From: Marine Group I thaumarchaeote
GTDB taxonomy: Archaea > Thermoproteota > Nitrososphaeria > Nitrososphaerales > Nitrosopumilaceae
NCBI GenBank assembly: GCA_013390745.1
Contig: JACASX010000007.1
Coordinates: 1-56,442, forward strand
Length of the DNA stretch: 56,442 bases
Direction of reading: 5' to 3'
In this document: positions 1 through 56,442 of the stretch, in pieces
How positions within the stretch are numbered: position 1 is the stretch's first letter
Layout: each line of letters begins with the position of its first letter
Program-made: the position numbers and the translations under genes
The notes under the pieces: generated by a model
The model's input: only the letters and a program-made list of their open reading frames with translations
Databases searched by the model: none
What the model was told of the DNA's origin: nothing

Positions 1-41
1 GCTTGGATGAGGTTAAATCAATCTTTACAATAAGAAAGTAG
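1..41 (+). CDS. aroD: 3-dehydroquinate dehydratase (type I), C-terminal end only
   Basis: The open frame entering at the left edge ends with TAG at 39-41 and encodes a tail of 12 residues, LDEVKSIFTIRK. This resembles the C-terminus of type I 3-dehydroquinate dehydratase, which dehydrates 3-dehydroquinate to 3-dehydroshikimate. The strongest support is context: the stop abuts the ATG of aroE with no gap, and aroD is the expected neighbour of aroE-aroK-aroA-aroC. With so few residues the call rests mostly on synteny. The gene is cut by the window edge, not visibly broken. Confidence 0.55.
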   Translation, partial: LDEVKSIFTIRK

Positions 42-863
42 ATGACTAGCACATATGCCGTGATAGGAGATCCAATAGATCATTCTCTATCTCCAAATAT
101 ACACAATGCTGCCTTTCGCCACTTAGAATTAGACCATACCTACATTGCATACAAAATACCTGCTGGAGAGCTATCTGCGGGAATAGATGCGCTAAAGGCA
201 ATAAAAATTGCTGGATTTAATGTCACAATTCCTCATAAAATTGAAATGATGAAGTTTTTGGATGAGATGGACACAACATGCAAAGTAATTGGAGCAGTAA
301 ATACAGTATCAAATGATAATGGAAGGCTTAAGGGCTATAACACAGACATGATAGGATTTCTAGATCCTATAAAAAAAAGAAATCTAACAATAAAGGATTC
401 CCAAGTAATGCTTTTGGGTGCGGGGGGAGCTGCAAGAGCAATCGTAACAGCTATGGTTAAAGAAAAAGCAAGTAAAATTACAATTGTAAACAGAACTATG
501 GAAAATGCAAACAAATTAGCCGAGTTCGCAAAAAAAATTGGAGCCAATGCTGACACAGTTTCATTACAAGAAGCCAATGAATTAATTTCAGATCATAAAT
601 TTATTATAAATTCAACTTCGATTGGTATGAAGAATGAACCAAGTCCTATATCAACTGAGAACATAAATGAAAATTCGATAGTTTACGATATTGTATATCA
701 GCCAATAAATACAGATCTTATTAAGAAATCAAAAGAAAATGGTGCGACTATAATTTATGGCTATGAAATGCTTTTGAGTCAAGCTGCATGTTCGTTTGAA
801 ATTTGGCATAAGACGGAAGCTCCATATGATGTTATGAAAAAAGCATTACTTGGAGGAGTTTGA
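42..863 (+). CDS. aroE: Shikimate dehydrogenase
   Basis: This enzyme reduces 3-dehydroshikimate to shikimate with NADPH. The 273-residue length is normal for AroE. The substrate-binding SLSP motif is at residues 15-18, and NVTIPHK at 60-66 carries the catalytic Lys66. NTD at about 100-102 supplies the catalytic Asp. The nucleotide-binding GAGGAAR loop lies near 126-132. The C-terminal GYEMLLSQA stretch is also typical of the family. ATG at 42 follows the preceding stop directly. The TGA overlaps the aroK start by one base, so translational coupling in one aromatic operon is likely. Confidence 0.96.
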   Translation: MTSTYAVIGDPIDHSLSPNIHNAAFRHLELDHTYIAYKIPAGELSAGIDALKAIKIAGFNVTIPHKIEMMKFLDEMDTTCKVIGAVNTVSNDNGRLKGYNTDMIGFLDPIKKRNLTIKDSQVMLLGAGGAARAIVTAMVKEKASKITIVNRTMENANKLAEFAKKIGANADTVSLQEANELISDHKFIINSTSIGMKNEPSPISTENINENSIVYDIVYQPINTDLIKKSKENGATIIYGYEMLLSQAACSFEIWHKTEAPYDVMKKALLGGV

Positions 864-1717
864 TGACAGTAGTAAAAGCAACTATTCACGGTGCAATTTC
901 TATAGTAAATGCAATTGCAACAGGCAAAGGAGCAGCCCTTGGTATTTCAAAGAAGGTTAATGTTGAAATGGAAACATCACATGGGAATGGCATTGTAATT
1001 GAAATACAAAATAGGCCAATGAAATCACGTTTAATCAATAGAGTTATTCAAAAAATTGTTCCAAAAAGTGAGCTCTCTAAAACGAAATTGAGAATTTCGC
1101 TGGACTCAGAAATTCCAACAGGATATGGATTAAAAAGCTCAAGTGCAATTTCGACAGCAATAGCAATGGCATCTGCAAAACTATTCAAGCCTCAGATGAA
1201 TGATATTGAAATATTAAATGTCGGTGTGGATGCATCTATTGAAACCAAAGTTAGTTTGACGGGAGCATATGATGATGCATGTGCATGTTATTATGGCGGA
1301 TTTGTTGTTACAGATAATCATAGGAAAAAGCTGGTCCATTCTGAAAAATGTCTTAATCGTGTATCTGCTGTAATTTTCATACCTAAATCAAGAAAAAGAG
1401 GCAATGTTAGAAAACTTAAGGTGTCAAGTAGTGATTTTGAGCAGGCTTGGAATCTTGCAAAAAAATCTGATTATTGGAATGCCATGATTCTAAACGGTCT
1501 AGCAACATCTGCCATACTAAGCTCAGAACCAAAAATTATTCCAAAATTAATTGAGAATGGCGCGTTAGGTGCTTCGGTTTCGGGTAATGGTCCATCAATA
1601 GCTGCTATTGTTAGAAATGATTCTATATCAAAGATAAAGAAAATATTTTCCTCACTTGATGGGAACACCACCGTATCTGAAATAAATAACAAAAAGGCTG
1701 AAGTATATGAAATGTAG
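863..1717 (+). CDS. aroK: Archaeal shikimate kinase (GHMP kinase family)
   Basis: This enzyme phosphorylates shikimate to shikimate 3-phosphate with ATP. It belongs to the archaeal GHMP superfamily, not to the P-loop AroK of bacteria. The GHMP motif is PTGYGLKSSSAIS, around residue 85, and the glycine-rich motif GASVSGNGPS is near the C-terminus. Length, 284 residues, is usual for archaeal forms. I place the start at ATG 863, which overlaps the aroE stop in TGATG and has a GGAGG ribosome-binding site at 852-856. A TTG one codon upstream is possible but less likely. The 3' end overlaps aroA by 11 bases. Confidence 0.94.
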   Translation: MTVVKATIHGAISIVNAIATGKGAALGISKKVNVEMETSHGNGIVIEIQNRPMKSRLINRVIQKIVPKSELSKTKLRISLDSEIPTGYGLKSSSAISTAIAMASAKLFKPQMNDIEILNVGVDASIETKVSLTGAYDDACACYYGGFVVTDNHRKKLVHSEKCLNRVSAVIFIPKSRKRGNVRKLKVSSSDFEQAWNLAKKSDYWNAMILNGLATSAILSSEPKIIPKLIENGALGASVSGNGPSIAAIVRNDSISKIKKIFSSLDGNTTVSEINNKKAEVYEM

Positions 1718-2975
1718 AGTAGAAAAATCTGAGATTGATGGAGATATAGAATGCCCTGCTAACAAAAGCTATACACATAGAGCAATTTTTTTAGCATCAT
1801 TAGCTATTGACAAAAGTATTATCAAAAATATTTTGAGATCAGGCGATACTAATGCCACAATTAACGCTTGCAAAAACTTTGGCGTGGAAATAAAAGATGT
1901 AGGAGACGATATAACAGTCACCAGCGCAAGTGTACTAAAACTACAAAGCAATACTATAGATGCTGCTAATTCTGGAACAACCATTAGGATTGCAACTGCG
2001 ATTTCAGCCTTAGCAAATGACAAAATAATTTTAACAGGAGATTCAAGCCTCAAAAAACGACCAATGCAACCATTACTTGATGCTCTAGAATCATTAGGGG
2101 CAAAATGTAGTTCTTCCAATGGCAATCCACCCATATCAGTTTCAGGGGAAATAAAGGGAGGGGAAGTTAAAATTCCTGGAAATATTTCAAGCCAATTCAT
2201 TTCAGCTTTAATGATTACTGCTCCAAAATTAGAAAATGGCCTCATACTAAACATTCAGGGCAAATTAGTATCAAAGCCTTACATTGATGCAACGATTACC
2301 ATGATGAAGAAATTTGGTGTTGAAGTGGAAACTAAAACTCCATATAAAAAATACATTATACCCGAACAAAATTACAAAGCCACAACTGTGACAATACCGT
2401 CTGATTTTTCCAGCCTTGCGTTATTACTATCAGCAGCTGTATTGCTTGGTGAAAATCTTACGATAAAAGTGTCCACAGGATCTATGCCGCAAGCGGATGA
2501 GGCAATCATTGACATTTTAGAGATCATGGGAGTAGTAATTACGTTAGATAAGAATACAATAAAAATAAAATCGCCAGAAAAACTTGATGGTGGAAAATTT
2601 GATTTAAGCGATTCTCCAGATCTAATTCCTGCAATTGCAATACTTGCACTAAAATCATCAAAACCAATTGAGATTTTTAATGTTGAGCATGCAAGATACA
2701 AAGAAACAGATAGAATTGCTATACTCGCACGAGAACTTACTAAATTAGGAATTAAGGTTGTAGAAAAAAAAGACGGATTAATACTGAACAACTCGGATAA
2801 CTTGACTGGTGCTGATCTAAATTCTGAGAATGATCATAGATTATTCATGGCATTTTGCATAGCTGGTATGTATGTTGGCAATTGTACTATATCGGATCCA
2901 GAATCTGTGGATATTTCATATCCAGATTTCATTTCTGAAATGAAAAGAATTGGTTGTAAAATTTTTCTTGATTGA
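1707..2975 (+). CDS. aroA: 3-phosphoshikimate 1-carboxyvinyltransferase (EPSP synthase)
   Basis: This enzyme transfers enolpyruvyl from PEP to shikimate 3-phosphate. The N-terminal ANKSYTHRA holds the substrate-binding Lys20, Ser21 and Arg25. NSGTTIR and the KKRPMQPLLDAL segment are hallmark motifs. GNISSQFISALM and SPDLIPAIAILA also match the inside-out alpha/beta barrel family, as does the C-terminal NDHRLFMAF. The length of 422 residues is typical. The start overlaps aroK, indicating coupled translation. The following gap of 57 bases before aroC is the widest within the operon. Confidence 0.96.
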   Translation: MKCRVEKSEIDGDIECPANKSYTHRAIFLASLAIDKSIIKNILRSGDTNATINACKNFGVEIKDVGDDITVTSASVLKLQSNTIDAANSGTTIRIATAISALANDKIILTGDSSLKKRPMQPLLDALESLGAKCSSSNGNPPISVSGEIKGGEVKIPGNISSQFISALMITAPKLENGLILNIQGKLVSKPYIDATITMMKKFGVEVETKTPYKKYIIPEQNYKATTVTIPSDFSSLALLLSAAVLLGENLTIKVSTGSMPQADEAIIDILEIMGVVITLDKNTIKIKSPEKLDGGKFDLSDSPDLIPAIAILALKSSKPIEIFNVEHARYKETDRIAILARELTKLGIKVVEKKDGLILNNSDNLTGADLNSENDHRLFMAFCIAGMYVGNCTISDPESVDISYPDFISEMKRIGCKIFLD

Positions 2976-3032
2976 TAGGAAATTACTTGCCAAAAAAATC
3001 GTAGAGTTATATTTATCTTAAATAATATTATA

Positions 3033-4130
3033 TTGTTGGCAGGAAGTTCAATTGGACGTAATTTAGTCTTAACAAGTTTTGGTGAAAGCCATGGCAAATG
3101 TGTGGGCGCAGTACTTGATGGCTGTCCTGCAGGCCTGGAATTAAATGAAAAAGATATACAAAAAATGCTTGATTTAAGGAGACCTGGTCAATCACTGGTC
3201 TCAACGCAAAGAAAAGAGGGCGATATTGTAGAGATTCTTTCTGGCGTGTTTAGGGGATACACTACAGGCGCGCCAATTACAACGATCATTTGGAACAAAG
3301 ATCATGACTCGAGAAGTTATGCTAAATTAAGAACCACGATGAGACCGGGTCATTCTGACTATCCTGCTTTTGTAAAATACAAAAAGTTCAATGATCATCG
3401 TGGCGGTGGTAGATTTTCCGGAAGATTGACTGCTACATATGTGATGGGTGGCGCAATTGCAAGAAAGTTGCTTAAAGCCACACTTGGCGTTGAAACAAAC
3501 GCGTACACATGTAAAATTGGAAAGATAGGGATGAAAAATCAGGCTACTAGGCAATCACTCAAATCAATATATACAAACGAAGTCAGGTGCCCTGAAAGGG
3601 CAATCGCAGGAAGAATGAAGAAATCAATACTTGATGCTAGAAAAAAGGGCGATTCGTTGGGTGGTGTTATTGAATCCATAACAAACAACATTCCAGTTGG
3701 GCTAGGCGAGCCAATTTTTAGCTCGCTAGAATCAGAACTCAGTAAAGCAATTTATTCAATACCTGCTGTCAAGGGGGTTGAATTTGGTTCTGGATTTTCA
3801 GGATCTGAGAAACACGGTTCACAGAATAATGATTCATACATATTCCGTAATGGTAAGGTGATTACTAAGACAAACAATGCGGGTGGAATTTTAGGCGGCA
3901 TATCAAATGGAATGCCAATAGTAATGCGAGTTGCCTTCAAGCCAGCTTCATCAATAGGTAAGATCCAGGAAACGGTTGATCTCAAAACTAAGAAAAATAC
4001 AAAATTAAGAGTAGAGGGTAGACACGACCCATGCGTAGTGCCACGAGCACCTCCTGTTGTTGATTCTATAGTGTCGCTAGTAATTGCGGATCAAGCATTG
4101 CAAGGCGGTTTCATAAAACCAGTTATCTAA
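3033..4130 (+). CDS. aroC: Chorismate synthase
   Basis: This FMN-dependent enzyme eliminates phosphate from EPSP to give chorismate. Family motifs are FGESHG near the N-terminus, RPGHSDYP, DHRGGGRFSGR and the C-terminal GRHDPCVVPRAPPVV. The length of 365 residues is normal. No ATG fits; the conserved N-terminus GSSIGRNL begins just after tandem TTG codons at 3033 and 3036, so a TTG start is accepted. An AT-rich stretch before it (about 3008-3030) may carry its own promoter. The stop at 4128-4130 is followed one base later by the next ATG. Confidence 0.96.
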   Translation: MLAGSSIGRNLVLTSFGESHGKCVGAVLDGCPAGLELNEKDIQKMLDLRRPGQSLVSTQRKEGDIVEILSGVFRGYTTGAPITTIIWNKDHDSRSYAKLRTTMRPGHSDYPAFVKYKKFNDHRGGGRFSGRLTATYVMGGAIARKLLKATLGVETNAYTCKIGKIGMKNQATRQSLKSIYTNEVRCPERAIAGRMKKSILDARKKGDSLGGVIESITNNIPVGLGEPIFSSLESELSKAIYSIPAVKGVEFGSGFSGSEKHGSQNNDSYIFRNGKVITKTNNAGGILGGISNGMPIVMRVAFKPASSIGKIQETVDLKTKKNTKLRVEGRHDPCVVPRAPPVVDSIVSLVIADQALQGGFIKPVI

Positions 4131-4131
4131 A

Positions 4132-5544
4132 ATGTCAGATATAGAGGAACATCGTAAGAAAATTGAAGAGATAACGCTTGAGATGATCAAGTTGTTAAAG
4201 ACAAGAACGGACATTGCCAAACAGATAGGCGATGCCAAAGCAAGCCTTGGCATGACTGTAACAGACGAGGAAAGAGAGGATGCGTTACGAACTCAGGTTA
4301 CCAAGTTATGCAAGGAAATCGACTTGGATCAATCAACTGCATTAAAATTTCTCAATTTACTGCTTAACGAATCTGTAAAGGTACAATCTGACGGCAAGCA
4401 AACACATCTTTCAGTATTTTTGAAAGCAAAAGCGCTTGAAGAGAAAGGTAAAAAAATAATCCATCTTGAAGTTGGAGAACCGGATTTCAAGCCACCATTA
4501 TCGGTGAAAACTGCTCTTGGAGAGGTATACGACAAAGGATATGGAAAGTATGGTCCTGCAAAGGGAATTACAGAATTACGAAAGGGGTTGGCTGGATGGA
4601 CAAACGGTCAATTTGAAAAATATGTCGCGCTGAATCTTGATCAGGAAAACATAATGGTTTGTCCAGGTGCAAGATTCGCAGTTTACTTAGCAATAACTAC
4701 ACTGCTAAATCCTGGTGATGAAATAATTGTAATAGAACCCGCATGGCCAGCGTACAAAGACTGTGCATTAAATGCTGGCATCAAAGTTAGGACAATCAAG
4801 ACAACATTAGAAACAAGATGGGAACCATCCATTGACCAAATCAACAATGCGATAAATGAAAACACAAAAATGATTGTCCTAAACTATCCGAATAACCCAA
4901 CGGGAAAGACTCTCCCAGAGAAACTTCTAGATAGTATTATGCAAACAGCAAAGGAACATGATCTCTATGTACTAAGCGACGAGATATACGAAGATTACTA
5001 CTCCGGGCCGGGAAACGTTGAGGGAGAATCCCCAAAGGAAATTTTGACATACAGATATGAAAAATCCATAATCACAAAATCATTTTCTAAGTCTTTTGCT
5101 ATGACCGGCTTTAGGATTGGGTATGCAATTGCAGAACCATCTATCATAGAAAAAATGTCAAAGCTGCAGGCACTTAGTCTGACAAATGTCTCAGAACCAA
5201 TTCAATATGTTGCATTACAAGTGATCGATTCGGCTTTTGAAGCCGTACAGGAGAATGCAGAAACTATAGGAGCAAGATTAGAGATATTAGTTGAAAGTGC
5301 AAAAGATATCGGTCTAGAATTCGTCGAACCGGATGGAGCAATGTACCTGTTTGCTAAAACAAAATACAAGAATTTTGATGCAACAAAATTTTCAGAAAAA
5401 CTGTTAGAACATGGGGTTGCCATAGCCCCGGGCGAGGGATTTGGAGATTACAAAGAATTTTTTAGAATTACGGCAATCGATGAAACTAGGTTAAAGGAAG
5501 GTATGATAATATTAGATACCGTATTGAAGGAATCGTATGAATAA
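4132..5544 (+). CDS. Chorismate mutase (AroQ) fused to class I/II aminotransferase
   Basis: Residues 1 to about 85 form an all-helical AroQ chorismate mutase (EEHRKKIEEITLEMIKLLKTRTDIAKQIG, then a second helical stretch), converting chorismate to prephenate. Residues about 90-470 are a PLP-dependent aminotransferase: VCPGARFAVY, NYPNNPTGK, SDEIYEDYY, and SIITKSFSKSFAMTGFRIGY with the Schiff-base Lys in the KSFSKS stretch. Placed between aroC and tyrA, the transaminase probably acts on prephenate (to arogenate) or on phenylpyruvate/4-hydroxyphenylpyruvate. Sequence alone does not separate these. The total of 470 residues equals the sum of both domains, so the fusion is intact. It overlaps tyrA by 8 bases. 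Confidence 0.9.
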   Translation: MSDIEEHRKKIEEITLEMIKLLKTRTDIAKQIGDAKASLGMTVTDEEREDALRTQVTKLCKEIDLDQSTALKFLNLLLNESVKVQSDGKQTHLSVFLKAKALEEKGKKIIHLEVGEPDFKPPLSVKTALGEVYDKGYGKYGPAKGITELRKGLAGWTNGQFEKYVALNLDQENIMVCPGARFAVYLAITTLLNPGDEIIVIEPAWPAYKDCALNAGIKVRTIKTTLETRWEPSIDQINNAINENTKMIVLNYPNNPTGKTLPEKLLDSIMQTAKEHDLYVLSDEIYEDYYSGPGNVEGESPKEILTYRYEKSIITKSFSKSFAMTGFRIGYAIAEPSIIEKMSKLQALSLTNVSEPIQYVALQVIDSAFEAVQENAETIGARLEILVESAKDIGLEFVEPDGAMYLFAKTKYKNFDATKFSEKLLEHGVAIAPGEGFGDYKEFFRITAIDETRLKEGMIILDTVLKESYE

Positions 5545-6391
5545 AGAAATTGCAATCATTGGCGTAAACGGCAAAATGGGCAAATGGTTTGCAGATTATT
5601 TCCATAAAATGGGTTTCAAGGTCAAGGGATTTGACACAAATAATGAAATAAAAGAAAAATTTATCATTAAAGGAAGTTCGCTCGTGGGTGCTATATTACA
5701 AATGGATTATGTTCTTTTATGCACGCCTACAAAAAATACCCCTGAAATCATTAGATTGATTGCTAAAGAAATGAAACGTGGTTCATATCTAATAGAAATA
5801 TCTTCACAAAAATCTAAAACTGCTCTAACACTTTTAAAAACACCATCTAAAGTGAACCCTATTTGTATTCACCCAATGTTTGGACCAGGTACAAAAAAGA
5901 TTGATGGTAAGAACATAATCATAGTACCGATTAAGGACGCACAAAAAGAATTATCTGCAACAAAATTACTTTTTCCAAAAGCAAATTTTGTTACAATTGA
6001 TGCAATTGAACATGATAAAAAAATAGCTGTCATTCTTGGATTAACTCATTTAATTAATATCGCTTTTGCAAATATACTTGCAAAAGATGAAAAAATTTCA
6101 TTGACTGAAAAAATGTCAGGCACAACATTTAAAGCTCAAAAAATTATTGCTGAAAGCATACTTACGGAATCACCAGAACTAATTGAGACTATAATATCTA
6201 ATCCGGAAGTAAGAAGATTTGCTGAAGAGTTTTGGAAGGATATAGGAAGACTTCTTACAGATTCTCAGGAAGGAAAAAGCGAACAAATAATTGATTATAT
6301 CAAATCAAGTCAACAGAGAATTTCAAAAAATGTAGATTTAGAAAAATCATATAAAAAATTGTCTACAATGATCAAAACAATTGAAAAATAG
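5537..6391 (+). CDS. tyrA: Prephenate/arogenate dehydrogenase
   Basis: This enzyme oxidatively decarboxylates prephenate or arogenate on the way to tyrosine. The N-terminal Rossmann fold shows IAIIGVNGKMGKWFADYF at residues 4-21 with the GxxGxMG loop. IHPMFGPG around residue 113 is the conserved active-site HPMFGP segment of TyrA. The C-terminal half is helical, as expected. Length of 284 residues is short but usual for archaeal TyrA without an ACT domain. It overlaps the mutase-aminotransferase gene. If that aminotransferase acts on prephenate, the physiological substrate here would be arogenate; that is inference. Confidence 0.9.
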   Translation: MNKEIAIIGVNGKMGKWFADYFHKMGFKVKGFDTNNEIKEKFIIKGSSLVGAILQMDYVLLCTPTKNTPEIIRLIAKEMKRGSYLIEISSQKSKTALTLLKTPSKVNPICIHPMFGPGTKKIDGKNIIIVPIKDAQKELSATKLLFPKANFVTIDAIEHDKKIAVILGLTHLINIAFANILAKDEKISLTEKMSGTTFKAQKIIAESILTESPELIETIISNPEVRRFAEEFWKDIGRLLTDSQEGKSEQIIDYIKSSQQRISKNVDLEKSYKKLSTMIKTIEK

Positions 6392-6393
6392 GA

Positions 6394-6801
6394 TTGTTTT
6401 CTACAAATATTGTTACATCATTTATTAAAAATAATGATAAAATTCTAATTTTAAAAAGAAGTAATAAAGTAAAATCTATGAAATGTTTATGGGCTGGAGT
6501 AAGTGGGATTATTGAAAAAAGTGATACAACACCTCTAGCTAGAGCAAAAATTGAAATTTTTGAGGAAACCGGGATTGATGAAAGAGAAATAGAACTGTTG
6601 AAATCTATTGAACAGATAAAAATTGAATCCGCTCAATATAAAAATCACGAGTGGAATATTTTTCCATTTTTATTCAGGACAAAAAATCTAGCAATTAAAC
6701 TTAATTGGGAAAATTCAGAATTTAAATGGATAGAACCAAATGAGATTAAAAATTATGAAACCGTTCCAGAGTTAGAAAAAATACTATTCAGCTTGTTGTA
6801 A
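6394..6801 (+). CDS. Nudix hydrolase-like protein with degenerate Nudix box
   Basis: This 135-residue protein has the size and layout of a Nudix domain. The box region GIIEKSDTTPLARAKIEIF followed by EETGI keeps the C-terminal EExG part, but the first conserved Glu and the Arg of the RExxEExG segment are replaced. Catalysis on a nucleoside diphosphate derivative is therefore uncertain. The start is TTG at 6394, two bases after the tyrA stop, so it is probably the last gene of the aromatic operon. Its 3' end overlaps the convergent thiC gene by 18 bases. The substrate is unknown. Confidence 0.72.
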   Translation: MFSTNIVTSFIKNNDKILILKRSNKVKSMKCLWAGVSGIIEKSDTTPLARAKIEIFEETGIDEREIELLKSIEQIKIESAQYKNHEWNIFPFLFRTKNLAIKLNWENSEFKWIEPNEIKNYETVPELEKILFSLL

Positions 6802-8112
6802 TTTTTTTTCTTCTTTTTCGTACTTACGTTGTTTTGGTAGCATGATATACACACAAGCACCACCACACATAGTACACGGTACATTATTTCCTGGATGCTG
6901 ACCTGTCCGTCCATGAATTAATGCGGCCTTTTCTGGATCTATTGATAAAGCGAGTTGTTTTTCCCAATCAAGAGTTCTTCTTGCTTCAGTCATATCCATA
7001 TCCCATTTAATGGACTTCTCTCGGAGCTTCACCAAATCTCCTGCATGAGCAGCAATTCTGTATGCTATCAGACCTTCTTTTACTTCATCTGGAGTTGGTA
7101 ACGCCAAGTGTTCAGATGGTGTTAGATAGCATAAAAGATCAACACCCGCACTTGCTGAAACTGCAGCACCAATTGCGCTTGCTATATGATCATGCCCAGA
7201 TGCAATATCTGTAACAAGAGGTCCCAAAACATAGTATGGAACGTCTCCAATCATTGATTTTGCTAGTGTAACATTTGCAGTAACTTCATTCAGTGGAACA
7301 TGACCTGGACCCTCAATCATTACTTGAACATCTTTTTCAATTGCACGCTTTGCTAGCCTCCCTATATTGATCATTTCCTGTACCTGTAATTCATCATGTG
7401 AATCCAATATAGAACCTGGACGTAGTGCATCACCTAGACTAAAAGTGACATCATATTTTTGCGCTAATTCAATCATATAGTCATAATGAGTGATGTAAGG
7501 ATTTTCCTTATCATATTTCAGCATCCATGCTGCAGTTATTGTTCCACCCTTACTCACAACTCCAGCATATCGCTGTACCTTGAAAATTCTTTTTGCAATT
7601 TCTTTGGTAATTCCAGAATGAATTGTCGTATAGTCAACTCCATCTTTTATGTTATTTTCGAATGCCTTTATGTAATCATCCTCCGTAATATCAAGAGGAT
7701 TTTTGTGCTTTTCAACACCGAAATTATATGCTTCATAAATTGGTACAGTTCCAAATGTTATAGGTGCTGTATCCAATAACGTCCTTCTGATACTGCCAAC
7801 ATCCCCACCATCACTAAGATCCATGATTGTGTCAGCATGATACTTTACCGCTACTTTGGCTTTTTCAATCTCCTCCTCAACGTTGACGTTTAATGTTGAA
7901 GTGCCAATGTTGACATTCACCTTGGTTTTCATGCCTTTTCCAATTCCCACGTTGTGAATCTTCTGGGGTCTCACGTTGTTGCTTGGAATGATAATTGAAC
8001 CGATTGCAATTTTTGGTAAAAGCCAATCTAGCGTAACATCTTCATCTTTTGCAACCTGTTTCATTTCATCGGTTGCAATACCCCTTCTTGCAGAGCTCAT
8101 TTGAGTGGCCAT
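6784..8112 (-). CDS. thiC: Phosphomethylpyrimidine synthase ThiC
   Basis: This radical SAM enzyme rearranges 5-aminoimidazole ribotide to HMP phosphate, the pyrimidine half of thiamine. Recognisable segments are PKIAIGSIIIPSN, MDLSDGGD, EGPGHVPLNEV, PYYVLGPLVTDIA and HDHIASAIGAA. The C-terminal cysteine motif CTMCGGAC binds the [4Fe-4S] cluster. Length is 442 residues, as in compact archaeal forms. ATG at 8112 lies about 25 bases from an AT-rich TATA-like element, consistent with a leaderless message. It is divergent from thiDN across 84 bases. Confidence 0.97.
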   Translation of the reverse strand: MATQMSSARRGIATDEMKQVAKDEDVTLDWLLPKIAIGSIIIPSNNVRPQKIHNVGIGKGMKTKVNVNIGTSTLNVNVEEEIEKAKVAVKYHADTIMDLSDGGDVGSIRRTLLDTAPITFGTVPIYEAYNFGVEKHKNPLDITEDDYIKAFENNIKDGVDYTTIHSGITKEIAKRIFKVQRYAGVVSKGGTITAAWMLKYDKENPYITHYDYMIELAQKYDVTFSLGDALRPGSILDSHDELQVQEMINIGRLAKRAIEKDVQVMIEGPGHVPLNEVTANVTLAKSMIGDVPYYVLGPLVTDIASGHDHIASAIGAAVSASAGVDLLCYLTPSEHLALPTPDEVKEGLIAYRIAAHAGDLVKLREKSIKWDMDMTEARRTLDWEKQLALSIDPEKAALIHGRTGQHPGNNVPCTMCGGACVYIMLPKQRKYEKEEKKLQQAE

Positions 8113-8130
8113 AAGCCTACTAGTCTTCTG

Positions 8131-8172
8131 CTAAATTTAAACAGTCGTCAAACAAGCGATCAAATTTTAAAA
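8131..8172. promoter_or_regulatory. Divergent thiC / thiDN promoter region
   Basis: Two TATA-like elements face away from each other. One, at 8131-8142 (read on the minus strand), is centred about 25 bases from the thiC ATG. The other, at 8164-8172, is centred about 29 bases before the thiDN ATG. Both spacings suit short-leader or leaderless archaeal transcripts. No TPP-riboswitch core is present, so any thiamine control must act through protein. Confidence 0.5.
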
Positions 8173-8196
8173 CATGATACATAATTCAATACAGAT

Positions 8197-9483
8197 ATGA
8201 ACATTCTTTCCATTGGAGGATCTGATCCATCCTCGGGTGCTGGAATACAAAGTGACGTCAAAACATTTTCCAATCATAATGTCTATGGATTTACTGCTGT
8301 AACTGCAATTACTAGTCAGAATACAAGAAAAGTTACCTCAATTGAGCCTGTTTCTACTAAAAGCTTGAGGGCACAACTGGATTCAATTTTATCTGATTTC
8401 CATATTGATGCAATCAAAATTGGAATGGTTTACAATTCTCAAATAATAAAGGTAATTCATTCAAAGTTAAGAAATATCAAAGTTCCAATCGTTGTCGACC
8501 CCATAATAAAATCAACAACAGGTACAATGCTTCTTAAAAAAAGTGCACTGCGTGATTACAAAAAGATGATAATTCCCTTAGCGGATGTGATAACTCCAAA
8601 CAAGTATGAGGCAAAAGTTTTGTCAGGAACATCAAATACGAACAAATCTGCAAAAAAAATTCAAGCAATGGGTGCCAAATGTGTAATCATTACTGGCGCA
8701 ACTTCATCAAATAGTCAAATTTCTGATTTTGTTTTAGAAGAAAACAGGAAATATGTAATTTCTGGGAAGAAAATTTCTACTAGAAATCATGGTAGTGGGT
8801 GCAATTACTCTGCGTCAATTTCTGCCTCACTTGCAAAAGGAAATACAATCCATTATGCAGTAAAAACAGCTAAGGATTATGTTTACCAGTCCATAAGGAA
8901 TTCAAAAAATATTGGAAAAGGTGTGAATATTACTCATAAAAATATTTCAAATGGAATGAGGGAATTATCAGATTCGATCAATCACTTTAAGCAAATAAAA
9001 AATATTTACAAAATAATTCCAGAATGCCAGACAAACTTTGTTTTTGCTAAAAAAAACCCAAAAAGCGTTATGGATGTGTTAGGAGTATCCGGACGTCTAG
9101 TAAAATCAGGCAAAGAGGTTGTAACAGCTGGTGAGATTGTATATGGTGGTTCACAGCATGTTGGAACAGCAGTAATTCAGGTAAACAAAAAATTTTCGGA
9201 AATTCGTTCTGGTCTTAACATAAAATACGACCCAAAAATTATTTCAAAAGCAAAAAAATCAAGATACACTATTCTAAGTTATGACAGAACTAAGGAACCA
9301 AAAAAATCAAAACAAAAGGAAAACTCTTCCATTTCTTGGGGAATATCCAACTCTCTCAATGCAAAATCACCTGACGTAATTTATCATAAGGGTGACATAG
9401 GAAAAGAGCCAATGATTCTAATCTTTGGTAAAAATCCTGACGATGTAATAAGAAAGGTTTCAAAGCTAAGACCATATCACTAA
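8197..9483 (+). CDS. thiDN: HMP/HMP-P kinase fused to ThiN-type thiamine-phosphate synthase
   Basis: Residues 1-250 are ThiD: SIGGSDPSSGAGIQSDVKTF at the N-terminus, GMVYNSQII, VDPIIKSTTG, and the anion-hole motif RNHGSGCNYSAS before the C-terminal helices. This half phosphorylates HMP and HMP-P. Residues from about 260 to 428 match ThiN, the archaeal thiamine-phosphate synthase that replaces ThiE (ECQTNFVFA, GVSGRLVKSG, GGSQHVGTAV, SWGISNSL). The 428-residue fusion is the typical archaeal arrangement. With thiC next door the window encodes the pyrimidine branch and the coupling step. Confidence 0.95.
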   Translation: MNILSIGGSDPSSGAGIQSDVKTFSNHNVYGFTAVTAITSQNTRKVTSIEPVSTKSLRAQLDSILSDFHIDAIKIGMVYNSQIIKVIHSKLRNIKVPIVVDPIIKSTTGTMLLKKSALRDYKKMIIPLADVITPNKYEAKVLSGTSNTNKSAKKIQAMGAKCVIITGATSSNSQISDFVLEENRKYVISGKKISTRNHGSGCNYSASISASLAKGNTIHYAVKTAKDYVYQSIRNSKNIGKGVNITHKNISNGMRELSDSINHFKQIKNIYKIIPECQTNFVFAKKNPKSVMDVLGVSGRLVKSGKEVVTAGEIVYGGSQHVGTAVIQVNKKFSEIRSGLNIKYDPKIISKAKKSRYTILSYDRTKEPKKSKQKENSSISWGISNSLNAKSPDVIYHKGDIGKEPMILIFGKNPDDVIRKVSKLRPYH

Positions 9484-9531
9484 AAATTGTGTAACTTAAC
9501 ATAAATAGTCCTGCAATGAAAATACAAATTC

Positions 9532-10230
9532 ATGAAAGCTGTAATTCTTGCCGGTGGTTTGGGTACAAGGCTACGTCCACTTACTAATAAAAAACCAAAA
9601 CCAATGCTGCCTTTAGGTAAGAAACCACTATTGGAACATCTAATCAAGTGGATTAGAAAAAATGGTGTAAAAGATATCGTTCTATGTGTGAGTTACCTTC
9701 ACGAAACAATTGAAAAACATTTTGGGGACGGAAGTAAATTTGGTGTAAAAATTGAGTATGCTATATCAGGTAAACCGCTTGCTACTGCAGGACAGCTAAA
9801 AACTGCACAAAAGTTCATCGATGATACATTCGTTTGTGTTTATGGTGACTCGCTCTTCGATTTTAGCCTAAGAAACATGATAGCTGATCATAAAAAAAAG
9901 AAATCATTTATCACAATGAGTCTTTACGAACACAAAACATCCATCCAGTATGGAGTTATTGATACTAAAAATAATGGTAAAGTATTATCTTGGAACGAAA
10001 AACCTGAGATTAAATCAAAAATCAACATGGGTTGTTATGTCATGGAACCTACTACCTTGAACTTTATTCCTAAAAACAAAACACATGGAATGGATGATGT
10101 AATAAAAAAAGCAATTTCTAAGCGTAAAACTGTCAATAGCATACTGATAAAAAAGGGATTCGTAGATGTTGGTGACAAAAAAACTTATGAAAAATTAAGA
10201 TTAGAATATAAAAAACGAGGTAAGATTTGA
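9532..10230 (+). CDS. Sugar-phosphate nucleotidyltransferase
   Basis: The enzyme joins a sugar 1-phosphate to an NTP. The signature is the N-terminal MKAVILAGGLGTRLRPLT loop followed by KPKPMLPLGKKPLLEHLI. VYGDSLFDF contains the metal-binding Asp. NEKPEI and a Gly-Asp near the C-terminus (VDVGDKKTYEKL) are further family marks. At 232 residues it lacks the left-handed beta-helix acyltransferase domain of GlmU-type enzymes. The next gene, an acetyltransferase 6 bases away, suggests they serve one amino-sugar pathway. The sugar and the base cannot be read from sequence. Confidence 0.9.
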   Translation: MKAVILAGGLGTRLRPLTNKKPKPMLPLGKKPLLEHLIKWIRKNGVKDIVLCVSYLHETIEKHFGDGSKFGVKIEYAISGKPLATAGQLKTAQKFIDDTFVCVYGDSLFDFSLRNMIADHKKKKSFITMSLYEHKTSIQYGVIDTKNNGKVLSWNEKPEIKSKINMGCYVMEPTTLNFIPKNKTHGMDDVIKKAISKRKTVNSILIKKGFVDVGDKKTYEKLRLEYKKRGKI

Positions 10231-10236
10231 TTTAAT

Positions 10237-10674
10237 ATGTCAGAAATTGAAATTCGTGAAATTGAAGAAAATGATCTTGAGAAAGGATTTCTAGAAAGTT
10301 TAGATTTTTTAAGAAAGGCAAGTGATATTGATAAAAATAAAGCTAAGGAAATTTTGAAAAAAATAAAACAAAACCCAAATCATATAATCCATGTTGCGGT
10401 AGATGACAACAAAATTGTTGGCTCTACTACCTTATTCATTGAACAAAAATTTATTCATGATGGTGGATTTGTTGGTCATATTGAAGACGTAGTAGTAAGA
10501 AAAGATTACGAGGGAAAAGGAATTGGAATTAAACTTGTTATGTCCATGTTAGAACGTGCAAAAGAAAAAAATTGTTACAAAACAATTTTAGATTGCAAGG
10601 ATGATGTAAAGCAATTTTATGAGAGAATTGGATTTAAACATGAATCAAATGGCATGCGATATGATCACAATTAA
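10237..10674 (+). CDS. GNAT N-acetyltransferase resembling eukaryotic GNA1
   Basis: This is a GNAT-fold acetyl-CoA transferase of 145 residues. It resembles glucosamine-6-phosphate N-acetyltransferase GNA1: a KGFLESLDFL start like the eukaryotic N-terminus, then GHIEDVVV, the acetyl-CoA loop EGKGIG, KNCYKTILDC and FYERIGF. These segments occur in the same order in yeast and animal GNA1. With the nucleotidyltransferase just upstream, a role in UDP-GlcNAc or a related acetylated sugar nucleotide is plausible. The substrate is not proven; other GNAT substrates remain possible. ATG at 10237 is the only good start. Confidence 0.82.
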   Translation: MSEIEIREIEENDLEKGFLESLDFLRKASDIDKNKAKEILKKIKQNPNHIIHVAVDDNKIVGSTTLFIEQKFIHDGGFVGHIEDVVVRKDYEGKGIGIKLVMSMLERAKEKNCYKTILDCKDDVKQFYERIGFKHESNGMRYDHN

Positions 10675-11099
10675 AAATATTTTCTTGATCTTTTTTTAAT
10701 TCTAAACAAAAGTGCTCCTACCATTATAACTGGTATAGAAACAACCATGAATAGTGGCGGAGTTATAACGACAGTAAATACATGATAATCTTTGACTATG
10801 CTATCCAGCATCGTATATGTATAGGACATGCCAACTAACAATACAATGCCACCAGCAATTACCAGCCAACCAATTTGTTTTGATCCAAATTTCCTTCCAA
10901 TCATATAGGATGTACCAGACATGATCACTCCTGGTGCAACACCTATTGAGATAAATTGTAAAATTTTTGATTCAGGCTCAAAAAACTCAGTCAAGGTCGG
11001 GTCAGCCATAAAATTAAAAATCGAAATTATTTCTGCTACAAACATTGCATACAAACCAATACCTGCCATTGCAATGTAAGCCCCATACTGCATTTTCAT
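10671..11099 (-). CDS. Four-helix membrane protein of unknown function
   Basis: This 142-residue protein has four hydrophobic segments, at about 5-30, 48-68, 76-96 and 106-130, and a basic C-terminal tail (RIKKRSRKYF). I recognise no family signature. It lies between the convergent acetyltransferase gene, with a 4-base overlap, and the GalT-like gene upstream on the same strand. The 39-base gap allows co-transcription with that gene. No function is assigned. Confidence 0.75.
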   Translation of the reverse strand: MKMQYGAYIAMAGIGLYAMFVAEIISIFNFMADPTLTEFFEPESKILQFISIGVAPGVIMSGTSYMIGRKFGSKQIGWLVIAGGIVLLVGMSYTYTMLDSIVKDYHVFTVVITPPLFMVVSIPVIMVGALLFRIKKRSRKYF

Positions 11100-11138
11100 A
11101 TGAATGAAATTTTGTTATGGATAAATAAACTATTTTTA

Positions 11139-12155
11139 TTACTCTATTCCGACAAGATTCGCTAGCTCTTTTCTACATGCAGCGCCTAGTGCTTCAGCCG
11201 CCTTCTCGGGTGATATTGTATTAAGAAATACGCCATATCCTCGTTCAAGACCAGACCAATGTTCTGTTATGGGATATACCTCGATATGCCAATGAATTTG
11301 CCTGCTATTTTTCTTTTCGGGTGATAGATGAAATGCTAAATTAAATGATACATCCTTAATTTCTTTCGTCAAACCCCCAAGCGTTGACCTTAAAATTAAC
11401 GACAAATCGTTAATTTCTTTTTGAGATATTTTTGAGAAACTAGTGGAATGCTTTTTAGGACATATCCAAAATTCAAAAGGGTAAGAAGGTGCCCAAGGAC
11501 AAAATGCTATAAATCCTTCAGTTTGTAAGATTTGTCTTGGTCCACTAGTTTCAATATTTACTACCTGACACATAGGACATACACCCTTCTCATTAACTAT
11601 TTGATGCGAGGCTTCAGCTTCTTCATCAATTCTTGGAGGTAAAGTTGAAAAACTTACCATATTGATGTGTGAGTGTTCCACATTACTTCCAGACTCTTTA
11701 CCATGATTAACGAAAATAGTTACATATGTGACTCCTTTTTGTGTGTATAGCCACCTAAGTCTATCCTGAACCACAACCAAAACATTTGACAATTGTTCAG
11801 TGCTTATAGTAGCAAGAGTGTCTTTATGTTTAGGAGATACAACTACAATGTAATGATAGCCATATGCAGGTTCGCTATACAGAGGTCTATCACTATATGA
11901 ATTTTTAGTGGATATTGAAACAGTTGGTTCTTTACTTTCAAATACACGAACAGACCAATTTTTCACAAAAAAATCCTCGCTGTCCTGTAACCTTTGTAAC
12001 ATTCCATCTTTTGCAACAAGTGCTAATAATGATGGATTAGTCATAGATTCGTTACCAGGACAATATGGACATTTTTTGGTATTGGTATTTTTTTTTGTAG
12101 TTGGATGAACTATGACCTCACGTTCAAGAACATAGTCTTTCCTCATATCTCCCAT
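11139..12155 (-). CDS. GalT-like nucleotidyltransferase (HIT superfamily)
   Basis: The protein resembles galactose-1-phosphate uridylyltransferase, which swaps UMP between UDP-sugar and sugar 1-phosphate. Visible features are a zinc-type CPYCPGNE motif near residue 33, a second CPMC pair, the histidine-triad-like HSHIN (corresponding to the HPHxQ nucleotidylation site) and HWHIEVYP near the C-terminus. Length, 338 residues, suits GalT. It sits beside a sugar nucleotidyltransferase and a GNA1-like gene on the other strand. The actual sugar is uncertain, and some archaeal GalT homologues act as ADP- or other NDP-sugar transferases. Confidence 0.82.
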   Translation of the reverse strand: MGDMRKDYVLEREVIVHPTTKKNTNTKKCPYCPGNESMTNPSLLALVAKDGMLQRLQDSEDFFVKNWSVRVFESKEPTVSISTKNSYSDRPLYSEPAYGYHYIVVVSPKHKDTLATISTEQLSNVLVVVQDRLRWLYTQKGVTYVTIFVNHGKESGSNVEHSHINMVSFSTLPPRIDEEAEASHQIVNEKGVCPMCQVVNIETSGPRQILQTEGFIAFCPWAPSYPFEFWICPKKHSTSFSKISQKEINDLSLILRSTLGGLTKEIKDVSFNLAFHLSPEKKNSRQIHWHIEVYPITEHWSGLERGYGVFLNTISPEKAAEALGAACRKELANLVGIE

Positions 12156-12183
12156 AAGAAATAATGCAATTTTTGAGGGTTAA

Positions 12184-12200
12184 AATCTTTTCAAAAGATT
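12184..12200. repeat. Perfect 8-bp inverted repeat upstream of galT-like gene and apgM
   Basis: AATCTTTT and AAAAGATT flank a single C, forming a perfect palindrome in the 110-base gap between two divergent genes. Position and symmetry would suit a dimeric regulator site. It could equally be chance in AT-rich DNA. Confidence 0.3.
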
Positions 12201-12288
12201 GTATGTAGATAATTATTTCTAAGATCGCTGTCTTAATTACAAGTTTTTAAGCATCACATCGATTTCATGAAAATAGGGGTGGAGAAAA

Positions 12289-13569
12289 ATCGCTGATAAT
12301 AATCATGTTAAGATAATCTATGTTTTGTTAGATGGTGTCGGTGATCTACCACATCCAGACTTGGCAGGGAAGACACCGCTTGAGGCTGCAACGACAAAAA
12401 ACATGGATGTGTTAGCAAAAAATGGTATTATGGGTCAGGTTATATCAGTTGGAAAGGGTATAGCGCCAGAATCAGACATTGCTGTCTTTAACATGCTAGG
12501 GTACAAGTTTCAACATTCTGACTATGCAGGAAGAGGTGTAGTTGAGGCAATTGGAATTGGGATTGATTTTAAGGATGGTGATTTGGCATTGCGTGGTAAT
12601 TTCGCTACATTAGACAATGAGGGAAAAATTATTGATCGGCGAGCAGGTAGAAAAATTGAGAGAGAAGACGTAGAAGAAATTTCAAAAGAAATTGAAAAAG
12701 AAATCAAATTTTCAAACCCTAATGCATCTGTAGTCGTGGCTCCAACAGTTGGACATAGAGTTACTGTAAGATTGAGAGACGGCAAACCACTTTCCTCAGA
12801 AATTTCTAATACTGATCCGGCTTATGGACGAGTAGATGGAATGGGAATTGCAAAGGCAGTGAGTGATTTTATGAAAATAGAAAAATGTATTCCTCTAGAA
12901 CAGACAGAAGATGCAATTAGTGCGGCAAATTTGGTAAATGAGTTTACTGAACAATCATTAGAAATAATGAAAAAAAGTGATGTTAATAAAAGGAGATCAC
13001 AAAAAAATAAAAAGTTACTAAATAGTATATTGTTAAGAGATGCTGGTAACAAATATCCAAATGTAAAACCAATTAATGATTTGCATTCTATGAATTTTTC
13101 ATGTATAGTTGACATGCCAGTAGAGATTGGTATTTCCAATATTCTTAAAATGAGGACATACAATGCTGGTGGTCTAACTGATTATGAAGAGAAAGCTAGT
13201 GTTGCGGCACAGGCAATGGAAACTGAGAATGCCATATATGTACACTTGAAGGGACCTGACGAGTTTGGACATGATGGTGATGCAATTGGCAAAATGAAAA
13301 ATATTGAAGAGATTGATAAGCGCTTTTTTGGAACTTTGCTAGATCATATAGACGTATCAAAGGTTGCAGTAATGATATCAGCAGATCATTCTACACCAAG
13401 TATCCATAAAGGACATAGTGCTGATCCAGTTCCTGTGTTAATTTCTGGCGATATGATAACAAACGATGATACACAGCGTTTCACTGAGGCAGAGGCCAAA
13501 AAGGGTGCAATTGGATTAATTGAGGGCGCACAGGTAGTAAAAACTGGAATAGATCTGTTTAAAACGTAA
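12289..13569 (+). CDS. apgM: Cofactor-independent phosphoglycerate mutase, archaeal type
   Basis: The enzyme interconverts 3- and 2-phosphoglycerate. Family marks are LDGVGDLPHP with the metal-binding Asp, KTPLEAA, the catalytic-Ser region APESDIAVF, HLKGPDEFGHDGD, and SADHSTPS. The total of about 426 residues fits apgM. The start is odd. The first beta-strand (VKIIYVLLDG) lies upstream of the first usable codon, TTG 12325, and the frame is open back to a stop at 12274-12276 without ATG, GTG or TTG. I mark ATC at 12289, 5 bases after a GGTGGA ribosome-binding-like site, as the probable start. A one-base indel in the A-run at 12285-12289 joining ATG 12267 is the alternative. Confidence 0.88.
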   Translation: MADNNHVKIIYVLLDGVGDLPHPDLAGKTPLEAATTKNMDVLAKNGIMGQVISVGKGIAPESDIAVFNMLGYKFQHSDYAGRGVVEAIGIGIDFKDGDLALRGNFATLDNEGKIIDRRAGRKIEREDVEEISKEIEKEIKFSNPNASVVVAPTVGHRVTVRLRDGKPLSSEISNTDPAYGRVDGMGIAKAVSDFMKIEKCIPLEQTEDAISAANLVNEFTEQSLEIMKKSDVNKRRSQKNKKLLNSILLRDAGNKYPNVKPINDLHSMNFSCIVDMPVEIGISNILKMRTYNAGGLTDYEEKASVAAQAMETENAIYVHLKGPDEFGHDGDAIGKMKNIEEIDKRFFGTLLDHIDVSKVAVMISADHSTPSIHKGHSADPVPVLISGDMITNDDTQRFTEAEAKKGAIGLIEGAQVVKTGIDLFKT

Positions 13570-14143
13570 AAGTGAAGATTTCTTTTTTATCTAACATTTC
13601 AATGATTTTTTGTTTAACCCTATCAACATTAATTTTATAATACTCACCTGATTTGTTATGTAATTTTTTCAGCGCACGACCAAGTACTGAAAGACATACT
13701 ACATTTTCATATTTCTGATAATGCACAAGTGCTGCAGCAACTAGTATTAATCCTTGAATTAGCTCTTTTTCATCACCTGTACATTGTTTCCATGCACCCT
13801 CTAATGCTTCATGACATTCCCAAAATCTTTCATTATTAAAATAAAAAATTCCATCTTTAATCAATTGATTTTTTTCAATTTCTTCTTCAACAATATGTCT
13901 GGAATGATCAATCTGTCCAATTGAAACTAGTTTTTCTACCAACAATTCAAGGTTATTTTTATGCACTGTAACATCTAATTCAATGAATTTGCTAGATACT
14001 CTACAATCACGAATGGTTACGGTCATTCCATAAGTTAGATCACGTGAATTGGAATGAATAGTTTTTGCATCTTTTGGTGTATAATCAGAATTTTTCAAGT
14101 GTACCATAAATCTGTCCATAATTTTTTTCTGTAGTGATTTCAT
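13559..14143 (-). CDS. DUF309-containing protein
   Basis: The C-terminal half (from about residue 105) carries the DUF309 helical signature, FNNERFWECHEALEGAW followed by ELIQGLILVAAALVHYQ. The N-terminal 100 residues form a mixed domain I do not recognise (HLKNSDYTPKDAK, TYGMTVTIRDC). DUF309 has no established activity; in bacteria it is often a stand-alone predicted metal-dependent protein. An ATG at 14332 exists, but that start would run through the rps24e gene. I take the ATG at 14143, about 30 bases from the shared TATA element. The 3' end overlaps the convergent apgM by 11 bases. Confidence 0.75.
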   Translation of the reverse strand: MKSLQKKIMDRFMVHLKNSDYTPKDAKTIHSNSRDLTYGMTVTIRDCRVSSKFIELDVTVHKNNLELLVEKLVSIGQIDHSRHIVEEEIEKNQLIKDGIFYFNNERFWECHEALEGAWKQCTGDEKELIQGLILVAAALVHYQKYENVVCLSVLGRALKKLHNKSGEYYKINVDRVKQKIIEMLDKKEIFTFTF

Positions 14144-14166
14144 AAATTTGTTGATATTAGGTTGAA

Positions 14167-14177
14167 GGTTTATATGA
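14167..14177. promoter_or_regulatory. Shared, near-symmetric TATA element for rps24e and the DUF309 gene
   Basis: The element TTTATATGAAA reads as a TATA box on either strand. It is centred about 27 bases upstream of the rps24e ATG (14199) and about 29 bases upstream of the divergent ATG at 14143. A single box could serve both leaderless genes. Confidence 0.45.
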
Positions 14178-14198
14178 AATACTCGAAGGATTTGAAAC

Positions 14199-14585
14199 AT
14201 GTCAATGATTGAGACGTTAAGTGATGAAAAGAACTCATTTTTATCTAGACGAGAGATTATTTGTGATTTTAAGGGACTAGGAGGAAAACTCAAAAAACTA
14301 GAAGCGGTAGAGATGGTTACTAAAGAATTCAAATTAGATGGAAAAATTGTAATTCCAATTAAATTACAAAATCATACTGGTCAGCCAAAAATTACTGGTA
14401 TATTTTATGTATATGATGATGAAAAACTTGCAAGAGAACATGTAGATCCTACTATTTTTGCTCGTTTGGATAAAGCTAAAAGTCCTAAAGAAGAGGAAAA
14501 AGATGCAGATGCAAAACCAGCAAAGGCAGATGCATCTGTTGATAAACCTGATACAAAAACAAAAGACAAAAGTGAAGATAACTAA
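14199..14585 (+). CDS. rps24e: Ribosomal protein S24e
   Basis: This small-subunit protein is shared by archaea and eukaryotes. The S24e core is visible: IETLSDEKNSFLSRREI at the N-terminus (the DKxNPLLxRRE pattern), a two-strand hairpin region and ITGIFYVYDDEKLA near residue 70. The last 30 residues are a charged Lys/Asp/Glu/Pro tail (SPKEEEKDADAKPAK) longer than in many archaea and likely disordered. ATG at 14199 lies about 27 bases from a TATA element, suggesting a leaderless message. The stop overlaps the rps27ae start by one base. Confidence 0.92.
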   Translation: MSMIETLSDEKNSFLSRREIICDFKGLGGKLKKLEAVEMVTKEFKLDGKIVIPIKLQNHTGQPKITGIFYVYDDEKLAREHVDPTIFARLDKAKSPKEEEKDADAKPAKADASVDKPDTKTKDKSEDN

Positions 14586-14755
14586 TGGCTGGAAAAAAAG
14601 GACTTAGTCCAAGTGTTTACAAATACTATAAAATAGATGGTGAAAAAGTATCTAAAACGCATAAGAATTGTTCTCGCTGTGGCAAGGGTGTTTTCATGTC
14701 AGAACACAAAGACCGAAGAACCTGCGGTAAATGTGGCTTGACAGAATTTTTCTAA
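14585..14755 (+). CDS. rps27ae: Ribosomal protein S27ae
   Basis: This is a 56-residue zinc-ribbon protein of the small subunit. It begins MAGKKGLSPSVYKYYKIDG and has CSRCGKG followed by CGKCGL, the four zinc-binding cysteines (29, 32, 47, 50). The length matches archaeal S27ae. The ATG overlaps the rps24e stop (TAATG), the classic archaeal S24e-S27ae pair. The stop is TAA at 14753-14755, overlapping the end of the convergent metalloprotease-like gene by 4 bases. Confidence 0.95.
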   Translation: MAGKKGLSPSVYKYYKIDGEKVSKTHKNCSRCGKGVFMSEHKDRRTCGKCGLTEFF

Positions 14756-15459
14756 TAAAGTCTTTTTTTTCTTAACTTTGATACCTTTAATTCAAAACTT
14801 TCAATTTTTGAGATAAGGTTAGGCGCCAGTCTCATTTTTGAAATTAAATCTGGTGATAATTTTGTAATGTTAGTATCTAATGTGATATTTGTTACAGGTA
14901 GATTTTTTTCAATCCAGTGTTTTATCACCTTATCCTCAAGTTTATAATCTCTAAATCCTGACGGAAATTTTTTTGTTATGTGTAAAAGTAATGTCTTATC
15001 ACTAAATACTGCACGTGGCTCAAATAATCTTTCACTATCTGTATAAACATTTTCAAAAAGATTTGCCGAAATTTCATCAGAGATTAATTCCATATTAGAA
15101 ATTTTACGCATTAATTCTAAATAATGTAAAAATTCGTGTGCCAAAATTGCATGTATTGTCCCCTTCAAACCATATGCCACTAGCGGTGCAGATATCTGAA
15201 TAACAACTTGTAAAGTATTTTTTGTAACGACAGGAATTGTTCTTGCAAATAATATGCCATATTCGAACGAATTTGTACCTGACGAAGATATAGTTACAGA
15301 AGGTTCAACATATGCTAGAGGAAAATCAACGCCAGAAGCTTTCTCTATTCTAGAAATGCCAGAAACTACATTTGAAAACCGTTTGACTATTAAGGAATAT
15401 TCTTTTTTTGGCAAAATGCCATTCTGAAGTGCGTTTCTAACTTTTAGTAAGGGGTTCAA
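14752..15459 (-). CDS. Putative zinc metallopeptidase-like protein (HEFLHYLE motif)
   Basis: This 235-residue protein has a single zincin-type HExxH motif in AHEFLHYLE at about residue 107, following a small-residue/hydrophobic segment (GTIHAILA). An acidic segment downstream (LISDEISANLFE) could hold a third metal ligand. That pattern suggests a cytosolic zinc peptidase, but I see no match to a named family. No signal peptide is evident. It converges on rps27ae with a 4-base overlap, and pus10 lies upstream on the same strand. Function remains inferred from one motif. Confidence 0.65.
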   Translation of the reverse strand: MNPLLKVRNALQNGILPKKEYSLIVKRFSNVVSGISRIEKASGVDFPLAYVEPSVTISSSGTNSFEYGILFARTIPVVTKNTLQVVIQISAPLVAYGLKGTIHAILAHEFLHYLELMRKISNMELISDEISANLFENVYTDSERLFEPRAVFSDKTLLLHITKKFPSGFRDYKLEDKVIKHWIEKNLPVTNITLDTNITKLSPDLISKMRLAPNLISKIESFELKVSKLRKKRLY

Positions 15460-15512
15460 TGTTGAAAATCATTATTTTAACTAAAAAAATGTTAATCATA
15501 ATCTATGATTAA

Positions 15513-16673
15513 TTATTTTGACAAGTAGATTTGATTAATATCAAATTTTTCGCAAGAGCATTGTATACCTAAAATACTGCTTATGTTAGGAATAATGTTA
15601 AATCCGTCAACAAAACGTTTTATGGGTAAACCGCCATCTGCCTCTATCTCAACAGTAAATGATTGTAAAGAATTTTTTTTATATTTTAATTTGTGAATTG
15701 TCCTTTTATGCTGTTTATTATTAGAGTCAGTAATTTCAATTGGGACAGTAACAAGTTGTTTTAACCTTTTCAGTTTATTGGATGAAATACCATTTTTTGC
15801 CAAGACTAGCATCTTTATTTTAGATTTAAAGCGAATTGAGCCATTTGGAATATGATCTATCTTCCTTAATGCATGGATCATAATTTCATCAAGGTTGGAT
15901 TTTTTTGCTAGTCTAACATTTCGTTTTTTTGGAGACAATAATTTCGCAAAAAACGGTCTTCCATTGCCCATAACAAGGCTTGTTTTATCTTCGCCGCCTA
16001 TCCAAGTAAACTTGACTTGATCTGTCTCAAATTTTTCATAAAGAAATTTAGATATTTTACCTTCAACGCTATCAAATGAAACTATCCCATGATTATTGCA
16101 AAAAATACATCCCTTACCTTTACAGTCTTGACATGATTCCTCTTTTTGAGGTAAGCCTCTCTTATCTTTAATATATTTTCCATACAAAAATATGGGTTTT
16201 GTTTTCACATTACATTGTTCAGTTTTAAAATTAATTGTAAATGTGATATCAGCTAAAAGATGATCAATGCGTTTCCTTGTTTTACTTACAAATTTTTTCC
16301 CAAGTTCTCTTGTTACCGCTGTTTTTATCCCATCAACACCATGAAGATGAAACTTTGATCGTAGTTTATCATCCCTTTCAATAATAGATTGTTTTAAGAT
16401 TGCACCAACTGTGAAAGTAGAGAATTCATATCCCATTGACGTGTTCTGCATCATTTTTACATAAAGATCCGCGTTAGAGAGTAAGTTTTTACAAATATAG
16501 CATTTTGTTACAGCTCTAGAATTTATTGAATTTCTAATTTTATTACCCAGCCTTTTCCCTGATGAGAGATGGGTAGAATTAATGAAAAATCTTCCTAAAC
16601 AATTATCACATAAATCACATTCCTTAAGAATGGATTTTGATTGATGTATGATTTTATCGTGTTCTTCCGACAT
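15513..16673 (-). CDS. pus10: tRNA pseudouridine synthase Pus10
   Basis: Archaeal Pus10 makes pseudouridine 54 and 55 in the T-loop of tRNA. The N-terminus has zinc-binding CDLCDNC and a later CYIC pair, the THUMP-containing part follows, and the catalytic region shows GGEDKTSLVMGNGRPF with the candidate catalytic Asp in GGED. The stretch CQDCKGKGCIFC near residue 190 is an additional cysteine cluster. Length is about 386 residues, as expected. I prefer the ATG at 16673 (MSEEHDK), about 30 bases from an AT-rich promoter-like stretch. An in-frame ATG at 16688 adds five residues. Confidence 0.9.
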   Translation of the reverse strand: MSEEHDKIIHQSKSILKECDLCDNCLGRFFINSTHLSSGKRLGNKIRNSINSRAVTKCYICKNLLSNADLYVKMMQNTSMGYEFSTFTVGAILKQSIIERDDKLRSKFHLHGVDGIKTAVTRELGKKFVSKTRKRIDHLLADITFTINFKTEQCNVKTKPIFLYGKYIKDKRGLPQKEESCQDCKGKGCIFCNNHGIVSFDSVEGKISKFLYEKFETDQVKFTWIGGEDKTSLVMGNGRPFFAKLLSPKKRNVRLAKKSNLDEIMIHALRKIDHIPNGSIRFKSKIKMLVLAKNGISSNKLKRLKQLVTVPIEITDSNNKQHKRTIHKLKYKKNSLQSFTVEIEADGGLPIKRFVDGFNIIPNISSILGIQCSCEKFDINQIYLSK

Positions 16674-16725
16674 GCCATACTTTTGCATAAAAAATGTAGC
16701 TTAATTGAAAATAATAAACAAACGA

Positions 16726-18051
16726 TTAACCCATTCCAAGTTTACGAAGGAAACCTTGCATCTGTCTTCCTTTAGATGCCTTCATCATATTTTTTGAATT
16801 TTTATAATTTTTTATTAGTTCCTTAACTTCATGCTCAGGCCAGCCAGAACCTCGTGCAATTCTCTTAACCCTAGAAGCATTGAGAAGATCAGGATCAGCC
16901 TTCTCATCTTGGTTCATACTTTGAATGATAAACCGCCATTTGTCTATTCTCTCTTCCATTTTATCAAGCTGATCTTCTTTGACCATGCCCGATAAACCTG
17001 GCATACTATCAAGTAATCCTTGAAACGAACCAACTTTTGTAACCTCTTCAAGTTGATAATAGAAGTCTTCCATGTTCATCTTACCGCTTGATATTCTTTT
17101 CATACGAACGTCGTCAGCCTCATTTTCTAATCTCTTAGCCAAGTCCAATACTGCTTGAATGTCACCCATACCTAGCAATCTGCCTACAAAACGAGTTGGA
17201 GAGAATGTTTCCAAATCATCTATACGCTCACCCGTACCAATGTACATTACTTGTGCGCCAGTAGCTGCTGAGGCAGCCAATGCTCCTCCTCCTTTAGCGG
17301 AACTATCAAGTTTGGTAATTATTATTCCCCCAACTGGAACTATTTTATGAAATGCTTCCGCTTGAGCATGACACTGTTGACCAATTGTTCCATCAATAAT
17401 TAATAATGCAAGATCAGGCGAAGCAACTTTATTGATTTGCTTCATCTCATCTAGCAAATCTTTTTCTTCCTTGTGCCTTCCAGCAGTATCGATCAAAATT
17501 ATATCAAGATTAGAACTTTCAAAGTGTTTTAAACCATTTTTAACGACTTGAGGTGAGTCTTTGTTTTTTTCGTCACCGTAAACTTCAACATCAGATTTTT
17601 CACACATTGTTCGCAATTGGACCAAAGCTCCAGGTCTAAATGTATCAGCACCAATTACGCCTATGCGGTAACCCTGCTTTGACAAGAATCTGGCAAGTTT
17701 TGATGTGACGGTAGTCTTTCCACTGCCTTGAATTCCTAACAGGAGAACTTTGTTGATTTTTCCAGATTTGAAATGAAATTCAGTATCATTACCTAACATC
17801 TTCGCAAGTTCATCATATAATATTTTTACAATATGATCCTTTCTTGACAATCCTGGTGGAGGCTTCTCATTTAATGAACGGTTCTCAATGTTTTTAGTGA
17901 TTTCGAATACTAACTTGACATTAACATCAGATTGTAATAATGAACGTTGAACGTCTTTAGATAATTCTTTAATCAGTTCCTCATCAACACCTGAAGAACT
18001 TACTATTTTTTTAATAGCAGCCCTCAGACTAGATTTTAGATTATCTAGCAT
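16726..18051 (-). CDS. srp54: Signal recognition particle 54 kDa subunit
   Basis: This GTPase binds 7S RNA and signal peptides to target ribosomes to the membrane. The N domain is followed by the G domain: GIQGSGKTT (G1), DTFRPGALVQL, DTAGRHKEEKDLLDEM (G3) and ITKLDSSAKGGGAL (G4 and closing loop). The C-terminal M domain is methionine-rich (MPGLSGMV and a short tail ending KLGMG). At 441 residues it is full length. It overlaps dph6 by 11 bases. The partner srp19 is also in this window, about 5 kb away. Confidence 0.97.
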   Translation of the reverse strand: MLDNLKSSLRAAIKKIVSSSGVDEELIKELSKDVQRSLLQSDVNVKLVFEITKNIENRSLNEKPPPGLSRKDHIVKILYDELAKMLGNDTEFHFKSGKINKVLLLGIQGSGKTTVTSKLARFLSKQGYRIGVIGADTFRPGALVQLRTMCEKSDVEVYGDEKNKDSPQVVKNGLKHFESSNLDIILIDTAGRHKEEKDLLDEMKQINKVASPDLALLIIDGTIGQQCHAQAEAFHKIVPVGGIIITKLDSSAKGGGALAASAATGAQVMYIGTGERIDDLETFSPTRFVGRLLGMGDIQAVLDLAKRLENEADDVRMKRISSGKMNMEDFYYQLEEVTKVGSFQGLLDSMPGLSGMVKEDQLDKMEERIDKWRFIIQSMNQDEKADPDLLNASRVKRIARGSGWPEHEVKELIKNYKNSKNMMKASKGRQMQGFLRKLGMG

Positions 18052-18733
18052 TAGAATCTAAACCAGCATCCTCTATTTCAAACCTTCCTCTATAGCCATC
18101 CCATATTGTTTTTGATTTGTTTATGTTAATAGGATGTGAATAAAGAGGACAGTCAACAACAAAGGTTTCAGCCTCCCCACCTTCAAAATTTAGGTTGAAT
18201 CCATACTTGTCAGATAATTTATTTAATTGCAACATATCATGTGAGGAAATAATTTTTCCCAACCATCTTTCATCCAAGCCATCAGATGATACACTAGTTA
18301 AAATAAATTTAAAATTAGAAACGATTAGCTCATTCATGTATTCTTTTGTGTTTATTTTCCATAACGGAGTAATTATCTTCAAATCATTTTCCTTACAGAT
18401 TTTTTCAAAACATTTTTTCTGAAATTCGCTAGATATACCACCATGTACCAAGCCTTCAATTTGAAAATCTTGTTTAGCCCTTTTCAATAATATTTTAAGA
18501 GCATCCATTTCTTCTGCTAATTCATTAGAATCCAAAGCTGAAGTGATTTGGGAAATTTTCAAAGCCTTTGACTGTAGTTTTGTTAATTCTATGGCAGGAA
18601 AATGTAGCAGATGGCTGTCCGAAGATTTAGGGAAAACAGTTACCAAGCATTTTACATCATGTCCCATTTGTTTTACTTTATAAATTGAATATGTGCTGTC
18701 CTTTCCTCCGGAGAATAATGCCGCTAGTTTCAT
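18041..18733 (-). CDS. dph6: Diphthine-ammonia ligase (Dph6-type ATP pyrophosphatase)
   Basis: This adenine-nucleotide alpha-hydrolase performs the last amidation of diphthamide on elongation factor aEF2. The N-terminal PP-loop FSGGKDSTYS at residues 8-17 and the family-typical EGLVHGGISSEFQ, PLWKINTKEYMNEL and GGEAETFVVDCPLY identify the DUF71/Dph6 family. The 230-residue length is that of the archaeal single-domain enzyme. It follows aIF5A and the C/D-box RNA on the same strand and overlaps srp54. This placement joins two modified translation factors (hypusine on aIF5A, diphthamide on aEF2). Confidence 0.92.
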   Translation of the reverse strand: MKLAALFSGGKDSTYSIYKVKQMGHDVKCLVTVFPKSSDSHLLHFPAIELTKLQSKALKISQITSALDSNELAEEMDALKILLKRAKQDFQIEGLVHGGISSEFQKKCFEKICKENDLKIITPLWKINTKEYMNELIVSNFKFILTSVSSDGLDERWLGKIISSHDMLQLNKLSDKYGFNLNFEGGEAETFVVDCPLYSHPININKSKTIWDGYRGRFEIEDAGLDSNAR

Positions 18734-18783
18734 GTATAGTGTACGATTAAAAATATTTTATTTTTTACCAAGGGATAAAATGA

Positions 18784-18848
18784 GGATACCTCAAGTCTCA
18801 TAATCTTCATCAAATTTCAGACGGCTTTTCCAATTATCATCAGCATCC
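18784..18848 (-). ncRNA. C/D-box guide sRNA; D guide complementary to elongator tRNA-Met anticodon loop
   Basis: On the minus strand the order is stem GGAT, C box CTGATGA (18837-18843), a 16-nt spacer, D' box CTGA (18817-18820), 3 nt, C' box TTGATGA (18807-18813), a 12-nt guide (18795-18806), D box TTGA (18791-18794) and stem ATCC (18784-18787). The C'-D spacer has the usual 12 nt. Its complement contains CTCATAA, the anticodon loop of elongator tRNA-Met. By the D+5 rule the methylated base is C34, a guided modification already known in haloarchaea. One mismatch near the D box is expected at tRNA position 31. The RNA sits just after aIF5A, probably on the same transcript. Confidence 0.8.
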
Positions 18849-18850
18849 AA

Positions 18851-19264
18851 TCATGATGATTTTTTGCGCATTATTTTAGTTCTGCCCATAACGTTCCAAT
18901 ACTCAATATCATTACCCTGCTCTAATGTTCCTTCAAGTTCTTCTTCAATCATATCAACATCAATAGTTTCAAATGTCTCTGAATCCATAACCTGTATTTT
19001 AGAACCTACAATAGAGATTATCTGAGCGGCTCTTTTATCAATTAAAGGCACATGTATCTGCATGTTAACCGGACCTACATGAGGACGTTTTTGTCCATCA
19101 AATATTCCTACTCCCACTATTCTTGCCTTAGCTGAGCCATGCTTTCCTGGTTTACTGGTATCATACTCAGTTATCCTACATGGATCACCTGTAGGTTGAT
19201 CAGATACTGGAAGTAAAATATAAGATCCAATTTTCAGTGTTCCTAACTCAGTGGGCTTACTCAT
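18851..19264 (-). CDS. eif5a: Translation initiation factor aIF5A (hypusine-bearing)
   Basis: aIF5A helps the ribosome through difficult peptide bonds such as polyproline. The hypusination loop SKPGKHGSAKAR places the modified lysine at residue 41. The SH3-like N domain and the OB-fold C domain, with its mostly acidic second half, fill the usual length of 137 residues. The C-terminus ends in a basic MRKKSS tail. It is followed after its stop by the C/D-box RNA and then dph6. Deoxyhypusine synthase is not in this window. Confidence 0.97.
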   Translation of the reverse strand: MSKPTELGTLKIGSYILLPVSDQPTGDPCRITEYDTSKPGKHGSAKARIVGVGIFDGQKRPHVGPVNMQIHVPLIDKRAAQIISIVGSKIQVMDSETFETIDVDMIEEELEGTLEQGNDIEYWNVMGRTKIMRKKSS

Positions 19265-19300
19265 GATGAAAAAAGAACAATGAGGAGCTTTTGAACTTTT

Positions 19301-19909
19301 CTATTTTAATTTTTCAAGAAGAGAAAGGCTCACAAAGTTATTCATTACAATACCCTTACGAGAAATGTTCTGGCGTGTTTTCTCACAATACTGATTTATG
19401 CTTTGCGGGCTACGCTCATCAAATACTTCTATAATAACAATTTTATCTGTATGGGGAAATACGAACTTGGGTTTATCACTACAAAACAAATTCAAATGAG
19501 CAAACCCAGCTTGTCGTATCTTGTCTTTTTTTACGATAATTTTTGCAACATCCGCTATAGCCTCAGAATCATTATATTCTAGATAATATGCAGATACGAA
19601 GCTCTGTTCGTTATCAAAATCTCTTTCAAAAAGCTCATTGTCAACAGTAAAAACGAACGTAGGTTTAGAATTAGTAAATTTTGCCGCATCTTTGACTAGT
19701 TTTTCCTCGTCATCAAATTTTGCTAATAGATAATGATTAGTTGAGAATGGAAAGTATGGTTTACACTCATCTGAAAAAGTTGCAGTGACAAAATATATGG
19801 ATTTTACGTTTCTTGAAGAAGTCCACATGTCCTTTACATCAATTGAGAATTTGTCATGCTGATATGGTACGCAAACATATCCAGATTTTTTTGGTTTTGA
19901 ATTCAACAA
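19301..19909 (-). CDS. Conserved-looking hypothetical protein
   Basis: This 202-residue soluble protein has no motif I recognise. It has mixed alpha/beta character, several aromatic-rich strands (SGYVCVPYQ, YFVTATFSDE, PTFVFTVDNE) and no signal peptide or membrane segment. Both halves contain a strand-rich segment ending in a helix (DEEKLVKDAAKF and SEAIADVAKIIV), hinting at an internal duplication. It lies 36 bases upstream of aIF5A on the same strand, so co-transcription is plausible. The function is unknown. Confidence 0.7.
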   Translation of the reverse strand: MLNSKPKKSGYVCVPYQHDKFSIDVKDMWTSSRNVKSIYFVTATFSDECKPYFPFSTNHYLLAKFDDEEKLVKDAAKFTNSKPTFVFTVDNELFERDFDNEQSFVSAYYLEYNDSEAIADVAKIIVKKDKIRQAGFAHLNLFCSDKPKFVFPHTDKIVIIEVFDERSPQSINQYCEKTRQNISRKGIVMNNFVSLSLLEKLK

Positions 19910-20018
19910 ATGTGTAATATTTTACCCCTACTTAATTTTTCACAATTTTCTATCCGGTATAATTAAGAAAAGATTAGTCCGATAGTTATTTAACGCCTAA
20001 ATGTTTCGATGATATTGT

Positions 20019-20140
20019 CCCAAGCTAGCTCAGCCTGGTAGAGCTTCCGGCTGTAGTAGTTGGCTTTAGGCTAAACTGAATTCCAGCCTATCAGGCATAC
20101 AGAAACCGGGTTGTCGAAGGTTCAATTCCTTCGCTTGGGA
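20019..20140 (+). tRNA. tRNA-Tyr (GTA) with a 48-nt intron
   Basis: Acceptor strands CCCAAGC (20019-20025) and GCTTGGG (20133-20139) pair fully and are followed by discriminator A at 20140. The D stem is GCTC/GAGC, the anticodon stem TCCGG/CCGGG and the T stem GAAGG/CCTTC with loop TTCAATT. The anticodon is GTA at 20053-20055. The intron at 20057-20104 sits in the canonical 37/38 site. CTGT pairs with ACAG to make the 4-bp central helix, with 3-nt bulges on both sides. The intron contains its own AGGCT/AGCCT hairpin. CCA is not encoded. A TATA-like TTATTTAA at 19987-19994 lies about 29 bases upstream. Confidence 0.96.
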
Positions 20141-20153
20141 CTTACAACCCAAT

Positions 20154-21218
20154 TCAAGGATTGATTACGCTACGACCAACAATTTTTCTATTTTTTAGAT
20201 CTTCTAAAGCATTGTTTACTTCATCTAGAGAATAATGTTTTGAAATAATTGGTTTTATGACATCACGTTTAGCCAAATCAAGAAGTTCAATCATATCATT
20301 GTAGTTTCCAGTATATGCGCCCTGTATTGTTATCGCTTTTAATGGGATTGAAACCAATGACAAATCTATCGAACCGCCAAATAAACCAACTAGAACAATA
20401 TTACCTCGTTTCCTAATAACCGAAAGATCCAACTTAACAGTAGGAGGCGCATTAACAAAATCCAATATGCTATCTACACCTTTTCCATTACAAATTGACA
20501 TAATATTTTTCGAAGGCTCAGGTTGTCCATATCCAATTGCGTTAGTGTTTATAATATTATTAGCACCAAATTCCCTAGCTTTCTTTAATCTCTCATCATC
20601 TAAATCAGCACAGATAATATTTGCATTACTAAGTGCTTTCGTGATTTGAACTGCCATTAATCCAAGTCCTCCAGCTCCAACTATCAAAATATTCTCCGGA
20701 GAATTTGAAAGTGCCTTTTTTACTGCAGTGTAAGCTGTCAAACCAGAACATGCCAATGATGCAGCACCCTCTAGATCAATTCCTGAAATTTTAGCCAAGA
20801 ATTTGTAATCTGGAATTAGTGAATATTCAGCATATCCACCATCTTGAAAGACTCCAAGTGATTGTGGAGCTTCGCATAAATTGGTATCACCCTTCTCGCA
20901 TGTTGGGCAACTACCGCAGCCTATCCAAGGATATACTAATACATCATCACCAACTTTGATTCCCTCTACAGAATCTCCAATCTGTGCTACGGTTCCAACA
21001 ATTTCATGGCCAGGAATAACAGGAAATTTTACTCCCCTGTCTGTAACTTTCATAAAACCATCTCCAGTATCATAACCGCCTTCCCAAAGATGCAAATCGC
21101 TGTGACAAACACCCACTGCTTTGACTTTAACTAAAACTTGTTTACCAGTAGGAATTGGAGTATCAATCTCAGATATTTTTAAGGGCTTATTAGGCTCTAT
21201 GATTTGTGCTACCTTCAA
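20154..21218 (-). CDS. Zinc-dependent medium-chain alcohol dehydrogenase
   Basis: The enzyme oxidises an alcohol or reduces an aldehyde with NAD(P). The catalytic zinc site is shown by VGVCHSDLHLWEG and PGHEIVGTV. The structural zinc site is the four-cysteine loop CGSCPTCEKGDTNLC. The Rossmann motif is VGAGGLGLMAVQ near residue 178. Length, 354 residues, is typical. The substrate cannot be told; in ammonia-oxidising archaea such enzymes could serve as semialdehyde reductases, but this is not evident here. It ends 14 bases from the convergent tRNA-Tyr. Confidence 0.92.
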   Translation of the reverse strand: MKVAQIIEPNKPLKISEIDTPIPTGKQVLVKVKAVGVCHSDLHLWEGGYDTGDGFMKVTDRGVKFPVIPGHEIVGTVAQIGDSVEGIKVGDDVLVYPWIGCGSCPTCEKGDTNLCEAPQSLGVFQDGGYAEYSLIPDYKFLAKISGIDLEGAASLACSGLTAYTAVKKALSNSPENILIVGAGGLGLMAVQITKALSNANIICADLDDERLKKAREFGANNIINTNAIGYGQPEPSKNIMSICNGKGVDSILDFVNAPPTVKLDLSVIRKRGNIVLVGLFGGSIDLSLVSIPLKAITIQGAYTGNYNDMIELLDLAKRDVIKPIISKHYSLDEVNNALEDLKNRKIVGRSVINP

Positions 21219-21314
21219 TGTCGGATTTTTCTGTTTATTATAATATAAGAGTTGACTGGAAGCAACAAAAAAATAGATTTGATAGTATTAGTGAATCGTT
21301 ATTATACTAAATCT

Positions 21315-22019
21315 ATGAGTGATGGCGAAGAAATTTCTAGCATTTCCCAAGACCCTGTAAACATTTTGTTCAACCCATCTGTAATTCAAAAAAAAGACGT
21401 TTGGCAAATTAACCTAATAGAAATTTTGAAACTATTAATAAAAATACTAGAGGAGACTGGCAAAAAAGATTTGAAGGTTGCAGGTATGGCAGCACTTTCT
21501 TCGTCTCTGATTTATCGAATGAAAGTAGAAAGTATTTTCGCTCTACAAAAGGCTGCAATGGAGAAAAAGCCATTAATTAATAGACGTGATGTTGATATTG
21601 ACATTTTAGATATACCATATAGGCACGAATCCACATATTCCGTCTCACTTGATGAATTGCTGGATTTACTTGAGAACTTGATAGGTTCTATTGCCAATCC
21701 TCGTTCACGAAGGAATAGACAGTTAGATTTTGATGCTATTCAACCACCAGATTTCAAAGAATATTTAGTTCCATTTGAAAATTTAGTCGTAAAATATCAG
21801 AGCCTGATTATTCGCAAAATTAGAGGTACAGGAAGTGGATTGTTAAAGCAAATTGTAGCAGATTTGGATAGTTTAGATTCGATAAGATGTTTTTTTGCAG
21901 TTTTATTTCTAGCGCGTGATCAAAAAGTTGAGTTAGAACAAACTGATGATGATATTCAAGTTACTTTAATCGATGATATAACAAAAAAAGAGAAAGAGGA
22001 TAATGAAAATTCAAAATGA
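21315..22019 (+). CDS. scpA: Segregation and condensation protein A (kleisin)
   Basis: ScpA bridges SMC heads and, with ScpB, compacts and segregates chromosomes. NILFNPSVIQKKDVWQINLIEILKLL gives the kleisin N-terminal helix. ALSSSLIYRMKVESIFALQ and the C-terminal winged-helix segment (VADLDSLDSIRCFFAVLFLARD) follow. I choose ATG 21315 (234 residues), because the TATA-like stretch at about 21237-21247 would put transcription start near 21265. A TTG at 21252 would add 21 residues not typical of the family. It overlaps scpB by 17 bases, as expected for this pair. Confidence 0.9.
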   Translation: MSDGEEISSISQDPVNILFNPSVIQKKDVWQINLIEILKLLIKILEETGKKDLKVAGMAALSSSLIYRMKVESIFALQKAAMEKKPLINRRDVDIDILDIPYRHESTYSVSLDELLDLLENLIGSIANPRSRRNRQLDFDAIQPPDFKEYLVPFENLVVKYQSLIIRKIRGTGSGLLKQIVADLDSLDSIRCFFAVLFLARDQKVELEQTDDDIQVTLIDDITKKEKEDNENSK

Positions 22020-22524
22020 GGATCAAGTAGCGGCACTACTTGAATCTGCATTATATTCTGCTGGAAGACCACTAACTGTAGAAGAATTGATCAAAGCATC
22101 TGGAACAGAATCACGACAAAAAACCCTAGCTGTGTTAGATTCAATTATTAAAAAAATGAAAAGTATATTCAAAGCAATTGAAATAGTTAACTTGCCAGAC
22201 AGTAGCTATGTATTTCAGATAAAGCCAGAATACAGTTCGAGTGTTAGAAGATATGCATCAAAACCACTTTTATCCAGAGCTACACAAAAAACATTATCAT
22301 ATATTGCATTAGAACAGCCTATAAGTTCAAAACAACTTTTGGAAGTTAGAGGGTCTGGTGTTTATACACATCTAAAAGAATTACGACAGCTTAATTTTAT
22401 TGAACATCAAGCTGTTGGAAGATTAAGAATTTACTCAACGACAGAAAAATTTCAAAAATATTTTGGAATTGAAGGTGATGTCAATGCACTTAAACAAAAA
22501 TTATTCAAAAAAATAAGAAAATAA
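22003..22524 (+). CDS. scpB: Segregation and condensation protein B
   Basis: ScpB is the winged-helix partner of ScpA in the SMC complex. The N-terminal AALLESALYSAGRPLTVEELIKA and the KTLSYIALEQPISSKQLLEVRGSGVYTHLKEL stretch, with the conserved Arg-Gly of the second winged helix, are diagnostic. The length is 173 residues. It starts inside the end of scpA, so the two subunits are co-translated. An SMC gene is not in the window. Confidence 0.92.
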   Translation: MKIQNEDQVAALLESALYSAGRPLTVEELIKASGTESRQKTLAVLDSIIKKMKSIFKAIEIVNLPDSSYVFQIKPEYSSSVRRYASKPLLSRATQKTLSYIALEQPISSKQLLEVRGSGVYTHLKELRQLNFIEHQAVGRLRIYSTTEKFQKYFGIEGDVNALKQKLFKKIRK

Positions 22525-22553
22525 TCAAAAATAGCATGATTCATTAGATTTGT

Positions 22554-22561
22554 ATAAATTA
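22554..22561 (+). promoter_or_regulatory. TATA box of rps8e
   Basis: TATAAATT is centred about 25 bases upstream of the GTG at 22582. This matches a leaderless transcript and supports the GTG start. Confidence 0.6.
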
Positions 22562-22581
22562 GAGTTGATTTGACGTAGTTT

Positions 22582-22959
22582 GTGAAAAAGTCGATGGAAA
22601 ATCTGCGTACAAGTAAAATAACAGGAGGACGCAGACGTGCATTACGCTCTAGACGAAAGTATGAGATAGACAGATTTCCTAATGAAGCGTTAGTTGGAGA
22701 CCAAATAACAGTTACAAGAAAAGTTCGTGGAAAAAATGTCAAGACAGCAATTAAAACAATTGATTCTGTTAATCTTGCAATAGACTCCAAGATTAAAAGA
22801 GTAAAAATAATCAAAGTGTTAGAAAATGCTACAAATAATGACTATCAACGACGTGGAGTGATTTCTAAAGGCGCAATACTTGAAACGGAAGAAGGAAAAT
22901 GTAGAGTTGTTTCGAGACCCGGACAGCATGGCACTGTAAACGCAATATTAGTAAAGTGA
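22582..22959 (+). CDS. rps8e: Ribosomal protein S8e
   Basis: S8e is an archaeal/eukaryotic small-subunit protein. RTSKITGGRRRALRSRRKYEI at the N-terminus is the rRNA-binding signature. NDYQRRGVISKGAILETEEGKCRVVSRPGQHG near the C-terminus closes the barrel. The length is 125 residues from GTG 22582, which a TATA box at -25 supports. ATG at 22594 would remove four residues. It is followed after 4 bases by srp19. Confidence 0.96.
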   Translation: MKKSMENLRTSKITGGRRRALRSRRKYEIDRFPNEALVGDQITVTRKVRGKNVKTAIKTIDSVNLAIDSKIKRVKIIKVLENATNNDYQRRGVISKGAILETEEGKCRVVSRPGQHGTVNAILVK

Positions 22960-22963
22960 TTTT

Positions 22964-23263
22964 ATGAAAGATTACGAACACATCGTAATCTGGCTAGATT
23001 ATTTTAACAAAACATTATCTAGACAAAAAGGAAGAAGATTGGCAAAAGACAAATGTGTTTTTGATCCATCTCTAAATGAATTAATTGAATCAGCAAAAGC
23101 TGCTGGACTTGAACCAACAACAACAGATGATCAAGTAAGATTTCCCAGAAGACCTTTTGTCAGATCAGGATACATCGTATTAGAAAAAACACTGCCAAAA
23201 ACAAAAATTCTTGATAAAATCTCAGAAAAAATGGTTGCAAAAAGAGCCAAACAGTCAAAATAA
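22964..23263 (+). CDS. srp19: Signal recognition particle 19 kDa protein
   Basis: Srp19 binds the 7S RNA tips and promotes Srp54 loading. The core motif WLDYFNKTLSRQKGRRLAKDK at residues 10-30 and the FPRRPFVRSGYIVLEK stretch are characteristic. The 99-residue length is normal. The basic tail (KRAKQSK) suits an RNA-binding protein. It forms a tight pair with rps8e, and Srp54 is encoded elsewhere in the window. Confidence 0.94.
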   Translation: MKDYEHIVIWLDYFNKTLSRQKGRRLAKDKCVFDPSLNELIESAKAAGLEPTTTDDQVRFPRRPFVRSGYIVLEKTLPKTKILDKISEKMVAKRAKQSK

Positions 23264-23292
23264 AGTTCTATCAAGCTCCAAGCTAAAGTAAA

Positions 23293-23314
23293 GTTGACAG
23301 AAGGTCTGTTCAAC
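23293..23314 (+). terminator. Hairpin between srp19 and gar1
   Basis: GTTGACAGA and TCTGTTCAAC pair around an AGG loop with one bulged T, giving a 9-bp stem, and a short T-run follows at 23322-23328. It could end the rps8e-srp19 transcript or simply fold the leader of gar1. Archaeal termination usually needs only T-runs, so this call is tentative. Confidence 0.35.
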
Positions 23315-23336
23315 TAATAGATCTTTTTAATTATAA

Positions 23337-23609
23337 TTGCAGGAGGTAGGGGAAATTTTGCATCTTGCCACTAGTGGCAGAGTCATAGTAAGACTTTCGA
23401 AAATAGTAACACAAGATCAGATACTGTGTGATGAAAATAGTACTAAGGTTGCAAAGGTTACAGAATTAATCGGACCTGTTTCCAAACCATACGCCTCCGC
23501 TATATCTTTGACTAACAACATCAAAAAATTTGTTGGAAAAAAGATGTTTGCTTCTGAGGCTCCGCCTGCAAAAAAACAAAACAGGAGAAAACAAAAATGG
23601 AAACAATAG
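23337..23609 (+). CDS. gar1: H/ACA ribonucleoprotein subunit Gar1
   Basis: Gar1 joins Cbf5, Nop10 and L7Ae in the archaeal H/ACA pseudouridylation complex. The beta-barrel motif VGEILHLATSGRVIVRL, followed by VTELIGPVSKPYASA, is typical, and the basic C-terminus (KKQNRRKQKWKQ) resembles RNA-binding tails. The length is 90 residues from TTG 23337. Another in-frame TTG at 23358 lies about 10 bases after GGAGGT, but it would cut into the conserved VGEILH strand. It overlaps the tfb start by 13 bases. Confidence 0.88.
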   Translation: MQEVGEILHLATSGRVIVRLSKIVTQDQILCDENSTKVAKVTELIGPVSKPYASAISLTNNIKKFVGKKMFASEAPPAKKQNRRKQKWKQ

Positions 23610-24556
23610 AATTAGAAAAGTGTACGGTCTGTAATTCATCATTCATTGATGACACAGATAATGGCGAAATAATTTGTTCTGGTTGCGGAATAGTAATGGC
23701 AGAACATATGGAAGACCATGGTCCAGAGGCAAAAAGCAATAGTTTAGAAGACAAGATGAAACTTGCTAGGGCTACTGGTCAAACATCGTATTCTCAGCAT
23801 GATTTGGGAATAACTACAGAAATTTCTGGTGGAACAAAAGATTTCAGTGGAAAAAAAATTAATGCAGAAATGGCGAACCAAATGCATAGGCTAGGAAAAT
23901 GGCAAACAAGAGTAAGAGTTACCTCGTCACGGGACAGAAGACTGTCAAGCGTTTTAGGAAAGATTTCAGAAATTTGTCAGAATTCCTCGCTTCCTAAAAA
24001 TGTCATAGAAACAGCCTCAATCATTTACCGAAGTCTTGATGGAAAAAACATCCAAGTCAAAGGAAAATCAGTGATTAGTATTTCTGCAGCAGTAGTTTAC
24101 ATGGCATGCAAACAATGTGATGTAATTCGCTCCCTTCAAGAGATTCTACGAGAAGTTGTCATACCAAGAGATGTAAAATCAAAAACAAAACTGGCTTCAA
24201 AATATTACAGAACGTTAGTAATGGAACTTGGAACTAACACAGCGCCAGTTGTAACCATGGATAAGTACATTTCAAAGATTGCAAACATGACAAATATAGA
24301 TACAAGAGTAGAAAGACTATCTCTTGAAATTGCAGAGAAAACAAAAGACCGTAATCTAGCTGATGGGAAGGCACCAAATGGAATTGCTGCAGCTTACTTG
24401 TACATCGCATCAATTCTTCTTGGACAAAGTGTTCTTCAAAGAGACATATCGAGCGTCTCTGGTGTAACAGAAGTTACAATTAGAAACAGGTGTAAGGAAA
24501 TTCTTACCAGTTTCAAATTGAAGATAGCACTTAGACCATCATTAGCTAAAAAATAA
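23597..24556 (+). CDS. tfb: Transcription initiation factor B (TFB)
   Basis: TFB recruits RNA polymerase to TBP-bound promoters. The zinc ribbon is CTVC...CSGC at residues 9-30, followed by a B-finger/linker region and two cyclin-like repeats: the first around VIETASIIYRSLDG and the second around NGIAAAYLYIASILLGQ. RNRCKEILTS near the C-terminus is the DNA-binding helix of cyclin repeat 2. At 319 residues it is full length. It follows gar1 with a small overlap. Ammonia-oxidising archaea usually have several TFB paralogues; this window shows only one. Confidence 0.97.
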   Translation: METIELEKCTVCNSSFIDDTDNGEIICSGCGIVMAEHMEDHGPEAKSNSLEDKMKLARATGQTSYSQHDLGITTEISGGTKDFSGKKINAEMANQMHRLGKWQTRVRVTSSRDRRLSSVLGKISEICQNSSLPKNVIETASIIYRSLDGKNIQVKGKSVISISAAVVYMACKQCDVIRSLQEILREVVIPRDVKSKTKLASKYYRTLVMELGTNTAPVVTMDKYISKIANMTNIDTRVERLSLEIAEKTKDRNLADGKAPNGIAAAYLYIASILLGQSVLQRDISSVSGVTEVTIRNRCKEILTSFKLKIALRPSLAKK

Positions 24557-24580
24557 TCCTTTTTTCTTTTTTTTTATTTT
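24557..24580 (+). terminator. T-rich terminator after tfb
   Basis: A run of mostly T residues directly follows the tfb stop and has no hairpin. Archaeal polymerase typically terminates at such tracts. Confidence 0.5.
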
Positions 24581-24627
24581 AAACAGAATCAAATAAACAG
24601 GTTAGGAATAGCTAAAATCCGCCCCGG

Positions 24628-24634
24628 TTATATA
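24628..24634 (+). promoter_or_regulatory. TATA box of sufC
   Basis: TTATATA is centred about 25 bases before the sufC ATG (24656), implying a leaderless message. A CG-rich patch (GCCCCGG) just upstream could be a TFB-recognition region. Confidence 0.6.
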
Positions 24635-24655
24635 GAGAACTGAATTTTAAGCACC

Positions 24656-25429
24656 ATGGCAACTCTGGAAATCAAAGACCTTCATGTTACAAGGGAGGGC
24701 AAGGAAATTCTAAAGGGAGTTAACCTGAAAACAGGACCTGGAGAGGTACACGCCATAATGGGTCCTAATGGCTCGGGAAAAAGTACTCTAGCGTATACAC
24801 TACTTGGTCATCCTAAATACCAAGTAACGAAAGGCGACATTTTGTTGGACGGAGAAAGTATTTTGAAGTTAAAAACTGACCAAAGGGCAAAAAAAGGACT
24901 GTTCTTGGGCTTTCAATATCCAACTGAAGTTTCTGGTGTAGGTTTTTCTCATTTTCTAAGAACTTCATACAATGCATTAAGCAAAGCACTCAAAGACGAA
25001 GAGCGTGAAGTCTTCATAACCGTAAGAGAGTTTCAAAAATATCTTAAGGAAAATGTTAACGCTGTTGGAATGAAAGATGAATTCCTGTCAAGATACTTGA
25101 ATGAAGGGTTTTCTGGCGGTGAAAAAAAGAGATCTGAGGTATTGCAAATGACTGTATTAAAGCCAAGAATTTCAATATTGGATGAACCTGATTCAGGTTT
25201 GGATATAGATTCAGTTCAAGCAGTTGCAAAGGCAATCAGTAACACGTTTAACAAAAACACAACTACAATCATGATTACACACTATGCAAGAATTCTTAAT
25301 TACTTAGACAAGCTGGACTATGTTCATGTTTTTGCTGAAGGAAAAATCTTGAAGAGTGGTGACTCGTCTCTCGCAAATGAACTTGAAGAGAAAGGTTATG
25401 ACTGGGTAGTAGGAAAGAAATCTGACTAA
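24656..25429 (+). CDS. sufC: Fe-S assembly ATPase SufC
   Basis: SufC is the ABC-type ATPase that powers the SufBCD scaffold. The Walker A loop is GPNGSGKST around residue 37, then FQYPTEVSGV. The signature region is NEGFSGGEKKRSEVLQ and Walker B is ILDEPDSGLD. The length is 257 residues. Unlike in most operons it is separated from sufB and sufD, which lie about 12 kb downstream on the other strand. A TATA box at -25 gives it a dedicated leaderless promoter. The next gene starts 4 bases after its stop. Confidence 0.96.
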   Translation: MATLEIKDLHVTREGKEILKGVNLKTGPGEVHAIMGPNGSGKSTLAYTLLGHPKYQVTKGDILLDGESILKLKTDQRAKKGLFLGFQYPTEVSGVGFSHFLRTSYNALSKALKDEEREVFITVREFQKYLKENVNAVGMKDEFLSRYLNEGFSGGEKKRSEVLQMTVLKPRISILDEPDSGLDIDSVQAVAKAISNTFNKNTTTIMITHYARILNYLDKLDYVHVFAEGKILKSGDSSLANELEEKGYDWVVGKKSD

Positions 25430-25432
25430 ACA

Positions 25433-26110
25433 TTGGAAGCAAGCGATAACGAACAATACTTTTTTAATTTTTCATTCTTTAAGATTGATCCAAAATGGAG
25501 ATGGATGGCAGATCTAGCCAAAGAAGAGTCTGCCAAAGAAGTTGAAAATGTAATTATTAATTCTGGAATAAGATTTAGATCCTACTCAACTCTCGGCTTG
25601 CGTGACGACGCGGAATTTTTGTTTTGGTTTGCAGCAGAGACAGTAGAAGAAATTCAAAATGTGATTTCAAAGCTTTACCTGACAGTGTTTGGAAAATACA
25701 TCATACCATCACACGTTTATCTTTCCTGCACAAGGTCTTCTACATACGCAAGAAAAGGAACTCTCCCATCATTTGTTTTAGGCAATGAACCGCAAAAATA
25801 TGTAATAGTATATCCATTTACCAAGACAAGGGAGTGGTATCTCTTACCACAAGAACAAAGACAGAAAATGATGGATCAGCACATCAATGTAAGTGAGAAA
25901 TACCCTCAGGTTACACTGAATACAACATATTCGTTCGGAATAGGTGATCAGGATTTCATGCTAGCATTTGAATGTGATAACTTGCGTGACTTTCAAAACC
26001 TAATCATGGATCTAAGACAGACTCCAGTATCTGCATATGTTGCAGTTGACACACCAATGATTACCTGCGTGAAAAAGGACATTATTCCTCTAATCACAAG
26101 CTTGGGATGA
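25433..26110 (+). CDS. Chlorite dismutase / HemQ family heme protein
   Basis: This 225-residue protein carries the Cld/HemQ fold pattern. VYPFTKTREWYLLPQEQRQK contains a YPxxK segment equivalent to the Tyr/Lys of HemQ. MMDQH supplies the candidate proximal heme histidine, followed by the SFGIGDQDF and LRQTPVSAYV strands. By eye the position of the distal Arg of true chlorite dismutases, or Gln of HemQ, is occupied by Leu, so oxygen-evolving chlorite dismutation looks unlikely. A coproheme decarboxylase or peroxide-related role fits better. The TTG start lies 4 bases after sufC, and the stop overlaps the next ATG. Confidence 0.82.
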   Translation: MEASDNEQYFFNFSFFKIDPKWRWMADLAKEESAKEVENVIINSGIRFRSYSTLGLRDDAEFLFWFAAETVEEIQNVISKLYLTVFGKYIIPSHVYLSCTRSSTYARKGTLPSFVLGNEPQKYVIVYPFTKTREWYLLPQEQRQKMMDQHINVSEKYPQVTLNTTYSFGIGDQDFMLAFECDNLRDFQNLIMDLRQTPVSAYVAVDTPMITCVKKDIIPLITSLG

Positions 26111-26655
26111 TGAACGCGTTAAAGGAATGGGCAACTGTTGTCAATGCCCTTGAAAACGGAGATCAAACTGTGCTTTTGAGAAAGGGAGGAATCCTAGAGG
26201 ATTCATCCGGCTTTGTAGTTGAAAGTGAAAAGTTTTTTTTATTTCCAACATTTGAACATCAAGAAACAAAACATCTCAAGCCACAATTCCACAAACACTT
26301 GGAAGATGCTCTAGCAAGCAAACCAAAAGACGGAATTAACAACATTACCTCTTTTGCACATGTGTTATACCAAAAAGACATAGACTCTGAAGATAAGATA
26401 AACGCACTGTCACCATTTCACATTCTCAGCGACTCTTACATCAAGGAAAGAATTGAGTGGCTTCCAGAAAAATCAATGAAGGCATTATTTTTGAGAACAT
26501 ACAAAGTTCCAGAGTTTGAAATTCCAATAAAGTCAGAATATCACGGATGCAAATCTTGGATAGAATTAAATGAAAAGGATCGTGACGCAAAATCAGTTTT
26601 GAGCGACGATGAGATAGAATCAAGGATGAAAGAGTTCAAGGAGATTGTAGATTGA
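26107..26655 (+). CDS. DUF1802 family protein
   Basis: The 182-residue protein shows the DUF1802 pattern: ALKEWATVVNALENGDQTVLLRKGGI, then FFLFPTFEHQE. This resembles small proteins found in bacteria and archaea whose activity is not known. No signal peptide or membrane segment is seen. It overlaps the Cld-family gene at its start and the aldo/keto reductase at its end, so all three belong to the sufC transcript. The link to Fe-S or heme metabolism is contextual only. Confidence 0.82.
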   Translation: MMNALKEWATVVNALENGDQTVLLRKGGILEDSSGFVVESEKFFLFPTFEHQETKHLKPQFHKHLEDALASKPKDGINNITSFAHVLYQKDIDSEDKINALSPFHILSDSYIKERIEWLPEKSMKALFLRTYKVPEFEIPIKSEYHGCKSWIELNEKDRDAKSVLSDDEIESRMKEFKEIVD

Positions 26656-27653
26656 AGTACAAGAAACTTGGAAAAAGTGGAATCAAGGTTTCTGAAATAG
26701 GATTCGGCGCATGGACAATAGCGCTAAACTGGTGGGGAAAAGAGATTGAGGAAGACGAGGCAAAAAGAATGCTCAAGAAAGCATATGACGTTGGAATCAA
26801 CTTTTTTGAAACTGCTGACATGTATGGAAAGGGAAAAAGTGAGAAACTGATAGGGGAAGTTTTTTCCGGAATGCGCAATGAAGTTGTCATTTCAACAAAA
26901 TATAGTTATGATTTTGAAAACGTTGATCAGATTGGCCACAAGGAACTGCCACAAAGGTTTGATGCCGAGTTCACAAACAATGCGCTAAAGAACAGTCTTG
27001 CCAGATTACAGACTGACTATATCGATGTTTATGGCTTGCACAACCCAAAACTGAGACACATTCACGATGATGCAATCTTCCAAACGCTTGACGGCTTGAT
27101 TGGTGACGGAAAGATCAAAACATACCAAGTGGCACTGGGTCCTGCAATTGGATGGACGGAAGAAGGAATTGAGGCTATGGAAAGGAAAAATGTCAGTGCG
27201 GTGCAGACTGTTTACAATATTTTAGAGCAGACACCTGGCAACGAGCTTATTGAAAGGGGCGTAGAGAAAGATGTTGGCATACTGGTTCGCGTTCCAGATG
27301 CATCAGGAATCCTGACTGGCAAGGTTGATGCAAATACTAAGATTGACGAAAAGGACCACCGCTCCGTTCGCAAGGGCGAATGGATAAAGGCATCATTGAA
27401 AAAAGTAGAAGAACTTCGTCCAATAGCCGAAAGAAACGACCTCAGCATCATAGAACTTGCAATCAAGTTCATCATCTCAAAGAATCCAGTCTCATCGGTA
27501 TTGCCAACTGTCATCAGCGAGGAGGAAATTGAGCAGTTTGCCGCAATGTCTGATGGAGAATACATCAGCAGTTCCGACATGAAAGAGATTGACGAATTGT
27601 ATAACAGTTGGTGGAAAGAATCTCCTTACGAACTAAAGGCTACGGTGCAATAG
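26652..27653 (+). CDS. Aldo/keto reductase
   Basis: This is an NAD(P)H-dependent carbonyl reductase of the (beta/alpha)8 family. YKKLGKSGIKVSEIGFGAW begins the first strand. The catalytic set is Asp/Tyr in ETADMYGKGKSE, Lys in ISTKYSY, and His in DVYGLHNPK. NPVSSVLPTVISEEEI matches the cofactor-binding C-terminal loop. The length is 333 residues. It starts at TTG 26652, overlapping the DUF1802 stop by 4 bases. Its physiological substrate is unknown; co-transcription with sufC and a Cld-family protein is unusual. Confidence 0.9.
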   Translation: MKYKKLGKSGIKVSEIGFGAWTIALNWWGKEIEEDEAKRMLKKAYDVGINFFETADMYGKGKSEKLIGEVFSGMRNEVVISTKYSYDFENVDQIGHKELPQRFDAEFTNNALKNSLARLQTDYIDVYGLHNPKLRHIHDDAIFQTLDGLIGDGKIKTYQVALGPAIGWTEEGIEAMERKNVSAVQTVYNILEQTPGNELIERGVEKDVGILVRVPDASGILTGKVDANTKIDEKDHRSVRKGEWIKASLKKVEELRPIAERNDLSIIELAIKFIISKNPVSSVLPTVISEEEIEQFAAMSDGEYISSSDMKEIDELYNSWWKESPYELKATVQ

Positions 27654-27659
27654 AATATC

Positions 27660-27839
27660 ATGAACGATAAGGAAAAAATCAAAAAAGCTGCAATGTTCAT
27701 TGACTCATTTCTTGTAAGAACCAATACCAATCTCAAAAAATGTGCTGCCTCCAAAGACTTGCCAGAAAAAGAGTCAGTTATTGAGATTCTTGAAAGCCAA
27801 AAAAGGGTATTAGAGAAAATTAAGGAAATTCTAACTTAG
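27660..27839 (+). CDS. Small helical protein, 59 residues, unknown
   Basis: This ORF begins with ATG six bases after the aldo/keto reductase stop and ends with TAG at 27837-27839. The product is charged and helical (NDKEKIKKAAMFID, SQKRVLEKIKEIL) with one Cys. It ends inside the convergent ahbAB-like gene by 4 bases. Size, spacing and codon use resemble its neighbours, so it is probably real and co-transcribed. I recognise no family. Confidence 0.55.
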   Translation: MNDKEKIKKAAMFIDSFLVRTNTNLKKCAASKDLPEKESVIEILESQKRVLEKIKEILT

Positions 27840-28858
27840 GCAGGAATTTTCTCTTCTAAACTAAATTCGTTTTCGACAAAATATTCTACTCTTGTCTTCT
27901 TGAATTCCTTTGCACTGAACAGAATCTTGTATTCGTCAACATCAATCTGCTTCTGAATTTGTCCAGCGACTTCTCCCGCTTCGTCGAAAGACTTGCAATG
28001 AATCATTGAAAAGACATTGTATGGCCAGTCTGGATATACTGGTCTCTCATAGCAATGGCTCACCTGTGGGAAAGCGCCAAGCTTGTTTCCAACTTCGGTG
28101 ATTCGCTGTTCCGGAACTTTCCAGACAATCATGCCGTTGGCGGTAAAGCCAGCTTCCCTGTGACGCAAGATTGCTGCATACCTCCTCATAACTCCAATCT
28201 CTTCGTAGTGATGTAGCTTTTCAAAAACTTGTTCCTCGGTCATTCCCAGATTTTTGGCAGCCTTTTGGAAAGGTCTGTCAACTATCTCCATATCTTTCTG
28301 CAGCTCTCGAATGAATTCCTTGTCTTCCTCGGTTGGGACAAACTTTACATCGATAACTTTTTTCTTTTCCTCGGATGGCTTTACTTCATGCTTTTTGCCA
28401 TCAACCATGTCCAGCTTTACTCCAATCTTGAACAATTGCAATGTAGGAAGCATTCTTGTCTTTTTGATTCCGTCCAGCTTTGAAAATTTCTCTACCTCCT
28501 TTTTCAAGTCGGAGCCGGGAGGAACAGCCAAAGTAAACCAGAGATTGAACTCATGTTCTCTTTCATAGTTGTGGCTTACGCCAGGATGCTTGTTGATTTG
28601 GTGCGCAACATATTCCAGCTTGTTAGGTTCAATCTGCATCGCAACCAGTGAGCTGGTATAACCCAACTTTCTTGTATCAAAGATTGCACTGAGCTGTCGC
28701 AATACGCCCTTTCTCTTTAGCTGAATCAATTTGCCCTTTACTTCATCAGGCGAAATTTCAAATTTCTTTGCAATTTCATCAAATGGTTTAGCAACCAATG
28801 GAAATGTCCACTGTATCTCGTTTAGAATTTCAGTATCGAGTTTATCCATATTAGACAA
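27836..28858 (-). CDS. ahbAB: Fused siroheme decarboxylase (AhbA-AhbB / NirDL-like)
   Basis: The protein has two Lrp/AsnC-type halves. Residues 1-150 contain LDTEILNEIQWTFPLVAKPF, then VSHNYEREHEFNLWFTL. Residues 170-335 repeat this with FIRELQKDMEIVDRPF and VSHCYERPVYPDWPYNVFSMIH. Such pairs are siroheme decarboxylases, making 12,18-didecarboxysiroheme for heme or heme d1. They are usually two subunits; here they are one 340-residue chain joined by a charged linker. Divergent siroheme-synthesis genes support the pathway. AhbC and AhbD are not in the window. An Lrp regulator is unlikely given the conserved His/Tyr/Trp signature. Confidence 0.86.
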   Translation of the reverse strand: MSNMDKLDTEILNEIQWTFPLVAKPFDEIAKKFEISPDEVKGKLIQLKRKGVLRQLSAIFDTRKLGYTSSLVAMQIEPNKLEYVAHQINKHPGVSHNYEREHEFNLWFTLAVPPGSDLKKEVEKFSKLDGIKKTRMLPTLQLFKIGVKLDMVDGKKHEVKPSEEKKKVIDVKFVPTEEDKEFIRELQKDMEIVDRPFQKAAKNLGMTEEQVFEKLHHYEEIGVMRRYAAILRHREAGFTANGMIVWKVPEQRITEVGNKLGAFPQVSHCYERPVYPDWPYNVFSMIHCKSFDEAGEVAGQIQKQIDVDEYKILFSAKEFKKTRVEYFVENEFSLEEKIPA

Positions 28859-28909
28859 TACTCCAGATCTTTAGTGTCAATTAAAAAATGTAGCTGGCTT
28901 TCTCTAATC

Positions 28910-28917
28910 TATAAATA
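28910..28917 (+). promoter_or_regulatory. TATA box of sirC-hemA operon
   Basis: TATAAATA is centred about 24 bases before the GTG at 28937. The spacing suits a leaderless transcript covering the sirC-like gene and hemA. Confidence 0.55.
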
Positions 28918-28936
28918 TCATCCACGGTGTGCCTGA

Positions 28937-29593
28937 GTGTTGATTGTTGATCTTCATCTAAAGGGGAACCTTGTCATCGTAGTTGGTTCTGGAAACGAGG
29001 GAATGAAGAAAGTGAGCTCACTCTTGACGCAGGACTGTGAAATTCTTGTGTTAAGCAGTAATTCAAATCCTCAAATTACAAAATATGTCAAGCAGGGAAA
29101 AATCAAATTTAAAAAAATCAAACTAAATGACGCAAGCTTTCTTTCAAAATACAAACCATATCTGGTCATGGCTACTACCACTGACAAAGCGCTGAACAGA
29201 AAAATTGTTGAGAAGGCTAGAAAAATGAAATCCTATGCCTATGCGTCAGATGATCCTGAGATTAGCGACTTTTCCCATCCTTCAGTAATCAACATAGCAG
29301 ATACAGTGCAGGTTGGAATATCAACAGGTGGAAGCAGTCCTGCTATGGCAAGAAAGATCAAACTAAAGGTAGAATCTTTCTTGAAGAAAAATATTTCGAG
29401 CGAGGACATCTATCAAATCAAACTGCAAAAATTCGCAAGAATTGAGGCAAAACAAGTACTCGCAACACAGCTAGATCGCAAAAAATTCCTGTACGGAGTA
29501 ATGAATGACAAGCGTGTAAAAGGATTATTAAAAGAAGGAAAATACAAAATGGCACAGGGACGAGTAAAAAAAATGCTGGGAAAATTAACATGA
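28937..29593 (+). CDS. Precorrin-2 dehydrogenase / sirohydrochlorin ferrochelatase-like (SirC/CysG-N)
   Basis: This protein oxidises precorrin-2 to sirohydrochlorin with NAD and, in some members, inserts iron. DLHLKGNLVIVVGSGNEGMKKVSSLL gives the N-terminal Rossmann loop GxGxxGxxK. ASDDPEISDFSHPSVI and VGISTGGSSPAMARKI match the CysG N-terminal family. The length is 218 residues. The GTG start is supported by a TATA box at -24. It overlaps hemA by 4 bases. Whether the ferrochelatase activity is retained cannot be read. Confidence 0.88.
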   Translation: MLIVDLHLKGNLVIVVGSGNEGMKKVSSLLTQDCEILVLSSNSNPQITKYVKQGKIKFKKIKLNDASFLSKYKPYLVMATTTDKALNRKIVEKARKMKSYAYASDDPEISDFSHPSVINIADTVQVGISTGGSSPAMARKIKLKVESFLKKNISSEDIYQIKLQKFARIEAKQVLATQLDRKKFLYGVMNDKRVKGLLKEGKYKMAQGRVKKMLGKLT

Positions 29594-30843
29594 AACAAAA
29601 TATCATCAACGCTCGAGTAACTTTTAGGAAATCACCAATTCATGTTTTGGAAAAATTTGCCTTCAAAGATATGCCCAATGCATGTTTAGCCTTCAAAAAA
29701 AATTCTAGTATTTCAGAATGTGTAATAATTCAAACATGTAACAGGATTGAACTCTTTGCCACATCAGATAATCATAATGTTGATGAAATCAAAAACATAT
29801 GGGCATCACTTACTGGACTAGAGGATAATGCATTTAGAGACACACTTGAAGTATGTGAGAATAGGGATGCATATGAACATCTGTTAAAACTCACATCAGG
29901 TTTGGAATCATTGGTTGTTGGGGAAGAACAAATTCTTGGCCAAATTAAAGAATCAATTTCAGCGGCAAGAAAGGTTGATGCATCAGGTAAAAGACTGAAT
30001 AAATTATTTGAAAGATCTATCAGGATTGGAACCCGCATTAGAAATTCTACTGGAATAGGTAGGGGTGGAATATCACTTGGTTCTATGGCAGTGAAGCTTG
30101 CAGAGGAAAATGTTGATGACATTAAATCAAAGCATGTGCTGCTCATTGGCACAGGGGAAGCTGCAACGATGGTTGCCAAGTCCCTAAAGAAAAGGGGCTA
30201 TGCATTCAATGTTACTAGCAGAACTCTAGAAAGATCCGTTGGATTTTCACAAACACTGGGAGGAAAACCTATAAAATTTGAAGACGTACTAACAGGATTC
30301 AGCGATTATGAAATCATATTTGTTGCCACGACAGCACCATATTTCCTAGTTACATTTGATAAAATGAAGGATGCTATGAAAAATAAATCTGGAACCATGA
30401 TACTTGATTTGTCAAACCCTAGAACGGTAGATGAAAAAGTCGCGACTATTCCTGGAATTAAACTAATGAACATTGATCAGATTGCCGAAATGGTGGATAA
30501 GAACATGAAAAAAAGGAAAGATAAAGTTTCTACAGTGGAAAATATAATTAGTGAAGAAGTTCCAATTATTGAAGCGACAATGAAACGACTTGATGCAGAA
30601 CCACTGGTTAAGGATGTCTTTACCAATGCAGATTCTCTGAGAGTGAAGGAACTACAAAAGGCACTTCAAATGTTAGGGGAAACTGACGAAGAAAGAATAA
30701 AAATCATTGATGACTTGACAAAGGCTGTTGTAGAAAGTATTGTTTCTACACCCATGAATAATTTAAGAAAAGCCTCTGAGCAGGGAAATCCTGACTTGCT
30801 GGATATTGCAAGTAAATTATTCGTCTATAAGAAAAAGGAATAA
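29590..30843 (+). CDS. hemA: Glutamyl-tRNA reductase
   Basis: This enzyme reduces glutamyl-tRNA to glutamate-1-semialdehyde, the committed step. IQTCNRIELFA has the catalytic Cys. LESLVVGEEQILGQIKES is the substrate-recognition segment. LLIGTGEAATMVAKSL is the NADPH site and the helical dimer domain follows. The length of 417 residues is normal. It is coupled to the sirC-like gene by a 4-base overlap and lies just before hemB. HemL, the next enzyme, is encoded 13 kb away in the second tetrapyrrole cluster. Confidence 0.97.
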   Translation: MKQNIINARVTFRKSPIHVLEKFAFKDMPNACLAFKKNSSISECVIIQTCNRIELFATSDNHNVDEIKNIWASLTGLEDNAFRDTLEVCENRDAYEHLLKLTSGLESLVVGEEQILGQIKESISAARKVDASGKRLNKLFERSIRIGTRIRNSTGIGRGGISLGSMAVKLAEENVDDIKSKHVLLIGTGEAATMVAKSLKKRGYAFNVTSRTLERSVGFSQTLGGKPIKFEDVLTGFSDYEIIFVATTAPYFLVTFDKMKDAMKNKSGTMILDLSNPRTVDEKVATIPGIKLMNIDQIAEMVDKNMKKRKDKVSTVENIISEEVPIIEATMKRLDAEPLVKDVFTNADSLRVKELQKALQMLGETDEERIKIIDDLTKAVVESIVSTPMNNLRKASEQGNPDLLDIASKLFVYKKKE

Positions 30844-30861
30844 CAAAACTCTAACCTAAGA

Positions 30862-30868
30862 TTATATT
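30862..30868 (+). promoter_or_regulatory. TATA box of hemB
   Basis: TTATATT is centred about 25 bases before ATG 30890, supporting that ATG over the upstream in-frame TTG 30878. Confidence 0.5.
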
Positions 30869-30889
30869 GTATGTTGTTTGATTTTTGGC

Positions 30890-31876
30890 ATGACTACATT
30901 CCCCTCAAAAAGATTGAGACGACTGAGAGTTAGTGAAAATATAAGAAACCTGGTACAGGAAGTTAGATTATCTACAAATGATTTGGTCTGCCCAATTTTT
31001 GTGGAAGAAGGGCTGAAAGAAAAGAAATCTGTTGATTCAATGCCAGACATTATGAGACTGCCATTATCAGAAGTTTCAAATGAAGTGCAAAACATTTCTG
31101 ATTTAAAAATTCCAGCAGTGATGTTGTTCGGCATTCCTTCGCAAAAGGATGAAAAGGGAACATCTGCATTTGCCGATGACGGTATTGTACAGAAGGCAAT
31201 TTCTGAAATAAAAAATAATTTTGGTGATAAAATTTCTATAATGGCTGATGTCTGCTTGTGTCAGTATACAAGTTCTGGTCATTGTGGAATAATTAATGAA
31301 AAAAAGATAGACAATGATCTCAGTATTGAAACGTTAACCAAGATTGCTGTTAGCCAGGCAAAGGTTGGTGTAGATGTGGTTTCTCCGTCTGCAATGATGG
31401 ATGGCCAAGTTTCCGCTATAAGAAAGGGATTGGATGATGCCGATTTCAAGGACGTGATCATAATGTCACATTCGGCAAAACATAGCTCGTCATTTTATTC
31501 ACCGTTTAGGGATGCCGCGGAATGTGCACCTCAGTTTGGTGACAGAAAAACATACCAAGTTCCATTTACAAATCCACGTGAAGCCATGAGAGAAGTTGAA
31601 GCGGATGTTGAAGAGGGTGTGGACATAGTGATGATAAAACCTGCACTATCTTATCTTGACTTGATTGCAGAAGCCAAGAAAAGATTCAATATTCCAGTTT
31701 CGGCATACAGCGTATCCGGCGAATATGCCATGGTGAAGGCTGCTGCCAATCAAGGATGGATTAATGAAGATCAAATAACAAACGAGATTCTATCTTCTAT
31801 CAAACGTGCTGGAGCTGATTTTATCGTTACATATTTCGCCAAGTCAGGTGCAAAAATAATTAGCGATAGTTCATGA
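30890..31876 (+). CDS. hemB: Delta-aminolevulinic acid dehydratase (porphobilinogen synthase)
   Basis: HemB condenses two ALA molecules into porphobilinogen. FPSKRLRRLR begins the protein. DVCLCQYTSSGHCG holds the three zinc cysteines, so a Zn-type enzyme is expected. IMSHSAKHSSSFYSPFRDAAE and VMIKPALSYLD contain the two active-site lysines. The length is 328 residues from ATG 30890. That ATG is supported by a TATA box at -25, making it leaderless. The stop overlaps the following small ORF by 4 bases. Confidence 0.97.
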   Translation: MTTFPSKRLRRLRVSENIRNLVQEVRLSTNDLVCPIFVEEGLKEKKSVDSMPDIMRLPLSEVSNEVQNISDLKIPAVMLFGIPSQKDEKGTSAFADDGIVQKAISEIKNNFGDKISIMADVCLCQYTSSGHCGIINEKKIDNDLSIETLTKIAVSQAKVGVDVVSPSAMMDGQVSAIRKGLDDADFKDVIIMSHSAKHSSSFYSPFRDAAECAPQFGDRKTYQVPFTNPREAMREVEADVEEGVDIVMIKPALSYLDLIAEAKKRFNIPVSAYSVSGEYAMVKAAANQGWINEDQITNEILSSIKRAGADFIVTYFAKSGAKIISDSS

Positions 31877-32184
31877 TAGACGACCAGCGCTTTGAGATAC
31901 AATCTGCTTTTGACTTATTGCCACATGTAGTAGGTTGCAGTTGGGCTACTATCTGGTTTCGTCTAAACAAAATTAAAAAACCAACAAGGGAGGAATTTAG
32001 AGAAAAGGTAACTGAATATTTCAAAATATTATATCCTCTGGTAAATGTATATCCTCAGGATAAGAATTTTGAAGAAATTGTTAATTATTTAAAAAAACGA
32101 AACGCCGTAGAACTGGAAAAGATAAGTGATGGAAAAAATCCTGAGGTTGAAAAGCGGTATGATAGATACATCGATTATGGATAA
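31873..32184 (+). CDS. Small unknown protein in the heme operon
   Basis: This 103-residue soluble protein has no motif I recognise. Aromatic residues are frequent (SWATIWFRL, YFKILYPL), and a CSW triplet near residue 22 is the only cysteine. It starts in the overlap ATGA with hemB, implying coupled translation and possibly a role in tetrapyrrole supply. It ends 5 bases from the convergent membrane gene. No function is assigned. Confidence 0.7.
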   Translation: MIDDQRFEIQSAFDLLPHVVGCSWATIWFRLNKIKKPTREEFREKVTEYFKILYPLVNVYPQDKNFEEIVNYLKKRNAVELEKISDGKNPEVEKRYDRYIDYG

Positions 32185-32188
32185 ATTC

Positions 32189-32809
32189 TCAAATCCGCCA
32201 TAATCTTGGTCTGACAAACTTTAATTTTCGTTCAAACAGAAGTACCTGCCAATTTATGCAGGTGAAAAATATCACGGATCCTATCCCAACAATGTCCGCT
32301 GCGATGATGCCAATTATTCTATCTTCGAACAGTTGTAAAAATGGCATCAGTACGACTTCACTTATTGTAATCATTATGTAATAGGATACAAGTCTCCCAC
32401 ACCAAAATCCGATATAGAGTCCAATGCTTTTTGCTCTCATCATGCCATATGCAATGAATAGCATATTGCTGGGTAGTGGTGTTGCGGCAAACAGAAAAGA
32501 TGTAAGTGTGTATCCAAATTTTTTCTTATTTAGAAAATTGCCTATAGCATCAAGATTCGATTCCTGTTCCTTACCCACAAATCTTCGGAAAAAACCGCTT
32601 ATGCGCTTTAAAAAGAATCGACCTATTGTAGCACCAGTTGCTCCAACTAATGCCAACAGAAGGGGATCTAGTGATGCATCTAACGCAAAAAATGATGAAA
32701 GAATAATCCAGGTGGGAGGCATTAAAATCGGTGCCGCGTTGACTGCAATCAGTAAAAAGAATATTCCGACGTAGGAATATTCCATAATTGTCTCAATTAT
32801 GTCAACCAT
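32189..32809 (-). CDS. VTT/DedA-like membrane protein
   Basis: The 206-residue integral membrane protein has about five hydrophobic segments. Its pattern (GATGATIGRFFLKR, PLPSNMLFIAYGM, GFWCGRLVSYYIM) resembles the VTT domain of the DedA/YqaA/SNARE-associated family, thought to scramble or transport lipid carriers. The amphipathic re-entrant elements with Pro and Gly support that fold. Specific substrate and polarity are unknown. It converges on the small heme-operon gene and is isolated otherwise. Confidence 0.75.
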   Translation of the reverse strand: MVDIIETIMEYSYVGIFFLLIAVNAAPILMPPTWIILSSFFALDASLDPLLLALVGATGATIGRFFLKRISGFFRRFVGKEQESNLDAIGNFLNKKKFGYTLTSFLFAATPLPSNMLFIAYGMMRAKSIGLYIGFWCGRLVSYYIMITISEVVLMPFLQLFEDRIIGIIAADIVGIGSVIFFTCINWQVLLFERKLKFVRPRLWRI

Positions 32810-32878
32810 AGATTATAGAAAGATTAGATCTCTAAAACTCTTGAGAAAAGATCATAATGATATTATTTTCAAATAAAA

Positions 32879-32979
32879 TGCAGGAGGTGGGATTTGAACC
32901 CACGAACCCCTAAGGGAAAGGATGGCCCATTGCCAAAATCTTGAGTCCTTCTCGGTTGGCCGGGCTTCGATACCCCTGC
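32879..32979 (-). tRNA. tRNA-Leu (CAA) with a 16-nt intron
   Basis: Read on the minus strand, acceptor GCAGGGG pairs with CTCCTGC (one G-U pair), discriminator A at 32879. The D stem is TCG/CGA and the anticodon stem AAGGA/TCCTT. The anticodon CAA is followed at 37/38 by a 16-nt intron (32924-32939). Bases CTCA of the loop pair with TGGG of the intron, giving the central helix of a bulge-helix-bulge with 3-nt bulges. A class II variable arm CCC-TTA-GGG and T stem GTGGG/CCCAC follow. CCA is not encoded. A TATA-like A/T-run lies about 28 bases upstream. Confidence 0.95.
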
Positions 32980-33040
32980 ACTCTAAACTGCTTTAGATCA
33001 TTTAAAAAAAGTTATTAATTGAAGAAATAGAGATTTTTGT

Positions 33041-33331
33041 ATGACTACATGCGAAGAAGCAAAACAAATGAGAAGCGGAATAAATGTTCAAGCAAAAATC
33101 GTTGATAAAGGTGAAGTCAGAACTGTAAATACAAAATTTGGTGAAACCAAAGTTTGTGATGCATATTTGGAAGACGAATCCGGTAGAATCAAACTTACAC
33201 TTTGGGCTGATGACACAGAGAAAGTGAAAAATGGAGACGAGGTTAAACTTGAAGGTGGATATACAACCACTTTTAGAAATGAGATCCAGTTGAACAAAGG
33301 TAGAAAGGACGGAAAACTGGAAGTATTGTAG
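33041..33331 (+). CDS. Single OB-fold nucleic-acid-binding protein (RPA/SSB-like)
   Basis: The 96-residue protein is one OB fold: INVQAKIVDKGEVRTVNT, VCDAYLEDESGRIKLTLWADDTEKVKNGDEVKLEGG, then FRNEIQLN. The DESGRIKLTLW and VKNGDEVKL segments are typical of RPA and SOSS-B type ssDNA-binding proteins. It lacks a second OB fold and an acidic tail, so it may act as a multimer or be RNA-binding instead. ATG at 33041 follows a Lys/Asn-coding-like AT-rich leader. Confidence 0.85.
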   Translation: MTTCEEAKQMRSGINVQAKIVDKGEVRTVNTKFGETKVCDAYLEDESGRIKLTLWADDTEKVKNGDEVKLEGGYTTTFRNEIQLNKGRKDGKLEVL

Positions 33332-33383
33332 CACGATACTAAAATACAATAATTAATTATTTTTCTAATTTTTTATCTTTTAT

Positions 33384-33842
33384 TCATAAATTGGATTTTG
33401 CGAAATATTGTTGATGATATTCTTCTGCCCTATAGAATTTTTCCGCAGGTTTGATTTCTGTTATTATTTCTGCGTCAAATTTTTCTCTTGCAGTAGGATT
33501 TAATTTCGTTTTCATTTCAAGAGCAACTTTTTCTTGTTCTGGTGTGTGAAAAAATATTACCGATCTATATTGCGTTCCTATATCTGGCCCCTGTCTGTTT
33601 GGTGTGGTTGGGTTGTGATTATCCCAAAAAATTTTCAGTAGAACTTCATAAGGAATTTCTTCCGGATCGTAATCAACCTGGACTGATTCCGCATGACCAG
33701 TTGTGTCTGTACATACGTCTTCATAGGTGGGATTTTGTTTCATTCCACCAGAATAACCAACCTGTGTTGATTTTACTCCCTTTGTTTTTCTAAATATCTC
33801 CTCAACATGCCAAAAACAGCCTGCTCCGAATGTGGCTTTCAT
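33384..33842 (-). CDS. msrA: Peptide methionine sulfoxide reductase MsrA
   Basis: MsrA reduces the S-epimer of methionine sulfoxide in oxidised proteins. The catalytic motif [41 protein letters not shown] and [15 protein letters not shown] are diagnostic. The length is 152 residues. The C-terminal second cysteine is lacking: it ends in QQYFAKSNL, so it may use a single-cysteine or thioredoxin-type recycling. It is flanked by AT-rich intergenic DNA and diverges from the next gene. Confidence 0.95.
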
Positions 33843-33878
33843 ATTATTTTAATAACAAATATCTAATTTATAATCTAC

Positions 33879-34196
33879 ATGGAAAAGGCAGATATTGAAT
33901 CAATACCAATTAAAAAGACATTTGATTTAAAAGATGAAAAGGATGCTTATGATGCAGCTGAAGAGATGGTACGAATTGGATTTTACAAAGAAAAAAAAGG
34001 ATTTAAAGTATTAATGCCAAAAGCATCGGAAAAGACTGCGAAGCGAATTGGATACATAGTTACCACAACTGTTACTTCTAGTTTGAGGAAGGAAAATCAG
34101 GAGAGAGATATTAGATATTGGACATATCATCATGACAAGGAACATTATGGTATTGTGTTAGTCAGTTCTAAGGTTGTAGAAGAATTAGACTTTTGA
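33879..34196 (+). CDS. Hypothetical protein, 105 residues
   Basis: A charged soluble protein (KTFDLKDEKDAYDAAEEMVR, KKGFKVLMPKASEKTAKRI) with an aromatic-rich C-terminal part (RYWTYHHDKEHYGIV). I recognise no family. It starts 37 bases from the divergent msrA and ends 12 bases inside the convergent PAP2 phosphatase gene. Codon use matches its neighbours, and a real gene is likely. Confidence 0.7.
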   Translation: MEKADIESIPIKKTFDLKDEKDAYDAAEEMVRIGFYKEKKGFKVLMPKASEKTAKRIGYIVTTTVTSSLRKENQERDIRYWTYHHDKEHYGIVLVSSKVVEELDF

Positions 34197-34844
34197 ACTG
34201 TTTAGATATTCAGAAAGCTTAAGCTTGTTTGCAAGTATTGCAGCTATTATAATTCCAAACAAAATACCACCGATTACATCCATTGGATAGTGTTGTAGTA
34301 GATAGATTCTGCTTAATGCCATGGACCCAGGAAAAATCCACAAAAGAACCCAACCGCGCGGAAACCTATCTGAAAGTGCATAACCCAGGACAAATGCAAG
34401 TGCAGACGCACGTGCCACATGCCCTGATGGAAACGAACCCTGACCACCCAAAACCGTAGTATCACTTTCTACATCAATTGGTAATTCACTGCCCAGATAT
34501 TCAAGATCCGGTCTTGGACGATCAACCACATAATCCTTCAAATATCCTGCCAGTACTGTTGCAATCAGAATAGCCAATAACAATATGAGGCCCATACGTC
34601 TAGTTTTTCGCCATACAAACATTACAAAACAGAAGAGCATGATTGGAATTATTCCACCAATTTCTGTCAAAACCCACATCAAAAGATCTAGTGATGTATT
34701 ACCAGATATTGATTGAAAATGTAGTATAGATGACTCGTCAAATTGCTCAGTAACTTCTGCATATACTAATCCAGATATAATCAAGAATGCTATTACCAAC
34801 AGGAAAAACCCACGTGAACGTATTTCAAAGATAAATTTCTGCAT
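34185..34844 (-). CDS. PAP2-family membrane phosphatase
   Basis: The protein removes phosphate from a lipid or polyprenyl phosphate at the membrane. The three PAP2 motifs are visible: KDYVVDRPRPDLE, GSFPSGHVARASA and SRIYLLQHYPMDVIGG, with about six hydrophobic segments in 219 residues. Catalytic His residues occur in motifs 2 and 3. Probable substrates are undecaprenyl/dolichyl-type diphosphates or phosphatidic acid, but this is inferred. ATG at 34844 is the first in frame. Confidence 0.92.
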   Translation of the reverse strand: MQKFIFEIRSRGFFLLVIAFLIISGLVYAEVTEQFDESSILHFQSISGNTSLDLLMWVLTEIGGIIPIMLFCFVMFVWRKTRRMGLILLLAILIATVLAGYLKDYVVDRPRPDLEYLGSELPIDVESDTTVLGGQGSFPSGHVARASALAFVLGYALSDRFPRGWVLLWIFPGSMALSRIYLLQHYPMDVIGGILFGIIIAAILANKLKLSEYLNSSKV

Positions 34845-34930
34845 TAATCACTCTGCCATACGATCATTTTTAATTTTGCTGATCATAGGAAAGACTAAAA
34901 GATTTTAACAGGAATCAAAAGAGAAAATAT

Positions 34931-36142
34931 GTGAAATTCCTAACTATTGATGATTTTGACTTTAAAGGTAAAACTGTTTTTTTACGCGTAGATATGAATT
35001 GTCCTATAGATCCTGACACATTAGAAATTTCTGGGACAAAAAGAATTGAAGAGATTATTGAAACAATTAATTCGTTAAATAGTGCTAAAATTGTAATTGC
35101 ATCACACCAGGGAAGAGTTGGCAATAAAGATTATACTAGTATGGAAAAACACGCGGAAGTACTTGAAAAGCTGTTGAATAGAAAGGTAACATATGTCAAT
35201 GATGTTATGGGCTCTGCAGCACAAAATGAAATAAAAAAACTAAATGATGGCGAAATTCTGTTACTGGATAATCTGAGATTATGTGCTGAAGAAAATTATG
35301 AGTTTTCTGGATCCAATGCTGCAAAAACCATAATGGTTAGACGATTATCAAAATTGTTAGACCTTTGCGTATTGGATTCGTTTCCAAGTGCACATAGATC
35401 TCATCCATCAATTGTAGGTTTTCCATATGTACTTCCAGCATGTGCAGGACGCCTTGTTGAAAAAGAAGTTAAAAAACTGGATGAAATTATGAGTGTAACC
35501 AAAGCACCTCATGTACTAGTTTTAGGAGGTAAAAAGGTTGAAGACAGACTTGAAGCAATTAGATTGCTAATAGAAAATGGTAGAGCTGATCATGTTTTAC
35601 TTACTGGCTTGATTGGTAATGTATTCTTAAGAGCCCAAGGTAGAATAAGATCCACTCTTGGAATTAAGAGAGAAGATGAAATTGTTGCTAAAGCACACAC
35701 ATTGATAGGAGAATTTCCAGATGTTTTCTCAACACCGGTAGATGTTGCAGTAGAACAGAATGGAAAAAGAGTAGAACTGGATATTAGAGAATTAAACAAG
35801 GATGATGAAATTTATGACCTAGGTCCAAAAACCATAGAGCATTATGGCAAGATTATATCTGAGGCAGGAACAGTGTTTATCAGTGGTCCTGCCGGATTTT
35901 TTGAAAAAGAAGATTTTGGTTATGGAACAAAGGCACTTCTAGAAGTAGTAGCAGCTTCTAAGGCAACAACAATAGTTAGTGGAGGTCATCTTTCATCTGC
36001 TTTAAAAAAATTCGGCTTGGTAGAAAAAATAACACATATCAGTACAGCTGGTGGCGCATTAGTACGTTATCTAACTGGCACCAAATTACCAATGATTAAA
36101 GCTCTTGAGGAGTCGGCGGAAAAATACAAAGCTAAAAAGTAG
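34931..36142 (+). CDS. pgk: Phosphoglycerate kinase
   Basis: PGK interconverts 3-phosphoglycerate and 1,3-bisphosphoglycerate. FLRVDMNCPID and HQGRVGNKDY form the N-terminal substrate basket. FPSAHRSHPSIVGFP, VLGGKKVEDRL and the C-terminal GPAGFFEKEDFGYGTKALL (GxGxxE-like) and SGGHLSSAL segments match archaeal PGK. The length is 403 residues, started by GTG at 34931. With apgM in the same window it supports a gluconeogenic carbon flow. It overlaps the convergent zinc-ribbon gene by 11 bases. Confidence 0.96.
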   Translation: MKFLTIDDFDFKGKTVFLRVDMNCPIDPDTLEISGTKRIEEIIETINSLNSAKIVIASHQGRVGNKDYTSMEKHAEVLEKLLNRKVTYVNDVMGSAAQNEIKKLNDGEILLLDNLRLCAEENYEFSGSNAAKTIMVRRLSKLLDLCVLDSFPSAHRSHPSIVGFPYVLPACAGRLVEKEVKKLDEIMSVTKAPHVLVLGGKKVEDRLEAIRLLIENGRADHVLLTGLIGNVFLRAQGRIRSTLGIKREDEIVAKAHTLIGEFPDVFSTPVDVAVEQNGKRVELDIRELNKDDEIYDLGPKTIEHYGKIISEAGTVFISGPAGFFEKEDFGYGTKALLEVVAASKATTIVSGGHLSSALKKFGLVEKITHISTAGGALVRYLTGTKLPMIKALEESAEKYKAKK

Positions 36143-36467
36143 AACCACAACTAGAATTTTGGCAGATCCTATTCTCAGATGATATGATATAACTTTCTTT
36201 TTTACATGAATTACACTGAATTTTCTCAATTGATTCGAATAGCTTAAACCATTGTGTATTAAGATTCTGACCAATATTACGCAAAATTTCAGCGTCGCAT
36301 AATTCCTTAAAATATACTTCCATATCGATTGCTGTCAAAGACGGATCAATCTTTTCATTTTGCTTTAAAATTTCAAAAACTTGATCATTGTTGAATTTTA
36401 GGTCGGCATCATTGAAATTTTCAAAAATTATCCTTCTAATGCTAGTTGTTATTGGATTGTTATCCAC
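36132..36467 (-). CDS. Small winged-helix-like protein with C-terminal zinc ribbon
   Basis: The 111-residue protein ends in two Cys pairs, CNSCKKE and CQNSSCGSTF, that could bind zinc. The N-terminal 80 residues look like a winged helix (IRRIIFENFNDADLKF, FKELCDAEILRNIG). I do not recognise the family; it may be a regulator or a nucleic-acid-binding adapter. Its ATG lies directly adjacent to the stop of sufU on the same strand, so it probably belongs to the suf operon. It could respond to Fe-S status, but that is speculation from position. Confidence 0.68.
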   Translation of the reverse strand: MDNNPITTSIRRIIFENFNDADLKFNNDQVFEILKQNEKIDPSLTAIDMEVYFKELCDAEILRNIGQNLNTQWFKLFESIEKIQCNSCKKESYIISSENRICQNSSCGSTF

Positions 36468-36917
36468 CTAGTATAGAGATGCAGCTTCTTCTTTTAAGTT
36501 TCCTGCAGCCTCTGTGTCATTCATTTTATCAACAAAATAAGAATAAATTCCGTATTTCAGTGCCTTTAATGAAAGCAATGCACATTTAATTCGTACTGGG
36601 CTTGTTTTGATTAAATGTCCTAGACCAAGCTCTGATAACAAATCGTCTTTTTTGAAATTTTTTACTTCTTCCAGGTTTTTGCCCTGAATCATTTCAGTTA
36701 ACACAGAAGTACATGCCATGCATATGGCGCATCCCTTACCATCAAATTTTACTTCAGTAATTTTATTTCCATCAACATTAACATACAAATCAATGCTGTC
36801 GCCACAAAGAGGATTACTATCATGTCTATGTATGTGTGGATTTTCTATTTTACCAAAATTTGAAGGGTTTCTAGAATATTCAATTATCATTTCTGTATAG
36901 ATGGGATCTGCACTCAT
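36468..36917 (-). CDS. sufU: Fe-S cluster scaffold, SufU/IscU type
   Basis: SufU-like proteins accept sulfur from SufS or hold nascent clusters. The three conserved Cys are in NPLCGDSIDLYV, GCAICMACTSVLTEMI and IKCALLSLKAL. The GCAIC pattern resembles the SufU branch. An Asp next to the first Cys (CGD) is also usual. The length is 149 residues. It overlaps sufS by 4 bases, confirming an operon sufB-sufD-Rieske-sufS-sufU. Zinc rather than a cluster could occupy the site. Confidence 0.92.
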   Translation of the reverse strand: MSADPIYTEMIIEYSRNPSNFGKIENPHIHRHDSNPLCGDSIDLYVNVDGNKITEVKFDGKGCAICMACTSVLTEMIQGKNLEEVKNFKKDDLLSELGLGHLIKTSPVRIKCALLSLKALKYGIYSYFVDKMNDTEAAGNLKEEAASLY

Positions 36918-38158
36918 AATTTGAACACCTTAGCAACCTCTTCAAGTGAATCAATGAGGACATCTATCTCTTGCTTTGTAGTGTAAATGTAAAAGCTAGC
37001 ACGGTTGGTTGCAGCAACTTCAAGTTTCTCCATCAATACTTGAGCACAGTGATGTCCTGATCTTATCGCAACGCCATTTTTATCAACTATGGTTGCAACA
37101 TCGTGAGGATGCACATCATTAAAATTGAATGAGATAACGCCACCTTGTTTTTTAGGATCCTTAGTACCGTAAATGACTATACCTTTAACTTTAGACATTT
37201 TTTCTAATGCATATTCTGTTAACTCAATCTCATGATTTCTAACATTATCCATTCCTATTTTTGTAAGATAATCAATTGCAGCTGAAAAACAAATAACATC
37301 TGCCACATTAGGTGTTCCAGCCTCAAACTTGTATGGAAGATCATTGTAAGTGGTTTCATATTTGTGAACTTCCCTTATCATATCTCCGCCACCCAGGAAA
37401 GGTCTCATATTTTCTAGCAACTCCTTTCTTGCCCAGAGAACGCCAACTCCTGTTGGACCTAACATTTTGTGAGCCGAAAAAGCATAGAAATCACATCCTA
37501 GATTACCAATGTCTACTTTCATGTGTGGAACTGCCTGTGCGCCATCAATCAGAATTTTGGCGTCAGCATTTTTACATTTCTTTATAACTTCTTTAACGTC
37601 AGTTATTGTTCCAAGAACATTTGAAACATGACTAATAGCAACTAGTTTTACCTTACCTGTTGCAAGATACTCATCAAGTTGTTCTAACATTAATTCGCCA
37701 TTTTCATCTATGTCGATGTATTTGAGATCCGCGCCAGTTTCCTGTGTGAGTATCTGCCATGGAACTATGTTTGAATGGTGTTCATATTCTGTTGTGACAA
37801 CAATGTCGCCCTTTTGTACATTATCTCTTCCCCACGCATAAGCAACTAAATTGATAGCCTCTGTTGTTCCTTTTACAAAAATTATCTCCTTAGTATTTGC
37901 AACGTTTAGGAATTTTGCAACTTTGCTTCGTGTTGCCTCAAATGCCTCTGTAGATTCTTCTGCCAAAGCATGTACTGCTCTGTGTATATTGGAATTATGA
38001 TTCTTATAATAATCAGTAATTGCATCTATAACCTGAATTGGTTTTTGAGCAGTTGCTGCGTTATCCAAATATACTAAGGGTTTGTTGTCCCTAACTTTCC
38101 TTTCTAGTACTGGAAAGTCGCTTCTTATACTGTCAAGAGAATATGTGGTACTTTGCAA
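36914..38158 (-). CDS. sufS: Cysteine desulfurase SufS
   Basis: SufS is the PLP enzyme that extracts sulfur from cysteine for Fe-S assembly. YLDNAATAQKP, HSNIHRAVHALAEESTE, DGAQAVPHMKVDI and FSAHKMLGPTGVGVLWA (Schiff-base Lys) mark the family. IRSGHHCAQVLMEKL carries the persulfide Cys in the SufS-type loop. The length is 414 residues. The gene follows the Rieske-type ferredoxin by one base and is coupled to sufU. Confidence 0.97.
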   Translation of the reverse strand: MQSTTYSLDSIRSDFPVLERKVRDNKPLVYLDNAATAQKPIQVIDAITDYYKNHNSNIHRAVHALAEESTEAFEATRSKVAKFLNVANTKEIIFVKGTTEAINLVAYAWGRDNVQKGDIVVTTEYEHHSNIVPWQILTQETGADLKYIDIDENGELMLEQLDEYLATGKVKLVAISHVSNVLGTITDVKEVIKKCKNADAKILIDGAQAVPHMKVDIGNLGCDFYAFSAHKMLGPTGVGVLWARKELLENMRPFLGGGDMIREVHKYETTYNDLPYKFEAGTPNVADVICFSAAIDYLTKIGMDNVRNHEIELTEYALEKMSKVKGIVIYGTKDPKKQGGVISFNFNDVHPHDVATIVDKNGVAIRSGHHCAQVLMEKLEVAATNRASFYIYTTKQEIDVLIDSLEEVAKVFKL

Positions 38159-38470
38159 TTAGGGGACCTCCACATAAATCTCGTTTTCGTTTGTTTTTAT
38201 ATTGAAAGTTTCTAATGGTTTTTCAGCTGGAAGATTTTCCGGATTGCCGTTTTCTAAATTAAAAACAGAAAAATGTAATGGGCATGTTACTCCTTGCTCG
38301 CTTAATATTCCCATAGAAAGATCTGCTTCTTCATGGGTACAGGTTCTATCAGTTGCAAAGATCTTACCTTGCACCTTTGCTAGCATAATTTTCTTGTCGT
38401 CGTAATCAAACGATAGTAATTGGCCGTCGTTTAGTTCGTTTGTTTTACACACTTTTACCCATTTAGTCAA
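38159..38470 (-). CDS. Rieske-type [2Fe-2S] ferredoxin
   Basis: The 103-residue protein has the Rieske cluster motif CTHEEADLS...CPLHFSVFNL (C-x-H and C-x2-H) in a NirD-like single domain. It could pass electrons for the reduction of sulfur or iron in cluster assembly. It is embedded between sufD and sufS with 0-5 base gaps, so its link to the Suf machinery is strong by context. No membrane anchor is present. Confidence 0.93.
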   Translation of the reverse strand: MTKWVKVCKTNELNDGQLLSFDYDDKKIMLAKVQGKIFATDRTCTHEEADLSMGILSEQGVTCPLHFSVFNLENGNPENLPAEKPLETFNIKTNENEIYVEVP

Positions 38471-38475
38471 CGTAA

Positions 38476-39876
38476 TTACCTATACTTGTAATGTTGTTCA
38501 ACTTCTTCGTTCTCATTATAACGTGTCTCTTCTACTTCAACAATAGATTTAAGCTGGTCATCCATGTTAATTGTTAATTCTGTATTCATCCATTTTGATT
38601 CAATAATATTTGCAAGCCATGCCCTTACTTGATAAGACATAATACGGGACAGTGGTTCTAAGAATCCCTCAACAATTATACGCTCAGCTTCAGAATGGCT
38701 CAGACAGCGAGTGCCAAGATAGAAAATTTGCTCGTCATCCACCTGAGCTACTGACGCAGAGTGAGTCGCTTTTACATCGTTGGTAAAAATTTCAAGTCCT
38801 GGTATTGAATCCGACTTTGCACCCTTACTTAATAGGATAGAACGCCCTGACAAGAACGAATTTGAATGTGCAGCTTGCTCGTTGATTCGAACCATTCCCT
38901 TGAATAGTGATTTTGAAGTGTCTTTTAAAATTGATTTTTCTACAATTTTTCCTTCCGTAGACTGTGCGTTGTGGTTAACAATAATGTTCAAGTCAAATGA
39001 CTGGTCATTGTTTCCAAAAATCACTTCGGCATCATTTACAGCGGAGCCTGTCCCATTAAGATGATACTCAATTCTATATCGTGACAACATGGAGCCAAAC
39101 AAACCAAGATACCAATTTATTTTAGCATCTTGGGCAAGTTGTGTTCTTCTAGTAGAAAAGTTAACCGCGCTTTGATCCATAATCTGAAATGTTGTGAAAT
39201 CTAGTTTACTGTTTTCTCCAATACGTGTGTTTAGCAATTCAAGATATGCTTGCTGTTTTGGCATTTTTGGAGCATAAAGTTCCTGTACAATTGAAGCATG
39301 TGTATTTTTTTCAGCAATGATTATGTTGCGAGATATTGTCGATATCCCATCTAAAGATAAGCAAGATACCAGGTGAATTGACTTGTCAAGAGTAAGATTT
39401 TGTGGAACGTAAACAAAAACTCCTGAATTAAATGCGGCGTTGTTCAGCGCCGTATACTTGTCCTCCTTAGAATTTGAGTCCTCTAATGCCTTTTGGATTA
39501 ATTCTGAATGATTTTGTAATGCATCATCCAATGAAGAAATAACAAGCCCTTTTGATTTTAGCTCGTCATCAATATTTATTGAATGAATGTTAGAGCCGAT
39601 TTGAATAATACTAATTTCATTTTTAATTTCGTCTAATCTTTTAGCTAAAAAATCCGGTACTGAAGAATCCGAACTTGTAGATAATGATACTTGTTCCGGA
39701 TTCATTTTTCTAGCATCAGTATACTTGTTGTATAATGGTGAAACTTCTGCTGGTAAATCGTGATAAACAGAAAGAGAGTTTTTTCTGTACTCCCTTAGCC
39801 AGTTTGGCTCATTTCTTTTAGAAGAAATTTCCTCAATAAGTGAGGAATCTATTGATGACAAAGAAATTTGAGACAT
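38476..39876 (-). CDS. sufD: Fe-S cluster assembly protein SufD
   Basis: SufD pairs with SufB and SufC in the scaffold complex. The C-terminal half has the SufB/SufD parallel beta-helix: SKSLFKGMVRINEQAAHSNSFLSGRSILLS, then KATHSASVAQVDDEQIFYLGTRCLSHSEAERIIVEGFLEP. The length is 466 residues. The N-terminal segment NEPNWLREYRKNSL is the usual SufB/D start. It lacks the SufB-type N-terminal features of the next gene. It follows sufB by 26 bases. Confidence 0.94.
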   Translation of the reverse strand: MSQISLSSIDSSLIEEISSKRNEPNWLREYRKNSLSVYHDLPAEVSPLYNKYTDARKMNPEQVSLSTSSDSSVPDFLAKRLDEIKNEISIIQIGSNIHSINIDDELKSKGLVISSLDDALQNHSELIQKALEDSNSKEDKYTALNNAAFNSGVFVYVPQNLTLDKSIHLVSCLSLDGISTISRNIIIAEKNTHASIVQELYAPKMPKQQAYLELLNTRIGENSKLDFTTFQIMDQSAVNFSTRRTQLAQDAKINWYLGLFGSMLSRYRIEYHLNGTGSAVNDAEVIFGNNDQSFDLNIIVNHNAQSTEGKIVEKSILKDTSKSLFKGMVRINEQAAHSNSFLSGRSILLSKGAKSDSIPGLEIFTNDVKATHSASVAQVDDEQIFYLGTRCLSHSEAERIIVEGFLEPLSRIMSYQVRAWLANIIESKWMNTELTINMDDQLKSIVEVEETRYNENEEVEQHYKYR

Positions 39877-39902
39877 TGTTAATCAACAAGGTTGTTTTTA
39901 GA

Positions 39903-41303
39903 CTATCCGACTGAATTGTCCATCTCTAGTTTAATGAGCCTGTTCAGTTCTACTGCATACTCCATTGGAAGTTCTTTTGTAAATGGTTCCATGAACCCGT
40001 TTACAATCAGTGATAAGGCTTCATCTTCTGAGAAACCACGACTCATTAAATAGAAAATTTGTTCGTCACCAATCTTTCCTACAGTTGCCTCATGAGTAAC
40101 TGTGGCATCCTCTTGGTCGATTTCCATGTATGGATATGTATCCGTCTTTGCTGTATCATCTAATAGTAACGCATCACATCTTACAGTAGCTTTTACATTG
40201 GTTGCACCCTTTGCCACTTTCAACAGTCCTCTGTATGTAGAACGTCCATTTGCACGGCTTACAGATTTTGATGTTACTTTAGAGGTAGTGTCGGGTGCGA
40301 GATGTACCATCTTTGCTCCAGTATCTTGATGTTGGTTCTTTCCTGCAAATGCAATTGATAGAGTTTCACCATATGCCTTTCTGCCCATCAGGTAGATTCC
40401 TGGATATTTCATGGTTAGCTTACTGCCAATGTTTCCGTCAATCCATTCAACAGTAGCACCCTCATATGCATATGCACGTTTTGTTACCAGATTGTAAACA
40501 TCGTTACTCCAATTTTGTATTGTTGTATAACGTAACTTTGCATCCTTGTGGGCAAGCAACTCCACCACTGCAACGTGCAATGATTCTGAAGAATAAACCG
40601 GTGCAGTACACCCTTCAATATAATGAACTTCAGAACCTTCATCAGCAATGATCAAAGTTCGTTCAAACTGACCAATATTTTCTGCATTAATTCTAAAGTA
40701 TGCTTGTAATGGCATGTCAACCTTGACACCTGGAGGAATGTAGATGAATGAGCCACCGCTCCATACAGCACTGTTTAGGGCTGCAAATTTGTTATCCTCC
40801 GGTGGAATAATCTTGGCAAAGTATTTTTTGAAAAGTTCTGGCTGTTCTTTTAGTGCAGTGTCAGTATCCAAGAATAAAACTCCCTGCTTTGCTAAGTCTT
40901 CTCTTAGACTGTGATATACAACTTCAGATTCATACTGTGCGCCTACACCAGCAAGGAATTTTTTCTCTGCCTCTGGGATGCCTAGTTTATCAAATGTATT
41001 TTTAACATTTTCTGGAACGTCATCCCAATTTTTCTCAGTTTTTTCTGATGCCTTTGCATAATAAAAGATATTTTGAAAATCAATCTTGTTTAGATCACCA
41101 CCCCACTGTGGCATTGGTTTTTTCATGAAGACGTCATATGCTCTTAGTCTGAAATCAAGCATCCATTCTGGTTCGTCTTTTAGCTTGCTGATAGATCTAA
41201 CGGTGTCCTTTGATAATCCTTTTTTGCTGAGATGGACATACATTTCAGTAGAGTCCTTAAAGTCATACTTGGAATAATCCATGTCAAGATTTTCAGTAGC
41301 CAT
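39903..41303 (-). CDS. sufB: Fe-S cluster assembly protein SufB
   Basis: SufB is the scaffold on which clusters form. [26 protein letters not shown] at the N-terminus is diagnostic. [41 protein letters not shown] and [21 protein letters not shown] follow. The length is 466 residues. A TATA box 25 bases before its ATG makes it the leaderless first gene of the operon. SufC is encoded separately. Confidence 0.97.
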
Positions 41304-41324
41304 AACGGTGTTGTGAAAAATATC

Positions 41325-41332
41325 TTATAAAA
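41325..41332 (-). promoter_or_regulatory. TATA box of the sufB operon
   Basis: Read on the minus strand, TTTTATAA is centred about 25 bases before the sufB ATG, fitting a leaderless transcript. Confidence 0.55.
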
Positions 41333-41342
41333 AGCAGCGTAA

Positions 41343-41371
41343 ATTTAGGGAATCCTAAATAGCTTTAGCTA
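41343..41371. repeat. Two adjacent palindromes upstream of sufB
   Basis: ATTTAGG and CCTAAAT (41343-41360, 4-nt spacer) are followed by TAGCT-TT-AGCTA (41360-41371). Together they occupy the end of hemD and the sufB upstream region, about 40-55 bases from the sufB start. They may serve as operator or hairpin terminator; the evidence is positional only. Confidence 0.35.
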
Positions 41372-42175
41372 ATGAAGCGCCTTTACCAACGCATTAAAAG
41401 AACCAGAAACAGTGTGAACGTCTGCAATAACATTTTCAACGTTGAGTTTTTTTAACTCGTCAGCAGTAAATGGGCCAATTGAAATAACTATAGTTTCATG
41501 TAACATATCAACAAGTTTGTTTTGCTCATGATCTTTTTGCATAATCTCGAAGAAAGCCTGAACCGATGACACACTAGTGAAGATAATTCCGTCAATCTTA
41601 TTCTGTGAAAAAAGTTGTCGGAATTCATTCCATTGTGATGTATCACGAAATGCACAGACGTCATAGAGATATAGTTCAGTTACATGAAGTCCAATTTTTT
41701 CTAAAAGCTCTTTCAGAAAAGGTGTTGATGCGCCACTGCGTGGAACAATGACTTTCTTTCCAACGGCATTTAATTTTGTAAATACCTCGCCTATACCAAC
41801 AGAAGAATATCGATCTGGCATGTGTGCAACCTTAACATTTTCTTTCTCTAAAACATCCTTTGTTTTGGGACCAACTGCAAGTACGATTGTATTTGCAACC
41901 GCTAATCGCAGTTCTTCAAATTTTCCAGCCTTTTTTGCAGTTTCAAAGAGAAGAGTTACTGCTTTTGAACTCATAAATACAGAATAATCTGGATCTTCCT
42001 TTGCAAGTGCTGACAGAAATTCATCTACTATTTTTTCTCCCTTGCTTACCAGCTCAATTGTTGGAAGTGGAAGTGCGTTTCCCTTTTCTTTGGTGATCAG
42101 TTCAATAAATTCCTGTGAATCGTCCTCCGACCGTGTAATTGCTATGGTTTTTCCTTCAATCATTTTTTTCTCCAC
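41369..42175 (-). CDS. hemD: Uroporphyrinogen-III synthase
   Basis: HemD closes and inverts ring D of hydroxymethylbilane. The family is poorly conserved, but ITRSEDDSQEFIELI, YSVFMSSKAV, VIVPRSGASTPFLKELL, and FTSVSSVQAFFEI with VISIGPFTADEL match the two-domain fold. The length is 268 residues. It starts in a 16-base overlap with cobA. An ATG 12 bases downstream of the first is an alternative. Confidence 0.9.
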   Translation of the reverse strand: MEKKMIEGKTIAITRSEDDSQEFIELITKEKGNALPLPTIELVSKGEKIVDEFLSALAKEDPDYSVFMSSKAVTLLFETAKKAGKFEELRLAVANTIVLAVGPKTKDVLEKENVKVAHMPDRYSSVGIGEVFTKLNAVGKKVIVPRSGASTPFLKELLEKIGLHVTELYLYDVCAFRDTSQWNEFRQLFSQNKIDGIIFTSVSSVQAFFEIMQKDHEQNKLVDMLHETIVISIGPFTADELKKLNVENVIADVHTVSGSFNALVKALH

Positions 42176-42918
42176 CCAATAGTTTTTGAAAGACTAACCA
42201 CCTTCCCTATTATAATTATTGAGGGTGGCTCTATCTTAGACCGCTTTACTTTTTGTGCGATATTTGAAACTGTACCTGTAATCATTTTTTGCTTTGTTGT
42301 GGTACCATCCTGAATCACAGCGATGGGAGTTTTTTTGTCCATTCCGCCACTTGACAATTGTTTGCAAATTACACCAATGCGAGAAAGACCCATCATGATA
42401 ACTATCGTGTCGGTAGATTTTGCAAGATTCTTCCATCTTACTGCTTCCTTACTCTTTTCAAAGTCTTCATGCCCAGTTACAAATACTACAGATGAAGCAA
42501 ATCTTCTATGCGTCAATGGAATTCCCGCATAAGTGGCGGAACCAATTCCTGATGTAATTCCTGGAATAATTTCAAATCGTATCTTATGTTTTTTCAAATA
42601 TTCTGCCTCTTCTCCTCCACGACCAAACATTATCGGGTCTCCACCTTTGAGTCTAACAATACAACGTTTTGTTTTTGCATACTTTACCATCAGGTCATTT
42701 GTGCTATCCTGATGTTTGTAATCATCACCAACTGCTCTTCCAACATAAATGACCTTTGCCTTTTTTGGAATCATTGAAAGAATTTTCTTACTAACTAACC
42801 TGTCATAAAGAACTACATCCGCTTTTTTGATCAGCTCAACAGCCCGTAAAGTAATAAGGCCTGGATCACCTGGACCTGCACCAACAAGAAATACCTTACC
42901 TGTCATTTTTTGTTCCAC
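42160..42918 (-). CDS. cobA: Uroporphyrinogen-III C-methyltransferase (SUMT)
   Basis: This enzyme makes precorrin-2 from uroporphyrinogen III with SAM. VGAGPGDPGLITLRAVELI at the N-terminus, VRLKGGDPIMFGRGGEEAE, and YAGIPLTHRRFASSVVFVTGH are characteristic. The length is 252 residues. It sits between hemC and hemD with overlaps on both sides. Precorrin-2 then goes to the sirC-like enzyme of the other heme cluster and, possibly, to cobalamin. Confidence 0.96.
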   Translation of the reverse strand: MEQKMTGKVFLVGAGPGDPGLITLRAVELIKKADVVLYDRLVSKKILSMIPKKAKVIYVGRAVGDDYKHQDSTNDLMVKYAKTKRCIVRLKGGDPIMFGRGGEEAEYLKKHKIRFEIIPGITSGIGSATYAGIPLTHRRFASSVVFVTGHEDFEKSKEAVRWKNLAKSTDTIVIMMGLSRIGVICKQLSSGGMDKKTPIAVIQDGTTTKQKMITGTVSNIAQKVKRSKIEPPSIIIIGKVVSLSKTIGWRKK

Positions 42919-43838
42919 TCATCCAAGCTTTCTCTCCAATTAGAAGCAATCTCTGCAATGCCAATTTTTTGTAGTTCCTCTCCAACCTCCTGCCCCAAAC
43001 TTCTGGGTTTGTTAATATCTCCAGTTTTTTCTATTGTGATTGATTTTTTTCCGTCAACTGAATATGCCGAAACCGTAAGCTTCAACATGCTTGAATTGGA
43101 AATTCCTAGTGCACCGACAGGAAACCTGCATCCTGATTCAACATATTCTGACAGTGCCCTCTCAGCTTCTATTTCCGTTCTGGATTTTTTATCTTCAATT
43201 TTTTTTAGCATAGATATTGTTTTGTCATCGTCCGCCCTACAGACAATTGCCAATGCACCCTGACCGGGGGATGGAGGAAAATCTTTGGTTGACAGTACCG
43301 AGTGTTTAACATCCAAGCCTAATCTAGAAATTCCTGCCTCTGCCAATATGATGGCGTCAAATTTGCCGTCTGTAACCTTGCTGATTCTTGTCTCTATGTT
43401 TCCTCTAACTGGCTTTACTACAATGTCTGGTCTTATTCTTGAAACCTGAACTGCCCTTCTTAGACTGCTTGTGCCAACAACAGCATTTAATGGAATTGTC
43501 TTAAGATTATAGCCCTCCCTTGTGATTAGAACGTCATTAGCTGATTCTCGCTTTGGTACGCAGGCAATTGTCAATGATTTTGAGATGTCTGATGGAACAT
43601 CCTTTAGGCTGTGCACAGCAAAGTCTATCTGCTTTTCTGCAACCGCCTTGTCAATTTCCTTTTCAAAGATTCCCTTCTGATCTATCGTAAAGAGTGCTCT
43701 TGTATCGGTATCACCCTTTGTTGTTATCGTTTTGATTTCAAATTCCAAACCTGCATTCTCCTTTTGCAATTCCGATATCACCCAATTTGTTTGGGCCAAT
43801 GAGAGCTTGCTGCCACGTGTTCCTACCAGAAACGTCAA
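42903..43838 (-). CDS. hemC: Porphobilinogen deaminase
   Basis: HemC polymerises four porphobilinogens. GTRGSKLSLAQTNWV starts the protein; VHSLKDVPSD, RESANDVLITREG and TSSLRRAVQ follow. The dipyrromethane-binding Cys is in ESGCRFPVGALG. The length is 311 residues. It overlaps hemL by 4 bases and cobA by 16 bases. Confidence 0.97.
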   Translation of the reverse strand: MTFLVGTRGSKLSLAQTNWVISELQKENAGLEFEIKTITTKGDTDTRALFTIDQKGIFEKEIDKAVAEKQIDFAVHSLKDVPSDISKSLTIACVPKRESANDVLITREGYNLKTIPLNAVVGTSSLRRAVQVSRIRPDIVVKPVRGNIETRISKVTDGKFDAIILAEAGISRLGLDVKHSVLSTKDFPPSPGQGALAIVCRADDDKTISMLKKIEDKKSRTEIEAERALSEYVESGCRFPVGALGISNSSMLKLTVSAYSVDGKKSITIEKTGDINKPRSLGQEVGEELQKIGIAEIASNWRESLDEWNKK

Positions 43839-45115
43839 TTTTTCACCGCCTTCAGTGATAATCCATATGCGCCCAATGTCTTTGTAATGTCTGTGTTAGT
43901 ATGAGCATCTGACAAAAAGACAGTCTCAAATTGCGATGGTGCTATAAACACACCGTTCTTGAGCAGACTTGAAAATAATTTGTGGAATTTTTTCCCGTCT
44001 GCCTTTTTTGAAGTCTTGTAATCAGTTACTGGCTTGCTTGAAAAGAAGATTTGGAACATTGAGGCGATTGAGTTAATCTGATGTGGGATTCTGCGGTCAG
44101 TTGCCAGGTCGTCAATCTCATCAACCAAAAGTTCACAGTTTCTCTCAAGTTTTGCATACAGCTTGTTTTTGTTTTTGTTAATTGTCTTGATGGAGCTTAT
44201 TGCAGCTGTAACAGATATTGGGTTTCCTGCAAATGTGCTTGCCTGATATACATTTCCTCCTGGTGCAAGTTTGTTCATTATCTCCTTTCTGCCACCCACT
44301 GCAGATATTGTAAAACCATTCCCAAGAGCCTTGGCAAGAGTAGTAATGTCGGGTTTTATTTTGAAAGTCTTTTGTGCACCACCCTCCGATACTCGAAATC
44401 CCGTAACAACCTCATCGAAGATAAGTGGAACGTCATGCTGTTTGGTAATTTTTCTTACATCAGAAAGAAAATTCTTTTCGGGCAAAATGAGACCCATGTT
44501 TGCAAGAACTGGCTCTATGATTAAGCCAGCAACATCCCTGTGCTTTGAAAGAACTCGGTCAAGAGTTTGTGAGTCATTGTATGGAACTACCAGTGTGTTT
44601 TTTGAAGCCTCCTTTAATCCGCCCTCTGAAACTGAAATCCCAATGTGGGCAGAGCCAGAACCAGCTTTAACCAAAACTGAACTATATGCTCCGTGATAGC
44701 AGCCCTCAAACTTGATAATTTTTTTCTTTTTTGTAAACCCCCTTGCCAATCTTATTGAGGTCATGGTTGCCTCCGCACCAGTGTTTACAAGACGAACCTT
44801 GCCCATGGAGGGAAAGTTTTTGATGATTAATTTTGAAAGCTCAACCTCAAGCGCAGTTGGAATTGTATACAGTGTTCCTTTTTTCAGCTGTGAAGAAACA
44901 GCAGAAATTATTTCCTTTCTTGCATGTCCAAGCAGCAGAGCACCATATCCATTGCAGTAATCGATATAGCGCTTTCCATCTTCGTCCCAGATTGAGCTGC
45001 CCTGTGATTTTTTTACAAAGAATGGATAGGGCTTGAAAAATCTTACCGGGCTGTTAACTCCGGATGGAATTATCTTTTTGGCCTGATCAAATAGCTTTTT
45101 TGATTTTGATACCAT
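43835..45115 (-). CDS. hemL: Glutamate-1-semialdehyde 2,1-aminomutase
   Basis: HemL converts glutamate-1-semialdehyde to ALA with PLP. IPSGVNSPVRFFKPYPFFV, VNTGAEATMTSIRLARGFT, FEGCYHGAY, FDEVVTGFR and TLAKALGNGFTISAVGG (PLP Lys) define it. The length is 426 residues. It is the first gene of hemL-hemC-cobA-hemD. The companion hemA and hemB lie in the first tetrapyrrole block, so ALA synthesis is split across both. Confidence 0.97.
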   Translation of the reverse strand: MVSKSKKLFDQAKKIIPSGVNSPVRFFKPYPFFVKKSQGSSIWDEDGKRYIDYCNGYGALLLGHARKEIISAVSSQLKKGTLYTIPTALEVELSKLIIKNFPSMGKVRLVNTGAEATMTSIRLARGFTKKKKIIKFEGCYHGAYSSVLVKAGSGSAHIGISVSEGGLKEASKNTLVVPYNDSQTLDRVLSKHRDVAGLIIEPVLANMGLILPEKNFLSDVRKITKQHDVPLIFDEVVTGFRVSEGGAQKTFKIKPDITTLAKALGNGFTISAVGGRKEIMNKLAPGGNVYQASTFAGNPISVTAAISSIKTINKNKNKLYAKLERNCELLVDEIDDLATDRRIPHQINSIASMFQIFFSSKPVTDYKTSKKADGKKFHKLFSSLLKNGVFIAPSQFETVFLSDAHTNTDITKTLGAYGLSLKAVKN

Positions 45116-45150
45116 TTACAAAATTCATGTTGAATATCACTAATATCTTT

Positions 45151-45831
45151 CTAATGTGTGCTGATATTTTTCGTGCGCCCTGAGAGTACCTTGTAAATGG
45201 CTGCTACTATGATTGTTCCAATGAAAGGCGTAGTCAAATAGAGCCACAGGTCACCAGTCATTCCTGAGATAACTGCGGGTGCCAAAGACCTAATTGGGTT
45301 CATTGAAGCGCCGGAAACCAGACCAAAAAACAAAACGTCCAGAGCAATGATTCCACCTATTGCAACCCCAGTAAGCTTTCCAAGCTTTTTGAAATGGACT
45401 ACGATGTAGATTACTCCCATCAAAAATATGGATGTAAGAATTTCATAGCTAACATTTGCTTCCACGGTAGAAGTAGGGTTTGGATAGTTCGTACCAAGAT
45501 TTGCATAGTCGCCCATTACAAGCAGCACAAAAACAATGCCCAAAAATGCGCCAACTGCCTGTGCAGCAAAGTAATATGGAAGCTGTCTTCCCTTCACATG
45601 TTTTGTAATGAAAAACGCAACAGTCACTGCAGGATTAAAGTGAGCCATTGAATACTTGCCAAATGCATAGACCACAATCGCCAGTCCAATAAAGTGCATT
45701 GCTACAACAAAGTAATGTCCATAAATTCCCCCAAGCATTACATCATAAACCATAGAGCCCGTTGCGGCAACAACAAGACCGAAAGTGCCAATCAGTTCGG
45801 CGACAAAAATTATTTTGTTGGATGAATGCAT
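45151..45831 (-). CDS. Aquaporin-family (MIP) channel
   Basis: The 226-residue membrane protein has six hydrophobic segments and two half-helix loops. The first is HFNPAVTVAFFI with the NPA motif. The second is SMNPIRSLAPA, with NPI replacing NPA but the selectivity Arg retained. It may carry water, ammonia or a small neutral solute. The changed second motif leaves its selectivity open. It is followed by the pit gene upstream on the same strand with a 6-base gap, so it shares the phosphate operon. Confidence 0.9.
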   Translation of the reverse strand: MHSSNKIIFVAELIGTFGLVVAATGSMVYDVMLGGIYGHYFVVAMHFIGLAIVVYAFGKYSMAHFNPAVTVAFFITKHVKGRQLPYYFAAQAVGAFLGIVFVLLVMGDYANLGTNYPNPTSTVEANVSYEILTSIFLMGVIYIVVHFKKLGKLTGVAIGGIIALDVLFFGLVSGASMNPIRSLAPAVISGMTGDLWLYLTTPFIGTIIVAAIYKVLSGRTKNISTH

Positions 45832-45837
45832 TCCTAT

Positions 45838-46824
45838 CTATACAAACAAATGGATTATGTAAGTAAACGCAATTGCAAGTCCAGCAGCTCCTGGTATTGT
45901 AATTACCCAAGAAAATATGATCTGCCTGCTAACTTTCCAGCGGACTGCACGTATTCTTCGCGCTGCGCCAGCCCCCATAACACTGCCAGTAATTGCATGA
46001 GTTGTACTTGCAGGAATTCCTAATATTGCAAAAATAGCTAACATTACTCCGCCACCGGTTTGAGCTGCAAACCCCTGATATGGTTTCAGTCTGGTGATTT
46101 TGAGACCAAGTGTTTTGATTACTTTGTATCCTCCAAAGAATGTACCCAAGCCCATTGCACTTGCTGCTGCAAGAATTACCCAAAGTGGCATATGAATTTC
46201 AGAAATAAGATCTGCCGAAAACAAGATGAGAACAATTATTCCCATAGTTTTTTGCCCATCATTTGCTCCGTGAGTAAGTGCAAGCCAGGCAGATGATATA
46301 ATTGATAATCTACCAAATGTCCTGTTTACTACAGCTGGTCTATATTTAGCAAAAACTGCAATTATAATTCCTACTAAAACCATACCAAAAATTATTCCGC
46401 CAATTGGCGCGATAATTATTCCTGTAAAAACTTTGGTTAGCCCACCGTAAACAAGTTGTTCAAAGCCCAATCCAATAATGCCGGCTCCCATTATTCCACC
46501 GATTAAGGAATGGCTGTTGGAAATTGGTAATCCGAAATATGTGCATAATGAACTCCAAGCTATTGCACCTGCCAAACCTCCGATAATCATATAGACAGTG
46601 ATCTCGTCAGGACTGACAATTCCTTTTGCAATAGTGGTGGCAACTGCAACACCAAAAACGAATGGTCCTACAAAATTAGCGGCGGCAGATAACGCAACTG
46701 CATGAAGTGGTTTTAAAACACGTGTCCCAATTACCGTAGCAACAGAGTTAGCAGAATCATTGAATCCATTTACGAAATCAAAGATTAGTGCTATAATTAT
46801 AGCTACGATTGCTATTTCTATCAT
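45838..46824 (-). CDS. pit: Inorganic phosphate permease (Pit family)
   Basis: Pit moves metal-phosphate into the cell by ion symport. FDFVNGFNDSANSVAT and the second signature LTHGANDGQKTMGII are the two inverted-repeat motifs of the family. GNPISNSHSLIGG-like LPISNSHSLIGGIMG and IPASTTHAITGSVMGAG complete the pattern. Ten or so membrane segments fill 328 residues. The PhoU-like partner is upstream with an 8-base gap. Confidence 0.94.
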   Translation of the reverse strand: MIEIAIVAIIIALIFDFVNGFNDSANSVATVIGTRVLKPLHAVALSAAANFVGPFVFGVAVATTIAKGIVSPDEITVYMIIGGLAGAIAWSSLCTYFGLPISNSHSLIGGIMGAGIIGLGFEQLVYGGLTKVFTGIIIAPIGGIIFGMVLVGIIIAVFAKYRPAVVNRTFGRLSIISSAWLALTHGANDGQKTMGIIVLILFSADLISEIHMPLWVILAAASAMGLGTFFGGYKVIKTLGLKITRLKPYQGFAAQTGGGVMLAIFAILGIPASTTHAITGSVMGAGAARRIRAVRWKVSRQIIFSWVITIPGAAGLAIAFTYIIHLFV

Positions 46825-46832
46825 AAAGCCAC

Positions 46833-47462
46833 CTAGGTATATTTTAGAACGATGTCTTCAACAACGTCAGCAACATCTACACATCTATCTGATGCAGTTT
46901 CTAATGATTCATAGATATCTTTTAGTTTAATGATTTGTATTGCGTCATTACCCTCAAAGAGTTCGGTCATAGCTAGTTTATACAAATCATCTACTTTATG
47001 CTCAATTGCACTTGTTTTTCTGCAATGTTCTATCATTGTAGAAGGATTCTTCATATTTTGTAGTTTGGATGTCATCAGTTCTACTTCTTTTGTTGCCTTT
47101 ACCAGTTCATTTGCAATATCCAACGCGTGTGGAGGAGCACTAATTATTTTGTAACTATGAAGTCTTGAAGCTATTCCATCCATATGATCAATTGCATCAT
47201 CTATTTTTGATGCAACTCTTTGCATGTCCTCACGATCCAAAGGCGTGATGAATGTACTATTTAACTCAGAAAAAATATCCCGTACTAGGGAATCAGCCTG
47301 AGTTTCAAGAGCATGAATTTTTTTATGATGTTCATCGTTACCTAGATCTGATAGCATAACTACCACTGCTTCAGAGACTTCAACTCCTTTTTTTGCCAAA
47401 TTATCTAGGATTACTAAAATTTGTTTTTCATTTGATTTTACCCAGGAAAAGAACTGTCCCAT
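46833..47462 (-). CDS. PhoU-like DUF47 protein, partner of Pit
   Basis: This cytosolic helical protein (209 residues) belongs to the DUF47/PhoU-related family that usually precedes pit. LDREDMQRVASKIDDAIDHMDGIASRL has the metal-binding helix. SLETASDRCVDVADVVEDIVLKY closes the second half. It probably regulates or stabilises phosphate uptake. It is the first gene of a three-gene set with pit and the channel. Confidence 0.92.
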   Translation of the reverse strand: MGQFFSWVKSNEKQILVILDNLAKKGVEVSEAVVVMLSDLGNDEHHKKIHALETQADSLVRDIFSELNSTFITPLDREDMQRVASKIDDAIDHMDGIASRLHSYKIISAPPHALDIANELVKATKEVELMTSKLQNMKNPSTMIEHCRKTSAIEHKVDDLYKLAMTELFEGNDAIQIIKLKDIYESLETASDRCVDVADVVEDIVLKYT

Positions 47463-47491
47463 AATCTGCGTAGAAACATTTTGAACTTAAC

Positions 47492-47540
47492 CGTGATGCA
47501 CATAGTCTATAGTGTAACTATATAGTGAATGATCATCACG
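47492..47540. promoter_or_regulatory. Spaced inverted repeat in the pit / radical SAM divergent region
   Basis: CGTGATG (47492-47498) and CATCACG (47534-47540) form a perfect 7-bp inverted repeat around an A/T-rich core holding related CTATAGTG and CTATATAGTG elements, which include a TATA-like site for the PhoU-like gene. It suits a regulator binding site controlling phosphate uptake. No regulator is assigned. Confidence 0.4.
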
Positions 47541-47567
47541 AGCGTGTTTTTTAGCTTACGAAGTAGA

Positions 47568-47577
47568 ATATTTTTAA
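47568..47577 (+). promoter_or_regulatory. TATA box of the radical SAM gene
   Basis: The A/T-rich element ATATTTTTAA is centred about 27 bases before ATG 47600, giving a leaderless start. Confidence 0.5.
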
Positions 47578-47599
47578 GGCTAGAAAACTTTGCCAGATC

Positions 47600-49636
47600 A
47601 TGTGTCCACTTAAGATATTCTTATGTGATTTAACATATGATACTGTTACTTTGTCTGTTGATGGCTTCCCGTTGAATGTTGGTTACATAGCATCATATAC
47701 AAAAATGAAATTTAATGACCAAGTTGAAATTAGACTTTTCAAATATATTGAAAAACTTCAAGAAGCACTAGAAACATCAGTGCCAGATATTATAGGATTC
47801 GCTAATTATGCCTGGAACAGGCAAATTAACAAGGAAATGTCAAAAATATTCTTAGAAAAAAATAAAAATGGATTAGTGGTTTGGGGAGGACCAAATTTTC
47901 CTGCTGATGTGGATTCACAAAAAGTTTTTTTCACAAAATTTCCTCAAGTTGATATTTATGTTCCTATTGAAGGTGAAATTGGATTTTCAAATATTGTTAA
48001 ACAGGTTTTGGCTCTAAACTCATTTGATAATCTGCGAAAAAATATTATCTCTCAGCCTATACCTGGTTGCATTATAAAATCTAATGATGAAGAATTACAC
48101 TTTACATTAGCCTTAGATAGAATACAGTCATTAGATGAAATTCCTTCACCTTATCTAACTGGAATTTTAGATGAATGCTTTGATGAAAGATTAGTACCAA
48201 TGATTCAAACTAATCGTGGTTGTCCATTTTCATGTACATTTTGTGTTGATGGCTCTGATTCCGTAAGAATGATTAATGAATTTTCCGTACAACGTGTAGA
48301 TGATGAACTAAATTATATTGCTAAACACGTTCCCAAAAATCAACATAATCTCCATATTAGTGATCTAAATTTTGGAATGTATACAAGAGATATAGAAGTC
48401 TGTGATTCGATAAATGGCATCCAAAAAAAATATGGGTATCCACATTATGTAAAAATTACCAGTGGTAAAAACAATCCTGAAAGAATTGGTAAAGCAATAA
48501 AAAAACTAGGAAACACGACACATATGGCACTTAGTGTTCAATCACTAAATGATCAGATACTTTCGAATATTAAACGGGATAATATAAGTTCGGAAAAATT
48601 GGTTCAGATAGGCCCCGCACTAAAACGTGAAGGGCTTGATACCGCATCTGATGTAATCTTAGGATTACCCGGTGAAACATATGACACAGCTATACAAACA
48701 ATAAAAGATCTCCTTAACGCAAAAATAGATTGGATAAATATTTGGACTCTCATGCTTCTTGATGGTTCTGAACTAAATACTCCGAAAGAAAGGGAAAAAT
48801 GGAATTTAAGATCTAAATTTAGAATAATACCTAGAGATTTTGTAAAATTGAATAATGGAAAGGTTGTCATTGAAATTGAAGAAGTTGGAATTGGTTCTGA
48901 TACTTTATCTTTCGATGAGTATGTTGAAATACGGCTAATGAGTCTACTCATAAAAATTATCTCAGCAACGCCTTGTTACAAATCTATATTCAAATTCATG
49001 CAATTCTATAATGTAACAATTTTTGATTTGGTATTTTCCATGCTGAAAAACACCAATATTGCTTCAACCGAACTACAGAAATTATTTGAGGAATTTAAAC
49101 AATATACTATTGATGAATTATGGGATTCCGAGGAAGAATTAATTCAGCATTATCAAAATCCTCGTGAGTATGAAAAATTATTGAATGGTAGTGCTGGACA
49201 AAATGTTGCGTACTATTTTCATGCAATTGCAATATCTGAACATATGCTCGATTTTACTGATTTTTGTATAAAAACTACAAAAAAATTGATTGAAAAAAAT
49301 ACGGATGAAGATTTTGTTACTGAACTAAACACTATTTCAAACTACTGTTATGGCAGCTGCCAAAATATTTTTGGTGAAGATCGATTGAAATCCAATCCTG
49401 AATTCCTTTTTGAATATGATATTTTGACTTGGATGAATACTGGTGTAACTTCTTCATTAAAATCATTCAAACTGAATAAAAAATCAAAAATCAAATTCTC
49501 TTTAACTCAAGAACAGTATGAGGTTTTAGAAGATAAATTGGACATCTTTGGTCATAATAAAATTGGGCGAAGTCAAGCTCTTAATTGGGTTGCTCACCAT
49601 CTTCTATGGAGGAAACCTTCCTTACTAAAAAATTAG
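47600..49636 (+). CDS. B12-binding-like / radical SAM protein of unknown substrate
   Basis: Residues 1 to about 170 resemble the cobalamin-binding-like Rossmann domain of B12 radical SAM proteins (FPLNVGYIASYTK, DIIGFANYAW, VVWGGPNFPAD), without the usual DxHxxG cobalamin motif. CPFSCTFC at about residue 210 is the [4Fe-4S] radical SAM site. DLNFGMYTRD and LSVQSLNDQIL fit the barrel. The last 200 residues are helical and unlike any domain I recognise. The length is 678. It stands alone and leaderless, divergent from the phosphate genes. The reaction is unknown. Confidence 0.85.
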   Translation: MCPLKIFLCDLTYDTVTLSVDGFPLNVGYIASYTKMKFNDQVEIRLFKYIEKLQEALETSVPDIIGFANYAWNRQINKEMSKIFLEKNKNGLVVWGGPNFPADVDSQKVFFTKFPQVDIYVPIEGEIGFSNIVKQVLALNSFDNLRKNIISQPIPGCIIKSNDEELHFTLALDRIQSLDEIPSPYLTGILDECFDERLVPMIQTNRGCPFSCTFCVDGSDSVRMINEFSVQRVDDELNYIAKHVPKNQHNLHISDLNFGMYTRDIEVCDSINGIQKKYGYPHYVKITSGKNNPERIGKAIKKLGNTTHMALSVQSLNDQILSNIKRDNISSEKLVQIGPALKREGLDTASDVILGLPGETYDTAIQTIKDLLNAKIDWINIWTLMLLDGSELNTPKEREKWNLRSKFRIIPRDFVKLNNGKVVIEIEEVGIGSDTLSFDEYVEIRLMSLLIKIISATPCYKSIFKFMQFYNVTIFDLVFSMLKNTNIASTELQKLFEEFKQYTIDELWDSEEELIQHYQNPREYEKLLNGSAGQNVAYYFHAIAISEHMLDFTDFCIKTTKKLIEKNTDEDFVTELNTISNYCYGSCQNIFGEDRLKSNPEFLFEYDILTWMNTGVTSSLKSFKLNKKSKIKFSLTQEQYEVLEDKLDIFGHNKIGRSQALNWVAHHLLWRKPSLLKN

Positions 49637-49662
49637 AAAACAAAATAAAAAATAGATTTTGC

Positions 49663-52600
49663 TTAAAGCTGCTCTTCACATTTGATTATAATGTCTGAGG
49701 CAGAGTCATATGATACATCAAAGTCATCTCCTCCGTCAAGAATATCATAACCTATTCCGCCGGTTAGTTTGTCATCTCCGGAAAAGCCCTTGAGAATGTC
49801 ATTGCCCTCTCCGCCAACTAGATGATCACTACCTGCGTTTCCAAATATTAGATCGTCACCATCGCCACCAATGATGCAATCATTACCTTCCCCACCGAAG
49901 ATCATGTCGTCCCCGGCAAATGCAAAGATTAGGTCAGCGACTTCTGTGCCAACAATGGTATCAGCTGCTGGAGTTCCAAAGATTTGGTTATAGTATGATA
50001 ATGGCTTTCCACATGGCTGGACTGATATTACCTGCTGAGAACTTGAAGAATTTCCAAGCTCGTCAGAGACGTTCCATGTTACAACCGTATCGCCCAGTGG
50101 GAAAGTATCTGGGGCGTCATTTGTTATTGTAAGTGCGGAACCTGCCAAGTCATATGCTTGTGCCTCACCAATCTCAACTTGTTTTTCTAAGGAAAATGCG
50201 CTAATCATAACATCTTCAGGCATTGTTAATTCTGGAGATGTGGTATCAACTATTGTAACAGTCTGAGTTGCGCTAGCTGAGTTGCCAGATTCATCAACTG
50301 CAGTCCAGGTAACGGTGGTCTCGCCTAATGGGAATACATCCGGTGCATTATTGGAAATTGAGGGAATATCTACTAGGTCACTGGAAACTGGGTTGCCAAG
50401 TGCTACTGTGTTTGAATCGGCAGATGTTGCTTCCGCCGTAATTGAATCCGGAGCAGTGATGATTGGAGATGTGGTATCAACTATTGTAACAATCTGAGTT
50501 GCGCTAGCTGAGTTGCCAGACGTGTCAGTGACAGTCCATGTAACTGTTGTTTCACCCAGTACAAAGAATCCTGGTGGGTGTTCTGTTACTGAGACAATTC
50601 CCATTACATCATGTGCTGTGGCTTCGCCTAATTCTATCATAGTGCCAGATAGATCAGTGGCTTCTGCAACAATATCAGATGGTACAATAATCTCTGGATC
50701 TGTTGTATCAACAAGTATAACAACTTGAGTGGCTTGTGAAATATTGCCTGAAGTATCTGTTACTGTCCATGTAACGGTGGTACTTCCAAATGGAAATGTG
50801 ATTGGTTTATCATTAGTTACAGATTCAATGCCAACATCATCAGCTGCATCGAGTTCTCCAATTCCAATATAGTTCATGGTGGGATCAACTGCTTCAGCTA
50901 AAATATCCTGTGGAGAAATAATTGTGGGTGTAGTAGTGTCTACTACGGTTATTCTTTGATATGCAGTTGTAATGTTATCATGATTATCAGTAGCCATCCA
51001 AGTAATCAGAGTAGAACCTAATGGGAATACATCTGGTGCGTCATGCACAATGGATGAAATTCCTGTAATATCATGAGCCTCAGCCTGACCTATCTCTACT
51101 AGTGTTCCTTCAAGACTAGATGCCTCAACAGTTTGATCTTGTGGTATAGATAGTCCTGGCTTTTTTGTATCAACTATTGTAACAATCTGAGTTGCGCTGG
51201 CTGAGTTGCCAGACGTGTCAGTGGCAGTCCATGTAACGGTGGTCTCGCCAACTGGGAAAACATCGGGGGCAATTATGTAAATTGTGACATCCTGTATATC
51301 GGAAACAATTGGGCTATCCAAATTAACAATATTTGCATCAACTGAAGATGCTTCGAGAGTTATATCTCCTAATAGTAAAATTTCTGGTGCGGTGATATCT
51401 ATCACTGAAACTAACTGGGTAAGACTTGAGAAATTATTTGATGAATCAATGGTAGTCCATGTTACAACTGTCTCTCCTATTGGGAAGAATTCAGGTGCAT
51501 CGTTTGTAATTGAAACAATTTCGCCATTATCTGTGGATGTGGCTTCGCCCAAATTCACCTCATTTTGGTCCAAGCTTGTTGCCTCAATTACAACATCAGC
51601 TGGTACCTGTAAAGTTGGAAATATGGTATCAACAACTGTAATCTTTTGCTCAATGTTGGCTGTGTTTCCTCCAACATCAGTGGCAGTCCATGTTACGATG
51701 GTCTCTCCCACTGGAAAGAACTCAGGAGCATCATTTGTGATTGAAATCACGCCTAATAGATCATCTGCGCTTGGTTCCTGTAATTCTATAATGTTATCAT
51801 AAGGCACAACTGCTTCAGCAGTTATGTCAGGTACTGAATGTATTATGGGCGGAGTTGTATCAACAATGCTAATTTGTTGTATTGCTGATGCTGAATTTCC
51901 ACTATTATCGATTGCTGTCCAAATTATTGTAGATGAGCCTAACGGGAACAATGTTGGTGCGTTGTTAACTAATAGCTGAATACCATTTTCATCCATTGCT
52001 ATTGCCTTACCTAGTTCAACAGATGTTAGACTTCCAGTTGCTTCTATCACCAAGTCCGCTGGTGGAGATATAATTGGTTTAGTAGTATCAGGGATTGCTG
52101 CTACTTCTGCTGCCGCCGTTGCTTCAGCTGCTACTTCAGCTTCTGCTGCCGCCGTTGCTTCAGCTGCTGCTTCAGCTTCTGCTGCCGCCGTTGCTTCTGC
52201 ATAAGCTAACTCTTGTAATTTTCTAAATTGTTCTGCTGTTAAAGCTTCTTCTATTTGTGCTACAACGGGTGTTTCAAATTTTTGTATCAAACCTAGACTA
52301 GAATCTAAAACGTAAAGATATCCTAAGTTATCTAATACAAGATCTTTTGGTTCAAGAAACTTGCCGTTTCCTATACCAACGTTACCCCATGAAGTTATTG
52401 TCTTTCCATCAGAATTCATTTTAACCACTCTATACTTTACAGCGTCAACAAAGTAGATGTCTCCGTTAGGATCTGCTATTAATCCTCCAGGTCGCACCTG
52501 AGAGCCACCAAAATTATAATCAAAGCTTTTTAGGAAAATCCCATCTGAAGTATACTTTTCAATTTTATAATTTCCAGGATCAGAAACGTAAATAAAATCT

Positions 52601-53232
52601 CCAGAAACTGCAATATCCACTGGATTTTTTAGATTGCCATCTCCGAAACCATATTTACCAAAAGACGATAGGAATTCTCCGTCAGAAGTAAATGTCTGAA
52701 TTCTATGATTCATTGAATCCGCAACATAAACTACACCGCTTGAATTTATTGTAATTCCTTGTGGTTCAATGAATTGTCCGTTTTCATTACCATATACTCC
52801 CCACTTTAGAATAAAGTTTCCATCGTTATCAAATTTTTGAATAGTGTTCTGCATTTCGTCAACAACATATACATTATTTTCATAAATTGCAATGCCAACA
52901 GGAGATTGAAGTTCTCCGTTTTCAAAACCGTTAGTTCCCCAGCTTGACAAAAACTCTCCATCGCTGTTAAACTTTTGAATTCGTGAATTGCCAGTATCTG
53001 CTACATAGATATTTCTTTCGTCATCAACAGCAATCTGTTGTGGTTGTTTCCAGCCCTCATGCATTGTGCGACAATATTCAGCCCATAACAAACAATCTAT
53101 ATCTGGTTCAGTAGTATCAAATCCTTCCCATTGTGAGATATGCAAATGACCGCTTGCTGCAAACGATTGGCTGGAAATCATTCCAACTAATAGCAAGCTA
53201 GCACATACTATGACTAATACTAAACCTTTCAA
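49663..53232 (-). CDS. Large secreted protein: NHL propeller, nine HYR modules, RTX-like calcium repeats
   Basis: The 1189-residue protein has a signal peptide at 1-26. Residues about 55-320 hold six or so NHL repeats (GxFLSSWGxxGxxxGxLxxPxxIAI type). Residues 336-380 are an Ala/Glu spacer with a 12-residue repeat. Residues about 380-1070 contain nine HYR-type immunoglobulin-like modules, each starting near DTTxPxI and including TVTWTATDxSGN. The end (about 1080-1175) has GGxGxD calcium-binding repeats such as GGEGNDCIIGGDGDD. No membrane anchor is seen. It is likely an extracellular or cell-surface adhesion/scaffold protein. Confidence 0.9.
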   Translation of the reverse strand: MKGLVLVIVCASLLLVGMISSQSFAASGHLHISQWEGFDTTEPDIDCLLWAEYCRTMHEGWKQPQQIAVDDERNIYVADTGNSRIQKFNSDGEFLSSWGTNGFENGELQSPVGIAIYENNVYVVDEMQNTIQKFDNDGNFILKWGVYGNENGQFIEPQGITINSSGVVYVADSMNHRIQTFTSDGEFLSSFGKYGFGDGNLKNPVDIAVSGDFIYVSDPGNYKIEKYTSDGIFLKSFDYNFGGSQVRPGGLIADPNGDIYFVDAVKYRVVKMNSDGKTITSWGNVGIGNGKFLEPKDLVLDNLGYLYVLDSSLGLIQKFETPVVAQIEEALTAEQFRKLQELAYAEATAAAEAEAAAEATAAAEAEVAAEATAAAEVAAIPDTTKPIISPPADLVIEATGSLTSVELGKAIAMDENGIQLLVNNAPTLFPLGSSTIIWTAIDNSGNSASAIQQISIVDTTPPIIHSVPDITAEAVVPYDNIIELQEPSADDLLGVISITNDAPEFFPVGETIVTWTATDVGGNTANIEQKITVVDTIFPTLQVPADVVIEATSLDQNEVNLGEATSTDNGEIVSITNDAPEFFPIGETVVTWTTIDSSNNFSSLTQLVSVIDITAPEILLLGDITLEASSVDANIVNLDSPIVSDIQDVTIYIIAPDVFPVGETTVTWTATDTSGNSASATQIVTIVDTKKPGLSIPQDQTVEASSLEGTLVEIGQAEAHDITGISSIVHDAPDVFPLGSTLITWMATDNHDNITTAYQRITVVDTTTPTIISPQDILAEAVDPTMNYIGIGELDAADDVGIESVTNDKPITFPFGSTTVTWTVTDTSGNISQATQVVILVDTTDPEIIVPSDIVAEATDLSGTMIELGEATAHDVMGIVSVTEHPPGFFVLGETTVTWTVTDTSGNSASATQIVTIVDTTSPIITAPDSITAEATSADSNTVALGNPVSSDLVDIPSISNNAPDVFPLGETTVTWTAVDESGNSASATQTVTIVDTTSPELTMPEDVMISAFSLEKQVEIGEAQAYDLAGSALTITNDAPDTFPLGDTVVTWNVSDELGNSSSSQQVISVQPCGKPLSYYNQIFGTPAADTIVGTEVADLIFAFAGDDMIFGGEGNDCIIGGDGDDLIFGNAGSDHLVGGEGNDILKGFSGDDKLTGGIGYDILDGGDDFDVSYDSASDIIIKCEEQL
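50231..51217. repeat. Near-identical DNA blocks within three HYR modules
   Basis: A stretch of about 50 bases encoding the end of one module and the start of the next recurs almost unchanged near 50240-50291, 50472-50522 and 51166-51215. Other modules in the same gene differ at most codons. Recent duplication or gene conversion is the simplest explanation. Confidence 0.7.
52105..52200. repeat. 36-bp tandem repeat, 2.7 copies
   Basis: Units at 52105-52140 and 52141-52176 differ at one base; a third partial unit covers 52177-52200. They encode the Ala/Glu-rich 12-residue spacer between the NHL propeller and HYR modules. Copy number could vary between strains. Confidence 0.85.
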
Positions 53233-53306
53233 TAATAATGAGTGAAATAAATCAAAAAGATCTCATAAGTAAGATATTGTTATTTTCTAGGTCAAATTTA
53301 GTTCAA

Positions 53307-54083
53307 TTAGAATGGCTTGTTTACCTCACGCGTGAATACATAACTCGCAAGTAGGATCATAGCGACCACAAAACCGCCTAAAATTACTATACTCAAGGCA
53401 GCCGATGAACTTTCAACATACCCAGACATCATACTTCGAACTAAAACTACCGCATAAGTAACCGGGTTGAATTGGGCTATAGTTGCCAACCAATCTGGCA
53501 TCAATGCCAGCGGAAAAAGGGCTGGACTTATCATGAACATGGGTAATCCAAGAAAATTAACGGTTCCCCAAAAAGTTTCTTGAGATTTGGCGGCCGCAGC
53601 AAACATAACAGATATTCCAGAGAATCCAATCGAAAACAGAACCACTACTGCCATGATTGGAGCTATCATGAACAAATTTGGCATTGTAACACCTATTGCA
53701 AGGGCAATTCCTAAAATGAGACTGGCTTGAATTGCAGCAACTAATGATATTGCAAGCATCTTTCCAAGTGCAATGGATGACCTAGAAATTGGAGAGGTAA
53801 GTGCCTGATTCATAAAACCATATCTTCTATCCCACAAAGTGTTCACACCACCAAAGATGCTGGTGAAAATTGCAGTCAGTATTATGATTCCAGGTGTCAT
53901 GAACTCAATATATTCTCCATCAAAGCCAACGGATTCAATCAATGGCTGTGTTCCTGAAAATATATTGCCCATAACTATGATCCAAACAGCTGGCTGAATC
54001 AGTCTGATTATAAAACCACCCCTAGATTTTTTGTAGCGTTTCATCTCACGCCAAAAAATTGAGTAAGTATCGTTAATCATCAA
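53307..54083 (-). CDS. ABC-2 type transporter permease
   Basis: The 258-residue protein has six membrane segments and an ABC-2 exporter layout: the FWREMKRYKKSRGGFIIRLIQP entry helix, GVNTLWDRRYGFMNQALTSPISR, and FNPVTYAVVLVRSMM. It forms an exporter with the ATPase whose stop overlaps its start by 4 bases. The substrate is unknown. It lies upstream of the big secreted protein on the same strand (75-base gap), but co-function is only positional. Confidence 0.92.
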   Translation of the reverse strand: MMINDTYSIFWREMKRYKKSRGGFIIRLIQPAVWIIVMGNIFSGTQPLIESVGFDGEYIEFMTPGIIILTAIFTSIFGGVNTLWDRRYGFMNQALTSPISRSSIALGKMLAISLVAAIQASLILGIALAIGVTMPNLFMIAPIMAVVVLFSIGFSGISVMFAAAAKSQETFWGTVNFLGLPMFMISPALFPLALMPDWLATIAQFNPVTYAVVLVRSMMSGYVESSSAALSIVILGGFVVAMILLASYVFTREVNKPF

Positions 54084-55087
54084 AGTCCTTTTCTCCTGTT
54101 TAGATTGAATTCTTTTCTTCTACTGTATTTTTTATTTTCAGTTTCATCCCTCAAATCATGACCTGTGTATGAAATGAAGACATCATCAAGTGTAGGCTGT
54201 TTTAATGTGAGAGATTTTATCTTCATATCAAGATTAGCAGATTCCTGAAATATCTTTGGGATTACCTCATTGCTTTTGGTAGAAAAGACAGTGATTAAGC
54301 CCTCTTTATTTTTCACTTCCTTAACAAATTCAATTCTGCCAATTTGATCTATTATGGCATCTTGGTTTGCTTTGCCGTCAACAAGATTAAAGGAGATTAT
54401 CTCGTTTCCTATTGCACTTTTCAATGATTTTGGTGTGTCGATGACCTGTATTTTTCCATGATCAATAATTCCTATTCTATCACAAAGATTGTCAGCCTCT
54501 TCCATGTAATGAGTGCTGATAAAAACCGTCATGCCAAAATCCTTTCGAATTTTTTTTATGTAGCCCCATATCTTCCGTCTTGTTTGTATATCAAGTCCCA
54601 CAGTAGGTTCGTCAAGAAATAGTACAGATGGCCTGCTCAATAATCCATTTGCTATATCTAGTCTCTTTCGCATTCCGCCAGAATAGGTTAATGACGCCTG
54701 GTCCTTTTTTTCACCTAGCTCCACTAATTCCAATACATCATCTATTCTTGATTTAATTAGATTCCTTGGTATTTGGTTTATTCGCGCATGTAAGTAAAGA
54801 TTTTCTCTGCCGGTTAGAAATTCATCTACACTAATTTCCTGCTGAACGTAGCCAATTTTCTCTCTCACTTTTTTGGCATCAGACATAACGTCATATCCAC
54901 CCACAAGCGCTCTGCCAGATGTTGGTTTTAACAAAGTTGTAAGTATCATCATTGTAGTACTTTTTCCTGCACCATTTGGTCCCAGAAAACCAAAAATCTC
55001 GCCCTCTTCCACTTTGAAAGAAATACCATCTACTGCCTTAAAACCTCCAAATTCTTTTGTAAGTGAATCCACTTCTATTGCTTCCAA
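54080..55087 (-). CDS. ABC transporter ATP-binding protein
   Basis: The 335-residue ATPase has Walker A GPNGAGKSTT at about residue 39, a Q-loop YVQQEISVD, signature SGGMRKRLDIA, and Walker B VLFLDEPTVGLD. FISTHYMEEADNLCDRIGII has the switch His. The C-terminal 100 residues form the DUF4162-like extension of DrrA-type exporters. With its permease this resembles drug or lipid exporters. The ATG is 98 bases from the divergent 29-residue ORF. Confidence 0.95.
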   Translation of the reverse strand: MEAIEVDSLTKEFGGFKAVDGISFKVEEGEIFGFLGPNGAGKSTTMMILTTLLKPTSGRALVGGYDVMSDAKKVREKIGYVQQEISVDEFLTGRENLYLHARINQIPRNLIKSRIDDVLELVELGEKKDQASLTYSGGMRKRLDIANGLLSRPSVLFLDEPTVGLDIQTRRKIWGYIKKIRKDFGMTVFISTHYMEEADNLCDRIGIIDHGKIQVIDTPKSLKSAIGNEIISFNLVDGKANQDAIIDQIGRIEFVKEVKNKEGLITVFSTKSNEVIPKIFQESANLDMKIKSLTLKQPTLDDVFISYTGHDLRDETENKKYSRRKEFNLNRRKGL

Positions 55088-55185
55088 TACTAAAGCTGAT
55101 TTTTTTAATTATAATTTGATTGCGAAACAAGATTGAACGAATATAAAGAATTTTTATTGAGAAAAAATGAGAGTGTGTGTAAATC

Positions 55186-55275
55186 ATGAGTGGCGGTAAA
55201 ATTATTTTTCTATTAGGAGTTGGTTCTTCCGTTGCGATGGCTATCTTTGCCCTAATGATGTTTTTAAAAAATTAA
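55186..55275 (+). CDS. 29-residue single-span membrane peptide
   Basis: ATG 55186 to TAA 55275 encodes MSGGK followed by a hydrophobic stretch (IIFLLGVGSSVAMAIFALMMF) and a basic LKN end, so one membrane helix with the N-terminus probably inside or outside is undetermined. A TATA-like AATATAAAG at 55138-55146 lies 43 bases upstream, implying a leader of about 15-20 bases. A strong hairpin starts 6 bases after the stop. I recognise no family. It could be an accessory subunit of a membrane complex. Confidence 0.5.
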   Translation: MSGGKIIFLLGVGSSVAMAIFALMMFLKN

Positions 55276-55281
55276 TAATAA

Positions 55282-55304
55282 GGGCTCTCAAAAACTGAGA
55301 GCCC
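55282..55304 (+). terminator. Strong 9-bp hairpin after the 29-residue ORF
   Basis: GGGCTCTCA pairs perfectly with TGAGAGCCC around the loop AAAAC. It is GC-rich in a very AT-rich region. No T-run follows, so it is not a classic intrinsic terminator. It may stabilise or end the small transcript, or be part of a structured RNA. The remaining 55305-55407 shows only a 9-base direct repeat (CTATTCGAA at 55313 and 55345). Confidence 0.5.
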
Positions 55305-55407
55305 AGATGACTCTATTCGAAGGGCAACTATGATCTGATATTGACTATTCGAATATGATTAATTTACAAAATTTACTTAAAAATAACGCGTACAAATTAT
55401 CCATTTT

Positions 55408-56001
55408 TTAAGATGTGTATCCAAGACATATACAATATAATTCGCTACTTTGTTTCCTACTGACTTTGGGTTTTTTCAACTTAACCTTAGTGAATTTTTT
55501 CTTCACATACTGATAAAATTCATTTGAATATTCACCATCAAAAATTTTGAATAGTGCGTTTCCCTTTTTTTCCAGAACTTGATCCATAATTTTTGCAGCG
55601 GCATAATTTGATGAGATTTGTATGGAATGATCGACAGACCAATTACCAGTTACCTGTGGAGAAAGATCACATATTACAACATTTATTTTTCTCCCAAAAA
55701 ATGACAAAATTTCTTCGGTAATGGAAATATCACAGATGTCTGATTTCATCATGTGCGCACCAGGAATTTCTTCTACAAACGATGTATCAACCCCCATCAC
55801 TTTTCCTTTATTGCCAGCAAGCTGCACTGCAACTTGTGTCCATCCTCCCGGTGCACAACCCAAATCCAAAACATAATGACCCGCACCAATTATTCTGTAT
55901 GATTTATGAAGTTCTTTTAGTTTGTAAGAAGACCTGCTTCTGTATCCTTCCTCATGAGCTAGTTTTCTATAATGATCTTTTCTTGCATCGATTAATTTCA
56001 T
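55408..56001 (-). CDS. rlmE: 23S rRNA (uridine-2'-O-)methyltransferase RlmE/FtsJ type
   Basis: The SAM-dependent methyltransferase modifies a uridine in the ribosomal A-loop (or tRNA in related branches). RSRSSYKLKELHKSYRII at the N-terminus holds the catalytic Lys, VLDLGCAPGGWTQVAVQ is the SAM site, and VICDLSPQVTGNWSVDH has the catalytic Asp. VKLKKPKVSRKQSSELYCICLGY closes the fold with the second Lys and Glu. The length is 197 residues. It follows the Rpc34-like gene after 2 bases. Confidence 0.93.
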   Translation of the reverse strand: MKLIDARKDHYRKLAHEEGYRSRSSYKLKELHKSYRIIGAGHYVLDLGCAPGGWTQVAVQLAGNKGKVMGVDTSFVEEIPGAHMMKSDICDISITEEILSFFGRKINVVICDLSPQVTGNWSVDHSIQISSNYAAAKIMDQVLEKKGNALFKIFDGEYSNEFYQYVKKKFTKVKLKKPKVSRKQSSELYCICLGYTS

Positions 56002-56003
56002 TT

Positions 56004-56442
56004 TTATTTATTTTTTAATTCTATCATAACCCAATCCTCAATCCATTGACAAGTTTTTGGGCTTATTTCGCCATCAGGTGAACATTTTGCTTCCACTGGA
56101 CAGGTCAAACATGGTGCGCCTTCAATAGATTTTGTACTGACTGGTGTTTTTTTGATTATAAGTTTGTAAGTCCATCTTTCTTTTTCTAAAATTTTTTCTC
56201 GTGTAATATTTCCCATTCTTTCCAATTTTAACGCTAAACGAGAACCATCTCTGCTTGAAAGTTTGAATTTTTTCCAAAGTTGACTTTGAAGTATTCCATC
56301 TGATTCATAACCAGCAATAATTTCGCAAACCCTATTACACATCTTATCCATATCAGTTTTCTCTAGTTGAAAACCAGTAATTTCTTCTTCAGTAAGCTGC
56401 TCCTCTAATTCTTCTTCGTAAGTTCTTTTTGCTTCTTCCTCT
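56004..56442 (-). CDS. TFE-beta / Rpc34-like winged-helix protein with Fe-S motif (N-terminus cut by window edge)
   Basis: The C-terminal part has a winged helix (SQLWKKFKLSSRDGSRLALKLERMG) and the cysteine set CLTCPVEAKC...CQW, like the [4Fe-4S] domain of TFE-beta, the archaeal counterpart of the RNA polymerase III subunit Rpc34/RPC39. Such proteins help open promoters. An ATG at 56351 would give 115 residues. However, the frame stays open for another 30 codons to the window edge, encoding acidic residues (EEELEEQLTEEEIT), so the true start is probably outside. It precedes rlmE by 2 bases. Confidence 0.72.
   Translation of the reverse strand, partial: EEEAKRTYEEELEEQLTEEEITGFQLEKTDMDKMCNRVCEIIAGYESDGILQSQLWKKFKLSSRDGSRLALKLERMGNITREKILEKERWTYKLIIKKTPVSTKSIEGAPCLTCPVEAKCSPDGEISPKTCQWIEDWVMIELKNK

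Follow-up and report, generated by a model that had tools for sequence, protein, structure and literature searches.

The locus and the architecture of the RNA

In the window, that is, the whole stretch of 56,442 nucleotides of thaumarchaeal DNA analysed in this study, the genes of aIF5A and dph6 (diphthine--ammonia ligase) are separated by a gap of 117 nt, and this gap holds a 65-nt RNA gene on the same (minus) strand. The stop codon of aIF5A ends 2 nt before the RNA, and dph6 starts 50 nt past it. Both neighbours, which a preliminary description of this DNA had already named, were confirmed by Pfam and NCBIfam, and its attribution of the DNA to a thaumarchaeon holds as well. Upstream of aIF5A, a 202-aa ORF (window 19301-19909, minus) gave no Pfam match at E<=0.001. 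The features of the locus, in the direction of the RNA, whose 5' end is at 18848 and whose 3' end is at 18784, are as follows:

18851..19264, minus strand: aIF5A gene, upstream neighbour
18784..18848, minus strand: box C/D guide RNA gene, 65 nt
18842..18848, minus strand: closing stem, 5' arm GGATGCT, with covariation
18834..18840, minus strand: box C, AUGAUAA, in the conserved register that is kept in relatives
18823..18831, minus strand: D' guide core (+3..+11) GGAAAAGCC; predicted target 23S rRNA GGCUUUUCC, with +5 on C2510 (E. coli numbering)
18817..18820, minus strand: box D', CUGA (CTGA)
18807..18812, minus strand: box C', UGAUGA (TGATGA)
18795..18806, minus strand: C'-D guide, 12 nt
18797..18805, minus strand: D guide core (+3..+11) GATTATGAG; predicted target elongator tRNA-Met 32-40, with +5 on C34
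18791..18794, minus strand: box D, UUGA (TTGA)
18784..18790, minus strand: closing stem, 3' arm GGTATCC, with covariation
18041..18733, minus strand: dph6 gene, downstream neighbour

Read from 5' to 3', the RNA passes from the arm GGATGCT through AUGAUAA, a 13-nt spacer with the D' guide, CUGA, AAUU, UGAUGA, the 12-nt D guide and UUGA to the arm GGTATCC, and this succession of C, D', C' and D boxes at guide spacing is as in archaeal box C/D sRNAs. The preliminary description had given the coordinates 18784-18848 correctly for an RNA on the minus strand, and its box order, its 12-nt C'-D guide and the places of its D', C' and D boxes were borne out. Its C box, read as CUGAUGA, lies 3 nt upstream of the register AUGAUAA that relatives conserve (ATGAT[AG]N in the aIF5A-anchored RNAs), and the C-D' spacer, put at 16 nt, is 13 nt once box C is placed in that register. 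The closing stem, described as GGAT/ATCC, is indeed present, but it extends over 7 bp (GGATGCU/GGUAUCC) rather than 4 and stands immediately beside the D box.

The boxes C (AUGAUAA) and D (UUGA) of the window are each one base from the consensus. For the D box this had been remarked before, and it is one base off, but it is not unusual, since TTGA occurs in 54, and ATGA in 51, of 129 distinct sequences chosen by exact cores. Because of that selection, the set is informative for boxes and flanks only; it includes the window RNA and two bacterial matches, from Echinicola and Ruegeria, which were taken as chance. The k-turn pairing between C box base 5 and D box base 1 is usually G-C; in the window these bases are A and U, so that the pair could be A-U, and not all other relatives form it.

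Evidence beyond chance and conservation among relatives

Covariation of the closing stem was measured in 18 sequences picked from 24 aIF5A-anchored RNAs, in which 99.2% of the cells were paired and changes on both sides occurred at four of the seven pairs. None of 500 shuffles reached the paired fraction or the covariation score of the stem, and slid versions of it were 29-54% paired. All seven pairs were kept in 23 of the 24 anchored RNAs and six pairs in the other one. Moreover, a full C/D descriptor, fitted to the RNA family of the window, found a single site, the window RNA itself, in 1,053,513 of the 1,075,201 bases of the genome, and no site on six Markov-shuffled genomes. A search with Rfam at the locus gave no match, and the gathering score of no family was reached.

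A looser C-guide-D descriptor recognized 520 modules in the genome, 14 of which match some rRNA or tRNA 9-mer, with 12.5 expected; a 9-nt guide match to rRNA or tRNA alone therefore carries no weight. Such a figure is what a box-like sequence arising by chance would lead one to anticipate, yet the covariation, the conservation and the box structure argue against that reading, which conservation already refutes and to which we attach almost no probability. That the element is a box C/D guide RNA, and more than chance, is confirmed. A tRNA target was matched by only two of the 520 modules, both with +5 on C34, while about 0.06 were expected (520 x 32 tRNAs / 4^9). The second of these, on tRNA-Leu(CAA), is partly post hoc, because the spliced tRNA joined the target set after the guide was seen.

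With reference to the relatives, aIF5A was matched in 109 of the 121 host-family genomes. The preliminary description had named a lack of box conservation in relatives as a ground for doubt; the boxes proved to be conserved, as a pattern search recovered the RNA, complete with boxes and stem, at 24 of the 30 aIF5A loci obtained, and the pattern TGATGA-N-GATTATGAG-N1..2-WTGA was detected in 97 of the 121 host-family genomes, covering 18 of 22 genera, with none for its reversed control in the same 121. The exact pattern is missing in the other 24 genomes, through incompleteness or through loss, which counts against the main reading. The six aIF5A loci lacking the RNA belong to genus g15 (five) and genus g13 (one): in g15 the RNA is found apart from aIF5A and adjoins dph6 in both loci read (L128, L129), and in the g13 genome the model R1 places it elsewhere on the same contig as aIF5A.

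At a threshold of E<=0.01 the model R1, built from 18 RNAs, had matches in 249 of the 300 class genomes, and the weakest of these matches may be other C/D RNAs; the window RNA was scored at E=1.7e-22 as one of R1's own 18 sequences. There was no R1 match in five listed host-family genomes (G036, G096, G002, G055 and G309). Among the 80 listed of at least 119 stretches in the carrier scan, the carriers include Nitrosopumilus, Nitrosopelagicus, Nitrosarchaeum, Nitrosotenuis, Cenarchaeum, Nitrososphaera and Nitrosopolaris.

The gene neighbourhood was counted at loci chosen by score or by hand, some of them ended by contig ends. A same-strand dph6 within 350 nt downstream was noticed at 33 of 34 host-family loci and 12 of 26 other loci, and aIF5A within 120 nt upstream at 22 of 34 and 7 of 26, respectively. 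So regular a placement of dph6 directly downstream on the same strand in the host family would suit a cis-acting dph6 leader or aIF5A trailer, such as a k-turn that binds L7Ae and controls the mRNA, in place of a guide acting in trans. Nevertheless, 14 of the 26 loci outside the host family have no dph6 within 350 nt downstream, and the RNA has two intact guide cores, one fitting a tRNA and the other an rRNA, which makes a cis-acting element highly improbable in our judgement.

The two guides and their predicted targets

The D' guide forms 10 consecutive Watson-Crick pairs (+2..+11) with the 23S rRNA of its own genome, its core GGAAAAGCC being complementary to GGCUUUUCC and its +5 falling at own-23S position 2614, which we take to be E. 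coli C2510 from the motif GAUGUCGGCUC (G2502 to C2512). This second guide and its 23S match had been missed in the preliminary description. The 23S rRNA was read in 29 of 38 genomes, the other nine being without a match, and carries GGCTTTTCC in the 12 host-family genomes read and GGCTCTTCC in the 17 read outside the family. In all 24 genomes read for both partners, guide +7 agrees with 23S position 2512, A standing with U2512 and G with C2512; the nine host-family genomes all have A at +7, and the 15 others all have G. Five genomes were left out of this count, two without the D' core (G136, G221) and three in which the D' guide was unread (G008, G016, G022). The +7/2512 switch is a compensatory guide-target difference, which gives evolutionary support to one target, the 23S rRNA; the switch in the rRNA may be a single evolutionary event.

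Three tRNA-CAU genes were found in the genome, which we take to be an initiator (L006), an Ile2-like tRNA (L019) and the elongator tRNA-Met (L026) from comparison with known archaeal tRNAs. The last has an insertion of about 20 nt, whose removal leaves a 5-bp anticodon stem. This insertion is intron-like, lies just 5' of position 31 and varies in length across genera (L026, L075-L104), and the target of the D guide is wholly 3' of it. Alignment to the genome's own elongator tRNA-Met, a check proposed with the earlier claim that D+5 falls on C34 and that the guide complements the anticodon loop, gave 10 of 10 Watson-Crick pairs between +3..+12 and positions 32-41, with +5 facing C34, and no other tRNA matched the D guide by Watson-Crick pairs throughout. 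This removes another ground for doubt named with that claim, an anticodon arm unable to pair with the guide. The mismatch foreseen at tRNA position 31 is there as well, facing guide +2, beyond the conserved core.

The tRNA-Met has CTCATAATCTGG in every match (105 of 121 host-family genomes); it is thus invariant in the host family, and therefore no compensatory change supports the D guide. Among the 129 core-selected RNAs, 118 have T at +2, a base able to pair with A31, and the base at +12 is G in 56, C in 36, A in 32 and T in 5. The C at +12 in many relatives is a mismatch to Met U41 and counts against guidance of tRNA-Met, and +12 was found not to follow tRNA position 41 when the two were compared. 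One RNA (L155, from G136 of f17) has the D guide core GCTTATGAG, which predicts a tRNA-Met with CTCATAAGC; none was found among the CAU tRNA matches listed outside the host family.

It is important to note that the Ile2 of the genome has the same positions 32-40 as tRNA-Met and differs only at 41, so that it makes 9 of 10 pairs with the D guide, a shared 9-nt core that the preliminary description had also overlooked. The D guide might then serve tRNA-Ile2(CAU), or both CAU elongator tRNAs, and not Met alone. Positions 32-40 are likewise common to the two tRNAs in G001, G016 and G023, where Ile2 has CTCATAATC among the matches listed; the frequent C at +12 would pair with Ile2 G41 and not with Met U41; and the genome has a gene for TiaS, whose substrate is C34 of Ile2. 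In several lineages, however, the two tRNAs differ. Ile2 has CTCATAACC, with C39, in six host-family genera (G012, G040, G003, G009, G010 and G007) among the matches listed, a reading that covers part of the 34 genomes, and outside the family in G126, G159, G172 and G310, where Ile2 and Met were assigned by resemblance. Guide +10 stays A in G003, G007, G040, G010, G126, G159, G172 and G310, and in G031 for the genus of G012, matching Met U39 and not Ile2 C39, and the A at +12 in the window fits Met only. Since +10 stays A in genera with C39 in Ile2, Met is the kept D target, and on this evidence the elongator tRNA-Met appears to be the conserved target choice over Ile2 across lineages. A guide meant for Ile2, alone or with Met, is thus quite unlikely, although Ile2 could be an extra target in the window's own genome, where the two are not separable at +3..+11.

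Of the 24 aIF5A-anchored RNAs, all have an unchanged D' core and 22 an unchanged D core (+3..+11), while guide positions +1, +2 and +12 vary. In 30 R1-positive genomes, mostly of other families and hand-picked from those with an R1 match, the corresponding numbers are 25 for the D' core and 18 for the D core, and another four depart from the D core at one position. The remaining eight have a different D guide, which counts against guidance of tRNA-Met as the main reading, though one of them (L163) is likely to be a separate RNA. In G238, G244, G249, G197, G165 and G006 an unchanged D' core goes with a different D guide. Two close relatives have damaged D guides, by a 2-nt deletion (L043) and by a change at +6 (L041), with the D' guide intact, which also counts against the main reading. 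It could be argued from the six genomes and from the broken guide of L043 that only the rRNA arm matters, and that the D arm is a passenger whose tRNA-Met match is a relic. We regard this as very unlikely, because all nine nucleotides of the D core, whose complement in the tRNA does not vary, are preserved in 22 of the 24 anchored and 18 of the 30 R1-selected RNAs, while the flanks of the core are variable.

Among the RNAs with a different D guide, L142, L149, L150, L153, L159, L160 and L162 keep the D' core exactly in six cases, L149 being one base off. In two of them, from f11 (L150, L153), the replacement D guide would place C34 of a CGA anticodon at +5 as its predicted target. A second C/D-like RNA was detected in the genome of the window (C9:33463-33525 minus, equal to L329:13463-13525; stem TGCAGGC/GCCTGCA; R1 E=7.2e-6), whose D guide core is complementary to the spliced form of tRNA-Leu(CAA), beginning at position 32 and placing +5 on C34, and whose D' guide has no exact match in the genome's own 16S or 23S. 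A similar guide, GAGGATCTTGAG, is present in L163 (G221). The tRNA-Leu(CAA) gene itself (window 32879-32979, minus) was missed by ARAGORN on the window and found by Rfam, and an intron-bearing tRNA-Tyr(GTA) (window 20019-20140, plus) was missed by both on the window; the two were recovered in other searches of this analysis.

Proposed function and relation to known guide RNAs

Since the D' guide follows 23S position 2512 while the D guide fits tRNA-Met, the RNA looks like a mixed tRNA/rRNA double guide. The earlier reading, a C/D RNA for C34 of elongator tRNA-Met, is supported by the sequence comparisons, and we consider it very probable that the gene yields an aIF5A-dph6-ffh-derived C/D sRNA guiding 2'-O-methylation at both tRNA-Met C34 and 23S C2510. 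We infer that the sRNA would probably be cut from an aIF5A-dph6-ffh transcript and would assemble with L7Ae, Nop5 and fibrillarin; in this particle, the D guide would direct 2'-O-methylation of the wobble C34 of elongator tRNA-Met and the D' guide that of 23S rRNA C2510 (E. coli numbering). The benefit might lie in decoding held strictly to C34:G3 pairs, or in a protected tRNA. As for the machinery, Nop5 and fibrillarin genes lie side by side on contig C5, both above the Pfam cut-offs; fibrillarin also passes one NCBIfam cut-off, and Nop5 falls below its own (372 vs 452 bits). L7Ae was not matched by four strict regular expressions in 98% of the 86%-complete assembly, and one ORF from the L7Ae motif search was not L7Ae-like in appearance.

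A broader proposal is that one particle couples wobble methylation of tRNA-Met to a second event at 23S C2510, a base beside the peptidyl-transferase centre, where it would methylate the rRNA or assist its folding. The particle would have been passed on together with dph6, ffh and, in many cases, aIF5A, perhaps since a time before the class Nitrososphaeria divided; some lineages would have replaced the tRNA arm, and the rRNA arm would have stayed constant. We hold this to be possible, though unlikely.

Box C/D-guided Cm34 of tRNA-Met has been described in haloarchaea and humans (PMC7994747, PMC2584109, PMC4033218, PMC6601510). The haloarchaeal sR-tMet guides Cm34 of elongator tRNA-Met (Joardar et al. 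2011, as cited in PMC4033218 and PMC6601510) and is, like the window RNA, a box C/D RNA aimed at C34 of that tRNA. Unlike it, the window RNA is a compact 65-nt gene between aIF5A and dph6 that bears another guide, matching 23S rRNA; the likeness of the two is one of target. SNORD97 and SCARNA97 of humans are also box C/D RNAs for Cm34 of elongator tRNA-Met (PMC6601510); these are eukaryotic, and their likeness to the window gene, too, is one of target. In Pyrococcus, four wobble-base C/D sRNAs are listed, for tRNA-Leu(CAA), Leu(UAA), Met and Trp (PMC7994747), the same target class, and the host genome too has a C/D-like RNA fitting C34 of Leu(CAA). By the account of PMC7994747, tRNA-directed sRNAs put one guide on the tRNA and have no target for the other, whereas the other guide of the window RNA matches 23S rRNA.

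The archaeal rule as given in PMC4644070 is nine consecutive guide-target pairs including +5, and both window guides, with 10 pairs each, agree with it. The archaeal rRNA double-guide sRNAs of that source share the rule, with +5 at the target, but they address two rRNA sites within 100 nt, and the window RNA a tRNA and an rRNA. Promoter-like motifs were reported at only a fifth of the archaeal C/D genes studied in PMC7994747, most of which overlap or abut their neighbours, and the close spacing of the window RNA fits this arrangement. Regarding the modification itself, Cm34 is recorded in the initiator tRNA-Met of two archaea and the tRNA-Trp of a third in PMC7668247, where it is argued to lock C34 onto G at the third codon position. 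According to PMC6601510, human cells without Cm34 have no growth defect, and Cm34 protects tRNA-Met from angiogenin cleavage.

Among the matches listed in the open-licence literature, we found no paper that deals with C/D guide RNAs in ammonia-oxidising archaea or Nitrososphaeria. Since guides for Cm34 of tRNA-Met are already known from haloarchaea and humans, and one has been predicted for Pyrococcus, the earlier claim amounts to a well-supported new member of this group, and the new part is the mixed, widely kept double guide. It departs from the rule, as stated in PMC7994747, that tRNA-directed sRNAs have no second target, and it presents a guide RNA that can be traced across much of an archaeal class, with two predicted methylation sites, tRNA-Met C34 and 23S C2510. 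In summary, the RNA would extend the guide-directed Cm34 of tRNA-Met to another major branch.
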